NCBI GenBank assembly: GCA_903888345.1
Contig: CAISTG010000053.1
Location: 1 to 54,732 of the forward strand
DNA: 54,732 bases
Direction: 5' to 3'
DNA from: Candidatus Buchananbacteria bacterium
GTDB taxonomy: Bacteria; Patescibacteriota; Patescibacteriia; 2-01-FULL-39-33
Part shown: one piece after another, positions 1 through 54,732 of the stretch
Numbering within the stretch: the first letter of the stretch is position 1
How the letters are laid out: every line of letters starts with the position of its first letter
Translations under genes and position numbers: made by a program
Notes under the pieces: generated by a model
What the model was told of the DNA's origin: nothing
The model's input: the letters and a program-made list of their open reading frames with translations, nothing else
The model's database searches: none

Positions 1-2
1 TA

Positions 3-137
3 AGAGAGTATGTTCATTGGTATAATCACGAGAGATATCACTTAGGTAAGGATATGAACGGATTAACCCCAATACAAAAATTTAATCAATATCTGTCATC
101 GGTCGAATCAAAAGTGTCACCCTTGACTGTTAACTAA
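3..137 (+). CDS. Transposase, C-terminal fragment (integrase core), cut by window edge
   Basis: Frame 3 is open from the window edge to a TAA at 135-137 and gives 44 residues. They contain WYNHERYH followed by GLTPIQKF, which matches the end of the rve integrase core of IS481/IS3-type transposases (pattern WYN..R.H..L...TP). No start is visible because the gene begins outside the window. The family call rests on this short motif only. It does not resemble the remnant at the right end closely, so the two look like different elements. Confidence 0.65.
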   Translation, partial: REYVHWYNHERYHLGKDMNGLTPIQKFNQYLSSVESKVSPLTVN

Positions 138-142
138 ACAGA

Positions 143-1546
143 CTACAATAATGATACCAAGACGATCAAATAACTAATCCCTAAAGGATGATTTAAATAG
201 GGTGTAAGCATATGGATCGCCAGTAACATTACTAAACCAATAGTTAAGCCAATCAGTCGATAATCTTCGACTGATTTTTGGTATAATTTCAGCAGTAATA
301 GTAGCAAAAAGTATCCATAAGCTAGAAGCCCCAAAATGCCCATTTTAAGCGCGATATCCAGATATCCGAGCTCTAAGGCGTCGGTAGTATAAACACCCTC
401 AGGATTGGCAGAATTACGGTTTCTGGGGTCACTGGAATTATAGGTTATACTCGTATTAAAACCCTGGCCAAAAAGCGGAGCTTTAGCTATGGCCGCTAGA
501 GCCGGAGCAATTTGAGCGCTACGACTCGAGACGCCGGCCATCGAATCGCCTTGGTTGAGTCGCGAGTAAAACAAGTTAATACTAAAATCACCGATAACAG
601 CGTTAAGAGCCAAATGCCCCGTCAGCAAGCAAGCCGCTAAGCCAGTTATCAGCCAAATAATCTTGCTCGCCCGCTTCTCTTTAATGAGAAAGGCAGCCAG
701 AAGTAAAATTCCCAGTGCTCCCGCTAACCAAAAAGTTCGTGATTGACCAATGAGTAGAATAAAGAAATTAATCCAAACCGTTAATCCTAGCAGCCATTTT
801 TGGCGGCGATCATTAACAATAAATAATAATAAAGCTAAGGCCAAAATTAACGCCACCAGATTATAGAAATGAGATTGAAAAAAGATGCGATACAATGGGT
901 CAGTAATCAGCGTAATTTCTCCGATTCCTGTTTCCCGAATCAAATTATAAAAATCATCATGCAGGACCGCCCAATGGCGTGAGAAAAATAGCAAGACTAA
1001 CGTTGTTTTAAAGGCTAACAACCAGGAGCCGGCCAAAATAATCTTCACTATTGACTCTAATTTCGGACGACTGAATATTGCCGGCAAAATCAAACCTAAG
1101 TATAGATAATTATTGACATCCAAAAAAATGTCTTTTAAATTACGGCCAGCAACCAAGGCTAAAATTAAACCCAATACGATACAGCCGATGAACGGCAACA
1201 GGGCCATGAAATATTTGTTTTTGAATTCGCTCCAGGAACGTTTTTTGATTAATTGAATCACCCAAGCTAGTATCACAGCCGCAAAAATAATTAGCCTAAT
1301 TGATAGCTTAAAGTTTCCCAGCGGTACAAAAAATAAATAACCAAAACCGCCAACCACTGCTTCAGTTAAGGCGAGATAAATCCCCCACTCTAGACTTTGC
1401 AAAGCTAAATATACAGTCGCCACAAAAATCAGAATACAACAAACCACAGCCAAGGGCCAATAGAAAAAGGCGCTCGCTGAAGCCAACTCAACTAACACTA
1501 GAGTTCCGAAAATCAGCCAGAATTGTTTATTGAAAATCGCTGTCAT
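143..1546 (-). CDS. O-antigen ligase / Wzy-polymerase-like membrane protein
   Basis: A 467-residue polytopic membrane protein with roughly a dozen hydrophobic segments. Near residues 340-370 it has a soluble loop with the pattern RSAQ..PAL..I..APLFGQGFN, typical of the Wzy_C/O-antigen ligase family. Such proteins join or polymerise undecaprenyl-linked glycans on the outer face of the cytoplasmic membrane. The ATG lies next to the stop of the upstream glycosyltransferase (2-bp offset), so the two are co-transcribed and probably translationally coupled. The context supports a surface polysaccharide or glycoprotein role. Ligase versus polymerase cannot be decided from sequence. Confidence 0.8.
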   Translation of the reverse strand: MTAIFNKQFWLIFGTLVLVELASASAFFYWPLAVVCCILIFVATVYLALQSLEWGIYLALTEAVVGGFGYLFFVPLGNFKLSIRLIIFAAVILAWVIQLIKKRSWSEFKNKYFMALLPFIGCIVLGLILALVAGRNLKDIFLDVNNYLYLGLILPAIFSRPKLESIVKIILAGSWLLAFKTTLVLLFFSRHWAVLHDDFYNLIRETGIGEITLITDPLYRIFFQSHFYNLVALILALALLLFIVNDRRQKWLLGLTVWINFFILLIGQSRTFWLAGALGILLLAAFLIKEKRASKIIWLITGLAACLLTGHLALNAVIGDFSINLFYSRLNQGDSMAGVSSRSAQIAPALAAIAKAPLFGQGFNTSITYNSSDPRNRNSANPEGVYTTDALELGYLDIALKMGILGLLAYGYFLLLLLLKLYQKSVEDYRLIGLTIGLVMLLAIHMLTPYLNHPLGISYLIVLVSLL

Positions 1547-1547
1547 G

Positions 1548-2327
1548 TTAACGAGGATTTAGGCCGTTTTTTAAGAAATACCGAGCGGCACTTTGGAAAA
1601 AGCGCCATTGATTAGTCATTAACTTTTGTTGGGCAAAACTTTTGCCACCGTGATGGATAATCGTGATTGCTGGATTATAGCTGACCTGTTTGCCAGCGCG
1701 CTTAACACGCAAACAAAGATCAACCTCTTCAAACCAAATGAAAAAACGCTCATCGAAGCCACCCAACTGGTCAATTAAACTTTTGGGCGCCAGCATAAAG
1801 GCCCCCATGATCTGATCGATGGTTTGTAATTTGCGGTAATCAAAATCAGTCGCTAAATAGCGCTCAATACTCTGCAAATGCGGAAAGAGTTTTGGTAATT
1901 TTAGTAACATTAACATTATCGCCATTAAGGTTGGAAAACGACGCACTGATGGTTGAAAACTACCATCCATAAATTGCATTTTTGGTCCTAGTAAACCACA
2001 GTCGGGATGAGTTTTCATAAACTCTAGCGCCTGCGCCAACACCTCGGGTCCAATTTCGGTATCCGGATTTAAAAATAATACATAATCCCCGCTCGCTCGT
2101 TTTAAACCCAGATTATTGGCTTTGGCAAACCCTAAATTCGCGCCACTCTGAATGAATTTAATCCGACCAGAAAAATCACGCTCTAACATTTCCTTAGTGC
2201 CATCACCGGAATTATTATCGACAATAATAATTTCAAAGTCGGCGCCAGTTGAGGCCATGACCGTTTCTAAGCATTTTTTAAGTAGTTCCTTAACCTTCCA
2301 AGAAACTATAATGATTGAGATATCCAT
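1548..2327 (-). CDS. Family 2 glycosyltransferase (rhamnosyltransferase-like)
   Basis: A GT-A fold glycosyltransferase beginning MDISIIIVSW. It shows the nucleotide-binding DNNSGDGT motif, the NLGFAKANN stretch, an LNPDTE metal site (DxD-like) and the acceptor-side GGFDERFFIWFEEVDLC motif. This set is usual in WbbL-like rhamnosyltransferases. An in-frame ATG nine codons upstream (2354) is possible. I prefer the inner ATG because the family normally starts just before the SIIIVSW strand; no clear Shine-Dalgarno decides it. It is followed directly by the O-antigen-ligase-like gene. Sugar specificity is unknown. Confidence 0.85.
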   Translation of the reverse strand: MDISIIIVSWKVKELLKKCLETVMASTGADFEIIIVDNNSGDGTKEMLERDFSGRIKFIQSGANLGFAKANNLGLKRASGDYVLFLNPDTEIGPEVLAQALEFMKTHPDCGLLGPKMQFMDGSFQPSVRRFPTLMAIMLMLLKLPKLFPHLQSIERYLATDFDYRKLQTIDQIMGAFMLAPKSLIDQLGGFDERFFIWFEEVDLCLRVKRAGKQVSYNPAITIIHHGGKSFAQQKLMTNQWRFFQSAARYFLKNGLNPR

Positions 2328-2361
2328 ATTATTCTTAATTATGTCACACTTCATCGATTAT

Positions 2362-2400
2362 TTCAAAAACAAAAGCGCTCTTCGAGAGTAGCGCTTTTGT
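2362..2400 (-). terminator. Intrinsic terminator after rplU
   Basis: Perfect 11-bp arms (ACAAAAGCGCT at 2369-2379, its complement at 2390-2400). On the minus strand they are followed by a T tract, which ends the rplU transcript. Confidence 0.85.
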
Positions 2401-2418
2401 CGTGATATTGAAACCAAA

Positions 2419-2724
2419 TTAAATTTTATCAATTTGAACTTCGGTCATGTACTGTTTGTGACCAAATCTCTTGCTTTGGCGGGTCTTACGTTTGTATTTG
2501 ACGCCAGTAACCTTACGGGTGCGGATTTGTCTGACCACAGTAGCGGAAATTTTAGTTGGCAAAACTGGAGTGCCAATTTCTGCCTTTTCACCATCGGCGA
2601 TCAACAAGGTCTCTAATTCAACCTTAGAACCGGCCTCGGCTTCCAATTTTTCAATTTTGATTTTGTCTTCTTCTTTAACCAGATATTGTTTGCCTCCGGT
2701 CTTAATGATAGCTATTTTCGCCAT
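2419..2724 (-). CDS. rplU: 50S ribosomal protein L21
   Basis: 101 residues, full length for bL21. It opens MAKIAIIKTGGKQYLV and carries the basic tail GVKYKRKTRQSKRFGHKQ, which binds 23S rRNA domain II. It is a single-gene transcription unit with its own promoter (2773-2801) and its own terminator. The usual partner rpmA (L27) is not downstream, so L27 must be elsewhere or absent. No Shine-Dalgarno precedes the ATG, as for most housekeeping genes here. Confidence 0.95.
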   Translation of the reverse strand: MAKIAIIKTGGKQYLVKEEDKIKIEKLEAEAGSKVELETLLIADGEKAEIGTPVLPTKISATVVRQIRTRKVTGVKYKRKTRQSKRFGHKQYMTEVQIDKI

Positions 2725-2772
2725 ATAATGATTTTAGAATTTATCCGTAGATTTAGTATTTATTACTTAATT

Positions 2773-2801
2773 ATATTAGCTAAAATTGGTGACTTTGTCA
2801 A
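2773..2801 (-). promoter_or_regulatory. rplU promoter
   Basis: Minus-strand TTGACA (2801-2796), 17-bp spacer, TAATAT (2778-2773). Predicted start leaves about 40 nt of leader. Confidence 0.75.
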
Positions 2802-2863
2802 GAGCCAACTAAAATTAGCGAATATTTCAATCTTTTACCTAAATTTAAACGTTTGAATTAAGC

Positions 2864-3781
2864 CTATTTTCGCTTTAATCTCTTATCCCAGTTATTCCAA
2901 TCAACAATCAAGCAAGAAGCTACGAAAATTGAGGAATAAGTACCGACAGTAATACCGAACAATAGGGCTAAGGTGAAATTCTTAGTAGAATCACCACCAA
3001 GGAAGTATAAACAAGCTAAAACCAATAATACGGTTAGTGAGGTATTAATGGAACGAACTAAGGTCTGATTAACGGAATCATTAACGATTTCGTCAAATTT
3101 ACCAGAATAGAACTTACCGATATTTTCACGAGTACGGTCAAATACCAAAATTGTATCATGCACCGAGAAGCCCATAATCGTCAGTAAGGCAGTAATAAAC
3201 AACCCATCAACCTCAATCTTCATAAAATGTCCTAAGATGGCAAACAAACCAACGACGATAATAATATCATGAGCCAAAGCAATCACGCCAGCTACACCGT
3301 ATTTCCAAGAAGCTACAGGCTTAGAAACTTTGCGGAAAGAATAAGCGATATAAAGAATAATACATAAGGAAGCCAAAATAATAGCTAACCACGCCTTATT
3401 CTGTAATTCTTTACCGATAACTGGTCCGACAGAATCAAACCGATTTTCTTTAACAATATTGTCGGCGGTACCGTACTTACTAGTGATTGTTCCCAAAATC
3501 TGTTGATGTTGATCTTCAGTAACAGTTTTGAATTTTAAAATTAAACTGTCATTACCGGAAGATTGCACAATCACCTCACCCAAATTGAGTGGCTTAACAG
3601 TTTCCTGAACGTCGGTAATTTGTGGTCGGTTACCGGAAAAATTAACTTCCAGCATCGAACCACCAGTGAAATCTAGTCCTGGCTTTAAACCCCAAGCAAT
3701 AATACTTAAGATAGAAACCAGAAAGAGAGCTCCGGAAACCAAGTAATAATATTTTCTATTTTTTATGATTTGAAACTTCAT
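2864..3781 (-). CDS. secF: Protein translocase subunit SecF
   Basis: 305 residues with the SecF layout: TM1, a periplasmic domain after GLDFTGGSMLEV, then five further TM segments with the conserved GFSVHDTILVFDRTRE motif that lines the proton-conducting interface with SecD. SecDF pulls secreted proteins out of SecYEG using the proton gradient. It follows secD on the same strand after a 131-bp gap with short CCTGTTAA repeats. An AGGG precedes the ATG at short distance. Length and motifs are normal for the family. Confidence 0.93.
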   Translation of the reverse strand: MKFQIIKNRKYYYLVSGALFLVSILSIIAWGLKPGLDFTGGSMLEVNFSGNRPQITDVQETVKPLNLGEVIVQSSGNDSLILKFKTVTEDQHQQILGTITSKYGTADNIVKENRFDSVGPVIGKELQNKAWLAIILASLCIILYIAYSFRKVSKPVASWKYGVAGVIALAHDIIIVVGLFAILGHFMKIEVDGLFITALLTIMGFSVHDTILVFDRTRENIGKFYSGKFDEIVNDSVNQTLVRSINTSLTVLLVLACLYFLGGDSTKNFTLALLFGITVGTYSSIFVASCLIVDWNNWDKRLKRK

Positions 3782-3912
3782 ATTTTGCCCTGTTAAATAA
3801 GATTTAAATTAATTCTTAATAATATTAGTTTTGTTATTATCTAGTCCATCCTGTTAAGTCGATTTCTCGCTCTAGCGAATATTAAACAGGGTGAATGAAA
3901 TTTAAGATGAGA
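3782..3912 (-). repeat. secD-secF spacer with inverted CCTGTT repeats
   Basis: The 131-bp gap carries GCCCTGTTAAAT near 3786-3797, CCTGTTAA near 3849 and the inverted ATTAAACAGGGT near 3881-3892. In RNA the outer pair could form a long-range stem. No T tract follows, so it need not stop transcription into secF. Confidence 0.4.
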
Positions 3913-5739
3913 TTATTTTTTAGCTTTAACTCCGAAAAGCCATTTATGCTGAGCGAATTTCCACTTAGAAACCAACAATAAGAATTGTCTAGTAATAAAG
4001 ATGGCTGAGAACATGGAAACAAAGATACCCAGAGCTAAAGTAAAGGCAAAACCCTTAATAATTGAAGAGCCAAACCAGAATAAAATGGCGCAAGTAATTA
4101 ATGATGAGACATTAGAATCACGAATTGAAGTCCAGGCGCGATTAAAACCATCGCTCATCGCTTTTGGCAAATCCTTGCCGGCACGCAATTCTTCTTTCAA
4201 TCTTTCAAAAATCAAGATATTAGCATCAACCGCCATACCAATAGACAGAATGTAACCGGTAATGCCAGCTAAGGTCAAAGTAACATGGAATAATTTAAAT
4301 AAGGCTAAAGAAATTGCAGTATAAATCAACAAGGCAATAACTGCCAGAACACCTGGCAAATGATAGAAAGCAACCATAAAGATGGCGACAATAATCAAGC
4401 CCCAAAGACCAGCAACTAAGCTTTTTTGCATCGCTTTTTGACCTAAAGTAGCACCGACAGTAGTTTGCGATACTAAAGTGACAGGAACTGGTAATGCGCC
4501 AGCATTCAAGCGTTGAGCTAATTTTTTGGCTTCGTCTTGGGTGAAGTTACCAGAAATAACCGCCTTGCCACCCAAAATTGGTTCATTAACCTTGGGTTCA
4601 GAAATGGCATAGCCGTCTAAGAAGATAGCGACCGGTTTGCCAACATTACGTGTGGTAATTTCAGAAAACAACTGAGCGCCTTCATTATCAAATTCTAAAG
4701 AAACTTGAGGTATCATGCTGGTTGAATCGTAATCAACGCTAGCTTTCTTTAAGTTCTTGCCGGATAATTGAGTGTTAACCCATTCAGACTGAACTGGCAC
4801 ACCAACATCAGCCGAAGTTTTCAATTTAAATAAGATGTGGCGAACATCAACCTCCCGAGCATCACCTGTTCCCCGTTCCCCTTCTTTCTTAATAATATGA
4901 TAGCCGAAGGAAGTTTTAACTAAATCCTGAGAAACTTCGCCTACTTTCAAGACATTAAAAATTTCATTATCAAATTCAGCGACCATTTGGCCCTTTTTGA
5001 CTCCTTGATACAGGCCGCCATTATCCTTGCTGCCAGTATCTTCACTGTATTGCTTAGCTAAAGAAGCGAAATCTTCGCCGGCTTTAACTTTTTGTAAAAC
5101 AGCAACAGCATTCTTACGAACTTCGAGGTTCATATCATCGAGCTGCTTTTGTTGATCAGTAGTCAATTGAGTTGCATTAGGATTTTCTTCTTTGAATTCC
5201 AATAATGGAGTTTCACCGATCATCTTAATGGCGCTATTAATATCATAAACACCGGCTAACTCGACATTAATGCGAGACTTGCCGCCAGTATTAGAAGTTT
5301 GCACAATTGGCTCAGAAACGCCCAAAGCATTCACGCGTCTTTCGATCACGTCTTTGGTACCATCTAAAGCGCTCTTTTGATCAGCTAACGGAATTTGGGA
5401 CAAGTCAGCATCGTAAGTCAACTGAGCACCACCAAGTAAGTCCAAACCTAAACGATAAGGAACACCATAAGTTTCCAAATCAATTTGTTTGATTGTTTTC
5501 CAGGTTAAGTGTTTGCTATTATCCAAGGCGGAAACCTCCAACTTAGGAAAAACTGCCAAGCTATTAACTACTGGAGTAGCAGTTAAGCCTTGATCAATTT
5601 TAAATGCAACAACATTTTTAACGCCAATCACATCAATGAAAGCGGTAAAAATAAACAACAAGGCTATTACTATAATAACCCAACGTAACCTTCCCCTCTG
5701 ACCGGGATTGAGGAACTTAGAAAATCGATTTTCTGCCAT
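3913..5739 (-). CDS. secD: Protein translocase subunit SecD with embedded parvulin-like domain
   Basis: 608 residues. TM1 is at about 20-40. The P1 region starts at YRLGLDLLGGAQLTYD (95-110). P1 resumes at MIPQVSLEFDNEGAQLF with FLDGYAISEP (374-382) and GNFTQDEA (397-404). Five TM segments follow, with SIGMAVDANILIFERLKEEL (499-518). Between LEFKEE (180-185) and the second half of P1 lies an insert (about 204-305) resembling PpiC/parvulin prolyl isomerases: GEDFASLAKQYSEDTGSKDNGG, MVAEFD, LKVGEVS, VKTSFGYHIIK. The usual first strand with its catalytic His (VRHILF, H301) comes last, as if permuted. The domain would sit outside the membrane where SecD handles emerging chains. Confidence 0.93.
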   Translation of the reverse strand: MAENRFSKFLNPGQRGRLRWVIIVIALLFIFTAFIDVIGVKNVVAFKIDQGLTATPVVNSLAVFPKLEVSALDNSKHLTWKTIKQIDLETYGVPYRLGLDLLGGAQLTYDADLSQIPLADQKSALDGTKDVIERRVNALGVSEPIVQTSNTGGKSRINVELAGVYDINSAIKMIGETPLLEFKEENPNATQLTTDQQKQLDDMNLEVRKNAVAVLQKVKAGEDFASLAKQYSEDTGSKDNGGLYQGVKKGQMVAEFDNEIFNVLKVGEVSQDLVKTSFGYHIIKKEGERGTGDAREVDVRHILFKLKTSADVGVPVQSEWVNTQLSGKNLKKASVDYDSTSMIPQVSLEFDNEGAQLFSEITTRNVGKPVAIFLDGYAISEPKVNEPILGGKAVISGNFTQDEAKKLAQRLNAGALPVPVTLVSQTTVGATLGQKAMQKSLVAGLWGLIIVAIFMVAFYHLPGVLAVIALLIYTAISLALFKLFHVTLTLAGITGYILSIGMAVDANILIFERLKEELRAGKDLPKAMSDGFNRAWTSIRDSNVSSLITCAILFWFGSSIIKGFAFTLALGIFVSMFSAIFITRQFLLLVSKWKFAQHKWLFGVKAKK

Positions 5740-5774
5740 AATTAGATTGTGGATAGTTTTAAGAGTATGGCGTT

Positions 5775-5803
5775 ATTTTAGCAAAAGACCCCTTAATTGG
5801 CAA
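5775..5803 (-). promoter_or_regulatory. secD promoter with extended -10
   Basis: Minus-strand TTGCCA (5803-5798), 17-bp spacer ending TGC, TAAAAT (5780-5775). The leader to the secD ATG is about 28 nt. Confidence 0.7.
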
Positions 5804-5905
5804 GTTAATATCTAAATTAATACCAAAGTTAAGGAAATTTGACTAAATGGCGAAATTTTGTCAGAATTTAGGCAAGTTCTTTAATCAAATTAAGAGGAAA
5901 TAATC

Positions 5906-6454
5906 ATGCTCAATTTAATCTTAACCGCCCTATTTTTTGTCTTACCGGCCTATGTTGCCAATATGATGCCGGTGTTTTTTGCTAAAGCCGGATGGCTGAA
6001 GGTTCTTGGCTACCCCGTAGACGGGGGCCATAAACTCGGTAATCAAGAAATTTTTGGCAGTCATAAAACCTGGCGTGGTTTAGCAGCTGGTACTATCGGC
6101 GGTATTGTTACTGCCCTGCTACTCGCTGGCCTCTCTAATTTGCCGTTCTTTAACAACCTAGCACTCCTTAATTATAATCACAATTGGTTGGTTTTTGGCG
6201 CTTTGGCTGGTAGCGGTGCAATCTTGGGAGACTTAATCAAAAGTTTTTTCAAGCGTCGCGTTGGTATTAAGCCAGGCTCAACTTGGTTAGTTTTTGACCA
6301 ATTAGATTTTGTCTTCGGATTTTTTCTGTTTACGGCCGTGATTATTTGGCCGGGCTGGAAAATTTTTGTTGTCGCTTGCTTGGCGACACTGATTCTTCAT
6401 CCCCTGTCTAATATCTTAGGTAAACTATTGGGACTCAAGAAAAACTGGTTTTAA
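5906..6454 (+). CDS. CDP-archaeol synthase family protein (CarS/DUF46)
   Basis: 182 residues, five or so TM segments, with the hallmarks of PF01864: GSHKTWRG (about 51-58), GDLIKSFFKRRVGIKPGS (about 112-129) and VFDQLDFVFG. In archaea the family uses CTP to activate unsaturated archaetidic acid; it is a distant CdsA relative. In a bacterium it more likely activates a phospholipid or polyprenyl-type lipid. That is inference. AGAGGAAA lies 6-8 nt before the ATG. It heads a short plus-strand cluster with the 84-residue membrane protein and thymidine kinase. Confidence 0.85.
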   Translation: MLNLILTALFFVLPAYVANMMPVFFAKAGWLKVLGYPVDGGHKLGNQEIFGSHKTWRGLAAGTIGGIVTALLLAGLSNLPFFNNLALLNYNHNWLVFGALAGSGAILGDLIKSFFKRRVGIKPGSTWLVFDQLDFVFGFFLFTAVIIWPGWKIFVVACLATLILHPLSNILGKLLGLKKNWF

Positions 6455-6470
6455 AACAAGGAGAACAATA

Positions 6471-6725
6471 ATGTCATTTTTAGTCTGTTTGCTTTTGCTC
6501 CATTTCATTGGCATCTGGATTTCATTTTCATTTATCACTGCCTATATTATTTTGCAAAAGAGAAAATATGCTGATCATGTTTTGCCCCAAAAACCATCAA
6601 GCCTCTTTATAATCTTTTCGATTATTTTGGGATTTTCATTCTGTTGGGAAATACTGCTTCCTCTATTTATTTGTTACAACCTAAAATATTGGCCGATCGG
6701 ATGCGATACGCGAAGGATAAAATAA
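6471..6725 (+). CDS. Small membrane protein, unknown
   Basis: 84 residues with two clear hydrophobic segments (about 2-27 and 44-68) separated by a short basic and proline-containing loop. AAGGAGAAC provides a strong Shine-Dalgarno at the right distance from the ATG. Its TAA is one base before the tdk start, so the three genes form one transcript. I recognise no family. Confidence 0.7.
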   Translation: MSFLVCLLLLHFIGIWISFSFITAYIILQKRKYADHVLPQKPSSLFIIFSIILGFSFCWEILLPLFICYNLKYWPIGCDTRRIK

Positions 6726-6726
6726 T

Positions 6727-7317
6727 ATGTCAGCCTATCTTAAGGTCATCACTGGTCCCATGTTTTCTGGTAAGAGCGAGGAATTGATTCGATTGATGCG
6801 GCGACATACTTATGCTCGTAAACGCATCATAGCAATTAAGCCCAAAACTGATACTCGCCAAAACGGTATTCGGTCGCGGCAAATCAACGAAGCGGGAGAA
6901 TCCATTACCTTCGCTGAATTTCCGGCGCTAGAAGTCAGCGATCGTGCGGAACTGAGTGCTATCGTGACGGAGCACATCCCTGACGTGCTAGCGATTGATG
7001 AGTGCCATTTCTTTGGCCCCTGGATTACTGAGTACATTCACTCATTGCTAGTTGATCCGAAGAATAATCTAATCATCTATATCGTCGGACTCGATCAGGA
7101 ATCTCACTGTAAGACCTTCGGTCCCATGGGTGACCTGATGGCGCTGGCAGATGAAGTCGTCAAAATGAAAGCCATCTGCTTCAATTGCGGCCAAGAAGCC
7201 AATGTGACCATCGATAAATCCGGTACCGTCCGCGGTGAAGGTGAAATCCGTCCTGGCGATATCGAAATTTACGAAGCACGTTGCCGTACCTGTTGGCGAC
7301 CGCCACAAAATGATTGA
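6727..7317 (+). CDS. tdk: Thymidine kinase (type II)
   Basis: 196 residues. P-loop GPMFSGKSEELIR sits at 10-22, the Walker-B-like AIDECHFF at about 94-101, and the C-terminal zinc site has CFNCGQEA and CRTC. It phosphorylates thymidine to dTMP for nucleotide salvage, which fits a reduced genome relying on scavenged nucleosides. TGA is the stop codon. A strong terminator follows at once. Confidence 0.95.
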   Translation: MSAYLKVITGPMFSGKSEELIRLMRRHTYARKRIIAIKPKTDTRQNGIRSRQINEAGESITFAEFPALEVSDRAELSAIVTEHIPDVLAIDECHFFGPWITEYIHSLLVDPKNNLIIYIVGLDQESHCKTFGPMGDLMALADEVVKMKAICFNCGQEANVTIDKSGTVRGEGEIRPGDIEIYEARCRTCWRPPQND

Positions 7318-7336
7318 TCATTATTTCAAAATTAAA

Positions 7337-7372
7337 AGTCCCGAACGATTCGTCGTTCGGGACTGTTTTTTT
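7337..7372 (+). terminator. Terminator of the carS-tdk unit, probably bidirectional
   Basis: 12-bp perfect stem AGTCCCGAACGA / TCGTTCGGGACT (7337-7364), then seven T on the plus strand. An A-rich left flank gives a T run on the minus strand, so it can also close the pyrB operon arriving from the right. Confidence 0.9.
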
Positions 7373-7377
7373 GTACT

Positions 7378-7881
7378 TTAGCGATTGTGATTACGATAGT
7401 CGTAATAAGGATACCAAAATGATTTCTTAAACTTCAGCCATTCATCACAAACTCTCTGATGTCCGCTTTTCCGTAAATCACGTAACTCATCAATAGAAAG
7501 ATCAAATAGCACTCTACATGTTTTGCAAACATAACGACTTTCATTTTCAGGAATTGGTACATCAATATCGTCAATATGAGCAGTATCGAAAAGAGCGATA
7601 TCATCGGCGGGATCAAATATTTCTAACTCGCCGGCGCATTTATCATAGATACTACCACTAGGCCGCATCCTAAACCAGATATCGCGGCCATGATTGTACA
7701 TCTCACTACGATATAGAGCATAAACTACATCGTAGACATTAATCGCCAAGATGATTTCCCAAGCTAGTGCGAAGATGACTCCTCGAGCTCGATCCGAATC
7801 ACTGGCGCAGATAACAAAGACCACAAAGGCAATTATAAAATGAATCAATAGGGCTAGAAAAAACCAGGCTAAAAATGTCAT
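7378..7881 (-). CDS. Membrane-anchored zinc-ribbon-like protein, unknown (paralogue A)
   Basis: 167 residues from ATG 7881. The ATG at 7896 is rejected because its own codons form the Shine-Dalgarno GGGAGAAA for the inner start. Hydrophobic segments lie at about 1-25 and 35-60. The soluble C-terminal half holds YVCKTCRVLFDL, then GHQRVC, which could ligate a metal, and ends with DEWLKFKKSFWYPYY. The same KEWLEFEKSFW tail occurs in the gene upstream, so the two look like diverged tandem duplicates. It is the last gene of the pyrB operon. Function unknown. Confidence 0.72.
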   Translation of the reverse strand: MTFLAWFFLALLIHFIIAFVVFVICASDSDRARGVIFALAWEIILAINVYDVVYALYRSEMYNHGRDIWFRMRPSGSIYDKCAGELEIFDPADDIALFDTAHIDDIDVPIPENESRYVCKTCRVLFDLSIDELRDLRKSGHQRVCDEWLKFKKSFWYPYYDYRNHNR

Positions 7882-7921
7882 GATTATTTCTCCCATACTT
7901 TAGGGTTGTTGGTTTTTTTTC

Positions 7922-8497
7922 TTAACTCTTAACCTTAAATCTTTTTCGATAAGCGTAAAGCAACTTACTCGACAAATAACCAATGGCAAAGCCATCAGTC
8001 GGATTTTGCTGTAACCAATATAGCTTGCACCAAAAAGACTTTTCGAATTCCAGCCATTCTTTGCGTGGTCGTAAATGACCATGAGCCACCATTCGAGGCA
8101 ATGTTTCGATTATGTCCTCTTTAGAATTGCTCCGAGTTTTGACAGAACTGCACGAATCACAACGAATAGCAAAGCCATCATCGGTGATTTTCAGTTGGCC
8201 ATCGCAAGGCTCAAAAATATTATCTCTGCGATTTTCATACTTAGCACAAGCCACGAAAGATAGGGCCAATACCACGAAACCAAATACCCAGAGCAACTCC
8301 CAAAATAGGGCTTTCAAAATATTCAAAACAAATTCTTCCTTGGTAAAAAAATCAGCCCTGGCCTTTTTGGTAACTTCATAAATACTATCAAGCCCTGCCA
8401 GATACCTGACTTTTTCCAGATACTTCCAGTGATAGTGTCGGTAAGTCCAGAATACTCCAGTCACATGAATTGCGAGAATCCAAATGAATAGATTCAT
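7922..8497 (-). CDS. Membrane-anchored protein with CxxC, unknown (paralogue B)
   Basis: 191 residues. An N-terminal TM (about 2-19) is followed by an amphipathic stretch and a second TM (about 64-85). The C-terminal half has IRCDSCSSVKTR (one CxxC) and KEWLEFEKSFWCKLYWL, shared with the downstream gene. AAAGGAGAAATAGTC before the ATG is a strong Shine-Dalgarno. The stop of the 24-codon gene lies just upstream inside this site. It belongs to the pyrB operon. No family recognised. Confidence 0.72.
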   Translation of the reverse strand: MNLFIWILAIHVTGVFWTYRHYHWKYLEKVRYLAGLDSIYEVTKKARADFFTKEEFVLNILKALFWELLWVFGFVVLALSFVACAKYENRRDNIFEPCDGQLKITDDGFAIRCDSCSSVKTRSNSKEDIIETLPRMVAHGHLRPRKEWLEFEKSFWCKLYWLQQNPTDGFAIGYLSSKLLYAYRKRFKVKS

Positions 8498-8499
8498 GA

Positions 8500-8574
8500 C
8501 TATTTCTCCTTTGGTTTCTTGAAATGGTGTTTATGTATCAGATATAACGCAAATATAATCAGTACGGTGGTCAT
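8500..8574 (-). CDS. 24-residue membrane micropeptide
   Basis: The reading frame encodes MTTVLIIFALYL, then IHKHHFKKPKEK: one short hydrophobic helix with a basic tail. CAGGAAACAACTA gives a plausible Shine-Dalgarno. The stop TAG lies 2 nt before the next ATG, and its last codons (AAG GAG AAA) form that gene's Shine-Dalgarno, so the two are likely coupled. It is too short for family assignment. Its placement between pyrB and paralogue B argues that it is real. Confidence 0.55.
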   Translation of the reverse strand: MTTVLIIFALYLIHKHHFKKPKEK

Positions 8575-8593
8575 TAGTTGTTTCCTGTTGCTA

Positions 8594-9526
8594 TTAGGTA
8601 CTAAACAGAAATGGTTTAGAAGCAAACACTTGTTCTAACAGCGCCATCCGGACATAGAGACCGTTTTTGGCCTGTTGGAAATAAACCGCTCGCTGGTTGT
8701 TATCGACATCAACTGTGATCTCATTAACGCGCGGCAAGGGATGCATAATAATCGAAGTGACCGGAAACTTATCCGCTAGCTCATTGTCAATCACATACTT
8801 GCCAAACACTGTATGAAAAGCCTCCATATTGTCGCCGAAACGCTCTTTCTGAATGCGCGTGATGTAATTAACGTTAACACCAGCAGTCTGAATCTCTTCC
8901 GTTTCAACAAAATCGATCCGATGTTTGACTAGATATTCTAAAATATCATCACGCATCCGTAAGATTTTCGGCGAAACAAAAATGAAGCGGTTGTTCGGGA
9001 ATTTGGACAGCAAGTAAACTAACGAACGAACTGTTCGGCCATTAGCTAAGTCGCCAATAAACTGAATCGTCAAGTTGTCGAGACGTCCAAATCGTTTATA
9101 GATGGTATAGGCGTCAAGTAGGGCCTGAGTCGGATGCTGACCAACTCCGTCACCCGCATTAATAATTGGAACTGGCGACACCAATGAGGCACGCTTGGCA
9201 GCACCAACTTCGTAGTGACGTAAGACGATCGCATCGACGTAACCGCCAATTACCCGTATTGTATCCTCAATCGTCTCACCTTTAGAGGCGGATGAGAATT
9301 CTTTGGCATTCTCTGTCGAGATGACTTTGCCGCCCAAACGTAGGACAGCCGATTCAAACGACAAACGTGTTCGGGTTGATGGCTCGTAAAACAAGGTCGC
9401 CACGATTTTTTCTTCGAGTGGCTTTAACTTTTCTCCCTGTTCATACTTTAGTGCCAATTTGAAAAGACGAATAATTGATTCCGGACTAAACTGCTGTGAC
9501 TCAATGATGTGTCGTTGGTTATTCAT
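8594..9526 (-). CDS. pyrB: Aspartate carbamoyltransferase catalytic chain
   Basis: 310 residues, full length. Carbamoyl-phosphate site STRTR at 50-54, the K/ASKGET loop (EFSSASKGET), LRHYEVGAA, GVGQHPTQALLD and MHPLPR are all present, which identifies ATCase rather than OTCase. It condenses carbamoyl phosphate and aspartate in pyrimidine synthesis. No pyrI or other pyr gene is next to it; three unknown membrane genes follow. The ATG is preceded by CAGGAG. The promoter at 9588-9616 overlaps a palindrome, so repression by a DNA-binding protein is plausible. Confidence 0.95.
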   Translation of the reverse strand: MNNQRHIIESQQFSPESIIRLFKLALKYEQGEKLKPLEEKIVATLFYEPSTRTRLSFESAVLRLGGKVISTENAKEFSSASKGETIEDTIRVIGGYVDAIVLRHYEVGAAKRASLVSPVPIINAGDGVGQHPTQALLDAYTIYKRFGRLDNLTIQFIGDLANGRTVRSLVYLLSKFPNNRFIFVSPKILRMRDDILEYLVKHRIDFVETEEIQTAGVNVNYITRIQKERFGDNMEAFHTVFGKYVIDNELADKFPVTSIIMHPLPRVNEITVDVDNNQRAVYFQQAKNGLYVRMALLEQVFASKPFLFST

Positions 9527-9576
9527 GAGAACTACTCCTGTTTTGGTTATAGACTAAATTGTCAAAGTTCTAATAG

Positions 9577-9591
9577 TTATCCTAAGGATAA
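9577..9591. promoter_or_regulatory. Palindrome at the pyrB promoter (candidate operator)
   Basis: TTATCCTAAGGATAA: perfect 7-bp arms around one base, overlapping the -10 and start region of the pyrB promoter. Confidence 0.5.
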
Positions 9592-9616
9592 TACTGAAAT
9601 ATTACGCAAATGTCAA
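9588..9616 (-). promoter_or_regulatory. pyrB operon promoter
   Basis: Minus-strand TTGACA (9616-9611), 17-bp spacer, TATTAT (9593-9588). The leader carries AGAACTTTGACAAT at 9571-9558, a version of the shared initial-transcribed element. Confidence 0.8.
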
Positions 9617-9660
9617 GTTAGAATTGTTGTGATGCGCTTTTAAATTCTACCGGATTAAGT

Positions 9661-9666
9661 TATAAT
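9661..9666 (+). promoter_or_regulatory. -10 element of the flippase gene (leaderless)
   Basis: TATAAT ends 7 nt before the ATG at 9674, so transcription should start at or next to the initiation codon. No clear -35 is seen. Confidence 0.55.
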
Positions 9667-9673
9667 TAATCAT

Positions 9674-11116
9674 ATGAAAAAATTGAATTTAGCAAAAAAT
9701 ACCCTTATTTATACCGGCGCCCTATCAATGCAGAAAGTCATGTCTTTTCTGTACTTTATCGTGGTGGCACGGGCCATTGGTGTTGATGGGACTGGCAAAT
9801 ATTCCTTTGCGCTTAGCTTCACCTCGATCTTTGCGATGTTTTTGGATTTTGGCTTAACGCAAGTCATTATTCGGGAAGGCGCCCGCAATGAAGAACATTC
9901 CAAGCGCTACTTAGCTAACATTATCGCTTTTAAACTTTTAGCTTCTATAATAATCTGGTCAGTTATTGCTCTGGCTGTTAATCTGCTAAACTACCCACTG
10001 ATTACCCGACAACTAGTTTACTTATCAGCCTTAGTGATGGTACTTGATTCTTTCTCCTTAACCTTTTATGGACTGTTGCGCGGTCATCGTAATCTTCAAT
10101 ATGAAAGCTTGGGAGTTATCTTGAACCAAGTCATGGTGATTATAGTGGGCGTGACGGCAGTTGTATTCCACTTAAGTATTTTATTTTTTATCGTCGCCTA
10201 TTTGATTGGCAGTATTTTTAATCTGTCATTTTCTTTATTTACTCTTAATCGCAAACTCAAGCTAACACCGTGGCCGCAATTTAACCGCGCCACACTCATT
10301 GAATTATTCAAATTGTCTTTGCCTTTTGCTATTGCGGGAATTTTTGTGCGTATCTATTCGGCAATGGATATTGTATTGCTCTCGAAGTTAGCTGATGATT
10401 CAGCGATTGGTTGGTATAGTGCCGCTTACAAAGTGGCCTTTGCCTTGCAGTTCATCGGCGTTGGTTCACTTGCGGGAATTTATCCGGCTTTTAGTGCTTA
10501 CTATGTTGAATCCAAAACCAAATTAGCAGAGTCATTCGTTAAGATTTTAAAATATTTAACACTAGTATCGCTACCGCTAGCAGTTGGTGTTATCGCCATG
10601 GCGGACAAAGTAATCGTGCCAATTTTCGGTCATCAATATGCCGGTTCAGTTCCGGCCTTACAAGTATTAATTTTGTGCTTGCCTTTTTCTTTTATTTGTT
10701 TTCCTTTAGGTGCAATGCTCAATGCCAGCAATAAACAACATTGGAACATGTGGTCACTGGGCTTAACCGCTTTGATTAATTTAATTTTAAACCTGGCCTT
10801 AATTCCTGAGTTTAGCTATATCGGCTCAGCCTGGGCGAGCTTGATTAGTTATATTTTCTTATTTGCCAGCGGCGTATACTTAGTTAATAAAATTTTACCT
10901 TATCCGAAAAAAACCTTACTGTGGAATTTTATCAAAATTGGCGCTGCTGCCATAATTATGGGTCTCGTCGCTGACTTTTTAAAATTTGAATTGCATTTCC
11001 TGTTGGTAATCCCCATCGCCGCTTTAGTCTATTTAATTTTGATTTATGTTTTTGGTGTTTTCCGCCAGGCTGATTGGGAAGAAGCGAAATTAATGTTACT
11101 TAAGAAACAACTCTAA
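9674..11116 (+). CDS. Polysaccharide flippase (MATE/PST, Wzx-like)
   Basis: 480 residues with about 12-14 TM segments. The N-terminus has the family pattern NTLIYTGALSMQKVMSFLYFIVVARAIGVDGTGKYSFALS, described here by its key elements (two amphipathic helices, then GxxxxGxYSF). It would move lipid-linked oligosaccharides across the membrane. The glycosyltransferase starts one base after its stop, forming a two-gene unit. The -10 box so close to the ATG suggests a leaderless mRNA. Confidence 0.88.
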   Translation: MKKLNLAKNTLIYTGALSMQKVMSFLYFIVVARAIGVDGTGKYSFALSFTSIFAMFLDFGLTQVIIREGARNEEHSKRYLANIIAFKLLASIIIWSVIALAVNLLNYPLITRQLVYLSALVMVLDSFSLTFYGLLRGHRNLQYESLGVILNQVMVIIVGVTAVVFHLSILFFIVAYLIGSIFNLSFSLFTLNRKLKLTPWPQFNRATLIELFKLSLPFAIAGIFVRIYSAMDIVLLSKLADDSAIGWYSAAYKVAFALQFIGVGSLAGIYPAFSAYYVESKTKLAESFVKILKYLTLVSLPLAVGVIAMADKVIVPIFGHQYAGSVPALQVLILCLPFSFICFPLGAMLNASNKQHWNMWSLGLTALINLILNLALIPEFSYIGSAWASLISYIFLFASGVYLVNKILPYPKKTLLWNFIKIGAAAIIMGLVADFLKFELHFLLVIPIAALVYLILIYVFGVFRQADWEEAKLMLLKKQL

Positions 11117-11117
11117 T

Positions 11118-11951
11118 ATGACTCTTTCTGTAATTATCCCGACTTATAACCGCGCTAAATATTTGCCACTAGCTCTGCAAAGCTTGGTGTTGCAAAACTA
11201 CCCTCAAAATGAATTTGAAGTTATCGTGATTGATGACGGTAGCGAGCCCAGCATTGAGCCAATCATTACTGAATATCAAACCAAACTTAATTTAAAATTT
11301 ATTAAGCAGACTCACGGCGGAGTTTGTCGAGCGCGCAATGCCGGCATCAAGCTCGCCCAAAGTGACGTCTTGGTCTTTTTTGACGATGATGCGGTTGCGG
11401 ATATTAATTGGTTACAAGCGGTAGCTGACACTATGAAAACTGAGGATTTAATAGTTGGACGAGTTAAAATTTTAAAGCACCCTTTCTGGGGATATTTTGC
11501 CCCGCATTATGATCGCGGTGAAATTTTGAAGCCTACCGATTCTCTGCTCGAAGGTAATTGCGCTATTAAAAGAGCTGTTTTTGATAAGGTCGGATTGTTC
11601 GATGAAAATATCGAATACGGCCACGAAGGCCAAGAGTTTTTAAATCGAACCAATCAGTTCTATGTGCTAAAATATTGCCCAACCATGATCATTCATCATG
11701 ATTATGCCACTAGCATATTTGATTACTTAAAAAAGCAATACAAGTTCGGACAACAGTCAGCTTATCTGGAATCTAAATATGGCGAGAGAAAAACTACTGA
11801 CACCAGAGAAAAAAACGCTTTGCTAGAAAGTTTGCCAACTGGTAAAAAATTAGCTATCAAGCTAGTGGCGCGACTCGGTTATTATGTCCATTCATTTGGC
11901 TACTGGCTGAGCAAAAATAAATATCGAAAAAATATAAAAGACGAGGATTAA
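11118..11951 (+). CDS. Family 2 glycosyltransferase
   Basis: 277 residues. GT-A motifs are in order: SVIIPTYNRAKYL (4-16), VIVIDDGSEP (about 35-44), GGVCRARNAGI, and VFFDDDAVAD as the metal-binding site. A LLEGNCAIKRAVF motif precedes GLFDEN, as in many surface-glycan transferases. Its end overlaps the 5' arm of the terminator. It acts with the flippase upstream in making an exported glycan. Sugar and acceptor unknown. Confidence 0.87.
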   Translation: MTLSVIIPTYNRAKYLPLALQSLVLQNYPQNEFEVIVIDDGSEPSIEPIITEYQTKLNLKFIKQTHGGVCRARNAGIKLAQSDVLVFFDDDAVADINWLQAVADTMKTEDLIVGRVKILKHPFWGYFAPHYDRGEILKPTDSLLEGNCAIKRAVFDKVGLFDENIEYGHEGQEFLNRTNQFYVLKYCPTMIIHHDYATSIFDYLKKQYKFGQQSAYLESKYGERKTTDTREKNALLESLPTGKKLAIKLVARLGYYVHSFGYWLSKNKYRKNIKDED

Positions 11952-11967
11952 TGCCTCGTCTTTTTTG
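11937..11967 (+). terminator. Terminator of the flippase-glycosyltransferase unit
   Basis: AAAGACGAGG / CCTCGTCTTT stem overlapping the last codons of the glycosyltransferase, then six T. Confidence 0.85.
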
Positions 11968-11977
11968 ATTGGTAATA

Positions 11978-12976
11978 TTAATTAGCCAGCATCATTTCGA
12001 CTAAGCGATTAGTGTAGCCCCACTCATTATCATACCAAGCTAAAACTTTAATCATATTCCCGCCGACGACGCGGGTAAATTTCAAATCAACAATTGAAGA
12101 TTGCGTGGTGCCGATAACGTCAGTCGAACATAACTCATCATCGGCTCCGGCCACACCCAAAATACCTTTATACAAAGAGTTATTACTAGCTTTAATAAAA
12201 GCCTTATTAACGTCCTCAACGTTAACGTCTTTTTTCAAAATAGCGGTAATATCGGAAAGTGAACCACAAATTACGGGCACGCGAATAGCAATGCCATCAA
12301 ACTTTCCTGCTAACTCCGGAATAACTAAGGCCGTGGCTTTAGCGGCTCCAGTGGTCGAAGGCATAATATTGGCAGCTCCAGCGCGTCCCCGGCGAACATC
12401 TTTGCTGTCTGGTCCATCGACAATTTTCTGAGTAGCAGTATAGGCATGAACTGTCGTCATTAAAGACTTTTCGATACCAAAAGCCGACTCCAAAACTTGC
12501 ATGACCGGCGCGATACAGTTTGTAGTGCAAGAGGCGTTAGATATCACCTTTTGCTTACCGATATTGTCTTCGGTGAACTTCGTACCAAAGACTAAAGTTA
12601 ACACTTCGTCTTTTGCGGGAGAAGATAAGACAACTTTTTTGGCGCCTGCCCTGAGATGCATTTCTAATTCCGCTTTCTTTTCAAAGACTCCAGTGCATTC
12701 CAGGACGACATCAATCCCCAACTTCTTCCAAGGCAATTTGCTGGGATCTTTTTCTGATAAGACAGGAATCTTTTTGCCATTAATAATTAAATTAGTAGCA
12801 TCATAGGTCACCTTTTTGCTGTAGCGGCCATAGACTGAATCATAGCGCAAGAGATAAGCTAAAGTGCGAGTGTCAGTCAAATCATTAATAGCGACAATCT
12901 GAACACCCTTCTTTTCTAAGGCGATCTTGAGGGCACAGCGCCCGATACGGCCAAAGCCATTAATAGCAATTTTCAT
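11978..12976 (-). CDS. gap: Glyceraldehyde-3-phosphate dehydrogenase
   Basis: 332 residues from ATG 12976; two extra upstream codons would need a TTG start and are not used. NAD fold INGFGRIGR, NDLTD (Asp after Asn suggests NAD preference), catalytic C150 in SNASCTTNC, and the phosphate-binding STTGAAKA are all present. Phosphorylating GAPDH of glycolysis in the cytoplasm. It stands alone, with an extended -10 upstream. No pgk is adjacent. Confidence 0.96.
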   Translation of the reverse strand: MKIAINGFGRIGRCALKIALEKKGVQIVAINDLTDTRTLAYLLRYDSVYGRYSKKVTYDATNLIINGKKIPVLSEKDPSKLPWKKLGIDVVLECTGVFEKKAELEMHLRAGAKKVVLSSPAKDEVLTLVFGTKFTEDNIGKQKVISNASCTTNCIAPVMQVLESAFGIEKSLMTTVHAYTATQKIVDGPDSKDVRRGRAGAANIMPSTTGAAKATALVIPELAGKFDGIAIRVPVICGSLSDITAILKKDVNVEDVNKAFIKASNNSLYKGILGVAGADDELCSTDVIGTTQSSIVDLKFTRVVGGNMIKVLAWYDNEWGYTNRLVEMMLAN

Positions 12977-13005
12977 AAACAATAAATTTATTTCTTATAC
13001 CATTT

Positions 13006-13014
13006 ATTATAACA
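13006..13014 (-). promoter_or_regulatory. gap extended -10 promoter
   Basis: Minus-strand TGTTATAAT (13014-13006), an extended -10. The -35 region is poor. Leader about 25 nt. Confidence 0.55.
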
Positions 13015-13027
13015 AACATTCGGGCAA

Positions 13028-13067
13028 TTAAAAAACCTCACTAACTAGCAAGCTAGTCAGTGAGGTT
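13028..13067 (-). terminator. Terminator of the GspE/PilB-like gene
   Basis: Stem of 15 paired bases with one mismatch (13034-13049 with 13052-13067), followed on the minus strand by six T. Confidence 0.88.
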
Positions 13068-13078
13068 AAAATGTACAG

Positions 13079-14920
13079 CTATTTACCAGAATTGATGTGT
13101 TCAACTATAAATCGACCAAGATCAACTCGATCGCGGTAGAGCTCAGACTCATTAACCGCGCTACGCAAGACTTCCTCGAAGGAAGTTTCTCTATCGAGGA
13201 CCAGTGCCAGGGCCATTTCGTCTTTCGGTTTAAACCCATTAGCCTTGGCACGAGCCAGCACTTTCAAATATTCATTATCACCACGGCATAACTGGTCTAG
13301 CTCCGATTGCTCAGGAAACCAAACTTCGGAAACTACCACCCGCTTATCGTAACCGGTGCTCGAGCAAATGGAGCAATCGCGCGGTGCAGCCCGACGACAA
13401 AGTGTGATTTTTCTGTTTAGTCCAGTTAAATCAAAATAGCGACTGAGCTCAGGAATACCATCGTATTCCTCGAGACAATAGCGGCATAAGCGTCGCGTTA
13501 AACTCTGAGCAATGACACCAGTAATCTGTGGCATAATTATTCGCGGATCAACCCCTAAAGTTTCAATGCGACTATAAACAGTCATCGCCGAGCTTGTATG
13601 CAAGGTTGAAAATACCAAATGGCCAGTTATGGCTGCTTGTGAGGCAATCAGCATCGTTTCGGGATCGCGAATCTCACCAATCAGAATGATATCTGGGTCC
13701 TGACGCATCAAAGCACGGCTAACAACTGCAAAGGTCAGGCCCATCTTTTCATTAATGGAGGTCTGCGTTATTCCAGACAGCTGCATTTCCACCGGATCTT
13801 CCGCCGTCAAGATATTCTTAGTGCGACTCATGCTAAGCAACGACAATAACGTATACAAAGTTGTCGTCTTACCGCTACCGGTAGAACCAACCACTGGAAT
13901 AAAGCCGCTAGAGCGGAAAATATGTTGCAGAATCTGATCGCGCTGGTTATCGGGAAAGCCTAAGCGGCTAATATCATAGCCATCCAGCTCCCGTTTCAGC
14001 AAACGAATGACAACTTTCTCGCCATGAATAGTTGGCAGAACTGCCACTCGAAAATCATAATTCTTATACTGTGGGTTTTGCTTAACAAGTTCCAAGTCAA
14101 AGAGCAATCGCCCGTCCTGAGGTAGACGGTGCTCATCCATTTTCATGCTGGCCATTGTTTTTAATTTTGCAACAACCTGCGTAACTTGAACCCCAGTCAG
14201 ACAATAGGCATGATTCATCACACCCAACAAACGGAATAGAACTGCCCCGCCAATATTGTCATCAGCCTTAACTTTAGGCTCGTTCTTTTCATCATCCTGA
14301 TAGTACACGACCGCCTTGGGTATTTCTTTCTGTCTGGGTGGAACATAATTTGGATCTGGTTTGATATGAATATCGGAAGCACCGAGACTCATAGCCATAG
14401 CCAAAATTGCAACCGTACATTCTGTGGCCGCTGATTCCGGATCAATGTTATTGAGGTAAGTTTTGCGCGCCGCTTTGTCTAGGACACGATTTTTCTGCAA
14501 CTCAATATACTGGTCGAAGGTTAAAATGATAAAAAACGAATTCTCTTTGCTAACGACGTAACCAATGTTACGTTGGCATTCCTCAAACTTAACCGCGATA
14601 TCATCAACCGTCAGCACTTGCGCATGAAGCGTCTGTTCGGTTAACGGCTTATCTATATTTTGCGACGTTAAGGGATCCATACGATACATGCAGCAGGCAA
14701 AAATGGCTATCTTCCGACCATTATTCTTCACTGCGATCGGCAAGAATCCATTGTTACTGAAAACATTGGTGATACTGGCGGGATTAAAGATTAATGGCGA
14801 CCGATCCATTTCGGCTACCAAATTCGATAGAGTCAAAAATGAATCCGGCAGAATTTTAGCCATCATTCCTTGCGTGGTCATCGCCACTGCTAAATCATGT
14901 TCGCGACTTACTGGGGTCAT
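13079..14920 (-). CDS. GspE/PilB-family secretion/pilus ATPase
   Basis: 613 residues. A divergent N-terminal region (1-160) precedes the ATPase core: GASDIHIKP, Walker A VVGSTGSGKTTTLY (about 344-357), Asp box TAEDPVE, Walker B RQDPDIILIGEIRDPET and the His box GHLVFSTLHT. CRYC and CSIC form the tetracysteine zinc site of GspE/PilB. It would power pilus or pseudopilus assembly at the inner membrane face. No pilC, pilT or pilin gene is near, so it is an orphan here. AAGGAGTAAGGCC precedes the ATG. The promoter leader carries the shared GGACCTTGACAAT element. Confidence 0.88.
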   Translation of the reverse strand: MTPVSREHDLAVAMTTQGMMAKILPDSFLTLSNLVAEMDRSPLIFNPASITNVFSNNGFLPIAVKNNGRKIAIFACCMYRMDPLTSQNIDKPLTEQTLHAQVLTVDDIAVKFEECQRNIGYVVSKENSFFIILTFDQYIELQKNRVLDKAARKTYLNNIDPESAATECTVAILAMAMSLGASDIHIKPDPNYVPPRQKEIPKAVVYYQDDEKNEPKVKADDNIGGAVLFRLLGVMNHAYCLTGVQVTQVVAKLKTMASMKMDEHRLPQDGRLLFDLELVKQNPQYKNYDFRVAVLPTIHGEKVVIRLLKRELDGYDISRLGFPDNQRDQILQHIFRSSGFIPVVGSTGSGKTTTLYTLLSLLSMSRTKNILTAEDPVEMQLSGITQTSINEKMGLTFAVVSRALMRQDPDIILIGEIRDPETMLIASQAAITGHLVFSTLHTSSAMTVYSRIETLGVDPRIIMPQITGVIAQSLTRRLCRYCLEEYDGIPELSRYFDLTGLNRKITLCRRAAPRDCSICSSTGYDKRVVVSEVWFPEQSELDQLCRGDNEYLKVLARAKANGFKPKDEMALALVLDRETSFEEVLRSAVNESELYRDRVDLGRFIVEHINSGK

Positions 14921-14950
14921 GGCCTTACTCCTTCTATTTGTTTGTTAAGT

Positions 14951-14963
14951 ATTGTCAAGGTCC
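14951..14963 (-). promoter_or_regulatory. Shared initial-transcribed element, GspE/PilB-like copy
   Basis: GGACCTTGACAAT on the minus strand, beginning 8 nt after the -10 box, i.e. at the predicted +1. The same offset is seen at the radical SAM gene. Confidence 0.55.
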
Positions 14964-14971
14964 GATAACAT

Positions 14972-15000
14972 AAATTACCAAATAATATATATTTTGTCAA
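14972..15000 (-). promoter_or_regulatory. Promoter of the GspE/PilB-like gene
   Basis: Minus-strand TTGACA (15000-14995), 17-bp spacer ending TGG (extended -10), TAATTT (14977-14972). Confidence 0.75.
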
Positions 15001-15002
15001 TA

Positions 15003-15026
15003 TAAAAACCCCCAAAGGATTGGGGG
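15003..15026 (-). terminator. Terminator after the 167-residue orphan
   Basis: CCCCCAA / TTGGGGG stem (15009-15026), followed on the minus strand by TTTTT. Confidence 0.8.
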
Positions 15027-15041
15027 ATAAAAGCAATGAAC

Positions 15042-15545
15042 TTATTCGACCGGCACAACTTTGATTTGTGTCAGTAAATCAAACAACCAGGCAAATTGAG
15101 GATCGGCACTATCGACTTCAAGTGCTTCAATAATATCCTGAACCTTTCCCAAATCAGAATCATATATTTTCTTCGCAAATTCGAGTAATTCGTCAAGTGA
15201 TAGACTTTCTCGATCTAAATCATGATCCTCACTAAACTCATCAATAATATAGCCAATAAATTCCGCTTCATCTTCGCCTATCTTCCCCTCTAAAATATTG
15301 GTGGCACCATAACAATGTACCCCAAAAAACATATAATCTTGATTATAAACTAATTCAGTAATCCCAGCGTCTTTAAGACTCAGCAAAATTTCATAACGCA
15401 TGGCTGAGTCCAATAGATCACATAGCTTCTCGGTTAGCGATTCAAGTACATTTGCAATAATTGTCGGCTTGATAAATCTAGCCTCCATTCTCTGATGGAT
15501 TGAACCAGGCACTAACTTTACGGCAGTCTCTTTCTGTTCTGACAT
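15042..15545 (-). CDS. Acidic soluble protein, unknown
   Basis: 167 residues from ATG 15545. An upstream in-frame ATG at 15596 is rejected because AAGGAGG sits 8 nt before the inner one. The protein is helical and acidic, with no TM. The C-terminal half is rich in Glu/Asp (DEFSEDHDLDRESLSLDELLEFAKKIYD). It contains a single Cys pair (LCDLL, VHCYG). I recognise no domain. It has its own terminator and lies between the GspE-like gene and ricT on the same strand. Confidence 0.65.
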   Translation of the reverse strand: MSEQKETAVKLVPGSIHQRMEARFIKPTIIANVLESLTEKLCDLLDSAMRYEILLSLKDAGITELVYNQDYMFFGVHCYGATNILEGKIGEDEAEFIGYIIDEFSEDHDLDRESLSLDELLEFAKKIYDSDLGKVQDIIEALEVDSADPQFAWLFDLLTQIKVVPVE

Positions 15546-15615
15546 TACTCTGGCCTCCTTGGTTGTTACGATAAAAATAATTTTAAATGAGCACAATTAT
15601 ATCTTTAACTATTCT

Positions 15616-16416
15616 TTAATTTTTAATTGGAACCTCAACAATAACCGCTCGTTCTTCTTGTTTGGTTTTATCAATTTGCACATCAACGGAACACTTCAGG
15701 ACGTGCCAGCCAACCACCACTCCCCGTCCATGTACAGTTTTGACACGGGTACCAACTGGCGGTAATTTTTTGATTAATTCCTGATAATGCTCTTCCTCAA
15801 AAGCCAAGCAACACTTCAAGCGACCGCAAATTCCTGATAATCTTTCCGATCCTCGATGCACCACTTGTTGGTCTTCAGCAAATTCAGAAGTGACATTGCC
15901 AAGCTTCTTCAGATGTGAACGGCAGCATTGGTTCTCACCGCAACAGCCGACATTGCCAATTAACTTAGCTTCATCGCGAACACCCATTTGATGTAAGCGA
16001 ATCACCCGACCAAAACGACGCCCCAATTCTTTAACTAGTTCACGAAAATCGATGCGACCGTCGGCGATAAATGCGAAGGCTAACCGTTGTCCATCTAACG
16101 AAAAATGACAATCAACGATTTTCATATCCAAACCGTTTTTCTTAGCCACTTCGCGACAATCTTTAAGCGCTGTTTCTTTGTTGGTTTCATTATTATTGAT
16201 GATCTCACGATCATGTCCATTAGCTAAGCGTTTGATTAAGTTTTTAGCCGATTCAGCAGTTGCTTCTTTGACTTCCTTAATTTCAACCAGACGTCCAGCA
16301 TCTTCGCCGAATTCAGTTTCGATAATTACAAAATCGTTGATAGACAAATTGAGGCTACCAGGATTTTGTGAGGTTATTTTTTCCCAAGGATTTATTTCAA
16401 CGAGATAGTGAATCAT
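15616..16416 (-). CDS. ricT: PSP1 / RicT-like protein
   Basis: 266 residues from ATG 16416 (MIHYLVEIN), the family's usual start. The PSP1 core is recognised by FIADGRIDFRELVKELGRRFGRVIRLHQMGVRDEAK, summarised by its key residues, and by the cysteine set GCCGENQCC and GICGRLKCC. In Bacillus RicT (YaaT) these cysteines carry an iron-sulfur cluster, and RicT works with RicA and RicF on RNase Y-dependent mRNA maturation. Neither partner is in the window. A GC-rich hairpin without T tract (16436-16452) lies between tsf and this gene. Symbol given by family only. Confidence 0.82.
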   Translation of the reverse strand: MIHYLVEINPWEKITSQNPGSLNLSINDFVIIETEFGEDAGRLVEIKEVKEATAESAKNLIKRLANGHDREIINNNETNKETALKDCREVAKKNGLDMKIVDCHFSLDGQRLAFAFIADGRIDFRELVKELGRRFGRVIRLHQMGVRDEAKLIGNVGCCGENQCCRSHLKKLGNVTSEFAEDQQVVHRGSERLSGICGRLKCCLAFEEEHYQELIKKLPPVGTRVKTVHGRGVVVGWHVLKCSVDVQIDKTKQEERAVIVEVPIKN

Positions 16417-16478
16417 AATTAACTGTTTGAGACTACCGGCAAGACTTGCCGGCAGCACTTAAGTAGTCAATTCCAAAA

Positions 16479-17249
16479 TTAAACATTATAACGTGCCCAG
16501 GCGATAACATCAGCCTCACCCAACAAGTCCTTAATCTTTTTGGTATCATCTTTGATGAACACTTGATTGATCAAGCAATTCTCTTCATAGAATTTATTAA
16601 GTTTGCCCACTAAGATTTTTTCAATCATCGCTTCTGGCTTGCCCTCACTCTTCAATTGTTCGGTATAGATTTCTTTTTCTTTGGCTTGAACATCAGCATC
16701 AACTTCTTCTGGTTTCAACCATTTTGGAGCCATCGCGGCAATTTGCATCGCGACGTCGTTAGCCGCTTCTACGTCACCGCCCGATAAGACAATGACACCA
16801 GCCACTTTCTTATTAGCATGCAAGTAACGGCCGACTAAAGCACCTTCATAAATTCCCTGTCCGGCAATCTGAATGTTTTCACCAATCTTAATAACTAAGT
16901 CATTAATAGTATCGGTAGCATAAGTTTTGAAAGCCTCTTCGCCCTTAGCCAACAACTCTTCGGCCATCGCTTTCACGATCGCTTGGAATTCTTCGCCACG
17001 AGAAACGAAATCAGTTTCACAAGCGAGTGCTACGACCGCACAACGTTTCTCGTCGCCGGCAATAGCTATCGCGCCATTTTTGACTTCACGATCAGCTTTC
17101 TTAGCGGCTTTGATCTCGCCTTTTTTGCGCATCAATTCAATCGCCTTATCTAAATTGCCATCGGCCTCTACTAAAGCGGCTTTGCAATCACCGAGTCCGG
17201 CACCGGTTGCTTCACGCAACTGTGTAATGAGCTTTAAATCTATAGACAT
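16479..17249 (-). CDS. tsf: Translation elongation factor Ts
   Basis: 256 residues. N-terminal UBA-like domain ITQLREATGAGLGDCKAAL (about 8-26) and the nucleotide-exchange motif CETDFVSR (about 76-83) are intact. It recycles EF-Tu-GDP. It follows rpsB, the common bacterial order. No Shine-Dalgarno is seen. The rpsB-tsf spacer holds a small AT-rich repeat also found inside mnmA. Confidence 0.95.
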   Translation of the reverse strand: MSIDLKLITQLREATGAGLGDCKAALVEADGNLDKAIELMRKKGEIKAAKKADREVKNGAIAIAGDEKRCAVVALACETDFVSRGEEFQAIVKAMAEELLAKGEEAFKTYATDTINDLVIKIGENIQIAGQGIYEGALVGRYLHANKKVAGVIVLSGGDVEAANDVAMQIAAMAPKWLKPEEVDADVQAKEKEIYTEQLKSEGKPEAMIEKILVGKLNKFYEENCLINQVFIKDDTKKIKDLLGEADVIAWARYNV

Positions 17250-17265
17250 AATAATATAAATTAAG

Positions 17266-17293
17266 AATTACGAATTAAAAATTACGAATAAAT
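17266..17293. repeat. ATTACGAATT-type intergenic repeat
   Basis: AATTACGAATT...AATTACGAATAAA in the rpsB-tsf gap. A close copy, reverse orientation, lies inside the mnmA coding sequence (53575-53610). Confidence 0.55.
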
Positions 17294-17318
17294 AATTTCC
17301 TTCGAGTCTTCCGAGAAA

Positions 17319-18032
17319 TTATTCTGCTTGCTTGGCTGCTTCTTTGCCTTGCTTTACTTTGCCGAAATTAACGGCTTCGGCAATGGAGCGAGTGATGAGC
17401 TCAATCGAGTTGACCGCGTCATCATTGGCAGGGATCGGATAATCTAAAGTATCAGGATTGATATTGGAATCAGCGAAAGAGATAATTGGAATGCGTCTTT
17501 TTCTGGCTTCCAGTAAAGCGGTCTTTTCTTTTTTGGCATCAAGAATAAACACAGCGTCAGGTAATTTGGTCATAACCTCTAAACCACCAACCATTTTTTC
17601 TAAACGTTCGATTTCTTTGCTGAATTCGACTTGCTCTTTCTTGGTGTATTTGGCTAAGGCGCCAGATTCTCTCTGCTCTTTTAATGATTTGTATTTCTTG
17701 ATCAGCTTGCCGACATTACCGAAGTTAGTGAATAAACCACCAACCCAGCGTTCCTTGATGTAAGGCATACCGGCTTGTTTGGCATATTTTTCAATAATGC
17801 CTTTACCTTGGCTCTTAGTGCCGACAAACAAAACTAAACCACCATTCTGGCCGATTTTCTCGGCGAAGTCGGTAGCTTCTTTTAATTTTTCTACTGTCTT
17901 TTCTAAATCGATTACATGAACACCATTTCGTTCAGCGAACAAAAATTGTTTCATCTTTGGATGCCAACGGCCTTTTTGATGACCAAAGTGGACACCAGCC
18001 TGTAGCAATTCCATTAAAGTTGGGCTTTGCAT
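17319..18032 (-). CDS. rpsB: 30S ribosomal protein S2
   Basis: 237 residues from ATG 18032, chosen because uS2 normally starts shortly before LLQAGVHFGHQ and AAGGAAAG lies just upstream. A longer in-frame start at 18071 would add 13 residues. Conserved KMKQFLFAERNGVHVIDLEKT (key residues only) and ANDDAVNSI are present. Together with tsf it makes the usual rpsB-tsf unit. About 150 nt of leader precedes it, long enough for autoregulation by S2. Confidence 0.94.
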   Translation of the reverse strand: MQSPTLMELLQAGVHFGHQKGRWHPKMKQFLFAERNGVHVIDLEKTVEKLKEATDFAEKIGQNGGLVLFVGTKSQGKGIIEKYAKQAGMPYIKERWVGGLFTNFGNVGKLIKKYKSLKEQRESGALAKYTKKEQVEFSKEIERLEKMVGGLEVMTKLPDAVFILDAKKEKTALLEARKRRIPIISFADSNINPDTLDYPIPANDDAVNSIELITRSIAEAVNFGKVKQGKEAAKQAE

Positions 18033-18193
18033 AGTCTTTCCTTTCTTGCCTCCAATTCTGACATCTGCCATAGCGGCGGATTGACCCGATTTAAATTCAA
18101 TGTAACTTGAAGGTTGACGGGCAAGGAAAAGTCAGAAAAGTGAGGAATATTTATTAATTTTTTTAAATTGATCCCCGAGGGGAATGCCTTTCT

Positions 18194-18222
18194 AATTTAG
18201 CAGAATTCGCCTCTAAAGTCAA
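18194..18222 (-). promoter_or_regulatory. rpsB-tsf promoter with extended -10
   Basis: Minus-strand TTGACT (18222-18217), 17-bp spacer ending TGC, TAAATT (18199-18194). The leader to the rpsB ATG is about 150 nt and includes a small CCCC/GGGG hairpin near 18174-18183. Confidence 0.72.
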
Positions 18223-18249
18223 GGATAATAAATGGCCCATTTAACACTC

Positions 18250-18278
18250 TTGACATTTTTTGTTAAATACCATATAAT
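18250..18278 (+). promoter_or_regulatory. rpmE promoter, perfect consensus
   Basis: TTGACA (18250-18255), 17-bp spacer, TATAAT (18273-18278): an exact sigma-70 consensus. Leader about 27 nt, no Shine-Dalgarno. Confidence 0.88.
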
Positions 18279-18312
18279 TAATTCATAAATTTAAACATTT
18301 TAGTTAATTTCT

Positions 18313-18615
18313 ATGAAAAAAGAAACCCATCCAGAATATCATAAGGATGCCAAAATCAACTGTGTTTGTGGCCACACCTTAACCGTCGGCTCAACCAGAA
18401 AAGAAATCAATGTGGAAATCTGTTCCGCTTGCCATCCTTTCTATACCGGCAAACAGAAATTGCTTGATACCGCTAGACGTGTTGAGAAATTCAACAAGCG
18501 CACCGAATCTAAAGCCGGTGAAGTTATCAGCAAAACAGTTAAGAAAGAAAAACAAAAAACCCTTAAGGCTGCTAAAAAAGCTGAAAAGGAAGGCGTTAAA
18601 ATTATTAGAAAATAG
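18313..18615 (+). CDS. rpmE: 50S ribosomal protein L31, with lysine-rich C-terminal extension
   Basis: 100 residues; bL31 is usually about 70. The core is normal: [26 protein letters not shown], the zinc-type (C+) form with four cysteines, then RRVEKFNKR. From about residue 64 it carries a highly basic extension rich in Lys and Ala. The gene has a perfect consensus promoter and its own terminator. Confidence 0.94.
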
Positions 18616-18623
18616 ATACCATC

Positions 18624-18666
18624 AAAAGAACTGGCTACTTATTGCAGTGGCCGGTTCTTTTATTTT
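18624..18666 (+). terminator. rpmE terminator
   Basis: AAAGAACTGGC / GCCGGTTCTTT stem (18625-18660), followed by TATTTT. Confidence 0.85.
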
Positions 18667-18685
18667 AAGCTATAATTAATCAAGT

Positions 18686-18781
18686 GTATAAAGTTTAAAG
18701 TCTGTAAAGTTTAAAAGAAAGGGGCAAAATATTTAGAGCCAAATACATTATAGACTTTACAAACTATATTGACTTTAAGAC
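18686..18781. repeat. AAAGTCTGTAAAGTTTAAA-type intergenic repeat
   Basis: AT-rich imperfect inverted repeat upstream of prfA. The 19-mer AAAGTCTGTAAAGTTTAAA recurs at 51142-51209 in reverse orientation; related copies are at 44377-44459 and 47042-47113. Confidence 0.6.
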
Positions 18782-18791
18782 TAATCTTTCT

Positions 18792-19862
18792 ATGAAAGCT
18801 AAACTTGCCAAACTACAACTGCGATTCGAAGAACTCGAGCGACTTCTCCAAGAGGAGTCGATAATTTCTGATATCCCAAAAATGAAAAAGTTGTCGCAAG
18901 AATACGACGACCTACGCGAAACAATTGGTGCCAAAAAGAAGTTAGAAAAGATCGAAGCGGACTTAGCGGAAGTTGAAAAGATGATTGCCGACAATGCGGA
19001 TGATGCCGAAATGCTTGCCGTTTCTCAAGAAGAAAAAACTGACCTCCTACGTCAACAAGCCGACATCGATAAAGAAATTCGCTCACTACTGATTCCTAAA
19101 GATCCTAACGATAAGAAAAACGTTATCGTCGAAATTCGGGCTGGTGCTGGTGGCGATGAATCCGCTTTATTTGCAGCCGAGCTCTTTCGTCTCTATGCTC
19201 GTTATGCCGAAAAGCATCATTGGAAGGCGAAACTAATCGAAGAAAGCCGTATCGGTATTGGTGGCTATAAAGAAGTGGTGTTTGAAATTACTGGTCTAAA
19301 TGTTTTTGCCAAAATGAAATTTGAGAGCGGCGTACATCGCGTCCAACGTGTTCCGGAAACTGAAAAGAAGGGCCGCGTTCATACTTCGACTGTCACGGTC
19401 GCGGTCTTGCCAGAAGCGGAAGAAACCGACGTCAAAATTGAAGCTAAGGATTTGCGCATTGATACTTTCTGTTCTGGTGGCGCTGGCGGTCAATCGGTAA
19501 ATACTACCTACTCTGCTGTGCGCATTACTCACATTCCCACCAACATCGTTGTTTCTTGCCAAGACGAACGCAGCCAATTACAGAATCGCGAAAAAGCCAT
19601 GATCGTTTTGCGCTCGCGTTTGCTGGATCACTACCAACAAGAAGAAGACAAGAAATTATCGGCCGCACGCAAATCACAAATTGGCACCGGCGATCGCTCT
19701 GAGAAAATTCGAACTTATAACTTTCCGCAAGACCGCATTACTGATCATCGCATTAACCAGAATTACTCCAATATTCCCGGTATCATGAATGGAGAATTAG
19801 ATCAAATGCATACTGACCTAAAAGACTTTTACGATTCTCAATCAATTACTGACAGCATCTAA
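18792..19862 (+). CDS. prfA: Peptide chain release factor 1
   Basis: 356 residues, full length. The codon-recognition loop is [14 protein letters not shown] (PxT signature of RF1, with Glu in the middle), and GGAGGQS puts the catalytic GGQ at 232-234. It reads UAA and UAG. Because TGA is used as a stop elsewhere here, an RF2 should exist outside the window. A repeat lies in its 5' region. Confidence 0.95.
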
Positions 19863-19869
19863 AATAAAG

Positions 19870-19902
19870 ACCCCACTAACAGTTAAGTTAGTGGGGTTTT
19901 GG
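19870..19902 (+). terminator. prfA terminator, probably bidirectional
   Basis: ACCCCACTAAC / GTTAGTGGGGT stem (19870-19897), then TTTT. It also lies just past the end of the converging orphan operon. Confidence 0.85.
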
Positions 19903-19908
19903 TTTGTG

Positions 19909-20478
19909 CTATTTTTCGGAATCATTTTGAAGAATGACCACTTTTTGATATATCAGCAATATTCTAAATGTTTTCTCTACGCTATTTGAGCAAACAAAAT
20001 CATAATCATATCCAATCATTAGGGGTTGGTCAGTTCGAAACTTAGCCATCCTTTCCATTTTGAAAATTTGCCCGAGTATTAAGAATTTATCACCACGATC
20101 AGGCTGCGGCCAATCTTGGCGCTCACACCAGCAAGTAAAATCATTCTGCTCATCATTGGTACGAGCCAAACCAATTAACTTAAATGGGGATACTTTCTTT
20201 GCCCGCAAAAACCCCTTAATATCACCAATTTCGAGGAAGCCATCAAGCAGCTCAAGCCAAACTCGATGCTCGAGTTTTTTGAGTCTCGCCAAGTAATTCG
20301 AAACTCGCCGATTCCAGCTGACAAAAAATTCGCTAGCCACATCTGGAGATACTTGCAACATTAAGGCAGTCATCTTTCCGCGAATTTTACGTTTATCGCT
20401 GCGAGTTTTAGCCTGCGAGTAATTAAGAAACAACCTCAGCCATTTTTTTTCTTGTTTGTCATCAAACTGAAGTGCCAT
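19909..20478 (-). CDS. Orphan protein, unknown
   Basis: 189 residues from ATG 20478, set by GGGAGAGATAATC just upstream; longer in-frame starts have no such site. It is soluble and basic-aromatic, with an N-terminal helical part (KKWLRLFLNYSQAKTRSDKRK) and several Trp/Cys positions (FTCWCERQDW). It overlaps the preceding gene by 17 nt, so they are coupled. No domain recognised. Confidence 0.68.
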   Translation of the reverse strand: MALQFDDKQEKKWLRLFLNYSQAKTRSDKRKIRGKMTALMLQVSPDVASEFFVSWNRRVSNYLARLKKLEHRVWLELLDGFLEIGDIKGFLRAKKVSPFKLIGLARTNDEQNDFTCWCERQDWPQPDRGDKFLILGQIFKMERMAKFRTDQPLMIGYDYDFVCSNSVEKTFRILLIYQKVVILQNDSEK

Positions 20479-21070
20479 GATTATCTCTCCCGAGTTGGTT
20501 GCCATGAATATCAACAACATCTTTAAGAGTAAAGCCTTGCTTACGATAGCGATACTTAATACCAGCAATCAGGACGGGGCACTTACCGACAAATGGTTGT
20601 TTGTAACAACGCTTCTTGGCTAAACCGATCAAAATGTCTTGGTCACCGTCCATGAAGCGCCAAAACTTATCCTGAAAATGCACGCCATTATACATGGTCC
20701 GGCCAGTATCATCGATTAGCAAAATCAATTTGTCGCGATACTCGGTAGCTAATTGCAATTCAACTAATTGGGTGAATTTCCCAGTCCAACACAACAGGAA
20801 AAACAATTCTTCCAAATGCGGCATTCGCGATGCACTCGACCACTTGTCAAAGCGCTCCCGCAGATATTTGGGCAATTTCAATTCGTCCGACCAAAAACCC
20901 CGGGGAATTGTACATATCAGCCGATGGAACTCCCGGCATTCATCTTCGGTTATCAAGGCCACTTTCAATTTGTCATCCGCGATGGAGATATGATAACGAA
21001 CCATAAATTTAATACACTCATCAAGCACTCGACGATAATGCGCAATCACATCGCTGTAGCCGTCAGACAT
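20462..21070 (-). CDS. Orphan protein, unknown
   Basis: 202 residues, soluble, no TM. AAGGAGACTAGCA places the ATG firmly. Notable stretches are FHRLICTIPRGFWSDELKLPKYL and LFFLLCWTGKFTQLVELQLA, summarised by their Trp and Cys positions. It is first in a two-gene operon with the overlapping orphan downstream. Its promoter diverges from that of prmC and shares the -35 bases. The leader carries a GAACTTTGAAAAT version of the shared element. Confidence 0.68.
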   Translation of the reverse strand: MSDGYSDVIAHYRRVLDECIKFMVRYHISIADDKLKVALITEDECREFHRLICTIPRGFWSDELKLPKYLRERFDKWSSASRMPHLEELFFLLCWTGKFTQLVELQLATEYRDKLILLIDDTGRTMYNGVHFQDKFWRFMDGDQDILIGLAKKRCYKQPFVGKCPVLIAGIKYRYRKQGFTLKDVVDIHGNQLGRDNHGTSV

Positions 21071-21118
21071 TGCTAGTCTCCTTATGGGTTGATATTTTCA
21101 AAGTTCAAATCAATTCCA

Positions 21119-21147
21119 ATGCTACCACTAAAATCGGCATTTGTCAA
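21119..21147 (-). promoter_or_regulatory. Promoter of the two-orphan operon
   Basis: Minus-strand TTGACA (21147-21142), 17-bp spacer ending TGG (extended), TAGCAT (21124-21119). GAACTTTGAAAAT starts 12 nt after the -10. Confidence 0.72.
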
Positions 21148-21169
21148 AGGGTCGCAAACCAGCTAAAAT
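21141..21169 (+). promoter_or_regulatory. prmC promoter (leaderless), divergent
   Basis: TTGTCA (21141-21146), 17-bp spacer, TAAAAT (21164-21169). The ATG begins 8 nt after the -10, implying a leaderless mRNA. The -35 overlaps the -35 of the opposing promoter. Confidence 0.65.
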
Positions 21170-21176
21170 AGATGAT

Positions 21177-22037
21177 ATGACTATTAAATTAGCGCTGGCT
21201 TCCGCCATCAAAAAACTAAAACAAAAAGCTATCAGTTCAGCTCATATCGATGCTGAGATATTATTAGCTTTCATTTTAAAACAAACCCGTGAATGGCTAC
21301 TCGCTCATGATGATCACGAACTCACCTCCCGCCAGCTGGCTAAATTTCTTACACTCATTTCTCAACGCACTAGCTATGAACCCTTGGCCTACATTATTGG
21401 CTACAAAGAATTTTATGGCTTAAAGATTAAGGTCAATAATAACGTCTTAATCCCCCGTCCGGAAACAGAATTATTAGTTGATGAAGTGCTTAAAGTCTAC
21501 CATCAGACAACTGGTGCCAAACCGAAGATTATCGACATTGGCACCGGATCTGGTGCGATTGCCTTAGCTTTAAAGAAGAGCCTGCCTAAAGCCCAAATCT
21601 GGGCTCTAGAGGCCTCTCCTAAAGCCCTAGCCTTGGCCCGCCAGAACGCCAAAAACCTCCATTTGAGCATTGATTGGTATAAAAGCGATCTTCTGGCTAC
21701 CCTACCCGTGAAGTCGCTAGGTGGGGCAATTTTGGCCGTTAACCTGCCTTACGTGGCCAAGTCGGAACCCGCCAAGTTTAGTAAGGAAGTACGCCTCGGC
21801 TTGCGTCATGAACCGGCCAGCGCTATTTTTGCGAATGAAAATGGCACGGCCGATTATAAAAAATTATTTAAAGCAGTCGCCGCCCTACCAACTAAGCCCG
21901 CATATTTAATTGCCGAAATCGGTAGCATGCATTACAAAAAGTTTTTAGCACTAACGAACACATATTTTGTTCAGGCTAAAATTGAATTGAAAAAGGATTT
22001 AGCTGGCCGACCACGATTATTAATTATTAAATTTTAG
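21177..22037 (+). CDS. prmC: Release factor glutamine methyltransferase
   Basis: 286 residues from ATG 21177; an upstream TTG at 21141 lies in the promoter and is rejected. N-terminal helical domain, then IPRPETELLVDE, SAM-binding DIGTGSGAIALAL and the catalytic NLPYV (NPPY in most enzymes; the first Pro is Leu). It methylates the GGQ glutamine of release factors, and prfA lies only 1.3 kb away. Likely leaderless. The EamA gene follows at once. Confidence 0.92.
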   Translation: MTIKLALASAIKKLKQKAISSAHIDAEILLAFILKQTREWLLAHDDHELTSRQLAKFLTLISQRTSYEPLAYIIGYKEFYGLKIKVNNNVLIPRPETELLVDEVLKVYHQTTGAKPKIIDIGTGSGAIALALKKSLPKAQIWALEASPKALALARQNAKNLHLSIDWYKSDLLATLPVKSLGGAILAVNLPYVAKSEPAKFSKEVRLGLRHEPASAIFANENGTADYKKLFKAVAALPTKPAYLIAEIGSMHYKKFLALTNTYFVQAKIELKKDLAGRPRLLIIKF

Positions 22038-22038
22038 T

Positions 22039-22902
22039 ATGGGTCTTCTCTTTGCTTTTCTTGCCGTCGTGTCCTGGGGCATCGGCGATTTTCTCATTCA
22101 ACGTTCCGCACGCAAGTTTGGCGACTGGACGGCGATGTTTTACGTAACTGCTTTTGCCGCCATCGTTCTCTTCCCTTTTGCTGTTTTCAATTTGCCGCAG
22201 CTGTTAACTAACCCCACCGGACTCATCACTTTGATCATTGCTAGCTTTGTCATTTTAATCGCTGGTCTCTTAGACTTTCAAGCTTTAAAAGTCGGCAAAC
22301 TTTCGGTCATCGAACCGATCTACGCTTTCGAAGTTCCACTAGCAGCACTCTTAGCTGGATTTTTTATTGCCGAGTGGCTGACTTTTTGGGAGATGTTTTT
22401 GATTGTCAGTTTAATGCTCGGCATCTTTTTGATCTCAGTTAAATCTTGGAAAACTTTGAGAAACCTCCATTTAGAAAAAGGCGTAATCTTGGCAGTACTG
22501 GCCACGATTGGCATGGGAGGAGTAAATGTTTTATTTGGCGTGGGTGCGCGTAGCACTGACCCCTTAATGCTTAATTGGTTTACTAGTACGTTTATGGCAA
22601 TCGTCACTGGTTGTTATTTAACTTACAACAATCATTGGGCCAAAGTAAAAAGCGATTGGCAGGCCAATAAGAAGTTAATCTTCTCAGTCGGTATCTTTGA
22701 TACGATCGCTTGGGTCGCCTATTCATTTACTACTTTGTATCTGCCAATTGGCATTGCCACTGGCATAACCGAAAGCTATATTGGTCTGGCCTCGTTCTTG
22801 GGCGTCGTCTTTAACAAAGAAAAATTGAAGCGGCATCAATGGGCGGGCTTCTTCATTACCGTTATTTCCGCGATCGTACTAGCCATCTTGGTCAATAACT
22901 AA
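22039..22902 (+). CDS. EamA-family (DMT) transporter
   Basis: 287 residues with ten TM segments in two five-helix halves, as in the drug/metabolite transporter superfamily. The first half opens AFLAVVSWGIGDFLIQRSARK, the second after VILAVLATIGMGGVNVLFGVG (patterns only). Substrate unknown. It starts one base after the prmC stop. A strong terminator follows. Confidence 0.83.
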   Translation: MGLLFAFLAVVSWGIGDFLIQRSARKFGDWTAMFYVTAFAAIVLFPFAVFNLPQLLTNPTGLITLIIASFVILIAGLLDFQALKVGKLSVIEPIYAFEVPLAALLAGFFIAEWLTFWEMFLIVSLMLGIFLISVKSWKTLRNLHLEKGVILAVLATIGMGGVNVLFGVGARSTDPLMLNWFTSTFMAIVTGCYLTYNNHWAKVKSDWQANKKLIFSVGIFDTIAWVAYSFTTLYLPIGIATGITESYIGLASFLGVVFNKEKLKRHQWAGFFITVISAIVLAILVNN

Positions 22903-22914
22903 TCCCGATAAAAT

Positions 22915-22951
22915 AAAAATTCTCCGCAACTATTGTTACGGAGAATTTTTT
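22915..22951 (+). terminator. Terminator between EamA gene and rplY, bidirectional
   Basis: AAAAATTCTCCG / CGGAGAATTTTT stem (22915-22950) with T/A tracts on both sides, serving both converging genes. Confidence 0.88.
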
Positions 22952-22968
22952 ATGACAAAAACTCAAAA

Positions 22969-23616
22969 TTATTTCTTGTCCGCTTCAGGCTTAGCACCTT
23001 CTACGGCAGCAGCTTCACCCTCAACTGGGGCAGCGGCAACCACCTCTTCAACTTCGACGGCCTTAGGACGAGCCATCAAAGCCACTACGTCTTCCGGTTC
23101 ATGATGCAAAATTTCAACTTTAGCTGGAACATTTAAATCCTTGATTTTAACTGTCGAATCAAATTCTGCTAAAGTCGAGATATCAACATTAATTTCATGA
23201 ATCAAGTCGGCAGGTAAACAGTGAATTTCAACTTCGGAAATATTATGAACGACTACGCCGCCTTCAGCCTTGACCAGTAGAGATTCGCCGATAAATTTAA
23301 TTGGAATATTGGCATTGATTTTTTCTTTCATGTTAACTTGATGTAAGTCAGCATGAATGATGCGATGCTTGGTCGGTTCAATCTGCACCTCAGAAATTAA
23401 CGCCTTGATCGGTTCTTTACCTTCAAGAACCAAATCGATGATGGTGCTCTCACCCGCTTCTTTTAAAATCTTATCGAAATCAGCATAGCTGAATTCTAAA
23501 TTTAGGTTTTCGGTTTTGTGTCCATAAACGACTGCGGGAATCATTCCTGCTACGCGAACCTTTTTAGCGTCTCGGCCTAGCTGGCTTCTTAAAGCAGCTT
23601 TTAATTGTAGTGTCAT
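22969..23616 (-). CDS. rplY: 50S ribosomal protein L25/general stress protein Ctc
   Basis: 215 residues, the long two-domain CTC form. The 5S-binding domain (GRDAKKVRVAGMIPAVVYG; HRIIHADLHQVN) is followed by the TL5-type beta domain (IEIHCLPADLIHEINVDIS-like). The last 30 residues are an Ala/Glu-rich tail. It binds 5S rRNA in the large subunit central protuberance. Alone on this strand. Confidence 0.93.
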   Translation of the reverse strand: MTLQLKAALRSQLGRDAKKVRVAGMIPAVVYGHKTENLNLEFSYADFDKILKEAGESTIIDLVLEGKEPIKALISEVQIEPTKHRIIHADLHQVNMKEKINANIPIKFIGESLLVKAEGGVVVHNISEVEIHCLPADLIHEINVDISTLAEFDSTVKIKDLNVPAKVEILHHEPEDVVALMARPKAVEVEEVVAAAPVEGEAAAVEGAKPEADKK

Positions 23617-23651
23617 ATAATTGTTATTATTAGTTATTTTCTTATTTGTAA

Positions 23652-23684
23652 ATTAAAAAGAGGTCGAATAAAGTACCTCCTTTT
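23652..23684 (-). terminator. Terminator of the zinc-ribbon gene
   Basis: Stem 23656-23664 with 23675-23684 (one bulge/mismatch), then a T-rich run on the minus strand. Confidence 0.6.
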
Positions 23685-23698
23685 ATCAAGTTTTAATT

Positions 23699-24037
23699 TT
23701 AAAATTTACTCTGATGATTAAAATACTCCACGACGCCCAGAACGTCATTAGCACTGACACGACCCCAATCTTTGGCAGTCTTAATTTCAAAAGCATTTAA
23801 GTCAGTCACTACACCCACTGAAGTCAAACCATAACTACCAGGAGTAAGCGCGGCAACAACACCTGAACCACAGCTTTGACATCTAATAAACAGCAAATGA
23901 GCGCCTTCAGTTTCATCGAGAACTGCGGTTTCTAAGGGATTATGCTCCGTTTGGCACAAGGGGCAGCGAGAAACGAGTTTTAAGCCATCCAGGCCACGCT
24001 GACTGTTAAAGTTAGGTTGTCCAAAAATATCTCTCAT
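23699..24037 (-). CDS. Small zinc-ribbon protein, unknown
   Basis: 112 residues. SRCPLCQ (about 24-30) and IRCQSCGSG (about 52-60) form a four-cysteine zinc ribbon with a long insertion between knuckles. After it come a short beta stretch (TSVGVVTDLNAFEI) and a C-terminal helix. No TM. I recognise no named family. It is monocistronic with a terminator downstream. Confidence 0.7.
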   Translation of the reverse strand: MRDIFGQPNFNSQRGLDGLKLVSRCPLCQTEHNPLETAVLDETEGAHLLFIRCQSCGSGVVAALTPGSYGLTSVGVVTDLNAFEIKTAKDWGRVSANDVLGVVEYFNHQSKF

Positions 24038-24072
24038 ACTCGATTATTATAGCAGAAAAGCTAAAATAAATC

Positions 24073-24097
24073 AAAAAGAGACCGGGGAGGTCTCTTT
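24073..24097 (-). terminator. Terminator of the radical SAM operon
   Basis: Perfect 9-bp stem AAAGAGACC / GGTCTCTTT, then T run on the minus strand. Confidence 0.85.
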
Positions 24098-24105
24098 AAA
24101 GGTGC

Positions 24106-24588
24106 TTATTTCTTACTGGGATCAGGGATAGAGTAGCGTGCAACAATCATCGGCCCATCATCACCGCCAAAGCCCGTATCCGGACCGAAATCGGGAACGG
24201 GGGTGCAATTGTAATCAGGCGGTATCTTAATCAGTCCACTTAAGACCTCTTGCGGATCGTGATAGACGATGCGCTTCAGGTCGCGGTCATAATCTGCCAA
24301 TTTAGTATTGAAGGCAAAAATCATGGTCATCTTCTCATCAAACAAAACGCCATAGCTATTGAGCTGGCTACCGGATCCGATCACCTTTTCGGCCAGGAGC
24401 TTCAGCTCGGGGCCATAAGCAGCCAGAAAGTCATCAAGTAAACGACCGGTATCATTCTGAAACAGCAATAAATAGCAGGTCTTAAGTTCGTAAGATCCAG
24501 GCAACACCACATCAACGGAATGCTTCTTAGCTTCTTCCCGCATAATGTCAATGGCGTTCGGTGATTCTTCGGGTGAAATCTTTTGCAT
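24106..24588 (-). CDS. Radical SAM operon partner B, unknown
   Basis: 160 residues from ATG 24588, preceded by AAAGGA at 8 nt; the ATG three codons earlier overlaps the upstream stop (ATGA). It is a paralogue of the gene just upstream. Shared blocks: LLDDFLAAYGPELKLLAEKVIG, YGVLFDEKMTMIFAFNTKL, YHDPQEVLSGLI (key residues only) and a C-terminal VARYSIPDP after a Gly/Asp-rich stretch FGGDDG. No TM. It could be a substrate or an accessory protein of the radical SAM enzyme; sequence does not tell. Confidence 0.72.
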   Translation of the reverse strand: MQKISPEESPNAIDIMREEAKKHSVDVVLPGSYELKTCYLLLFQNDTGRLLDDFLAAYGPELKLLAEKVIGSGSQLNSYGVLFDEKMTMIFAFNTKLADYDRDLKRIVYHDPQEVLSGLIKIPPDYNCTPVPDFGPDTGFGGDDGPMIVARYSIPDPSKK

Positions 24589-24593
24589 CTTGA

Positions 24594-25118
24594 TCATCCT
24601 TTGTCGGTTGTTGATTGCTTAGGGTCTACGATGGCGTAACGAAAAACGATTCGCTGCCGCCGACCAAAACCACCACCTGATTGAGTCGGCAATTCGACTG
24701 GCGGCACATTGGTTAATTCCACAGTCTTAGCGTATTTCTCAATAAGCTCTGCTAAAACTTGTTGCGGCTCCTTATACACCACCTGACAAGTTTGCGGATC
24801 GTATCCAGCCAGCTTCATATTAAACGCAAAGATCATTCGCAGCTCACTGTCATAAAGAACACCGAAATCGTGCCATTCGATCTTATTACCAATCACCTTT
24901 TCCACCAACTGCTCCAATTCAGAGCCAAAGGCATTCAGAAAGTCTTCTAGCAAGTTGGAACGCACCCTAGTCACCACTAAATACATAGTTTGTGGGCCAC
25001 GATCAGTGTTAATAGTAATGGCTGCACCCATCGTCTTAATATTGCTATTAATGTTACCAATCGCATTAAAAGGAATTGGTAAACCAGTCGAATCAAGTTT
25101 TGGGTATTTCTTTGACAT
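24594..25118 (-). CDS. Radical SAM operon partner A, unknown
   Basis: 174 residues. GGGAGAAAATAAGCG before the ATG is a strong Shine-Dalgarno lying in the end of the radical SAM gene. Core blocks match partner B: LLEDFLNAF, LVEKVIGN, FGVLYDSELRMIFAFN, YKEPQQVLAELI. The C-terminal part is PTQSGGGFGRRQRIV then FRYAIVDP. The Gly-rich segment followed by a conserved RYxIxDP motif in both paralogues is the notable feature. Stop is TGA. Unknown family. Confidence 0.72.
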   Translation of the reverse strand: MSKKYPKLDSTGLPIPFNAIGNINSNIKTMGAAITINTDRGPQTMYLVVTRVRSNLLEDFLNAFGSELEQLVEKVIGNKIEWHDFGVLYDSELRMIFAFNMKLAGYDPQTCQVVYKEPQQVLAELIEKYAKTVELTNVPPVELPTQSGGGFGRRQRIVFRYAIVDPKQSTTDKG

Positions 25119-25121
25119 CGC

Positions 25122-26165
25122 TTATTTTCTCCCATGGTTGTCAGTTTCAAAATCGCGATAAACGCAAAAAGGCGCATCATGCAGTTTAGCATTAAACGAC
25201 CAAGACATGCTGGCGCAACCGCCGCGGCAAGTCTCCAATTTATCACAACAAGCACAGCGAGAACTTGGACTAACCGCTGACACGTCAAACTTTCGATTGA
25301 AACCAAAATAGTGATCATTACCCCAAATGTCTGCCAGCGACTGCTCGCGCACATTGGCAATAATAAACTGATCACCATAGAGCGACAAACAGGGCACTAC
25401 ATCGCCATTGGCCCGAATACCCAAGCCGGAAATCCCCGCTTGGCAACCTGGCCAATCGCCCGCTCGCGTCAAACCCAAATGATCAAATCCAAAACAATCC
25501 GCTCCAGTAATAACCATTTCCGGATAACGATGGCGCAAGCTGTACAACTCCAGACAAACTGCATTAAACTCTTGACGATCAAGAAGCTCATCAGAATCGC
25601 TCATGCGACCCATGGGTGCAGCAATCTGTATTTGCCAACCGGAAACACCAAGCGTGTGCAAGGTATGGCCAATCTGTGACAACTCGCGATAGTTCAATTT
25701 AGAAATCGTCGTGTTAACCACGGTCGGAATACCCGCCGCCACTAACCGACTAATTGTTTGAAGCGACTTAATCCAGGCCTGAGAATTTTGCCTGATGTAA
25801 TTATGAGTGTCTTTGTTGCCATCAATACTAACACCGATGGCATAAGGTTTAACGGTTGAAAATAACTCTAAATAGCGATCAGGCAATACGATACCATTTG
25901 TGATGATACCAAACCCTAAACCATTCAACCGGGCAGAAATCAGTAACGCATCAAAATCCTTTTTTAAGAACGCCTCACCGCCGGAGAAAACAATTTTTTC
26001 CGTGCCCAAGGCTGCCAATTCAGTAAAGACTCGCTGCCATTCCGACACCGATAATTCATTTCTTGAATCCGTAGTATCGCAGTCCGAACCACAATGAAGG
26101 CAGCGCAAATTACAACGCCTCGTCGTTTCCAGAACGACCGTATTCAACTGGTGTTTTTTCGACAT
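25122..26165 (-). CDS. Radical SAM protein with SPASM domain (peptide/protein maturase-like)
   Basis: 347 residues. Cluster motif CxxxCxxC is at C18, C22, C25; SGGEA, which binds SAM, at 61-65. The C-terminal SPASM domain has C241, C259 (after NGDVVP), C304, C306, C307, C313, C317 and C334, enough for two auxiliary 4Fe-4S clusters, with ADIWGNDHYFGFN between. SPASM enzymes such as PqqE, AlbA and anSME modify peptides or proteins. Two paralogous proteins follow within 3-6 nt. AGGAGCAATGTAA sets the ATG. The promoter is near-consensus. The substrate is inferred, not known. Confidence 0.9.
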   Translation of the reverse strand: MSKKHQLNTVVLETTRRCNLRCLHCGSDCDTTDSRNELSVSEWQRVFTELAALGTEKIVFSGGEAFLKKDFDALLISARLNGLGFGIITNGIVLPDRYLELFSTVKPYAIGVSIDGNKDTHNYIRQNSQAWIKSLQTISRLVAAGIPTVVNTTISKLNYRELSQIGHTLHTLGVSGWQIQIAAPMGRMSDSDELLDRQEFNAVCLELYSLRHRYPEMVITGADCFGFDHLGLTRAGDWPGCQAGISGLGIRANGDVVPCLSLYGDQFIIANVREQSLADIWGNDHYFGFNRKFDVSAVSPSSRCACCDKLETCRGGCASMSWSFNAKLHDAPFCVYRDFETDNHGRK

Positions 26166-26188
26166 TTACATTGCTCCTAGTTGTAACT

Positions 26189-26201
26189 ATTGTCAAAGTC
26201 C
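26189..26201 (-). promoter_or_regulatory. Shared initial-transcribed element, radical SAM copy
   Basis: GGACTTTGACAAT on the minus strand, 8 nt after the -10, i.e. at predicted +1. Confidence 0.55.
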
Positions 26202-26209
26202 GATTAATC

Positions 26210-26238
26210 AGATTAACAAAAATCAGCGCCCTTGTCAA
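26210..26238 (-). promoter_or_regulatory. Promoter of the radical SAM operon
   Basis: Minus-strand TTGACA (26238-26233), 17-bp spacer ending TGT (extended), TAATCT (26215-26210). Confidence 0.75.
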
Positions 26239-26245
26239 CACTGGC

Positions 26246-27364
26246 CTAGCGGCCGCGAATTGCTACGCCATAACGATAAATACTGAGGTTAACCCCGGTT
26301 AGAATCAGCATGGTCAGCAAAAAGCTACCACCGTAAGAAACAAACGGTAGTGAAATACCGGTTACCGGCAATAAACCGATGCACATACCAATATTAATAA
26401 AAATATGAAAGAAAACCATGCCAGTAGTTAAGAGCGCAATAAACAATCCGAAGTCATCCGGGGCATTGCTGGCAATTCGATAAAAACGATAAAAAAATAA
26501 ACCGAATAATGACAGCAATAGAAATACTCCGACAAAGCCGATTTCTTCGGCGACAACAGCAAAAATAAAGTCAGTCTGACTTTCGGGAATAAACTTCAAC
26601 TGGCTTTGACTGCCAAATCCCAATCCGCGACCAAGGAATTTGCCACCGCCAACAGCAATGACGGACTGCGCCACATTATAACCGCGACCAAGAGGATCGC
26701 GCGCCGGATCAAGAAAAGAATAGATGCGATCTTTCTGATAAGGTTGCAACACTAACAGCCAAGCAACTGCCACCAGCGCCAACATCGTACCTAAAATTAT
26801 AATGACTTGCCACTTGTCTTTGACAATCAATAAAAATGCAACTAACCAAATAAAAAACAACACCATCGCCGAACCAAAATCAGGCTGAACCGCCACTAAG
26901 CCAATCGGTATTGCGACTAACGCGCCCATGAAAATTAAATTACTAAATTTATATAACGTTCGTGAATAACGACTACAAACATCAGCCAGCACAAAAATAA
27001 TAAATATCTTGGTTAATTCTACTGGCTGAAAACTAAAAAAACCAAAATTAAACCAGCCACGGGCGCCATTAATTACTGATCCCAAAGGAGTTAAAACCAC
27101 GACTAAGGCCACCAGTGAGACCAAATAGCCAACCCAGCCAATCGTTCGCCACAGTCGGTAATCAATAAAACTCAAAACTAACATAATCGGTATACCATAA
27201 ACCAACCACAAGAGCTGTTTTTGGAATTCACCAAATTGATTAGCGCCACGACCGAGGGCGACACTATAGATTGCTGCTAAACCAAACAATACCAAAAAAA
27301 CGATAGCTAACACTAACGTCCAATCTATTTTTGCTAAAAATTTTACGGGAAAACGGAAAGCCAT
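26246..27364 (-). CDS. rodA: Rod shape-determining protein RodA (SEDS glycosyltransferase)
   Basis: 372 residues, ten TM segments. SEDS motifs are NGARGWFNFG, FQPVELTKIF, VQPDFGSAMVL, ILDPARDPLGRGYNVAQS-like loop, FIFAVVAEEIGF and PVTGISLPFVSYGGS. It polymerises peptidoglycan glycan strands during elongation. RodA rather than FtsW is preferred from the short N-terminus and the loop sequence, but not certain. Its ATG overlaps the stop of the ABC permease gene (TAATG), so it is translationally coupled and is last in a four-gene operon. No mreBCD nearby. Confidence 0.88.
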   Translation of the reverse strand: MAFRFPVKFLAKIDWTLVLAIVFLVLFGLAAIYSVALGRGANQFGEFQKQLLWLVYGIPIMLVLSFIDYRLWRTIGWVGYLVSLVALVVVLTPLGSVINGARGWFNFGFFSFQPVELTKIFIIFVLADVCSRYSRTLYKFSNLIFMGALVAIPIGLVAVQPDFGSAMVLFFIWLVAFLLIVKDKWQVIIILGTMLALVAVAWLLVLQPYQKDRIYSFLDPARDPLGRGYNVAQSVIAVGGGKFLGRGLGFGSQSQLKFIPESQTDFIFAVVAEEIGFVGVFLLLSLFGLFFYRFYRIASNAPDDFGLFIALLTTGMVFFHIFINIGMCIGLLPVTGISLPFVSYGGSFLLTMLILTGVNLSIYRYGVAIRGR

Positions 27365-28605
27365 TATTCGTGTCTTAAAGCGTTAATCGGATGCATGTTG
27401 GCGGCCTGACGTGCCGGGTAATAGCCGAAGAGTAAACCAACCGAGGCACAGAAACCAAAAGCAATAGCGATTGATTGCGGAGGCAAGATAAATTTCCAGC
27501 TAAAACCAAAAAAACCAGCCACCCAACTTATCAAAAAAGCTATAATAATACCCAGGATAATACCTAAGATACCGCCGATAATCGTTAGTATAACCGCTTC
27601 AAACAAAAATTGCCAGAGCACCTGATACTTCTTAGCGCCGACCGCTTTGCGCAAACCAATCTCAAAAGTTCTCTCTGATACTGAGACATACATAATATTC
27701 ATAATGCCGACACCACCGACGAGCAAAGAAATTCCAGCAATCGCAATCAAGAGCAAAGTAATACCATTAAAAATATTATCGATCATGGCCTTAGCTTCAG
27801 TCATGGTGGTGACGGAAAAGTCCTCCTTAGCGGGCTCGGAAATTTCATGACGCGTTTGTAAGAGATACGAAATATCAGCGGCCGTTTCACTTTCTTTATT
27901 CTTATCGATCAAATTTGCGGTGACTGTTTGTATGTGGTCAACACCGATAACTAGCTTCTGTAAAGTTTGGACAGGAATATATGCCAACTGATCAAAATCA
28001 AAACCAAAGCTAGCGCCAGCTTCACTCATCACCCCAATAACTTGGTATTTGGCTTTCCCGATTTTAATCTGCTGCCCGAGCGGATCTTGATTGCCAAACA
28101 ATTTATCGGCTAATTTTTTACCCAACACTACTACTCGCGCCAATTCATTATCTTCGTCCGTCGTAAAAAAACGTCCGGTTTTAATTTTAGTTTTGCTCAT
28201 TTCTTCATACGCTGGCAACGTACCTAAAATATTCACTGATTTCTGCTGGTCTAAATAGGAAACAATTTCTTGATCGATTAACATCACATAATAGCGACTG
28301 ATATTTGGCAACTTACCAATGGCTTTAGCATCGTCCAATGTTAAGGTAGTTATTTGCACACCTTGCGCCTGACTCATGGCATTACTGCCGGAATTTTTAC
28401 CGGTAGCTGGAACTTTGGTTTCAATCTGAATTAAACTAGAACCGTAAGACTCTAATTGATCAAGCATCAAGGCCTTGAGCCCTTCACCAGCCGACATCAC
28501 GACAATCACGGCCGCAATACCAACCACAATTCCCAGAACCGTTAATACGGTCCTGGTCTTATTATTTTTTAGTGATTGCAGCGCAATGTTAAATGTAGTA
28601 ATCAT
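27364..28605 (-). CDS. MacB/FtsX-type ABC transporter permease
   Basis: 413 residues. TM1 (about 20-42) follows SLKNNKTRTVLTVLGIVVG, then a large extracellular MacB-PCD domain (about 45-270), then three TM segments of the FtsX domain with GVGIMNIMYVSVSERTFEIGLRKAVGA (key motif EIGLRKAVGA). It would work with an ATPase to move a substrate or transmit force across the envelope. No ATPase gene is beside it, so the partner is elsewhere. It starts 4 nt after the S51 peptidase stop. Confidence 0.87.
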   Translation of the reverse strand: MITTFNIALQSLKNNKTRTVLTVLGIVVGIAAVIVVMSAGEGLKALMLDQLESYGSSLIQIETKVPATGKNSGSNAMSQAQGVQITTLTLDDAKAIGKLPNISRYYVMLIDQEIVSYLDQQKSVNILGTLPAYEEMSKTKIKTGRFFTTDEDNELARVVVLGKKLADKLFGNQDPLGQQIKIGKAKYQVIGVMSEAGASFGFDFDQLAYIPVQTLQKLVIGVDHIQTVTANLIDKNKESETAADISYLLQTRHEISEPAKEDFSVTTMTEAKAMIDNIFNGITLLLIAIAGISLLVGGVGIMNIMYVSVSERTFEIGLRKAVGAKKYQVLWQFLFEAVILTIIGGILGIILGIIIAFLISWVAGFFGFSWKFILPPQSIAIAFGFCASVGLLFGYYPARQAANMHPINALRHE

Positions 28606-28608
28606 ATT

Positions 28609-29235
28609 TTAGGTTACGATTGTTTCTTTTTGGTCGCTATAAAAAATATCCTTTCCATCCTCAATTAAAATTCCCTCTCCGTCCCGTAAGATTCTTAATG
28701 GATATATTAATTTACCTCTATTTTCTTTCACTTGTTCTTCATATTCATCTCGATAATGTACTTTTAAGAAAAAGGGTACATAACCTAAAGCCGTAAAATC
28801 TGTAACACCAAAATTATCTCTGCCATCATCATTCCAATTAGAGACTTCAATACTAGGGCACATCAAATAAGCACCGGCACTGGTTCCAATATACACCTTA
28901 CCGGCCTCTAACAGCTCCCTTAAAACAACGGCAAAACCTGTCTCTCTGACGGCCTTAAGTAAATAAAAAGTATTACCGCCTTCAATGTGAATGACATTTT
29001 TATCAGCAAAGAAAGATCGCAACTCAGCCAAACTCTTTCCTTCGATATCGATTTCCTCAAAGTTATAACCCCGTTCTTTGATGGTGCTCTTTACCGTAGC
29101 AAAGAATTCTTGATGTCTAGCTCCTTTGGCGGCGGTATTAACGTAGCCAATCTTCATTTGCTCTTGCGGAATACCAGTCAAGGCGTAACCATATTTTAAT
29201 AAAAAACTTAAATCTGAGGCGAGAATAATTTTCAT
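28609..29235 (-). CDS. Peptidase S51 (dipeptidase E-like)
   Basis: 208 residues with a class I glutamine amidotransferase-like fold. The nucleophile elbow GTSAGAYLMC contains the catalytic Ser, IHIEGGNTFYLL the oxyanion strand, and FFLKVHYRDEY supplies a His. Peptidase E cleaves Asp-X dipeptides; members of S51 also include cyanophycinase. Cytoplasmic. It lies between uvrD-like and permease genes with gaps of 18 and 3 nt, so it is inside the operon, though no functional link is obvious. Confidence 0.85.
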   Translation of the reverse strand: MKIILASDLSFLLKYGYALTGIPQEQMKIGYVNTAAKGARHQEFFATVKSTIKERGYNFEEIDIEGKSLAELRSFFADKNVIHIEGGNTFYLLKAVRETGFAVVLRELLEAGKVYIGTSAGAYLMCPSIEVSNWNDDGRDNFGVTDFTALGYVPFFLKVHYRDEYEEQVKENRGKLIYPLRILRDGEGILIEDGKDIFYSDQKETIVT

Positions 29236-29253
29236 ATATTATATATTTGAAGC

Positions 29254-32200
29254 TTAAGCGACGAAATCACAGATACCCTTAAAGTCACACCACTTGCAAG
29301 TTTCTTTGTCGGGTTTAGCCGTGAACTCACCTTTTTTAATGTCGTTCATGGTTTGAGTAATTTTTTCGCGCAACTTTTCGATTTCTTTTTCTTTACCTAA
29401 AAATGACACTTCTTGATTATTATCAAAGTAATAAAAGACTAGTTCCTTAACTTTTAATCCCAATGCCGCTTCAGCTGCCATTTGGTAAATTAGTAGCTGT
29501 TCTTTATCCTCGGTGCTTAATTTTTCTTTGGGAGTACCGGTTTTATAGTCCACTAAGCGGACGCCATCTTCTAGCTTATCAATCCGATCAATCGAACCGC
29601 GCAAGGAATGTTCGGCGTCGAGCTTAAAGGTAAAGCCGCGCTCTAAATCTTCGGCCAAAACTGGGTTAGTTTGCCATTCACTAAAAAACTTTTTCAGCGA
29701 TAATAAACCCTTATGATAATACTTATCTTTGGTTTCTTGATCAGGATACCAATCGTCAATAAATGAGTCTTGATAAATTTTATTTACCTCTTCCCAAGTA
29801 ATCGGCTTAACTGGTGTTCCAGCGGCAAAAATATCAGACTGACCAGTTCCGGAACGTGCGCGCGCCAGCAAGAAAAATTTCTGCATCGTCGAATGCATGG
29901 TCTTACCAAAAGAAAACTGCGGTTTGCCCGCCATTGGTATTTTTAGTACATGCGAAAAGCGATATTGATAAGGACAAGTATCGAAAGCGCGTAATTGGGT
30001 AAAAGAAAACTGTTTCGGTATTAGTTCCTGTTTATAATCAGTCAGCGACTTCGGATGTTGAATGAATTTCCCTTCATCAACTGGCGCTTCAATCGGCTTA
30101 ATTTCGATCGTGGCGTTCTCGGCTAACTGCAAGCCACCCTCGGCTAATTCCATCAAGAAGCGCGAAAGTTTCTTGCCCCGCGCACCACCATAATCAACCG
30201 CTGATGATAAATACAACCCAATCTTGGCACGAGTCATGGCAACATAGAATAAACGACGTTCCTCTTCGAGATGAATATTGCCCTCGGGAATCGTTTCTTT
30301 AATTAATTTAACTGGCAGTTGAATCGGATCTGATTTCGTGATAGTCGGAAATTTCTTATCAACTAAATTTACAATAAAGACATACTTAAATTCTAATCCT
30401 TTTGAGGCATGAATAGTCATCACTTTGACCGTATCTGGTCCCGCCTCCTCGACATTTTGTTTCAGACTACCCTCTTCACCTGATTCTAATTCTAATTCCA
30501 TCAACTCCATGAAATCATTCAAATTGGCATCAGTGGTGTCGTGTTCAAATTGCTGAATTTTTTTATAAAATTGATTTAAGCGATTTAACTGCTCGCGGTT
30601 AGCGAGCGAATCAGTTGCCGTCAATTGCTTCAAGTAATTAGTGCCAGTTAAGAATTCCTGCAGTAGCCAAGAAGTTTTTTTGTTCGCTTTAGCATTAGCG
30701 GTTTGTTGATCAATTAAAGCTAAGATAGTTTTAATCTTATCTCGGGCGTCTGGAGAAATATTCGCAAATTGTTCATTGTTCCGGCAGACCTCAAATAGTG
30801 ACCAACCCTTGCGGTTAGCCCAATAATTCAAATTTACAATATCCTCATGCGGAATTTGCCAGAGCGAAAAGGTTAATACCCGATATAGTGCCCGACTTTC
30901 ATGATAATCATCTAGACAGCGGAACCAACTCAGAATATCCAAAACAATGGTTTCTTTGTACAGACCACGCGAGGCAAGGAAAAGATATGGAATCTTAGCC
31001 AGATCCATGGCACGAAGGAATTCATCAGCACCAGCATTGGCACGTACCAAAATTGCAAAGTCGCTCCAGGCATTTTCTTTGTCAGAATTATATCGTTCAA
31101 TAATTTTGTTCACTACCATCTCCACTTCATCCATTAAAGTCTGACCGTGCAGATGCTCAATTTGCCCCGGGACTTCCTTGTGACTTAAGAGCTGTTTGGA
31201 CAACTTATTATCACCTTCTGACAATTTTACTTCCAAGCGATTAGGATTATTGAGCTTGATGAACTCGTAAGCGGTATCTAAGATATTTTGGCAACTGCGA
31301 TAATTGTCAGTTAATACCAAACTCTGCGCTTGCGGAAAATCATCTTTAAACTGCATGATATTAGAAATCGAAGCCCCGCGGAATTTATAGATAGATTGGT
31401 CATCGTCTCCAACGACGGTGAGATTATTTTTTGGCGCTGCTAGTAGTTTTACTAATTCATATTGCGCCCAATTTGTGTCTTGGAATTCATCAACTAAAAT
31501 GTACTTAAATTGCGCGCGATATTTGGCTAAAATATTCTTTCGTGTTTTAAATAATTTTAAAACGTAATTAATTAAATCACCAAAATCCAAAGAATTACTA
31601 TCGAGTAGTAATTGCTGGTAAGTATTATAAGCATCGGCGATTTCTTGCTGGCGCAAAATTTCTTCAGCTAGTAGAATTTTACACTGTTCGGGTGGTAGTT
31701 TCTTGATCTCCGCTTCAGTCAAAAATTCCTTTAGCGGTTCGGTTGAGGCCGAATTCACTTTTAAATCTTCGACATATTTCAAATAGTCTTCCGGATAAAC
31801 CTCTTCATCTTTGGCACGTGAATATAATTTAATTAAGGCGTGAATAAACTTGGTTGGATTGCCTAAGGGTCGATAATAATCGAGATTGAATTTATCTAGA
31901 TTTTGACGCACTAGCAGCCATTGTTCAGTCGTGCTTAGTAATTTAAAATTATCGGTTAGCCCGATTTCTAAAGCATGTTCTTTGAGAACTCGTTCCGCAA
32001 AAGAATGGAACGTTGAAATCCATAAATCAGCATAACCCAGTGGTAACAGCCGATCAACACGTTCCTCCATTTCAGCGGCTGCCTTTTCAGTAAAGGTTAA
32101 AGCTAAAATTTCGTCAGGTTTAATCCCCTTTTCCATTACCAAGTAAGCCATCTTGGAAGTAATGACCGTGGTCTTACCAGTACCGGCCCCAGCCACAATT

Positions 32201-32277
32201 AAGAGTGGCCCAGCTTCGTGGGTCACTGCGATTTTTTGAGCCTTATTTAAGGTTTTGAGACATTCTAATCCAGTCAT
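29254..32277 (-). CDS. UvrD/PcrA-type helicase fused to a PD-(D/E)XK iron-sulfur nuclease
   Basis: 1007 residues. SF1A helicase motifs: Walker A AGAGTGKTT (29-37), LTFTEKAAAEM, VDEFQDTNWAQ, VGDDDQSIYKFRGA, LTDNYRS, MTIHASKGLEF and VAMTRAK. From about 760 a RecB/AddB-type nuclease follows, with VDYKTGTPKEK and cysteines C768, C994, C997, C1003 in the AddB-style iron-sulfur staple. PcrA proper is about 740 residues and lacks the nuclease. This one probably replaces or resembles an AddAB/RecBCD function in double-strand break repair. First gene of the operon ending with rodA. Confidence 0.9.
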   Translation of the reverse strand: MTGLECLKTLNKAQKIAVTHEAGPLLIVAGAGTGKTTVITSKMAYLVMEKGIKPDEILALTFTEKAAAEMEERVDRLLPLGYADLWISTFHSFAERVLKEHALEIGLTDNFKLLSTTEQWLLVRQNLDKFNLDYYRPLGNPTKFIHALIKLYSRAKDEEVYPEDYLKYVEDLKVNSASTEPLKEFLTEAEIKKLPPEQCKILLAEEILRQQEIADAYNTYQQLLLDSNSLDFGDLINYVLKLFKTRKNILAKYRAQFKYILVDEFQDTNWAQYELVKLLAAPKNNLTVVGDDDQSIYKFRGASISNIMQFKDDFPQAQSLVLTDNYRSCQNILDTAYEFIKLNNPNRLEVKLSEGDNKLSKQLLSHKEVPGQIEHLHGQTLMDEVEMVVNKIIERYNSDKENAWSDFAILVRANAGADEFLRAMDLAKIPYLFLASRGLYKETIVLDILSWFRCLDDYHESRALYRVLTFSLWQIPHEDIVNLNYWANRKGWSLFEVCRNNEQFANISPDARDKIKTILALIDQQTANAKANKKTSWLLQEFLTGTNYLKQLTATDSLANREQLNRLNQFYKKIQQFEHDTTDANLNDFMELMELELESGEEGSLKQNVEEAGPDTVKVMTIHASKGLEFKYVFIVNLVDKKFPTITKSDPIQLPVKLIKETIPEGNIHLEEERRLFYVAMTRAKIGLYLSSAVDYGGARGKKLSRFLMELAEGGLQLAENATIEIKPIEAPVDEGKFIQHPKSLTDYKQELIPKQFSFTQLRAFDTCPYQYRFSHVLKIPMAGKPQFSFGKTMHSTMQKFFLLARARSGTGQSDIFAAGTPVKPITWEEVNKIYQDSFIDDWYPDQETKDKYYHKGLLSLKKFFSEWQTNPVLAEDLERGFTFKLDAEHSLRGSIDRIDKLEDGVRLVDYKTGTPKEKLSTEDKEQLLIYQMAAEAALGLKVKELVFYYFDNNQEVSFLGKEKEIEKLREKITQTMNDIKKGEFTAKPDKETCKWCDFKGICDFVA

Positions 32278-32365
32278 AGTTTTACCGTCATAATTGACGC
32301 TATTTAACTGGGTTAATTTTAACAGAAAATGCCGGATTATTCAAAACACTTGATTTATCCCCCCC

Positions 32366-32394
32366 TTGACAAAATTATAAATATATGCTAAGAT
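32366..32394 (+). promoter_or_regulatory. Promoter of the 32465 orphan pair, extended -10
   Basis: TTGACA (32366-32371), 17-bp spacer ending TGC, TAAGAT (32389-32394). The leader of about 64 nt starts with a small ATCCAT / ATGGAT hairpin (32400-32421). Confidence 0.8.
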
Positions 32395-32464
32395 AATATA
32401 TCCATAAACTAATCAATGGATTGCTCCTTCCAAGCTAACCACAAACCAACGGGAGAAACCTCAG

Positions 32465-32854
32465 ATGATCGCAGATTTCATTTTAAACGCGCTGCTGGTA
32501 ATACTAGTTATTATCACCGTTGCCATTTTCGGATTTCTTTGCTTTGTCATGGTCGACTCGGCCTTTGTTCCGCAAGAACAGGCGGTTGGTGTTGTAGCAG
32601 ACAAACATTATGACTCTGCCTATTCGGAAGTGGTCATGGTTTATGACTCCGGAACCAAAACTTCTTTGCCCCAAACCATCTATCATGCTGATGACTGGCG
32701 ACTGACAGTTAAAGTCTTGGGGCATCGCGGATCGACCTCAGTTAGTCGCCAGCTTTATGAAACGACGGCTATCGGACAAGAAGTTACCGTCAGTTATGGC
32801 CACGGTCGTATTACCAGAAGTTTCTACGTCAAGAAAATTTCTGCCAAAAGCTAA
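32465..32854 (+). CDS. Membrane-anchored protein, unknown
   Basis: 129 residues. One TM segment at about 5-31, then a beta-rich soluble domain of about 95 residues (KHYDSAYSEVVMVYDSG; DWRLTVKVLGHRGSTSV) that would face outside if the helix acts as an anchor. CGGGAGAAACC gives the Shine-Dalgarno. Another frame starting at 32416 is a shadow. No family recognised. Paired with the small membrane gene at 32882. Confidence 0.7.
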   Translation: MIADFILNALLVILVIITVAIFGFLCFVMVDSAFVPQEQAVGVVADKHYDSAYSEVVMVYDSGTKTSLPQTIYHADDWRLTVKVLGHRGSTSVSRQLYETTAIGQEVTVSYGHGRITRSFYVKKISAKS

Positions 32855-32881
32855 TTAGCAAAACAACCACGGGAGAAGAAA

Positions 32882-33136
32882 ATGAAAGCACTCGGGTCAT
32901 TGGCAATTCTAATTGGTATTACGGTAACCACCTGCTTCCTCGGTTACTGTTTGGTTATTGGGTTGTTACAGGTATACATGGCTATATTCGGAGCCGGAGT
33001 GGGAATCTTGGTTACTTTAGGCACAATGATGCTGCTTATTGTTGGCCTGATCTGCCTAGCCATAGCCCTTAAGCCTATCACTGCTTTGTTGGCATTAGTT
33101 GTCTTGGGCATGATCGATAACGTTATCAAGGGATAA
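32882..33136 (+). CDS. Small three-helix membrane protein, unknown
   Basis: 84 residues, almost wholly hydrophobic: segments at about 5-30, 33-58 and 62-80, rich in Gly, Leu, Ile, Val. CGGGAGAAGAAA is the Shine-Dalgarno. It follows the 129-residue anchored protein by 27 nt and ends before a terminator, so the two form a unit. No family recognised. Confidence 0.68.
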   Translation: MKALGSLAILIGITVTTCFLGYCLVIGLLQVYMAIFGAGVGILVTLGTMMLLIVGLICLAIALKPITALLALVVLGMIDNVIKG

Positions 33137-33164
33137 ACATCCCACTTTTGCACCTATAAATATC

Positions 33165-33200
33165 AGCCGACCATGGAAACATGGCCGGCTATTTATTTTG
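33165..33200 (+). terminator. Terminator after the 32882 gene
   Basis: AGCCGACCATG / CATGGCCGGCT stem (33165-33190, one mismatch) then ATTTATTTT. Confidence 0.65.
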
Positions 33201-33201
33201 C

Positions 33202-34332
33202 CTAAACTTTTTCCCAACTAAATTCAGGCCGGCCGAAATGGCCATAACTGGCAGTTGCTCGAAAGATTGGTAGTTTTAAATTTAACAACTTAATAATGCC
33301 GTGAGGAGTTAAATCAAAATTATTAAGAAGATAACTGACTGCTTCCACTTCCCTAGTTTGGCCGCCACTAATAATATTAACACTGACGTCAACTGGACCA
33401 GCGACGCCAATTACATAAGCGAGCCGGACTTCGATTTCTTCGCCATAGCCCAATGTCACTAATTTTTTGGCTAACAGTCTTGCCATATAGGCAGCACTTC
33501 GATCAACCTTGCTAGGATCTTTGCCAGAGAACGCTCCACCACCGATGCGTCCAATTCCCCCGTAAGTATCAACAGCGATTTTCCTTCCCGTAACACCGCA
33601 ATCACCATAAGACCCACCAATTTCAAAGCGACCTGTGGGATTAATATAGATTTTACTAGTGACCGAATTATCATTGCCGAAATGTGGATTAATACTCGGT
33701 CCAAATTTTAACCACTGACCGCAGACTGGCTTGATCACTTCATTAAAAACATAATCTTCCACTTCTTTGGGAGTGACTTCAAATCGATGTTGTGCCGAGA
33801 CCACTACCGCTTCGATGGCGATTGGTCGATTATCCTCGTAACGAATAGTCACTTGAGCCTTACCATCGGGCAACAAAATACTAGCGCTATCAGCTTTTCT
33901 CAGTTCCGCTAATTTCCAGCACAACTGATGGGCTAATAGTAATGGCAACGGAATCATTTCTTTAGTTTCATTAGTAGCGTAACCATACATCATGCCTTGA
34001 TCACCGGCACCACCAGTATCAACGCCAATAGCGATGCTCGGCGATTGCTTACCAACCAATACTTGAATCTGAAAATCTGCCAGTTGTTCTTCGGTATAAC
34101 CGATTTGTTTTAAGGTCTCTTTAGCAATCACACAATAATCGGGATTAGCTGCTGTGGTAATTTCACCGGCAATAACTAAGTTGTTATCTTTAATTAAACA
34201 CTCAATCGCCACGCGCGCCTCGCTATCTTCTTGAAGACAGACATCGAGAATGGCGTCACTAATCTGATCGCAAATCTTATCCGGGTGGCCTTCGCAGACT
34301 GATTCGCAAGTTTTAAAAGTAATTTTTGACAT
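33202..34332 (-). CDS. metK: S-adenosylmethionine synthetase
   Basis: 376 residues, full length. Motifs: ESVCEGHPDKICDQISDA, GAGDQGMMYGYATNE, the P-loop-like GGAFSGKDPSKVDRSAAYMAR, and HFGRPEFSWE at the end. It makes SAM from methionine and ATP. SAM supply ties it to the radical SAM enzyme, PrmC and other methyltransferases here. A SAM-I riboswitch and terminator precede it on the same strand, so transcription should stop when SAM is plentiful. Confidence 0.96.
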   Translation of the reverse strand: MSKITFKTCESVCEGHPDKICDQISDAILDVCLQEDSEARVAIECLIKDNNLVIAGEITTAANPDYCVIAKETLKQIGYTEEQLADFQIQVLVGKQSPSIAIGVDTGGAGDQGMMYGYATNETKEMIPLPLLLAHQLCWKLAELRKADSASILLPDGKAQVTIRYEDNRPIAIEAVVVSAQHRFEVTPKEVEDYVFNEVIKPVCGQWLKFGPSINPHFGNDNSVTSKIYINPTGRFEIGGSYGDCGVTGRKIAVDTYGGIGRIGGGAFSGKDPSKVDRSAAYMARLLAKKLVTLGYGEEIEVRLAYVIGVAGPVDVSVNIISGGQTREVEAVSYLLNNFDLTPHGIIKLLNLKLPIFRATASYGHFGRPEFSWEKV

Positions 34333-34362
34333 AAACCTAAATTAATTAATAATTGCGAAAAC

Positions 34363-34409
34363 AAAAAAATCCTTCACCACTTGGGAGAAAGATTTTTATA
34401 AATAAAATC
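34363..34409 (-). terminator. Expression-platform terminator of the metK riboswitch
   Basis: On the minus strand an AT hairpin (34391-34409) is followed by a CTTTC...GAAGG stem and then seven T (34363-34369). It lies between aptamer and metK ATG, as in a transcription-attenuating riboswitch. Confidence 0.7.
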
Positions 34410-34414
34410 GACTT

Positions 34415-34514
34415 TTATCTCTCCCTTGCGGGCCAGATTTAGCACCGTTCCGGTAAGTTCCCGGATGGTTGCTGGCGGGTCATAGGGCTGGTTCCCTCTC
34501 CGCACTCTTGATAA
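34415..34514 (-). promoter_or_regulatory. SAM-I (S-box) riboswitch aptamer
   Basis: The minus strand shows the S-box core: closing stem TTATC / GATAA, AAGAGTGCGGAGAGGGA, CCAGCCCTATGACCC, CCAGCAACC, and CGGTGCTAAATC. These are the most conserved SAM-I positions (kink-turn and SAM pocket). It sits directly before metK. Confidence 0.95.
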
Positions 34515-34536
34515 TAATATTAAGTTTTCTGATTTG

Positions 34537-34565
34537 ATTATATGTGATATTCAGAATAATAGCAA
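34537..34565 (-). promoter_or_regulatory. metK riboswitch promoter
   Basis: Minus-strand TTGCTA (34565-34560), 17-bp spacer, TATAAT (34542-34537). The predicted start is about 15 nt before the aptamer. Confidence 0.72.
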
Positions 34566-34647
34566 CGATATTTATTAATCTATACATATCTTGGACGAGA
34601 CGACATTAAATTTTCAAAACAATTAATATGTATTTTTCACAATTTTT

Positions 34648-34656
34648 TGATATAAT
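34648..34656 (+). promoter_or_regulatory. Extended -10 of the 34665 gene (leaderless)
   Basis: TGATATAAT, with the ATG at 34665 only 8 nt after the box. Confidence 0.55.
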
Positions 34657-34664
34657 GTATGCAT

Positions 34665-34898
34665 ATGAAATTAACAAATGACAGTTACGTAATCTCAATC
34701 GGTACAAAAAACTTTACCGAAAAATACTTTCGAGATAAAGATGGCTGGGTTAAAATTTCCGCCAAGGGTAATAAATTTCGGATGACGGCGGAACAGCTTC
34801 TCAATCATCTATTACCAGCAGTGTCTGGTATAAAGACGGGCTTGATATGGAGGGTCGATTATGTAAGCCCAAAAGAATCAAACACCTCAAAGAAGTAA
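34665..34898 (+). CDS. Small protein, unknown
   Basis: 77 residues from ATG 34665; an ATG two codons earlier lies too close to the -10 to be transcribed. Soluble, basic, mixed alpha/beta: SYVISIGTKNFTEKYFRDKDGWVKIS then TAEQLLNHLLPAVSG (key features only). The GWVKIS...TAEQLLNHLLP layout is like small CPR hypothetical proteins, but I cannot name a family. Probably leaderless. It runs into the tRNA-Gln hairpin region. Confidence 0.6.
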   Translation: MKLTNDSYVISIGTKNFTEKYFRDKDGWVKISAKGNKFRMTAEQLLNHLLPAVSGIKTGLIWRVDYVSPKESNTSKK

Positions 34899-35120
34899 GT
34901 TCAATACTCGGAGACAGGGGCTTCCGCACTCACCAGCCGACAGAAATCGGCTGGATCATTTGCCCTGGGACAGAGCCAATTCGCCGCGGCGAATTGGCGG
35001 CGTTCATCGGCGGTTTTTGTCTTCCGCCAAAAACCTTGCTTCACTTCTGTCCTGTTCGAGCCTCTGTCCCTTTTTCGAGTTAATATTAAAAGCACCCATA
35101 AAGGGTGCTTTTAATATTAA
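34899..35120. repeat. Hairpin-rich tRNA-Gln 3'-flanking element
   Basis: No gene. It holds a partial copy of the tRNA 3' end (CTCGGAGACAGGGGC, 34907-34921, 14 of 15 matching 35121-35135), hairpins at 34933-34954 and 34976-34997 (a perfect 22-bp palindrome) and near 35009-35036. A long inverted repeat (35054-35097 against 35103-35141) mirrors the tRNA 3' end itself. The AAAAGCACCC / GGGTGCTTTT core also works as the tRNA terminator. Confidence 0.65.
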
Positions 35121-35121
35121 C

Positions 35122-35191
35122 TCGGGGACAGGGGCTCGAACCCCGATTAATGGCTTCAAAGGCCACTGTCCTACCATTAGACGATCCCCGA
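35122..35191 (-). tRNA. tRNA-Gln (anticodon UUG)
   Basis: 70 nt, CCA not encoded. Acceptor TCGGGGA / TCCCCGA, D arm GTCT...GGAC with a short loop, anticodon arm GTGGC-CTTTGAA-GCCAT (anticodon TTG), variable TAAT, T arm CGGGG-TTCGAGC-CCCTG. All stems pair, with G-T pairs in the anticodon and T stems. Confidence 0.93.
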
Positions 35192-35371
35192 TTATTGGAT
35201 ATTTAATTTTCTAACATCAATCTTAAACTGCCACTAGCGTACGGGCATAGCCCTGTCCAGGGTTAGCAGAAATCTGCCACTGGCAGATTTCTGATCGCTC
35301 GACTTCGCCTGTTGGCTCATCTCGCTTCTAACCTGTCGCGGATGAACCGCGACCCGTTAGACGATCCCCGA
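35192..35371. repeat. Hairpin-rich element with partial tRNA-Gln 5' copy
   Basis: No gene. It ends with TTAGACGATCCCCGA (35357-35371), an exact 15-bp repeat of the tRNA 5' end (35177-35191). Between are several hairpins, including a perfect 13-bp stem at 35267-35293 and TCGCGG / CCGCGA near 35336-35352. Confidence 0.65.
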
Positions 35372-35401
35372 ACAAAATAGCGCTATTAACGCTATTGGTT
35401 C

Positions 35402-35533
35402 TTATTTCTTGTCCTTATTGTAAGGTCTCATGGTGATGATTGCTTCCATCTTCTTTTTTCTGGCGCTTTTCTGGTTTTCAATCTTTACCAATCGAGGTAC
35501 CTTGATTTTAGGATCTTTTCGTTTTTTAGGCAT
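35402..35533 (-). CDS. 43-residue lysine-rich basic protein
   Basis: Begins MPKKRKDPKIKVPRL, with 15 or so Lys/Arg in 43 residues and the C-terminus TMRPYNKDKK. Size and charge resemble small ribosome-associated or nucleic-acid-binding proteins, but I recognise no named ribosomal protein. An extended -10 (TGTTATAAT, 35576-35567 minus) lies about 35 nt upstream of the ATG, supporting a real gene. Confidence 0.65.
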   Translation of the reverse strand: MPKKRKDPKIKVPRLVKIENQKSARKKKMEAIITMRPYNKDKK

Positions 35534-35672
35534 ATTAAAAATATCTTAGTTCATTAATATGAAAGAATTATAACATAGAAAATTTATTTTGGCAAGAGGT
35601 CAAATTACCACTAAATAAGCCAAAATATAACAAATAATTGCTTAAAATATCGAAATATAATAAGATATAGCC

Positions 35673-36269
35673 ATGTATCCTTCACCAATCCAAAACTTAG
35701 TTGAACAATTGGCGCGCTTCCCTTCTATTGGTCATAAAACAGCGGAACGCATGGTTTTTTATTTGCTTAAATCCCGACCAGAAAATTTAGACACTTTAGC
35801 GCGTAGCATTATCGAACTCAAAAACAGCGTTACCAAATGCAACAGCTGCCATGATTTTTCGACTTCCAATCCCTGCCCGATTTGCGCCGATCCGCGCCGC
35901 AATAAAAAGTTAATTTGCTTGGTCAACAAATCGCAAGACATTAACTCGCTCGAAAAAACACAGATCTTTACTGGTGTCTATTTTGTCTTAAGTGGCCAGA
36001 TTAATCCGCTTGATGGTTCAATTAATAGTGAGTTAATTAATCAACTGCAAGATAAAATTCGAACTAACAATTGTGAAGAAATTATTCTAGCACTTAACCC
36101 AGATTTAGAAGGTGAAACTTTGATCCTCTACTTAAAGCGTTTATTGAAACAATTTCCCAATCTTAAACTTAGTCGTCTAGCCCGTGGCCTACCAATGGGC
36201 GCTGACTTAGAATACGCCGATGAGGTTACTTTAGAAAATGCCTTAAGTGGCCGCCAAAACATCAACTAA
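35673..36269 (+). CDS. recR: Recombination protein RecR
   Basis: 198 residues, full length. Helix-hairpin-helix LARFPSIGHKTAERM (about 13-27), zinc finger CNSC...CPIC (about 56-72), Toprim region VNKSQDIN to ALNPDLEGETL, and C-terminal LARGLPMGADLEYAD. It loads RecA at gaps with RecO/RecF. TATAAT at 35656-35661 lies 11 nt before the ATG, so the leader is only a few nucleotides. dnaX is not upstream. Confidence 0.95.
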   Translation: MYPSPIQNLVEQLARFPSIGHKTAERMVFYLLKSRPENLDTLARSIIELKNSVTKCNSCHDFSTSNPCPICADPRRNKKLICLVNKSQDINSLEKTQIFTGVYFVLSGQINPLDGSINSELINQLQDKIRTNNCEEIILALNPDLEGETLILYLKRLLKQFPNLKLSRLARGLPMGADLEYADEVTLENALSGRQNIN

Positions 36270-36299
36270 AAAAGCTCTGATACTTTCAGAGCTTTTATA
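36270..36299 (+). terminator. recR terminator, bidirectional
   Basis: Perfect 11-bp stem AAAAGCTCTGA / TCAGAGCTTTT (36270-36296) between converging recR and the pseudouridine synthase gene. Confidence 0.88.
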
Positions 36300-36300
36300 T

Positions 36301-36981
36301 TTAGATAACGTCACTCGGCTTGATGTTTTTATATTCACCAACTTTAATATCACCTAATTTCAGTTTGCCAATGCGGACGCGCTTCAAGTCGTTAACGCTC
36401 AGTCCACGCGCTCCAGCCATGCGTCTAATTTGTCGGTTGATACCTTCTTTTAAAATCAAATTTGCCTGATTACCCCTGACACCAACAACTTTGACCGGCT
36501 GAATTCGTTGGCCGTCGATCATCATGCCCGACTCGAAAGATTTAATATCGGCCGTGCTTAATGGCTCGCCGAAGATAACTTGATATTCTTTGTCATGGCC
36601 AAATTTAGCGTGTGTCAGTTGATAAGTAAAATCTCCATCATTAGTCAAAATTAATAAGCCATGGGAATCCTTATCTAATCTTCCCACTGGATAGACACGC
36701 TGCTTGACTTTAACTAAATCTAACACTGAGTCGCCCTGCCAAGTGTGAGCGCTCGAAAGGTAGCCTAATGGTTTATTAAAAGCGAGATAGACCAGCTGTT
36801 CTTCTGGCGTAATCACCTCGCCATTAACCTCCACCTTGTCTTTAGCTTCATCAATAACCGTGCCTAGTTCATAGACATAGCGGCCATTGACCTTGACCTT
36901 ACCGTCAAAAATATAGTCGTCCGCTTTACGACGGGAGCAAACTCCAGCCTGAGCAATATATTTGTTCAATCTCATACTCAT
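36301..36981 (-). CDS. RsuA/RluB-family pseudouridine synthase
   Basis: 226 residues from ATG 36981, which overlaps the upstream glycosyltransferase stop (ATGA); a longer frame reaching back to 37083 lies inside that gene and is rejected. N-terminal S4 domain (MRLNKYIAQAGVCSRRKAD), catalytic motif GRLDKDSHGLLILTND with the active Asp, and C-terminal INRQIRRM. It isomerises uridine in rRNA (RluB) or 16S (RsuA); which one cannot be settled. Coupled to the glycosyltransferase with no functional link apparent. Confidence 0.88.
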   Translation of the reverse strand: MSMRLNKYIAQAGVCSRRKADDYIFDGKVKVNGRYVYELGTVIDEAKDKVEVNGEVITPEEQLVYLAFNKPLGYLSSAHTWQGDSVLDLVKVKQRVYPVGRLDKDSHGLLILTNDGDFTYQLTHAKFGHDKEYQVIFGEPLSTADIKSFESGMMIDGQRIQPVKVVGVRGNQANLILKEGINRQIRRMAGARGLSVNDLKRVRIGKLKLGDIKVGEYKNIKPSDVI

Positions 36982-37670
36982 ATCAAATGATGTTTTTTCT
37001 TTATGATTTCTTTGGCTTCTTGGTAGCGATCTTTGGCCTGAAGTTTCAACCAGGGCAAGCGATAGACAATCCCCGGTAGCCAACTACTCATCGTGCCGCC
37101 GGCGATTATTTTAAACAAGACTTCTTTCACAAAGGCTCCCCGACCACCCCGCTCCGCCAGCGTCAGAAATAAATCCCAATCCTGAAATTTTTTGAGAGTT
37201 TCATCAAAACCAGGAAAGACCTCGCGACGGATTAAGGCTGAAGTATGAATATAGGGCAGCTCCTTTAATTTTTCATAATCAAACGGCCACAACTTGAATT
37301 TCTTCCAACCAAACCGAAAGGCACAATAAGCGAAGGCTGCCTCAGTATCGGCTTTCAGGCCCAAATACAGCTTTTCCAGTGCCTGCGACTCTAATATGAT
37401 ATCGGCGTCTAAAAAGATCACCAGTTCGCCAGTAGAGACCTTAAAACCATAATTGCGTGCTGCTGGTGCACCGCGATTTTCTTGATGGAGTATGGTTAAT
37501 TTATTCTTACAACTGGTTAAAGCCAATAACAAGTTATCAGTCGAACCATCGTCGATAACTATCACTTCTAAATTGTCATAAGTCTGGTTAAAAACGCTCG
37601 CCAAGCAAGCCGAAATTTTATCAGCGCCATTATAGACTGGAATGATAACTGAGATTTTTTCTTTAAACAT
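36978..37670 (-). CDS. Family 2 glycosyltransferase
   Basis: 230 residues. ISVIIPVYNGADKISACL (6-23), VIVIDDGSTD, GAPAARNYGF and the metal site IFLDADIIL are all present, followed by ALIRREVFPGFDE and QDWDLFLTLAERG. A GT-A enzyme likely acting on cell-surface glycans. The third family 2 enzyme in the window, but away from the other two. A dispersed palindrome lies upstream. Confidence 0.87.
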   Translation of the reverse strand: MFKEKISVIIPVYNGADKISACLASVFNQTYDNLEVIVIDDGSTDNLLLALTSCKNKLTILHQENRGAPAARNYGFKVSTGELVIFLDADIILESQALEKLYLGLKADTEAAFAYCAFRFGWKKFKLWPFDYEKLKELPYIHTSALIRREVFPGFDETLKKFQDWDLFLTLAERGGRGAFVKEVLFKIIAGGTMSSWLPGIVYRLPWLKLQAKDRYQEAKEIIKKKHHLI

Positions 37671-37687
37671 AATATAAATTAGTACTA

Positions 37688-37721
37688 GATTCCCGTCCGC
37701 CGAGGCGGACAGGAATGACGG
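37688..37721. repeat. REP-like palindrome (GATTCCCG...GGAATGACG type)
   Basis: Stem CCGTCCGCC / GGCGGACAGG flanked by GATTCC and GGAATGACG. One of five sites of this type in the window. Confidence 0.7.
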
Positions 37722-37728
37722 TGAGTGA

Positions 37729-40700
37729 TTATTTTTTATCCCCCAAAATATTCTTCGCTTTTAAGTAAGCAATCGTGGCATAGGCCGCCTTTTTCTCAAC
37801 CTCGGTTAAATCATTTTGTACTAATTCGATGATCTTTTCCATTAGGTCGATGGCAGCATACTTATCTTCAGAAACACCAACGGCCTCAAATCGACTCAGG
37901 AAGCCCTGCATCATTTGCATCAGTTTATTGCCAGCCGGAACATTGTCTTTTTCTGGCTGATTAAGTATGCGCTTACGTTGTCGCTCTACCGCGCCGGTCA
38001 ACTCAACCATCGCCTCAAGACGTTGATAGGGATTAGCCAAATCCAGTTTTGCTATTGGCAGCGCGGACTTTTCGCTCCGGGCATACCAATAAAATTCAAA
38101 TAAGCGCTCAATAACCACTAACTGCGATTCTTTGACTTGATATTTCAGGATACTATTTAGAGTGCGCTCCAATTCGCCGTTAGACATTTTTCGTACTGTC
38201 TCCACATCGACGTGATTTAAGTTATCGATAATTTTTTGAATTTCTGCCAATTCTAAATTGGCCAACTTTTTTTCCTGACTTACTGCTTTAGACTCGCGCT
38301 GTGCAAGCGATGGCAGAGAAACCCCCTCGACGCCGTCAGGAGTACCATCAATACTGATGACTCGATTATGCCCCTCATTATCCGGCCACAACACGAAGGC
38401 CGTGGCATGCGCATTCTTCACACAAATCTTTTTATTGTCCGTTCTAAATCCGGTAATTACACCACTGGGAAAGCCAGCCCGCCGCAAAAATATCGCGGCC
38501 ACCTGAGCGAAATCAGCACAAACACCGGCAAAACGCTTGCCCTCGTACGCCGTCGAACCGGGATTTTTCTGCTTAAGTTCCTCGAGCCGCTGTTCCATAA
38601 TGTAAAGTTGCTCTTCGAGCGACTTGTCGTCTTTTAATGGACTGACTTCTTGATTATTGTTGTCATAATAGCCTAAATCGCGCACCAGGCGTTCAATTGA
38701 CATCACCTGCTCTTTCGGGCTCTTACCGGCGATAGCTGCTAATAACTCATGATCTAAATCATCAGGTAATCCTGCTAATTCGGTGGACATAAACCGCATA
38801 CCAATACCCTGCAATTGTTTTAAATAATATAGATATTCCGCTCCCGATAAATTTCGCATCGGCTCTGGCGCCTCAGAAACCGCCAAAGAATAGACGATTT
38901 TCTCCACGGCCTTCGGCTTATTAACAACCGCAGACTCGCCCAAGACATTAGTAACTACTTCTAAATCATACTCCTTGCCAGTCGCATCAAAGCCTTTAAC
39001 TCGTTCATTAATTATTTTAGCCTCCAGCGGCTTAGGTAAGGAAACTTGATTGATTTTTTTGACATTAGGAATCGTGGCCGTTGTCTCTCTAACTGGTTCT
39101 GATAGCCGAGTATCGACATTAAAACCGATCTGACCCCAATATTTATTCTCTGAACGATACTGGCCCAAAATATTGCTAACCACAATGCCTTCAATAGGAT
39201 CACGAAATTCCATAATCTCGCGTTCATCAGTTAACTGCTCCGCGCCACCACCCGCTAATTTACCTTCGAATCTCCGTTCGAGATAATTTTCTGGTTGTTG
39301 TTTACCTTGCTTAGTCTGTTTACCTTCCAGGCCAGCGTAACCAGGAAAACCGCGCCAGGACTCTTGTTGTCGAGCCGCAGCTATCTCGGGGAAGATTTTC
39401 AGGGCAATTTTTTCCGCAAAAACCTTAGTCAACGCACGACCGCGCTTAGCTGCCATCGTTTCTATAAATAGCTTCGGTTGCTTACCAATTAATTTTGATA
39501 AGACACGCGCCACCACTGGTGAACCGCTAACCATGTCTTGTAAACTTTTTTTCCGCGCCAGATTCGCCTCAATTTCACCCTTAACGCCGCCAAATTCCTG
39601 CTGAATCCCCTCAAGTGTGGGATGATGCAGTAGATTAAGTGTTCTCAATTGATTTTGTTCTTCTAACGTCAATTCTCTTTCATTATTTTCATTCTCTTTT
39701 AATTTCAACAACAGATATGTATATTCTGGATTAGCAAAGCTTTTAGCTAACGATCTACCGTCTTCATCCATAATTTCATCTCTTAGCTCCCAAGCGCGTG
39801 CACTATTTAACCCGGTACAATATTCTAATATTCGTCGCTTTACTTGGTTGCTCCTATCTAATTTCTGTGTTTTTCTAACTATTTCATCCCGCATCTGCCA
39901 GGCTCGATTATTATCCAATCCAGCTAAACTTTCAACAATGACATCTACCTCATCCATTTTAACAAACCCCATATCATCTATGAAACTATGACTGGTCATG
40001 TAACCATCCCGTAACCGCCAAGCCATGATACTATCTAAGCCAGCTAAACTTTCAAATATTTTACCCTTATCTATATCTACATTGCCCTCAAGTTTGTCCC
40101 TCATCTCCCAGGCACGCTCATTATCAAGACCTCTCAAGCTTACGAACTGAGATTCATATTCGACTTTATATTTACCGGCAAAAAAATCATCGCGCATCTT
40201 CCAGGCACGTTCAGAATTTAACCCCGCTAAACCTTTTACTAGCCGGTTTTTTAAAATATGTATCCTAAACTCTTTATGCTGATAATCGTCATTTTCCATT
40301 CTCTCTAATAACTGTGCCCGCATCTGCCAGGCCCGGTCACTGTCTAGACCGGATAAACTAATAACCAAGCCAGATTCGTGATCCCAATTATTAAATACTT
40401 CATCACGCATCCGCCATGCCTCCTCCGAATCTATTCCTGCCAAGCCCGCTAAGACCGAGTCCATAAATGGGCCTTTTTGTCGTAGTAAATCAGCACGCAA
40501 TTCGTGCGCACGTTTACTGTCGAAAACAGCCAAATTTGAAGCAACAAAATAATCATCGCTACCATTATTTCCATGACGACTTAATATTTTTTCCAAATAA
40601 TCTAGCGATTTATCTTCGAACTTTTCAAAATCAGATTCTTTTTTTTCTTGATCATCGCCTTCGATTTTCTTGATAAAGCGAGCTCTTAATTCCTCCATAT

Positions 40701-42996
40701 GTAATGGGCTCTGTACTTTTAGGCTCATTGCAATATCAATGTGTCTTTGGTCCTTTCCAATCAATTGAAGTTCACCATCTTCATAATACAGTTCAGAAAT
40801 ACTATTCAATCTAGTAAATTCGTCAGTAATAAAGTCACCAGTGTCATGATCCATTAAGATGTCGCTACCGTTTTTATCCATTCTTCTAATTTTCATTCCT
40901 CCCACCTGAAATCCACCTCTTATGCCTTCCCCCAAACTAATGAGCTTACCTTCAATTTGTTTTGATTTTTTCTTTTCAATTATTCCGCCTTCGATTTTTT
41001 TTATGAATCCTGCGCCCTGCCCTTGAAAGCTACTTTCAATTTCAATGCCTGAATACATTTGCAAATTATCAGAAATTCTTTTGCATTTGTAAAATACGTG
41101 GCCATTTTCATAAGTAATATCTTTGACATCATAAACTGCTGGAAATTCCTCTGTAACCTCATGAGAAGTGTCAGCATCAACAAATACACATTCATCACCA
41201 TTATTTATCTCCATTAGTCTAATCTTCATTCCACCAAGTTGCCAAGTATTATCACCTAAAAATTTACCATCTATTTCCATCGATTCTTTCTTTTCAACCT
41301 TCTTGCCTTCTAATTCTCTGGCTAGGTCATCATCAACTATAACAACAACACCTCTTTCAAGCTGCTGAATTTTCTCCTCTTTACTGCGATAGCCCAATAG
41401 CTTCAACTCTTTGCTTTCTTTGTTATACTGAACTTGGTTAATATGATAATAAGGACGCCAGTGCATTCCTCCAATAATCTTGCCGTCGACTTCAAAAAAC
41501 TGCTGTTCCGATTGTTTGTTGCCCCGCTGCGGAGTAACTTTCACTACTTTCACCCGCTTATTAGGAAAGTCAAAATATTCTTCATCTCTTTCCTGAGTTA
41601 ATCGGCTTTCACCTCCTTCAACCGAGATAATATTATCTTGCTTCTTTTTTTCTGCGTCCGTTAACCGTCTTATTTTATCGACATCCAAAGGCACCCGACG
41701 AGATTCTACCTGCCCATTTTTTTTAAGCTGACCAGTAATCGTTAAAATTCCACCTTCCCTAAAGATGCTAGTCAAAGAAGTAAATTCATCAAATTCCTCG
41801 CTGAGCATTTCAACTTTTTGATTAATTATTGACCAAATTTTTTGCCGTTCCTTTGTTTTATCTTCATCCTTCAATATGACAAATATTTTATCACCTATTC
41901 TATCAAAACTAAAACCAGACCCAATTGATTTATCTTTACCCTTAAACTCAGCTAATTCTAATGTCTTATCATCCCACGCATCTGACTCAGCTTTTTCTTC
42001 CTCTTCTTTATTCTCTAAGTCCACCACTTCATATCGATCAGCTTTCAATTCAACTTTCCGACCACTAGCTTCCAGCGACTTATTTAATTTCTTAGCTAAC
42101 CCGCGCTCCGCTTCTGCACCTTTAATGCCGGCAGTAACACTGGTATATAGCGCAGCATTCAAACGAGGCTCAATTTCTCCAAAGGGAATACTTAAACGTT
42201 CACACTCCGCTTCAATCACCTCTTTAACGGTAAAAAATTTAGAAGTGTCATTAGTAAAATAATTACCACCAAGATTTGCCGGTTCTCCGGCTAATTGATG
42301 AGCAGTTAAATATTTCTTCAAAATATCTTCAACCGTTGCAGCATAGTAGGCTGGCCGTATTAACTTTTCATATTGCCCCAGTGCCTCATCGGCTAGTTCT
42401 TCGGCAGATTTCAGTTGACGAATTTCACCCCGAAAACCCTTGACTCTTTCACCCAGAGGATATTCTCGCGGCTGGGTCTGTGGCGCAAACTCGCGCGTGA
42501 TTAACAGTGGCGCATAATAATCATTTACCTTACTTATAACTTTAGTCTTTGTCTGGGCGTCACGCGCCTGCTGGGCACGCTCAGCGAATTGATCCCACTC
42601 ACCTGTTTTTCGCGCTCTCAACAACTCATCATAACGACTAGCCATGATACTAAATATTGGCCGATTGAGCGGATTATTATCTATCGCGCGGCTAACCTTT
42701 TCTTCGGTAATAATATTAACCAATTCCGTAAAAACTTCAGGGTGTTTAATAGTAAAGCCAGCCGAGAGAACTGCCTCAGCTAATTCCACTCGCGAAAGTC
42801 CGGCTCGCTCCGCCAAAATCAACCCATCTTCAACTGAATGTTGTAAAACATTTTCAGTGCCAGCATAAACCTCAGACCGATTTTTTCCAGCCAAAACTGA
42901 CGCGAAAAGTACTTCGCGTTTTTGGCGGTCAATCGGAGGTTTGCGCTCAATTACCGACGGCGCATTTTGATCTTTATCGATCGCTTTTTCGGGCAC
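37729..42996 (-). CDS. Giant transglutaminase-like repeat protein
   Basis: 1755 residues, no signal peptide or TM. N-terminal 1-370 is helical and charged. About 370-760 holds at least four beta repeats (cores like DGKIIGG...VQYNKESKELKLLG and DITYENGHVFYKC). About 815-1080 has eight copies of a helical motif AGLDSxRAWxMRDE, spaced 25-45 residues. Near the C-terminus a transglutaminase-like core has Cys1493 (AGVCADFAQVAA), His1530 (NAHATAF) and Asp1550 (ISIDGTP), the expected triad. It could be a cytoplasmic protease or crosslinker with a long scaffold. Function unknown. It is monocistronic. Confidence 0.82.
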   Translation of the reverse strand: MPEKAIDKDQNAPSVIERKPPIDRQKREVLFASVLAGKNRSEVYAGTENVLQHSVEDGLILAERAGLSRVELAEAVLSAGFTIKHPEVFTELVNIITEEKVSRAIDNNPLNRPIFSIMASRYDELLRARKTGEWDQFAERAQQARDAQTKTKVISKVNDYYAPLLITREFAPQTQPREYPLGERVKGFRGEIRQLKSAEELADEALGQYEKLIRPAYYAATVEDILKKYLTAHQLAGEPANLGGNYFTNDTSKFFTVKEVIEAECERLSIPFGEIEPRLNAALYTSVTAGIKGAEAERGLAKKLNKSLEASGRKVELKADRYEVVDLENKEEEEKAESDAWDDKTLELAEFKGKDKSIGSGFSFDRIGDKIFVILKDEDKTKERQKIWSIINQKVEMLSEEFDEFTSLTSIFREGGILTITGQLKKNGQVESRRVPLDVDKIRRLTDAEKKKQDNIISVEGGESRLTQERDEEYFDFPNKRVKVVKVTPQRGNKQSEQQFFEVDGKIIGGMHWRPYYHINQVQYNKESKELKLLGYRSKEEKIQQLERGVVVIVDDDLARELEGKKVEKKESMEIDGKFLGDNTWQLGGMKIRLMEINNGDECVFVDADTSHEVTEEFPAVYDVKDITYENGHVFYKCKRISDNLQMYSGIEIESSFQGQGAGFIKKIEGGIIEKKKSKQIEGKLISLGEGIRGGFQVGGMKIRRMDKNGSDILMDHDTGDFITDEFTRLNSISELYYEDGELQLIGKDQRHIDIAMSLKVQSPLHMEELRARFIKKIEGDDQEKKESDFEKFEDKSLDYLEKILSRHGNNGSDDYFVASNLAVFDSKRAHELRADLLRQKGPFMDSVLAGLAGIDSEEAWRMRDEVFNNWDHESGLVISLSGLDSDRAWQMRAQLLERMENDDYQHKEFRIHILKNRLVKGLAGLNSERAWKMRDDFFAGKYKVEYESQFVSLRGLDNERAWEMRDKLEGNVDIDKGKIFESLAGLDSIMAWRLRDGYMTSHSFIDDMGFVKMDEVDVIVESLAGLDNNRAWQMRDEIVRKTQKLDRSNQVKRRILEYCTGLNSARAWELRDEIMDEDGRSLAKSFANPEYTYLLLKLKENENNERELTLEEQNQLRTLNLLHHPTLEGIQQEFGGVKGEIEANLARKKSLQDMVSGSPVVARVLSKLIGKQPKLFIETMAAKRGRALTKVFAEKIALKIFPEIAAARQQESWRGFPGYAGLEGKQTKQGKQQPENYLERRFEGKLAGGGAEQLTDEREIMEFRDPIEGIVVSNILGQYRSENKYWGQIGFNVDTRLSEPVRETTATIPNVKKINQVSLPKPLEAKIINERVKGFDATGKEYDLEVVTNVLGESAVVNKPKAVEKIVYSLAVSEAPEPMRNLSGAEYLYYLKQLQGIGMRFMSTELAGLPDDLDHELLAAIAGKSPKEQVMSIERLVRDLGYYDNNNQEVSPLKDDKSLEEQLYIMEQRLEELKQKNPGSTAYEGKRFAGVCADFAQVAAIFLRRAGFPSGVITGFRTDNKKICVKNAHATAFVLWPDNEGHNRVISIDGTPDGVEGVSLPSLAQRESKAVSQEKKLANLELAEIQKIIDNLNHVDVETVRKMSNGELERTLNSILKYQVKESQLVVIERLFEFYWYARSEKSALPIAKLDLANPYQRLEAMVELTGAVERQRKRILNQPEKDNVPAGNKLMQMMQGFLSRFEAVGVSEDKYAAIDLMEKIIELVQNDLTEVEKKAAYATIAYLKAKNILGDKK
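39760..40560 (-). repeat. Tandem coding repeats of the GLDSxRAWxMR motif
   Basis: Eight protein-level repeats inside the giant gene: variants FDSKRAHELR, GIDSEEAWRMR, GLDSDRAWQMR, GLNSERAWKMR, GLDNERAWEMR, GLDSIMAWRLR, GLDNNRAWQMR, GLNSARAWELR. Confidence 0.85.
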
Positions 42997-43052
42997 AAAT
43001 TATGTTAATATCTGCTTAGTAGACTGAATATATTTTAACAGAAAATTGCCAT

Positions 43053-43086
43053 AAAAACAAAACATCCGCCAGAGAGGCGGATGTTT
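43053..43086 (-). terminator. Terminator of the ribosomal operon
   Basis: Perfect 11-bp stem AAACATCCGCC / GGCGGATGTTT (43060-43086), then TTGTTTTT on the minus strand. Confidence 0.85.
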
Positions 43087-43107
43087 GATATAAGTGATGA
43101 TATGGGT

Positions 43108-43133
43108 GGATTCCCGCCTACGCGGGAATGACA
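43108..43133. repeat. REP-like palindrome
   Basis: GATTCCCGCCTACGCGGGAATGAC between rpsI and its terminator; same family as 37688-37721. Confidence 0.7.
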
Positions 43134-43139
43134 GAGAAA

Positions 43140-43568
43140 TTAACGTTTGGCCCACTGTGGTGCACGACGAGCACGTCGTAAACCTGGCTTCTTTCTTTCT
43201 TTAACACGAGGATCGCGAGTCATTAAACCTTCAGCTTTCAGTAATGGTCTTAGTTCTGGATTAACTTTTTCCAAAGCACGAGCAATACCATGGCGAACCG
43301 CTTCACTTTGAGCGATCTTGCCGCTGCCAACAACTTTGACAAAAACATTAACACTCTTATCATGGGCAGTCAAAACCAATGGCTTTAAGACGGTGTCTTG
43401 TAAATCTTTAGTCGGGAAATACTCCTCAAATTTGAGATCATTGATCATGATTTCGCCTTTACCTTGGAGGTAAATTCGAACTCTAGCAGTAGCAGTTTTT
43501 CTGCCGCCTCGACCGTAAAAATATTTTTCTTTGTTATCTGCCTCTTTGGCAATGACTTTCTTTTCCAT
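43140..43568 (-). CDS. rpsI: 30S ribosomal protein S9
   Basis: 142 residues with a short N-terminal addition. Core YFYGRGGRKTATARVRI, SEAVRHGIARAL and the C-terminal decoding-site tail RRARRAPQWAKR (ends KR, slightly longer than the usual ..FSKR). Follows rplM, the standard order. No Shine-Dalgarno. Confidence 0.95.
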   Translation of the reverse strand: MEKKVIAKEADNKEKYFYGRGGRKTATARVRIYLQGKGEIMINDLKFEEYFPTKDLQDTVLKPLVLTAHDKSVNVFVKVVGSGKIAQSEAVRHGIARALEKVNPELRPLLKAEGLMTRDPRVKERKKPGLRRARRAPQWAKR

Positions 43569-43643
43569 AATTATTTAGTTTCTTCATTTTCACGCTTTAA
43601 GTAGTCGCGGGAAAAATTAGAATGAAATTATATTTGAATTAGA

Positions 43644-44003
43644 CTATTTATTAAGTTTCAAGCGCTTGATCATTTGATCACGCAATTTGTTTTTTGGCAA
43701 CATACCCCAAACGGCTTTTTTCAAAACTTCGCCTGGGTCAGCCTTAAACACATCAGCCGCCTTAGTGATACGTAAACCACCTGGATGATTAGTATGATGA
43801 TAATAGACTTTTTGATCTAATTTCTTGCCGGTGAACTTTACTTTGCTGCAATTAGCAACCTCAACAAAATCACCCTCATCCTTAGCTGGATCAAAAGAAA
43901 CTTTGGTTTTTCCTCGCAACAACAGGGCAACCTGGACAGCTAAGCGTCCCATCGGGATGCCAGTAGCGTCGATATTGTGAATTTTTTTCTCGGTATTTTC
44001 CAT
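43644..44003 (-). CDS. rplM: 50S ribosomal protein L13
   Basis: 119 residues from ATG 44003; a longer in-frame start at 44060 would overlap rplQ and adds atypical sequence. HNIDATGIPMGRLAVQVALLLRGK, HTNHPGGLR and VWGMLPKNKLRDQMIKRL are family signatures (key residues only). uL13 is normally about 142, so this one is short at the C-terminus. It binds 23S rRNA early in assembly. Confidence 0.93.
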   Translation of the reverse strand: MENTEKKIHNIDATGIPMGRLAVQVALLLRGKTKVSFDPAKDEGDFVEVANCSKVKFTGKKLDQKVYYHHTNHPGGLRITKAADVFKADPGEVLKKAVWGMLPKNKLRDQMIKRLKLNK

Positions 44004-44016
44004 ATAATAAGTATAT

Positions 44017-44367
44017 TTAGACTGATTCAATAATAGCCATTTCAGCGCCATCATTGACACGAGGAGCTAACTTGGTGATACGAGTATAACCGCCTTTGCG
44101 TTCTTTATACTTTGGTCCCAAAACCTCAAATAATTTGTTAACCGCGCCTTCAGTATATAAAAACTTCAAAGCTTGGCGGCGATTATGTAAACTATCGGTC
44201 TTACCCAGGGTAATCAACTTCTCAACGACTGGGCGCAAGAACTTAGCTTTAGCTTTGGTGGTCTTAATTTTCTCATACACCACAAAACTAGTAGCCAAAC
44301 TGCGGGTTAAGGCAACACGAGGCTCTTTAGTACGACCTAAGGTTTTTCCTTTACGATTATGTCTCAT
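44017..44367 (-). CDS. rplQ: 50S ribosomal protein L17
   Basis: 116 residues. MRHNRKGKTLGRTKEPR, RSLATSFVVYEKIKTTKAKAK and GGYTRITKLAPRVNDGAEMA match bL17. It follows rpoA in the usual order after a 99-bp gap containing an inverted repeat of the AAAGT family. Confidence 0.95.
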   Translation of the reverse strand: MRHNRKGKTLGRTKEPRVALTRSLATSFVVYEKIKTTKAKAKFLRPVVEKLITLGKTDSLHNRRQALKFLYTEGAVNKLFEVLGPKYKERKGGYTRITKLAPRVNDGAEMAIIESV

Positions 44368-44376
44368 ATTTATATT

Positions 44377-44459
44377 AGTCTATCAAGTCATCAAGTCTTT
44401 AAAGTTTAAAGTTTAAGCATTTTATCGCTTGATAGACTTTTAACTTCCGACTTTCAACT
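44377..44459. repeat. AAAGT-family inverted repeat, rpoA-rplQ gap
   Basis: AGTCTATCAAG (44377-44387) pairs exactly with CTTGATAGACT (44428-44438), with AAGTCTTTAAAGTTTAAAG in between, related to copies at 18686, 47042 and 51142. Confidence 0.6.
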
Positions 44460-44466
44460 GTGTTTA

Positions 44467-45336
44467 TTATTCTTCAATTTTCTTCGGTCGGCCACGTCGC
44501 TTAGGAGCGGCAACCTCACCTTCTAAAATTTCTTCGGCTTCTTCTTCGATTGTTTCTGTAGCTGCAACTTCTTCTGCCTTTTCTTCAGCAATCTCTTCTG
44601 CAAGAATAACCGGTTCTTCAATATTAACTTCTTCAATATCTCTAGCTCCGCCTTCCATAATCCAAGTGAACTGGTTAGTTAGAATTTCGGCTGCTTTCTT
44701 CACAGCATCGGCTGGAGAAATTGTGCCATCAGTTTCAATATCTAAAATCAATTTATCATAGTCAGTCTTTTTGCCGACACGAGTCGCCTCGATGCTTAAG
44801 CCGACATTAATAACTGGGGTGAAGATCGAATCAGTAGCAATCACGCCCAATTCTCCCTTATCTCTTTCTTGCTCTTCCACTGGCACATAACCAATGCCTT
44901 TGGCCACAGTTAATTCCATTTCCATGCTGGCATTATCATCAGTCAAAGTGGCAATAACGGCTTCAGTATTAACTACTTCAGCATCCAGAGAATTTTCGAT
45001 ATCCGCTCCGGTAACTTTTTTCTTACCGCTGGATTTCAAATGTAAAATAACTGGTTCTTCGGAATAGACTTTGAATCTTAAGGTCTTTAAGTTCAAAATA
45101 ACTTCCAACATATCTTCTGGCACATTTTCCAAAGAGGAAAATTCATGCTTAACGCCTTTAATTTTAACCGCAGTAATTGAACCGCCAGGTAAAGATGAAA
45201 GGATAGTTCTTCTTAAGGCGTTGCCTAAAGTCAAACCATAACCCGGAAAGCAAGGCTCGATAACGACCTTGGCATGTTTGCCGGCTTCGATCTCTTCTGA
45301 CACAAACTTTTTTGGTAAGGGAATGTGTTTTAACAT
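44467..45336 (-). CDS. rpoA: DNA-directed RNA polymerase subunit alpha lacking the C-terminal domain
   Basis: 289 residues. The N-terminal assembly domain is complete: PCFPGYGLTLGNALRRTILSSLPG (29-51), KGVKHEFSSLENVPEDM, DIETDGTISPADAVKKAAEIL, ending at about 230. The alpha-CTD that normally follows (helix-hairpin-helix, contacts UP elements and activators) is absent. Residues 231-275 form a very acidic Glu/Ala linker, and the protein ends KRRGRPKKIEE, with KRRGRPKK (279-286) matching the AT-hook core RGRP. AAGGAGGAAACAC gives the best Shine-Dalgarno in the operon. Confidence 0.93.
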   Translation of the reverse strand: MLKHIPLPKKFVSEEIEAGKHAKVVIEPCFPGYGLTLGNALRRTILSSLPGGSITAVKIKGVKHEFSSLENVPEDMLEVILNLKTLRFKVYSEEPVILHLKSSGKKKVTGADIENSLDAEVVNTEAVIATLTDDNASMEMELTVAKGIGYVPVEEQERDKGELGVIATDSIFTPVINVGLSIEATRVGKKTDYDKLILDIETDGTISPADAVKKAAEILTNQFTWIMEGGARDIEEVNIEEPVILAEEIAEEKAEEVAATETIEEEAEEILEGEVAAPKRRGRPKKIEE

Positions 45337-45410
45337 AAAGTGTTTCCTCCTTGGCCATTATTGACTTAAGTAAAGCCATAACGACCAGATGTTTATTTAG
45401 ATATTGATAA

Positions 45411-46052
45411 TTATTTGCTATAAAATTCAACGATCGTTCTCCAGTCAACATTCATGGCGATATCACCAATCTTCGGCTGACTAGTAACTTTTCCTTCTAA
45501 CTTTTCGGCATCGAGTACCAACCAAGCTGGTAAACCATCATTTTTCTTCAATCTGTTCTTAACTTCAGCAAACCCCGGTTTCTTAGCGGCCTTATCAGAT
45601 AAAGAAATGATATCACCGACTTTGATTTGATATGAAGGAATGTTAACCTTCTTGCCATTGACTTTGACGTGACCATGTCCGACAGTTTGACGGGCCGCAC
45701 GGCGAGAAGTCACCATGCCTAAGCGATAAACAGTATTATCCAATCGGCTTTCAAGTAATCTGAACAACCACTCGCTAGTATTACCGACTTTTTTCTTGGC
45801 TTTGTCGAAATAATTTTCGAATTGAGCTTCGATCAAACCGTACATGCGTTTGGCTTTTTGCTTTTCTTTCAACTGCTTGCCGTAGTTAGTTAATTTACCA
45901 GGACGAGCGGTTGGGCCATGCATACCAGGAGCAAAATTTCTTTTGATCATTGGGCATTTAGCGCCATTGCACTTTTCACCTTTCAGGAAAAGCTTTTCGC
46001 CAGCACGGCGGCAACGCTTACACATGGTGTTTTCTGTATATTTTGTAGGCAT
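45411..46052 (-). CDS. rpsD: 30S ribosomal protein S4
   Basis: 213 residues. N-terminal zinc-type cysteines CKRC...CNGAKCP, then GMHGPTARPGKLTNYGKQLKEKQK, the S4 domain (RLDNTVYRLGM...RQTVGHGHVKVNGKKVNIPS) and a normal C-terminus. Primary 16S binder and, in many bacteria, autogenous repressor. It precedes rpoA as usual. A REP-like palindrome separates it from rpsK. Confidence 0.95.
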   Translation of the reverse strand: MPTKYTENTMCKRCRRAGEKLFLKGEKCNGAKCPMIKRNFAPGMHGPTARPGKLTNYGKQLKEKQKAKRMYGLIEAQFENYFDKAKKKVGNTSEWLFRLLESRLDNTVYRLGMVTSRRAARQTVGHGHVKVNGKKVNIPSYQIKVGDIISLSDKAAKKPGFAEVKNRLKKNDGLPAWLVLDAEKLEGKVTSQPKIGDIAMNVDWRTIVEFYSK

Positions 46053-46079
46053 AATTTATGATTAGACTTTATCGTTATT

Positions 46080-46118
46080 GTCATCCTCGGAATCCGCCGC
46101 GGCGGATCTCCGGGGATC
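46080..46118. repeat. REP-like palindrome in the rpsK-rpsD gap
   Basis: GAATCCGCCGCGGCGGATCTC flanked by GTCATCC, an inverted form of the GGATGAC-type ends. Confidence 0.6.
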
Positions 46119-46136
46119 TATTCGATTATATTTATT

Positions 46137-46601
46137 TTAAACTCTTCTTGGTCTTGGAGGACGGCAACCATTATGAGGGATTGGTGTAATATCCTTAATG
46201 ATAGTGACTTGAAAACCGTTGGCGTTCAAAGCACGGACAGCGGCTTCACGGCCACCACCAATACCACGGACAAATACTGCGACCTCCTTCAAACCGTATT
46301 TCTTCACCTTTTCTGCGGCTTCTTTAACAATCATTGTAGCGGCATAAGGAGTGGCTTTTTTTGGACCTTTAAAACCACATTGTCCAGCTGAACCCCAGCT
46401 TAATACATTGCCGTTTTGATCGGTAAAAGTAACAATAGTGTTATTATAAGTTGATTTAACATAAACACGGCCACTGGCAACCTGACGGACAGCCACAACC
46501 TTCTTTACTTTCTTTTTACCTTTAACGGTTTCAGTTACTACTTCGGTGACGACCGGAGCAGCTGCTAGAGCGCCGCCTTCTTGTTTCAATTCTTCTGACA
46601 T
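46137..46601 (-). CDS. rpsK: 30S ribosomal protein S11
   Basis: 154 residues; about 25 extra at the N-terminus, Glu/Val/Lys-rich. Core signatures GRVYVKSTYNNTIVTFTD, SAGQCGFKGPKKATPYAA, VFVRGIGGGREAAVRAL and the end TPIPHNGCRPPRPRRV (key residues only). Platform protein of the 30S subunit. Confidence 0.95.
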   Translation of the reverse strand: MSEELKQEGGALAAAPVVTEVVTETVKGKKKVKKVVAVRQVASGRVYVKSTYNNTIVTFTDQNGNVLSWGSAGQCGFKGPKKATPYAATMIVKEAAEKVKKYGLKEVAVFVRGIGGGREAAVRALNANGFQVTIIKDITPIPHNGCRPPRPRRV

Positions 46602-46638
46602 AGATATTTGAATAGTTTATTCCTTAAATAATCAAGAC

Positions 46639-47034
46639 TTAGGTCTTTTGTCCAGTATCTTTACGGCCGGAACCAGTAGTTCGGCGGACGTTACCACGGA
46701 CAGTGCGGTTGTTAGTCTTGGTTCTTTGTCCTCTGACTGGAAGTGATTTAGCGTGTCTAGTGCCACGGTAGCTCTTAATTTCTTTCAAACGCTTGATGTT
46801 GCTCGAGACTTCTCGGCGCAAGTCACCCTCGATTTGAAAGCCGCCCTTTTCAATAGCGGTACGCAAGGCATTAGCCTGTTCTTCAGTTAAATCATTAACA
46901 CGGATATCAGGACTGATTTTATTTTTCTTCAAAATTTGATTGGAGCGGGTTTTTCCGACACCATAAATATAAGTAAGAGCGATTTCTACTCTTTTGTTGT
47001 TGGGGATGTTTACACCAGCGATTCTTACTGCCAT
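46639..47034 (-). CDS. rpsM: 30S ribosomal protein S13
   Basis: 131 residues. [28 protein letters not shown] at the N-terminus, [26 protein letters not shown] near the C-terminus (patterns only). Head protein contacting the P-site tRNA. No Shine-Dalgarno. Confidence 0.95.
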
Positions 47035-47041
47035 AATATTG

Positions 47042-47113
47042 AGTTTATAAAGTTTATAAAGTTTGTAAAGTTGAAAGTTTTTTAGATTTTAAAGACTTTA
47101 CAACTTTCAGACT
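47042..47113. repeat. AAAGT-family repeat, rpmJ-rpsM gap
   Basis: Tandem TTTATAAAG units then inverted CTTTACAACTTTCAG; related to 18686, 44377 and 51142 copies. Confidence 0.6.
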
Positions 47114-47118
47114 AATGT

Positions 47119-47232
47119 TTAGCCTTGGCGTTGTTTATGTTTAGGGTTTTTACAAATAACCACCACGCGCTTTTTTCTTCTGACGACCTGGCAATCTTTA
47201 CAAATTTTTTTTACTGAAGATCTTACTTTCAT
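47119..47232 (-). CDS. rpmJ: 50S ribosomal protein L36
   Basis: 37 residues: [17 protein letters not shown], then [20 protein letters not shown]. Three Cys and one His form the zinc site of bL36. Too short for most gene finders, but it sits exactly where rpmJ belongs, between infA and rpsM. Confidence 0.95.
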
Positions 47233-47329
47233 AGTTGTTAGCTTTTATCTTTATTCATTATTCCCAAAGTTCGCCCAGGCAAATATTCGAGAATCTATAT
47301 TTTTATCATTTAACGTCGTCGTAAAAATT

Positions 47330-47377
47330 GGAATCCAGAATTTTTGAACTGGATTCCTGGTCAAGCCAGGAATGACG
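47330..47377. repeat. REP-like palindrome, infA-rpmJ gap
   Basis: GGAATCCAG...CTGGATTCC followed by CCTGGTCAAGCCAGGAATGACG: two nested inverted repeats. Confidence 0.65.
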
Positions 47378-47390
47378 AACGGAATTTAAT

Positions 47391-47633
47391 TTAGTAACGA
47401 TAAGTGATGCGTCCTTTAGTGAGATCATAAGGAGTCATTTGGACCTTAACTCGATCACCGGGTAATAAGCGAATGTTGAACATTCTCATTTTACCGGATA
47501 AGTGAGCCAAGATTTCATGGCCGTTTTCTAATTGAACTCTAAAGGTTGCGGACGGAAGTGATTCCGTTACTTCGCCATCGATTTCCAAAAAATCTTTGGA
47601 AACAACTGATGGATCTAATTGTTGTTTACTCAT
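47391..47633 (-). CDS. infA: Translation initiation factor IF-1
   Basis: 80 residues, OB fold. [44 protein letters not shown] and [12 protein letters not shown] are typical (key residues only). It blocks the A site during initiation. First gene of the infA-rpsI operon, with a 129-nt structured leader. Confidence 0.95.
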
Positions 47634-47678
47634 TAGTATTATTTATTTTTTGACTAATAATTTAAACTAAAACCAAAA

Positions 47679-47725
47679 TCAAAATATGGCTCCTCCAAGA
47701 ATACCTGCTGTATTTGCCATCTTTT
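47679..47725 (-). promoter_or_regulatory. Structured element in the infA leader
   Basis: AAAAGATGGC / GCCATATTTT stem (47725-47681, one mismatch) encloses an inner AATAC / GTATT hairpin and a GGAGGA. The same span encodes a 13-codon frame, ATG 47720 to TGA 47679. It could be a feedback or attenuation element. No function shown. Confidence 0.45.
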
Positions 47726-47768
47726 GATTTAATTTAAGCAAATTTATATTATTTTTATTACTAACTCT

Positions 47769-47796
47769 ATTATAGCAAAAATTAGTAATTTGTCAA
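47769..47796 (-). promoter_or_regulatory. infA-rpsI operon promoter
   Basis: Minus-strand TTGACA (47796-47791), 16-bp spacer ending TGC (extended -10), TATAAT (47774-47769). Near perfect. Confidence 0.85.
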
Positions 47797-47932
47797 TATT
47801 TGTAACTAATGGCTTAATCTTATATTAATTGCCCCATAAAGTCAAGAATAATAAATGGTATTTTTTGATAATTAATATTAGCTAAAATAAGGTAAAATAT
47901 TTTTCAAATTTAGCCAAAAGTGGATAAAGTAC

Positions 47933-47961
47933 TTGACAAAATATAAGATATATGTTAAAAT
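47933..47961 (+). promoter_or_regulatory. Promoter of the 48102 orphan pair, extended -10
   Basis: TTGACA (47933-47938), 17-bp spacer ending TGT, TAAAAT (47956-47961). The initial transcribed region has GAACTTTAAAAAG, a weak version of the shared element. Confidence 0.8.
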
Positions 47962-47990
47962 GAAGATATCGAAATTGAACTTTAAAAAGT

Positions 47991-48061
47991 GATAAAGCTC
48001 CCTGATTTTAGGGCGGTAAGTTAGTAATCTGGCTTATTGCCTTATAATCAGGGAGTTTATC
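47991..48061 (+). ncRNA. 71-nt leader hairpin upstream of the 48102 gene
   Basis: Basal stem GATAAA and CTCCCTGATT against AATCAGGGAG and TTTATC (16 bp, one bulge), internal loop, then GGCGGTAAG / CTTATTGCC (9 bp with two G-U). It fills the 5' leader of a strong promoter. It may be a cis-regulator or a processed small RNA. No known family recognised. Confidence 0.5.
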
Positions 48062-48101
48062 AACAGTCAAAGATCAAAAAACCCAAGAAAGGAATCAGAT
48101 C

Positions 48102-48443
48102 ATGTTCAGAACCATCGTTAAGAATGCCTTTGCCTTTGCCATATTGGTCCTAATTGCCTGGGGCTCCTCCAAATCCTTCTCACTTGCCAGCCAGGCCACC
48201 CTCAAGTTTGACGAATCGAGTCCCAGACAGATTACCCTGGACAAGTTCATCTACGCCCAAAAAGTAAGTGTGGAAGAACTCAAGCCAATTCTGGTCTGTG
48301 CTCCGCGCGAAGCCGAAGTCTGGTGCAATCGGCACCACATCGGCGGCCAAGCTTTGCGTCAGACGGCCATAGATTTGATCATCCTTAAGTTGCATGAGGC
48401 AACTGTCCAGCTGGACCAGCCGCTCTTCCCGATAACTTTCTAA
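48102..48443 (+). CDS. Small anchored or exported protein, unknown
   Basis: 113 residues. Basic start and hydrophobic segment (FRTIVKNAFAFAILVLIAWG) act as signal anchor or signal peptide, then a soluble part with two Cys (LVCAPREAEVWCNRHH). AAAGGAATCAGATC is the Shine-Dalgarno. Codon usage is more GC-rich than neighbours, suggesting transfer. Preceded by a long structured leader. No family recognised. Confidence 0.68.
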   Translation: MFRTIVKNAFAFAILVLIAWGSSKSFSLASQATLKFDESSPRQITLDKFIYAQKVSVEELKPILVCAPREAEVWCNRHHIGGQALRQTAIDLIILKLHEATVQLDQPLFPITF

Positions 48444-48470
48444 ACTCCCCACACTTGAAAGGGACTTCTA

Positions 48471-48758
48471 ATGGATACAACGACGCTTTTCAAAAACGAC
48501 ATTACCGCAGCCAGAGTACTAGTCGAAGCCGGCGCTGTTCCGGTCGCCGTGTCACTCAGGACGGCCTACGCAGCATTCTGCCTTACGATCGCCTGTGCTG
48601 TTTCCTTTTGGACGGGAATCCTGCTATGTCTTCCCTTCACGTTGTTCAACGGTGAGTCCTGGCAGATACTGATCGTGCCGTCCTACGTGACGATCTGGAT
48701 TGTCTGGCGCCAACTGACTGTATTTCTCAATTGGTTCCATGGCAAACTCCATTTCTAG
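48471..48758 (+). CDS. Small membrane protein, unknown
   Basis: 95 residues with two TM segments at about 31-57 and 64-88 after a soluble N-terminus (TTLFKNDITAARVLVEAG). AAAGGGACTTC precedes the ATG. Same GC-rich codon choice as the gene upstream, with which it forms a unit ended by a GC-rich terminator. Confidence 0.66.
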   Translation: MDTTTLFKNDITAARVLVEAGAVPVAVSLRTAYAAFCLTIACAVSFWTGILLCLPFTLFNGESWQILIVPSYVTIWIVWRQLTVFLNWFHGKLHF

Positions 48759-48778
48759 CCAGCACCTTGCTCACTTCG

Positions 48779-48815
48779 CGCCGCCCCGGTTTACCTGGGC
48801 GGCGTTTAACTTTTT
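48779..48815 (+). terminator. Terminator of the 48102 orphan pair
   Basis: CGCCGCCCCGG / CCTGGGCGGCG stem (48779-48804), then TTTAACTTTTT. Confidence 0.85.
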
Positions 48816-48819
48816 GGAC

Positions 48820-48852
48820 AAAAAAAAGAGAACTAATATCTAAATAGTTCTC
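48820..48852 (-). terminator. Terminator of the coiled-coil gene
   Basis: GAGAACTA / TAGTTCTC stem (48828-48852), then eight T on the minus strand. Confidence 0.85.
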
Positions 48853-48856
48853 GGTG

Positions 48857-49090
48857 TTAAGTTGGCTTTTTACGATTAGCCTTCTTCAAATCCTCCAATT
48901 CTTGAATGAGCTTAAAATTTTCCTCCGCTAACGCTTTATTTCTTAGCTCAACCTTTTCAAACTGATTGGCCTGCTCAAATCGCGCCAGCAGGAGCAGCAA
49001 AATCATGACCGTCATAATCGCTAAAACGACGACTACTTCGCCGATTGAGCATTCAATCGCAATTTCTGACCATCTCAGCCATGTATCCAA
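48857..49090 (-). CDS. Membrane-anchored coiled-coil protein, TTG start
   Basis: 77 residues. TTG at 49090 is chosen because AAAGGAGG lies 8 nt upstream; no ATG fits. A TM at about 17-37 (VVVVLAIMTVMILLLLLARF) is followed by a coiled coil (NQFEKVELRNKALAEENFKL) and a basic tail. The layout is similar to FtsL/DivIC-like small proteins, but nothing specific identifies it. Confidence 0.65.
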   Translation of the reverse strand: MDTWLRWSEIAIECSIGEVVVVLAIMTVMILLLLLARFEQANQFEKVELRNKALAEENFKLIQELEDLKKANRKKPT

Positions 49091-49117
49091 AGTGCGTGCC
49101 TCCTTTCTATTTCAGAC

Positions 49118-49146
49118 AATTTACTCCAATATCAATATTTTGTCAA
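49118..49146 (-). promoter_or_regulatory. Promoter of the coiled-coil gene
   Basis: Minus-strand TTGACA (49146-49141), 17-bp spacer, TAAATT (49123-49118). Confidence 0.72.
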
Positions 49147-49224
49147 CCAAAATAGCGGGACTAGCCCGCTATTTTAAGTATATGCTAATTTAATCGAACT
49201 ATTATATTTCTTCAGATAAAGTCT

Positions 49225-49296
49225 GTCATTCCGGGCTTGACCCGGAATCTGAGCTATACGATTCAGTCTGGATTCCGGGTCAAGCCCGGAATGACG
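49225..49296. repeat. Paired REP-like palindromes
   Basis: GTCATTCCGGGCTTGACCCGG (49225 on) and the inverted CCGGGTCAAGCCCGGAATGAC (to 49294), 20 bp apart; each is itself a CGGG / CCCG hairpin. Confidence 0.72.
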
Positions 49297-49331
49297 CCAT
49301 CGATTGCCCACATATTTAGAATTGATGTAAC

Positions 49332-51131
49332 TTATTCCAATATTGCTTTGATGCGTCTAACGCCGGAAGAACTCGATTCTTCTTTCAGAATCTTAAAGTG
49401 TCGTAGCTCGCTAGTCTTGTTAGCGTGAGGACCGCCGCAAATCTCTTTGGAGAAACATGAAGCGTCTTTCGAATGGCCACCAACAGAATAGACCTTAACT
49501 AGGTTGCCATATTTATTTTCAAATATTCCCATTGCTCCCCTTTCCTTGGCTTCATCTAAAGTCATTTCTTCAGCTACCACCGGTAAGTCTAATTGGATTT
49601 GTTCATTAACTAAATCTTCAACTTCTTTAAGTTGCTCCGCTGTCATTTTATCAGGATGAGAAAAGTCATAGCGAATTCTCTCGGCGGTAATATTAGAACC
49701 GCGTTGAAAAACATGATCGCCCAAAACCTTACGTAAGGCTGCCGACATCAAATGAGTCGCCGTATGCATGCGTGTCGTAATTTCTGAATTATCAGCTAAG
49801 CCACCTTTGAATTTTTTTTCCGCACCTTGTCGTGAGAGTTCTTGATGCTTCGCAAATTCCTTTTGCACTTCTTCTTGATCCAAATGCCAACCCTTTTCTT
49901 TGGCTAATTCGATTGTCATTTCAATTGGGAAACCATAAGTCGCAAACAAGGTAAAGGCATCAGTCGCAGAAATTTTACATTTATCACTATTATCTCCAAT
50001 CGGACAAGTTTTTAATTTGGCAAAACGGGCTAAGCCTTTCTCCAGAGTAGCGTTAAACTTCTCTTCTTCTTTTAATAATTCCTCCATGATAAACTCGCGC
50101 TTTTCACGGAGCTCCTTGTAGAATCCGCCCATTAAATCAATAACAGCTTCGGCAATTTGCGGTGTAAACGGAGTATTCATTCCAAGTTCATTACCATATC
50201 TAATGGCGCGGCGAATCAATCGGCGCAAAACATAACCTTGCTCAACATTAGATGGGGCGACATTATCGGCCAACATGAAGGTTGCTGCACGCAAATGATC
50301 AGCAATGATTCTGACCGGCTTGATTTCTTCCGGTTGCAAATCTTCCGGTACGCCACCAAACAGAGCGCATACTTGCGCCACAATCGAAAACAACGGATCA
50401 ACATCATAAGCTGAAGTTTTGCCGGCTAAGGTCGCGACCGTACGTTCGACCCCCATTCCCGTATCGACGTTCTTTTGTTCTAATTCTACATATTCGCCCG
50501 TTGCCGTCTTATTATAGATCATGAAGACATCATTCCAAATTTCCACCCAACGTTTGTCGGTGCCATCAAAAGTCTCCGGTGCTTCCTCATCGCCGGACCA
50601 ATAAAACATTTCGGTATCGGGACCACAGGGACCAGTTTGACCAGCCGGACCCCACCAATTATCTTCTTTACCCAAGTAGGCAATGCGCTGCGGGTTAACT
50701 CCCAATTCCTGCCAGGTCTTGGCCGACTCTTCATCGCGTGCAATTAAATCATCACCACCAAAAACAGAAACAGCAAATTTCTCAAGCGGAATATTTAAAA
50801 CTTTAGTTAAAAATTCGAAGCTGAATTGAATCGCCTCTTTTTTGCCATAATCACCCAACGACCAATTGCCCAACATCTCAAAAAAGGTCAAATGCCAAGC
50901 ATCGCCGACTTCATCAATGTCACCAGTGCGGATACATTTTTGCACATCGGTTAAACGTGTTCCGGCAGGATGCTTTTCACCCAAAAGATAAGGCACTAGC
51001 GGATGCATGCCAGCAGTCGTAAATAAAGCAGTTGGGTCATTTTCCGGTACGATTGGCGCACCAGGAATAATATAGTGTCCCTTGCTTTCGAAGAATTCTA
51101 AATATTTGTGTTTGAGATCTTTGGCTGTCAT
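49332..51131 (-). CDS. alaS: Alanyl-tRNA synthetase, short form without C-Ala domain
   Basis: 599 residues against about 875 in E. coli. Class II catalytic core (TTAGMHPLVPYLLGEKHP, DAWHLTFFEMLGNWS, AGQTGPCGPDTEMFYW), tRNA-binding helices and the editing domain (HTATHLMSAALRKVLG with the HxxxH zinc site; CGGPHANKTSELRHFKI) are complete (key residues only). It stops right after the editing domain; the C-Ala/DHHA1 region that dimerises and helps tRNA binding is missing. It is intact at that end, not frameshifted. A repeat lies upstream. Confidence 0.95.
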   Translation of the reverse strand: MTAKDLKHKYLEFFESKGHYIIPGAPIVPENDPTALFTTAGMHPLVPYLLGEKHPAGTRLTDVQKCIRTGDIDEVGDAWHLTFFEMLGNWSLGDYGKKEAIQFSFEFLTKVLNIPLEKFAVSVFGGDDLIARDEESAKTWQELGVNPQRIAYLGKEDNWWGPAGQTGPCGPDTEMFYWSGDEEAPETFDGTDKRWVEIWNDVFMIYNKTATGEYVELEQKNVDTGMGVERTVATLAGKTSAYDVDPLFSIVAQVCALFGGVPEDLQPEEIKPVRIIADHLRAATFMLADNVAPSNVEQGYVLRRLIRRAIRYGNELGMNTPFTPQIAEAVIDLMGGFYKELREKREFIMEELLKEEEKFNATLEKGLARFAKLKTCPIGDNSDKCKISATDAFTLFATYGFPIEMTIELAKEKGWHLDQEEVQKEFAKHQELSRQGAEKKFKGGLADNSEITTRMHTATHLMSAALRKVLGDHVFQRGSNITAERIRYDFSHPDKMTAEQLKEVEDLVNEQIQLDLPVVAEEMTLDEAKERGAMGIFENKYGNLVKVYSVGGHSKDASCFSKEICGGPHANKTSELRHFKILKEESSSSGVRRIKAILE

Positions 51132-51141
51132 AGTTGTTAGT

Positions 51142-51209
51142 TAGAAAGTTAAAAGTCAATAAAGTATATAAGTTCTGCAAGCTTTAAACTTTACAGACTT
51201 TATACTTTT
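51142..51209. repeat. AAAGT-family repeat upstream of alaS
   Basis: Inverted repeat including TTTAAACTTTACAGACTTT, the reverse complement of the 18686 copy core. Confidence 0.6.
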
Positions 51210-51255
51210 GGCTACTTAATGTCTAAATCATAATATATTTAAGTAAAATTGGCAA

Positions 51256-51290
51256 GAAAAAAACCGTTCCAGTCTTTTGACTGAAACGGC
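51256..51290 (-). terminator. Terminator of the plsC operon
   Basis: CCGTTCCAGTC / GACTGAAACGG stem (51264-51289, one mismatch), then seven or eight T/A-rich bases with T run on the minus strand. Confidence 0.85.
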
Positions 51291-51311
51291 ATAAATTAAA
51301 GTTCAATTCTC

Positions 51312-51533
51312 TTATTCGACAATCACTATCGGGCAGCAATCCGGACAATCAACTTCGATGCCGAAGCCGCTGCAATCGACAACGGTCTTTTTGCTACCGT
51401 TACATTTGGCACAAACTCCCGGAACTCCAGTTTCACCAGTGCCCTTGCATTCCGGGCATTCCGTTTCGACTAAAGCTCCTAAAAAATTCGCATGAACGTG
51501 CTTAGTCCCCTTACAGGTATTGCAAGTTGCCAT
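51312..51533 (-). CDS. Stand-alone DnaJ-type zinc-finger protein
   Basis: 73 residues with four CxxC motifs: CNTCKGTK, CPECKGTGE, CAKCNGSKK and CPDC. This is the DnaJ cysteine-rich domain pattern (CxxCxGxG), without a J domain. Such small proteins may hold zinc and bind unfolded protein or act as thiol redox modules. TAGGAGAGAACG gives the start. Last gene of the plsC operon. Confidence 0.75.
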   Translation of the reverse strand: MATCNTCKGTKHVHANFLGALVETECPECKGTGETGVPGVCAKCNGSKKTVVDCSGFGIEVDCPDCCPIVIVE

Positions 51534-51568
51534 CGTTCTCTCCTACGGTTTTTACATTTTAATAATAA

Positions 51569-51787
51569 TTAGAGCCCGAACTTCTTAGCATTGGCCAAAA
51601 AGTTTCTGATATTTTTCGGTCGCCAGGCATAAAAGATCCCGGTGTGATGCCAGGCCCAGATACCGGCCGCCGCAACCAATATAAAAAAGATGCTGTGATA
51701 TTTGATGGCACTATAAATCACGACAATTTCAGCGGTTAAAATCAAAAGATCGGCCAACATCGCTGATACTTGCAGCACATATCTCAT
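51569..51787 (-). CDS. Small membrane protein with GIWAWxxTGIF motif, paralogue 2
   Basis: 72 residues, TM at about 8-28 and 31-52. GIWAWHHTGIFYAWRPKNIRNFL matches GIWAWQRTGIFLSWRPAEIKAYL of the gene upstream (key positions W, T, GIF, WRP, I). Its ATG overlaps the upstream stop (ATGA). Tandem duplicates of unknown function in the plsC operon. Confidence 0.7.
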   Translation of the reverse strand: MRYVLQVSAMLADLLILTAEIVVIYSAIKYHSIFFILVAAAGIWAWHHTGIFYAWRPKNIRNFLANAKKFGL

Positions 51788-52029
51788 CGTCGGTGTTCCT
51801 CCGGATTCGTCGTCTCCTCCTGATAGTCATTCAAATAAGCCTTGATCTCGGCTGGCCGCCAAGATAAGAAAATTCCTGTCCTTTGCCAGGCCCAAATGCC
51901 ACCAATTAAAAGCGCAAATTCGAACAGGCTTTGATCGGCAATGACGTAATATCCGAGCGCTAGTAGAACGCAAAAATATATGAATTCAATTGCCATCATA
52001 ATGCCGAGCTGCAAATATTTTACATTCAT
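51784..52029 (-). CDS. Small membrane protein with GIWAWxxTGIF motif, paralogue 1
   Basis: 81 residues, TM at about 10-30 and 35-55, then a soluble acidic tail (LNDYQEETTNPEEHRR). Its ATG overlaps the plsC stop (TAATG), so it is coupled to plsC. The motif shared with paralogue 2 lies at the membrane exit. No family recognised. Confidence 0.7.
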   Translation of the reverse strand: MNVKYLQLGIMMAIEFIYFCVLLALGYYVIADQSLFEFALLIGGIWAWQRTGIFLSWRPAEIKAYLNDYQEETTNPEEHRR

Positions 52030-52784
52030 TATCCGTCTCCCGGTTTATTGCTTAAGCCAGCCTTACCAGCCACAATTTTAGCTTTGACTAAATTTGTTAT
52101 GCCGGCAATTCCCGACCGTTCATACTCTTTTATATATACCGCATACGGTAGTGGCTCAAGAAATCTCAAGGTTATGATATTAGGACTAATCAGCCAACTA
52201 TTGCGATTCCAAGACTGGAAAGTGCCACGCACCACGCAAGGCACAATCGTAACTTTAGTATTTTTCGCCAAATGGGCAGCACCAGACTTGAATTCTTGAA
52301 CTTCACCATTGTCCGATCGCCGTCCTTCCGGACAAACCACAATGGATTCACCGCGAGCTACAGCTTTTTCTGCCTCACTAACCGAACCGATGGCTTTAAG
52401 ATGATTATTGCGCTCAACGGGAATTACCCCATGTAGCCACATCATCCAACCCCAAATTGGCAAATAGAAATAGTTCTTAGCGCACAAACCAGTGGCACGA
52501 TCCTTTAAGGTATAGCCCATAAGCAAGGCATCGAAAAGCGATTCATGGTTTAGCAAATACAGATAAGGACCATTCTTCTGATCCGGATAATTGCCCTCGA
52601 TCTTAACCTTTTGACCAGCGACGCGCAAGCACCACCAAGCCCAAGGCCTAACCCAATAACGCCACAGAAATTTCCGCGGTAAAACTAACAATAATATTAA
52701 ATATGAAAGCGAGAAGCTTAGAGCCGAGACGACTAGTGCTAGTAAAAGAAATAATGACCGCAGCCAAACACCTAACGAATTCAT
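52029..52784 (-). CDS. plsC: 1-acyl-sn-glycerol-3-phosphate acyltransferase (PlsC-like)
   Basis: 251 residues from ATG 52784, preceded by AAAGGAGAATCAAACA; a TTG eight codons earlier lies before that site and is rejected. TM at about 9-34. Motif I NHESLFDALL (His and Asp), motif III PEGRRS (PEGTRS in most), and VPCVVRG. It transfers an acyl chain to lysophosphatidate or similar. Many CPR lack fatty-acid synthesis, so scavenged acyl groups are likely the substrate (inference). First gene of a four-gene operon. Confidence 0.86.
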   Translation of the reverse strand: MNSLGVWLRSLFLLLALVVSALSFSLSYLILLLVLPRKFLWRYWVRPWAWWCLRVAGQKVKIEGNYPDQKNGPYLYLLNHESLFDALLMGYTLKDRATGLCAKNYFYLPIWGWMMWLHGVIPVERNNHLKAIGSVSEAEKAVARGESIVVCPEGRRSDNGEVQEFKSGAAHLAKNTKVTIVPCVVRGTFQSWNRNSWLISPNIITLRFLEPLPYAVYIKEYERSGIAGITNLVKAKIVAGKAGLSNKPGDG

Positions 52785-52801
52785 TGTTTGATTCTCCTTT
52801 A

Positions 52802-52886
52802 AGCGCAATTAACGCTATTGTTAAGGGACAAGATTCATCTCAATCTATCATAAAAATGATTAAATGTCAACCCAATTAATTGCGCT
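52802..52886. promoter_or_regulatory. Inverted repeats flanking the plsC promoter
   Basis: AGCGCAATTAA (52802-52812) and its exact complement TTAATTGCGCT (52876-52886) enclose the promoter. ATTGTTAAGGGAC (52817-52829; minus GTCCCTTAACAAT) is a version of the shared element. Confidence 0.5.
52842..52870 (-). promoter_or_regulatory. plsC operon promoter
   Basis: Minus-strand TTGACA (52870-52865), 17-bp spacer ending TGA (extended), TAGATT (52847-52842). Confidence 0.75.
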
Positions 52887-52916
52887 GGCGCATTGCTGAG
52901 TCAGTATTTAACAAGA

Positions 52917-54008
52917 TCAACTAATAATACCACCGCCAAGCAAGCAATCCCGATCATAAAAAACGATTGATTGGCCAGCAGTCGCCGCATGTGGCGGAGC
53001 CTTAAATTCTGCCACTAATTTTGTGCCGATTTTTTTGATGGTGCAATCAACGGCTTTTGTTCGATAGCGAATTTGCGCCTGACAGACTAATGGTAATTTC
53101 GGTGCACCAGCTAACCAATTGACTGACTTAAAAAATATTTGATGATTTAATAGTTTTAGATTGTCAGAATTTTTCGACACCACCAATTGATTGCTGCGAC
53201 GTTTGAATTCAATTACATACCAAGGTCCACCTGACAACCCTAATCCAGTCCGTTGTCCTAAGGTATAAAATACTAAACCCCGATGCTGCCCCAGGACTTT
53301 TCCCGATTCGTCGATAATTTTACCAGTCTTTGGCTTTAAGTATTGCTTTAAAAAATCATTGTGGCTTTTACCAACAAAACAAACTTCCTGACTATCGGCC
53401 TTATCATGAATTTTTAACTTTAATTTCTTAGCCCTGGCCCGAATTTCACTTTTTTGATAATCAGCCAATGGGAATAATAAATGTTTGAGCTGTTGTTGTT
53501 TTAAGTTGTATAAGAAATAGGTCTGATCTTTATCCTTGGCTGTTGGCCGCTGTAAACCGTAAATCTTATTTATTTTATTCGTAATTTGTAATTCGCAATT
53601 CGTAATTTTAACATAATGGCCGGTGGCTAAATAGTCGGCACCAAAAACAGTCTGAGCATATTTAAGTAATAAATCAAACTTGATAAATTTATTACAAGCC
53701 ACACAAGGATTAGGCGTATGTCCAATTTTATATTCATTAATAAATTCATCAACAATAGTTTTCTTAAATTCTTTACCAAAATTAACTTTATGAATCGGGA
53801 TATCCAAAACACGAGCGACTTCTTGCGCTTCATGAAAAGACTCCAATGAACAGCAACGGTTTTCGCCGTAATCAACACCTGAGGGATACCAGAATTGCAT
53901 GAAGACACCGATCACCTCATAACCCTGCTGTTTTAATAATGCCGCGGCCACGGACGAATCAACTCCGCCCGACATGGCCACAACTACCTTCGGTTTATTT
54001 TTAATCAT
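52917..54008 (-). CDS. mnmA: tRNA 2-thiouridylase MnmA, with in-frame repeat insertion
   Basis: 363 residues. PP-loop AMSGGVDSSVAAALL (11-25), first catalytic Cys in TPNPCVACNK, second in SQEVCFVG, and LATGHYVKI, KDKDQTYFLYNL. It thiolates U34 of tRNA Lys, Glu and Gln, so tRNA-Gln(UUG) here is a likely substrate. Between GHYVKI and YGLQR it has TNCELQITNKINK, longer than usual, encoded by an ATTACGAATT-type repeat also found intergenically. Confidence 0.95.
   Translation of the reverse strand: MIKNKPKVVVAMSGGVDSSVAAALLKQQGYEVIGVFMQFWYPSGVDYGENRCCSLESFHEAQEVARVLDIPIHKVNFGKEFKKTIVDEFINEYKIGHTPNPCVACNKFIKFDLLLKYAQTVFGADYLATGHYVKITNCELQITNKINKIYGLQRPTAKDKDQTYFLYNLKQQQLKHLLFPLADYQKSEIRARAKKLKLKIHDKADSQEVCFVGKSHNDFLKQYLKPKTGKIIDESGKVLGQHRGLVFYTLGQRTGLGLSGGPWYVIEFKRRSNQLVVSKNSDNLKLLNHQIFFKSVNWLAGAPKLPLVCQAQIRYRTKAVDCTIKKIGTKLVAEFKAPPHAATAGQSIVFYDRDCLLGGGIIS
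53575..53610. repeat. ATTACGAATT-type repeat inside mnmA
   Basis: Reverse complement reads AATTACGAATT...AATTACGAATAAA; compare 17266-17293. It is translated in frame. Confidence 0.55.
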
Positions 54009-54068
54009 ATTTAATAGAATAGTTTAATACATTTAAACGAATTTAGCAAGACACCAGCGGCACCGCCC

Positions 54069-54097
54069 TTGACAAAAGACGATCGATTGCTTAGTAT
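54069..54097 (+). promoter_or_regulatory. Promoter of the 54148 gene
   Basis: TTGACA (54069-54074), 17-bp spacer, TAGTAT (54092-54097). Confidence 0.7.
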
Positions 54098-54147
54098 ATG
54101 AAATACCGTTCCTTTTGATCCGAACATCAACCAGAGGAGATCAGCGC

Positions 54148-54477
54148 ATGCCGAAGTCCAAACTGAAAAAAATTAAACATGCCATTGGTTTTTTCTTGTC
54201 CGTCGGCCGTCTCAAAAAACCTGCCGAACAAGTTCCGCACAAAGAGTACGGCTTTATCGTTAAGCGAGATGGTGTTTATGATTACATGATCATGAACTTA
54301 CCCGAGGGTTATGATATCAACAAAGGCGAACTTGACGAATGGGCATGCATAGTTGAATGTCGAAAGATGACTGACAAGTTCACTGAGAAGAAACTCAAGA
54401 AACAAGTTGCCCTCTTCAACGAACGTTACCAGGAAAAACTTGCGAAACTCGAGCGAAAAGCACGCAAACATCATTGA
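54148..54477 (+). CDS. Small basic protein, unknown
   Basis: 109 residues from ATG 54148, set by AGAGGAGATCAGCGC; the in-frame ATG at 54115 is upstream of that site. Lys-rich at both ends (MPKSKLKKIKHAIGFF; KLERKARKHH) with a central domain containing EYGFIVKRDGVYDYMIM and GELDEWACIVECRK (two Cys). No TM. Own promoter and terminator. No family recognised. Confidence 0.68.
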   Translation: MPKSKLKKIKHAIGFFLSVGRLKKPAEQVPHKEYGFIVKRDGVYDYMIMNLPEGYDINKGELDEWACIVECRKMTDKFTEKKLKKQVALFNERYQEKLAKLERKARKHH

Positions 54478-54485
54478 TCCTTACG

Positions 54486-54512
54486 CCTTGACCCAAACGG
54501 TCAAGGTTTTTT
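54486..54512 (+). terminator. Terminator of the 54148 gene
   Basis: CCTTGACC / GGTCAAGG stem (54486-54506), then six T. Confidence 0.85.
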
Positions 54513-54622
54513 ATTTCGTTGATTGGCTAGATGTTTTCCAGCAATTGTAACTATATTTTATCATAATAGGTCGACTAAACCAACGACTATTTTTTTTGTT
54601 TTAAGCACATACATATGGCGGA

Positions 54623-54732
54623 TTAGTTATTAATTAATAACATCTCATTTGGAGTCTTCCCGCCTAAGGCACAATGCTCCAAATTATTGTAATAAATATT
54701 CCAGACTTTAATAGATCTCCTTAATCCTAATA
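54623..54732 (-). CDS. Transposase, C-terminal fragment, cut by window edge
   Basis: The minus strand is open from the window edge to TAA at 54623-54625. The residues include VWNIYYNNLEHCALGGKTP and NEML, the end of an rve integrase core (YYN...H.ALGG.TP.E) of IS481/IS3-type transposases. The start lies outside the window. Stop and frame look intact. Confidence 0.68.
   Translation of the reverse strand, partial: LGLRRSIKVWNIYYNNLEHCALGGKTPNEMLLINN

Follow-up and report, generated by a model that had tools for sequence, protein, structure and literature searches.

A three-gene unit in a 54,732-nucleotide stretch of “Candidatus Buchananbacteria” DNA (hereafter, the window; contig C53 of a 1.39-Mb genome) encodes a radical SAM (rSAM)/SPASM enzyme and two paralogous proteins, P1 and P2, and is most readily interpreted as a splicease-like system. 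Comparison of related gene neighborhoods indicates that P1 and P2 are very probably the substrates of the enzyme. That the reaction is excision of tyramine from a Tyr residue near their C termini, despite the presence of Ala or Ser in the position of the published Gly, is the favored but distinctly less secure part of this interpretation and relies on analogy with PlpXY. The original prediction, made from the DNA alone, knew of no described system with this layout; it missed the spliceotide/splicease systems indicated by both the enzyme and the Tyr core.

The genes are located on the minus strand in the order rSAM-P1-P2 (Table 1), with a 3-nt gap between the first two. Two start codons are available for P2, one at position 24597, which creates a 4-nt overlap with P1, and the other at position 24588, which leaves a 5-nt gap, has the better-spaced Shine-Dalgarno sequence (AAAGGA), and corresponds to the version in the original prediction. 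Since terminator-like sites are found on both sides of the trio, the second one being at positions 26243 to 26224 between the enzyme gene and the upstream RodA-like gene, the three genes look like a single self-contained unit; such sites number 7 against 3.0 expected in shuffled sequences. No protease, transporter, or additional small gene belongs to this unit. The adjoining minus-strand gene (positions 23699 to 24037), which lies behind the terminator-like hairpin, codes for a 112-aa protein with two CxxC pairs and no above-cutoff family match.

Table 1. Coordinates of the rSAM-P1-P2 unit in the window
Feature	Coordinates	Strand	Evidence
rSAM/SPASM enzyme (347 aa)	25122..26165	-	Pfam Radical_SAM and SPASM; top NCBIfam matches; tree; Shine-Dalgarno AGGAG at 26178-26174
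P1 (174 aa), proposed substrate	24594..25118	-	40% identity to P2; homolog beside a 44%-identical rSAM enzyme in genome G324
P2 (163 aa), proposed substrate	24106..24597	-	similarity to P1; alternative start at 24588 gives 160 aa
P1 tail core R160-Y161-A-I-V-D-P166	24621..24641	-	one of two pattern matches in the genome; V158, R160, Y161, and P166 invariant in three partners
P2 tail core R-Y-S-I-P-D-P	24118..24138	-	P1/P2 comparison; genome pattern search; three-partner alignment
Intrinsic-terminator-like hairpin (9 pairs, T-rich tail)	24075..24097	-	directly 3' of P2

The G+C content of the operon genes (0.43 to 0.47) is slightly above the window mean of 0.41 but overlaps that of the neighboring prmC and EamA-like genes (0.43 to 0.44), and the enzyme is absent from the same-genus genome that was searched; horizontal transfer of the operon was considered on these grounds and rejected, and the data are suggestive only of patchy gain or loss. 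Elsewhere in the window, a CarS-like protein of the CDP-archaeol synthase family (PF01864, 4.4e-32) is encoded on the plus strand of this bacterial contig (positions 5906 to 6454), and a 1,755-aa open reading frame (ORF) on the minus strand (positions 37729 to 42996) has a transglutaminase-like core near residues 1478 to 1537 as its sole Pfam match. A palindromic repeat with perfect 25-nt arms (positions 49225 to 49295) has a related copy roughly 1.9 kb from it (positions 47349 to 47377) and looks like a dispersed repeat element.

The enzyme matches the Pfam domains Radical_SAM (5.7e-20) and SPASM (3.8e-10). At least eight C-terminal cysteines had been predicted, and its C-terminal half indeed contains nine (positions 224, 241, 259, 304, 306, 307, 313, 317, and 334), of which seven (241, 259, 304, 307, 313, 317, and 334) are invariant among eight relatives, as are Cys18, Cys22, and Cys25 of the radical SAM CxxxCxxC motif. 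The seven invariant residues fit the SPASM spacing, and the enzyme has both the cysteine set and the CxxxCxxC motif expected of a PlpX-type splicease. Its three best NCBIfam matches, all below cutoff, are TIGR03913 (GDL; 162.9 bits versus an equivalog cutoff of 591.75), TIGR04133 (159.5 bits; hypothetical equivalog cutoff, 425), and TIGR04103 (159.2 bits; equivalog cutoff, 725), the last of which we take to include PlpX; heme-type families (AhbD, NirJ2) score 129 bits or less. TIGR04103 and TIGR03913 were among the best three profiles for all eight Tyr-core-linked enzymes scanned and were absent, at E <= 1e-30, from both comparison enzymes. In its own genome, the enzyme is the sole representative of its kind; below it, the clade profile gave only partial matches (E >= 2.7e-14).

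P1 and P2 are 40% identical and have in common the motifs [FY]GVL[YF]D....MIFAFN and RY[AS]IxDP (RYAIVDP in P1 and RYSIPDP in P2), as expected from the predicted pair of related 174- and 160-residue proteins closely following the enzyme. A protein search of the source genome found these two copies only (E = 5e-24 for P2). At the DNA level, the RY[AS]IxDP pattern matched the 1.39-Mb sequence twice, at the two tails, while the reversed-pattern control gave no matches. The third family member, encoded in genome G324 and reached only through the enzyme search, is a distant homolog (E = 5e-9 in pairwise BLASTP with P1). The tails of the three proteins (IVFRYAIVDP in P1, IVARYSIPDP in P2, and VVVRYALVEKP in the G324 homolog, each followed by a few residues) share the element V-x-R-Y. 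The Gly-rich tail emphasized in the original prediction is real in P1 (GGGFG) and P2 (GFGGDDG) but scarcely present in the third protein, and V-x-R-Y is the element that is conserved. Further Tyr-[AG] pairs in the protein bodies (Y129 in P1; Y58 and Y79 in P2, in the 160-aa numbering) are not conserved between P1 and P2.

The partner proteins showed little resemblance to known families. None of the three had a meaningful Pfam match (for P1 and P2, this includes DUF1843), and profile comparisons of the partners with the Nostoc Nif11 precursor and with the 71-aa Nostoc protein that occupies the place of PlpY gave no match. Strongly hydrophobic stretches are absent from P1 and P2 (19-residue Kyte-Doolittle maxima of 0.67 and 1.05). 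With P1 as the query, no homologs were detected in viral contigs or, apart from its own genome, among 95 relatives, matches in PDB were at chance level (best E, 0.41), and PHROGs yielded nothing; scanning the genome_contigs collection with a two-row P1/P2 profile revealed no homologs either. The AlphaFold2 models are poor (mean pLDDT of 43.0 for P1 and 40.6 for P2), and the low-confidence predicted tails would agree with a flexible core, without counting as evidence for one. Partner homologs were found in 2 of 379 genomes of the phylum, in both cases beside an rSAM gene, so the refuting condition set in the original prediction, partners that never co-occur with radical SAM genes, did not hold in this small sample; the three-row profile used in this search includes the third member, which makes that protein's own E value circular. 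The enzyme and the partner family remain linked in two distant families of the phylum.

Enzyme-profile searches retrieved clade-like enzymes from 4 of 285 and 4 of 380 genomes of the class and from 3 of 379 genomes of the phylum; each of these counts includes the window's own genome, the genome draws overlap, and one of the three phylum matches, from genome G450, was placed by the tree outside the group. The genome_contigs scan added loci from Nealsonbacteria (L011), Melainabacteria (L014), Thorarchaeota (L013), and Thermoplasmata (L015) and 65 distant loci, and plasmid records contributed the named XYG-linked families. The search for viral copies returned three weak rSAM matches (24 to 26% identity over part of the query) with no partner. 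In a 27-row tree, in which the Nostoc TIGR04103 enzyme stands in for PlpX, the window enzyme belongs to a five-row Patescibacteria clade (support, 100/99) nested within a 14-row group (91/88, slightly short of the support that the tree tool stars) that unites it with XYG-linked enzymes, as would be expected of a PlpX-type protein. The outgroup and the remaining SPASM enzymes lie outside this group, except that the placement of the two TIGR04133 enzymes was not resolved. Read by eye, 12 of the 14 rows have an XYG or XYA neighbor, the exceptions being L015 and L087.

The principal evidence for the substrate role comes from what is encoded beside these enzymes. By our own reading, 14 of 16 loci carry a neighbor with a Tyr core, with no clear one at L015 and L087, and the neighbors have different bodies and a common X-Tyr-[Gly/Ala/Ser] core, after which hydrophobic or Pro residues come in most cases. 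Within the Patescibacteria clade, whose enzymes are 36 to 44% identical to that of the window and have KYG, KYA, or RYA neighbors, the long partner family is found only in G324; the others have short peptides. Beside the sister enzymes L010, L011, and L012 (36 to 42% identity), no long partner was seen in the stretches read, and a Tyr-core peptide is present: a 74-aa peptide with MIKYAPI (L004/L010), a 65-aa peptide with LIKYAPIKPR (L005/L012), and, in the Nealsonbacteria locus L011, a single 88-aa protein with two sites, KYGPTEP and KYGTVVP, that account for both of its Tyr residues. The X residue is Lys or Arg in all seven core motifs of the clade, which includes both XYG (L011) and XYA (L010, L012, the window, and L091). 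At L005, also from Buchananbacteria, a 144-aa ORF with no clear kin (positions 2534 to 2968) is located between the splicease-like enzyme and the KYA peptide.

More distant loci follow the same pattern, with cores such as VIEYGLPNAP (L009), VTKYGVYFP (L014, Melainabacteria), ALYGLPPELF (the Nif11 precursor of the Nostoc TIGR04103 system), and MYG (Agathobacter), as well as EYG and CYG in the Parabacteroides and Treponema lipoproteins. The motif Tyr is the sole Tyr in four peptides (L010, L012, L009, and L084). DUF1843 triplets accompany the GDL enzyme of Azospirillum (LYG and PYG, with MYM in one of the three copies) and a GDL-like enzyme of Aureibacter (535 bits versus the cutoff of 592). The latter triplet, encoded at positions 2150 to 2863 of locus L086 on an Aureibacter tunicatorum plasmid, combines LYA, MYA, and PYG and provides an example of natural variation of the Gly position inside one operon. 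In Thorarchaeota archaeon C14-20 (L013, positions 4117 to 5236), a splicease-like enzyme is followed by three membrane-type proteins, each with a hydrophobic stretch and a C-terminal Y[TL]PGT[WLR]YAS[LI]xP motif, a possible archaeal XYA system.

The pattern Y[GAS].{0,4}P, sought in small (40- to 200-aa) same-strand ORFs no more than 150 nt away, was found at 12 of 15 Tyr-group loci and 11 of 49 control loci (Fisher p of about 1e-4), the denominators being the loci with such an ORF among 16 Tyr-group loci and 68 control rSAM loci (the 65 loci L016 to L080 plus L006, L089, and L096). Because the pattern was drawn up after the positives, the window among them, had been seen, this p value is optimistic. 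At 300 nt, the counts for small ORFs were 12/16 and 14/61. When ORFs of all sizes up to 700 nt away were admitted, discrimination was poor (16/16 versus 47/68), and for Y[GA] in small ORFs over the same distance, p was 0.05. Only small, close neighbors discriminate, and the enrichment is support, not proof.

Morinaka (2018) reportedly described the PlpX/PlpY splicease of Pleurocapsa and spliceotides. PlpXY removes tyramine (C8H9NO) from XYG sites and links the carbonyl left over from the Tyr to the carbonyl before it (PMC10533398; PMC11002830; PMC10373908). Its natural sites are MYG and LYG, it also accepts an engineered GYG site, and published tag cores end in YGLPI and YGVVFP (PMC10533398); PlpX has been studied together with PlpY, an RRE protein (PMC11002830). 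The ends of these tag cores resemble YGLPNAP of L009, YGVYFP of L014, and YSIPDP of P2. As in PlpX/PlpY, a SPASM enzyme with TIGR04103 among its best three profiles is encoded in the window next to proteins in which an X-Tyr-small residue core precedes a hydrophobic or Pro context, and the window tails fit the PlpXY site in these respects. However, the tails read RYA and RYS instead of the strict XYG, the unit has neither a Nif11 nor a nitrile hydratase-like (NHLP) leader and neither a PlpY-like RRE partner nor a third small gene, the enzyme is 347 aa long versus 420 aa for the Nostoc TIGR04103 enzyme, and the proposed substrates, at 160 to 174 aa with the core at the extreme C terminus, differ from those of spliceotide systems. 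The GDL maturases (TIGR03913) of Azospirillum and Aureibacter, the best NCBIfam match, likewise have small paralogous neighbors with LYG, PYG, LYA, or MYA, but these cores are at the N terminus of 56- to 64-aa DUF1843 proteins, and the window enzyme scores 163 bits against 592. In the TIGR04133 systems of Bacteroidales and Treponema, the substrate-like neighbor is, as here, a full-size protein, but its EYG or CYG core is near the N terminus of a lipoprotein, and the tree does not settle where these enzymes stand with respect to that of the window. The unit does not qualify for the PlpX, GDL, or TIGR04133 family, given its scores, the missing leader and PlpY partner, and the departure from strict XYG. 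A full-text literature search turned up no account of such systems in Patescibacteria or of XYA/XYS sites; the survey of splicease diversity reportedly made by Scott et al. (2022; Chem 8:2659), which was outside this search, may include relatives.

In the proposed mechanism, the SPASM enzyme would bind P1 and P2, whose folded bodies would replace the leader, and attack the R-Y-[A/S]-I-x-D-P tail motif at its Tyr; as in PlpXY, the tyramine part (net C8H9NO) would be cut out and the chain rejoined, leaving an Arg-derived alpha-keto-beta-amino residue about 8 to 13 residues from the C termini of two soluble proteins. P1 and P2 are most likely the substrates because the body of the neighbor changes within the clade while the Tyr core stays. 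This favors the C-terminal modification suggested in the original prediction, with the Tyr of RY[AS], and not the Gly-rich stretch, as the residue at issue. The alternative raised there, an accessory complex of P1 and P2 that would serve recognition or delivery while the true substrate is encoded elsewhere in the genome, is improbable: it would suit their length, which is large for precursor peptides, the lack of a separate RRE protein, and the precedent of PlpY, but the sister enzymes have no such partner in the stretches read and keep their short Tyr-core peptides, RY[AS]IxDP occurs in the partners themselves and, as that pattern, nowhere else in the genome, and the Nostoc protein in the PlpY position has no profile similarity to the partners. 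Still less credible, indeed very improbable, is cofactor or small-molecule chemistry (of the heme, quinone, or tungsten-cofactor SPASM type) with the downstream genes as unrelated hitchhikers. The weaker matches to the heme-synthesis families AhbD and NirJ2 point that way, but they rank below all three XYG-linked families, and the partners accompany the enzyme in two distant families.

The nature of the reaction is a closer question. The tyramine-excision step rests on homology and is weakened because Ala or Ser stands for Gly; the lack of a PlpY/RRE protein and of a Nif11/NHLP leader and scores far below the splicease-linked cutoffs also count against it, as do the additional Tyr-[AG] pairs in the bodies of P1 and P2, the two loci with no clear Tyr core (L015 and L087), and the support of the 14-row group. 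Since related SPASM enzymes catalyze many reactions and the published PlpX motif is XYG, P1 and P2 could instead be substrates at the same Tyr for crosslinking, oxidation, C-C cleavage without rejoining, or epimerization. This alternative deserves to be kept in mind as the lesser possibility: the Gly objection is softened because XYA occurs naturally beside the Aureibacter GDL-like enzyme, where LYA, MYA, and PYG are mixed at one locus, and because XYG and XYA coexist in the well-supported Patescibacteria clade, which suggests that Gly and Ala are exchangeable. Tyramine excision thus remains the preferred reading.

With Lys or Arg as the X residue in the cores of the clade, the product of excision would be an Arg or Lys keto-amide, plausibly a reversible warhead against trypsin-like or other Arg/Lys-specific proteases; a review credits beta-residues with conferring protease inhibition (PMC10373908). 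It is a tentative proposal that spliceases of Patescibacteria read Lys/Arg-Tyr-Ala/Ser/Gly rather than Xaa-Tyr-Gly and install Arg- or Lys-derived alpha-keto-beta-amino residues on the C-terminal tails of leaderless soluble proteins of 160 to 174 aa, which would act as covalent inhibitors of such proteases. The constant Tyr core on swapped bodies predicts the substrate site in a way that can be tested directly. If the interpretation is right, radical SAM protein-backbone splicing would extend to the reduced-genome Patescibacteria, work on proteins with no recognizable leader, and accept Ala or Ser after the Tyr, which would give a broader rule for finding proteins that contain beta-amino acids and a larger set of tags for tyramine-excision labeling.

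Follow-up and report, generated by a model that had tools for sequence, protein, structure and literature searches.

An RGRPKK-capped acidic tail in place of the RNA polymerase alpha C-terminal domain suggests a rebuilt hold on DNA in a class of Patescibacteria

Introduction

Bacterial RNA polymerase contacts upstream DNA, and is reached by activators, mainly through the C-terminal domain of its alpha subunit (alpha-CTD). Alpha subunits lacking this domain, and chimeric ones, are established tools in E. coli. RGRP, the core of the AT-hook, is the classic minor-groove motif, and a lone AT-hook is usually a weak binder. The locus studied here belongs to a class of Patescibacteria whose members are tiny and mostly uncultured.

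The closest described system is the CarD protein of Myxococcus xanthus. In this protein a module that binds RNAP is followed by an acidic stretch some 50 residues long and by RGRP hooks, both disordered. CarD binds the AT-rich minor groove at −63/−77 and still functions when its tail is exchanged for that of human HMGA or histone H1 (PMC8156234). The Q/RGR AT-hook-like motifs of H-NS and Lsr2 are another bacterial case in which an RGR core is used in the minor groove of AT-rich DNA (PMC4466236). Loss of the alpha-CTD has been described for endosymbionts, chloroplasts and Parcubacteria (PMC8321222). The remark on Parcubacteria in that paper stands beside a citation of PMC4508563, the main text of which does not contain the term "RNA polymerase"; the remark concerns the loss and describes no replacement tail. 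No earlier report of an AT-hook or basic tail on RpoA was found in the open-licence literature.

Results

The analysed stretch of DNA, referred to as the window, comprises 54,732 nucleotides of a contig (CAISTG010000053.1) from Candidatus Buchananbacteria bacterium. It contains the following features.

44467..45336, minus strand: rpoA, RNA polymerase subunit alpha, 289 aa, without alpha-CTD (ORF, Pfam; sole rpoA of the genome)
44653..45336, minus strand: alpha-NTD, residues 1-228, complete (PF01193 and PF01000 over the full model length; AlphaFold pLDDT mostly >85)
44503..44652, minus strand: acidic disordered linker, residues 229-278 (strongly negative net charge; pLDDT<50 from residue 234; pN/pS 0.51)
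44479..44502, minus strand: KRRGRPKK at residues 279-286, a motif of AT-hook type, with IEE and the stop codon after it (kept in relatives; pN/pS 0.10)
45411..46052, minus strand: rpsD (S4), upstream neighbour of rpoA (PF00163)
44017..44367, minus strand: rplQ (L17), downstream neighbour, 99 nt past rpoA (PF01196)

The protein ends in ...EGEVAAPKRRGRPKKIEE (289 aa). Its N-terminal domain matches PF01193 (E=2.6e-22) and PF01000 (E=3.6e-29). The presence of RNA_pol_L with the RNA_pol_A_bac insert, together with the gene order S13, S11, S4, rpoA, L17, L13, S9 of a standard alpha operon, identifies the product as a bacterial RpoA. A preliminary description of this DNA had reported an N-terminal domain complete to about residue 230, followed by an acidic linker and KRRGRPKK; the ORF, coordinates, strand and tail were all found to be exact. 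In an AlphaFold model of the window RpoA, computed with 16 relatives, the N-terminal domain is folded and residues 234-289 have a pLDDT<50, so that the linker and hook are predicted to be disordered. A patch EE[VI][ND][IV]E[AE]PV (window 44608-44646, RpoA residues ~231-243), which lies just past the N-terminal domain and before the variable part of the linker, is conserved across members of the window's family and might be a protein-binding motif.

The alpha-CTD (PF03118) is absent from the window RpoA. When all six frames of the host genome (1.39 Mb, 98.5% complete) were searched, PF03118 had zero matches even at E<=1, and only one rpoA was present. The 99-nt gap between rpoA and rplQ is too short for a CTD of 67 aa, so a frameshifted domain cannot hide there, and the low pLDDT of residues 234-289 argues against a cryptic CTD fold. 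At the level of the assembly, neither the downstream frameshift that the preliminary description had named as refuting nor the separate alpha-CTD protein for which it had proposed a search is therefore present in the host genome. The genomes of the window's family likewise contain no PF03118 match at E<=1e-5.

Of the genomes sampled across the phylum, 237 of the 265 from other classes gave a CTD match, as did 6 of the 22 from the own class at E<=0.001. When the whole class was searched at E<=1e-5, 43 of its 381 genomes contained PF03118; no match lay at rpoA where the listed places could be compared, and the 26 matches inspected belong to other proteins. Judged from these searches, the loss of the CTD from RpoA is class-wide. 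The detached alpha-CTDs of the class often lie behind a sigma-70 region 4. The combination of PF04545 and PF03118 was confirmed in three proteins (L033, L274, L277) and is visible by eye in seven more (L031, L275, L276, L281, L284, L285, L290). Such fusions might act in trans as modules reading the −35 and UP elements where RpoA has no CTD. Another detached domain (PF03118, E=1.2e-23) forms the C-terminus of an FtsK/SpoIIIE DNA translocase with a gamma domain (L271). By eye, there is a suggestion that detached alpha-CTDs are commoner in families without a tail.

Among the genomes of other classes without a CTD match, 23 RpoAs were found, two of them with a divergent CTD-like end and 21 with a basic tail, one of which (L227) is less cleanly delimited. 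The 21 tails comprise 19 lysine-rich ones, one near-hook and one KKKRGRPKK. Basic tails are absent from all of the 72 RpoAs with a CTD that were compared, most of which come from other phyla. A quick RpoA tree recovers the class as one supported clade and requires seven changes of CTD state, at least three of them on well supported branches; a basic tail has therefore probably coincided with loss of the CTD on more than one occasion. An independent-pairs test of CTD loss against basic tail gave the expected direction, with only three supported pairs and p 0.25.

Seven of the ten RpoAs in the window's family carry PK[K/R]RGRPKK at their end, with a few residues after it. The remaining three, all from one genus, end in KKKRAKK or KKKKES, and by the tree the absence of the hook from this genus is one loss. 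In a sample of 43 other families of the class, represented by one RpoA each, 6 hooks, 7 near-hooks (RGR, RGK or KRA), 18 lysine-rich tails and 12 RpoAs without a basic end were counted. The wider genome set contains hooks in families f10, f11, f17, f24, f35, f42, f43, f53, f76, f80, f85, f91 and f97. The RGRP conservation after the acidic linker that the preliminary description had asked for is thus present in the family and, within the class, in some 13 families besides it. Hook-ending RpoAs also occur in the named Veblenbacteria and Kuenenbacteria, and from these neighbours we infer that the class is ABY1-like. In 33 non-redundant hook RpoAs the motif is at the extreme C-terminus, with 3-14 residues after GRP, and the linker measures 27-68 residues with a net charge of −2 to −18. 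In families f1, f11 and f43, hook, RGRK, KRAKK and plain lysine tails swap within the family, and other basic tail types following CTD loss include KKRAKK, KKRGKAKK and the H1-like KKTAKKK. Hook and basic lineages do not differ in GC content.

The sequence RGRP with flanking basic residues is that of an AT-hook. The Pfam AT_hook model (PF02178) gave no match to the window RpoA, and matches in relatives stayed below the cutoff (E 0.02-2.9; best 15.0 bits against 17.4). The RGRPKK coding pattern occurs once in the 1.39 Mb host genome, within rpoA. Across 57 genomes, the host's own and those of relatives, it has 26 matches, 12 of which are the last codons of rpoA; the others are mostly random frames or short fragments. 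The clear real exceptions are a small MerR/HTH-like DNA-binding protein with KKRGRPKK near its C-terminus, present in two copies in one genome (L039 and L060, G002), and a long protein from a relative in the class that contains RGRP four times or more (L051/L059, G047:C16). An acidic stretch followed by a hook was found in rpoA only, in 287 kb and 220 ORFs sampled from the host genome. The tails of 53 RpoAs contain 13 GRP motifs, against 0.15 expected when each tail is shuffled. In the window's family, pN/pS is 0.10 for the hook, 0.24 for the N-terminal domain and 0.51 for the linker; these values derive from 21 non-independent pairs of 7 sequences with synonymous sites near saturation. Across many families, the hook codons vary while the RGRPKK residues stay to the letter. 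This pattern of substitution indicates that the hook is under strong purifying selection. A basic tail arising by chance is ruled out by the shuffling, the codon test and the genome-wide uniqueness.

The preliminary description had also regarded the many extended −10 promoters as fitting a polymerase with weak upstream contacts. With genes taken as plain ORF calls, TGnTATAAT is enriched over shuffled sequence 9.4-fold in the hook genome and 9.1-fold in a CTD-bearing relative, and the TG is present in 29 of 53 and 11 of 23 strict promoters, respectively. The TTGACA −35 box is enriched 8.7-fold in the hook genome, where contacts at −35 look strong by this count. No UP-like AT enrichment was seen upstream of promoters in the host genome, the AT content being flat at background; in a tail-less genome used for comparison, no more than 12 −10-like sites had sufficient sequence upstream of them. 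The equal extended −10 enrichment in the CTD-bearing relative, the strong −35 box and the flat AT content mean that the promoter argument fails.

Discussion

The window RpoA resembles a canonical RpoA (PF03118) in its N-terminal domain, its operon position and an appendage on a flexible linker. The difference lies in the appendage, which there is a folded CTD and here a long acidic linker with a short linear motif. The alpha-CTD is lost as in the CTD-less subunits cited above. With CarD, a member of the CarD_CdnL family with an HMGA-like C-terminal domain, it shares an acidic disordered region and RGRP on an RNAP module. This is a likeness in the way of working only: CarD, with its four hooks, is a regulator in its own right whose partners are RNAP beta and CarG, and here a single hook is part of the core subunit alpha. 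The CarD_TRCF RNAP-interaction domain is not among the Pfam matches of the window RpoA, which is not a member of the CarD family, and no homology is claimed. The RGRP core, K/R flanks and disordered basic context are those of the AT-hook motif (PF02178; HMGA), from which the window motif differs by its single copy, sub-threshold Pfam score and putative DNA binding. H-NS and Lsr2 share the RGR core, which in these nucleoid proteins is in a loop of a folded domain.

We consider it rather probable that the folded alpha-CTD was replaced by an acidic spacer with an AT-hook and that the hooks clamp upstream DNA loosely. Where a minor-groove-binding domain has vanished, an RGRPKK that is under selection and sits on a long disordered tether is most simply a substitute DNA contact. 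The tail would be of the HMGA/CarD type, with a flexible acidic spacer of ~50 residues and one terminal AT-hook, KRRGRPKK. Since each subunit of the alpha-NTD dimer has a tail, a polymerase would carry two hooks on long tethers. These would most likely grip the minor groove, and the backbone, loosely, upstream of −35 or elsewhere on the nucleoid. This might increase the affinity for promoters or the local concentration of the polymerase, without much specificity for sequence. What a real CTD provides, contacts with activators and the reading of UP elements, would be gone, and the acidic spacer may prevent the basic end from adhering to nucleic acid close by. Points against this reading are the AT_hook scores below cutoff, the flat AT content at UP-element positions, the families with no basic tail at all and the usual weakness of a lone hook. 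The DNA binding of the tail, its place and its effect are all inferred from these comparisons.

An alternative, which we regard as unlikely but deserving attention, is that the tail is a generic, non-specific electrostatic DNA clamp for which RGRP is one sequence solution among others and AT minor-groove recognition is irrelevant. This would account for the lysine-rich tails without RGRP in 18 of 43 families, the swapping of tail types within f1, f11 and f43, the plain lysine tails in nearly all CTD losses of other classes, and the similar GC content of hook and basic lineages; H1 tails also stand in for the CarD hooks (PMC8156234). Against it speak the letter-exact RGRPKK across many families despite free codon change, the pN/pS of 0.10, and the near absence of GRP expected under shuffling. 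The equivalence of hook and H1 tail in CarD would explain the interchange of hook and lysine-rich tails in the class and, by analogy, favours a DNA-clamping tail with a modest AT preference. Because several types of basic tail occur and RGRP is just one of them, specificity for the AT-rich minor groove is not what the tails have in common; their shared feature is a basic, disordered end that probably contacts DNA. Hence, of the preliminary proposal that a small motif may have replaced the DNA contact of the CTD, the CTD loss and the conserved, selected hook in its place hold for many families, but a reading in terms of RGRP alone is too narrow.

It is improbable that the target of the tail is not DNA but RNA, the ribosome or an elongation factor, as it would be in transcription-translation coupling, for instance. 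Disordered basic ends do bind either nucleic acid, HMGA1 is reported as RNA-regulated (PMC4496703), and rpoA lies, as usual, among ribosomal protein genes, but RGRP is typical of minor-groove binding and the tail occurs where a DNA-binding domain was lost. The 12 of 43 families with neither CTD nor basic tail indicate that the tail is dispensable in some, as would suit a neutral low-complexity leftover of CTD loss. Such an origin is highly improbable in view of the purifying selection on the hook beside a fast linker and of the repeated appearance of basic tails where lineages of other classes lack the CTD. A transfer of the CTD function to a separate protein of the host can be practically dismissed: 43 of 381 class genomes do encode alpha-CTDs on other proteins, but none was found in the host genome at E<=1 or in the family at E<=1e-5.

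Returning to the DNA-contacting tail, we tentatively propose, at somewhat below even confidence, that in this class of Patescibacteria, and separately in other CPR lineages, the alpha-CTD was replaced by an HMGA-like disordered tail, acidic with an AT-hook or lysine-rich, that contacts upstream DNA. If this is true, a large bacterial class would show that a short disordered motif is able to take the place of a folded domain, and the prediction of promoters and regulation in CPR bacteria would change. It would also mean that the solution used by architectural factors is built into a bacterial core enzyme.
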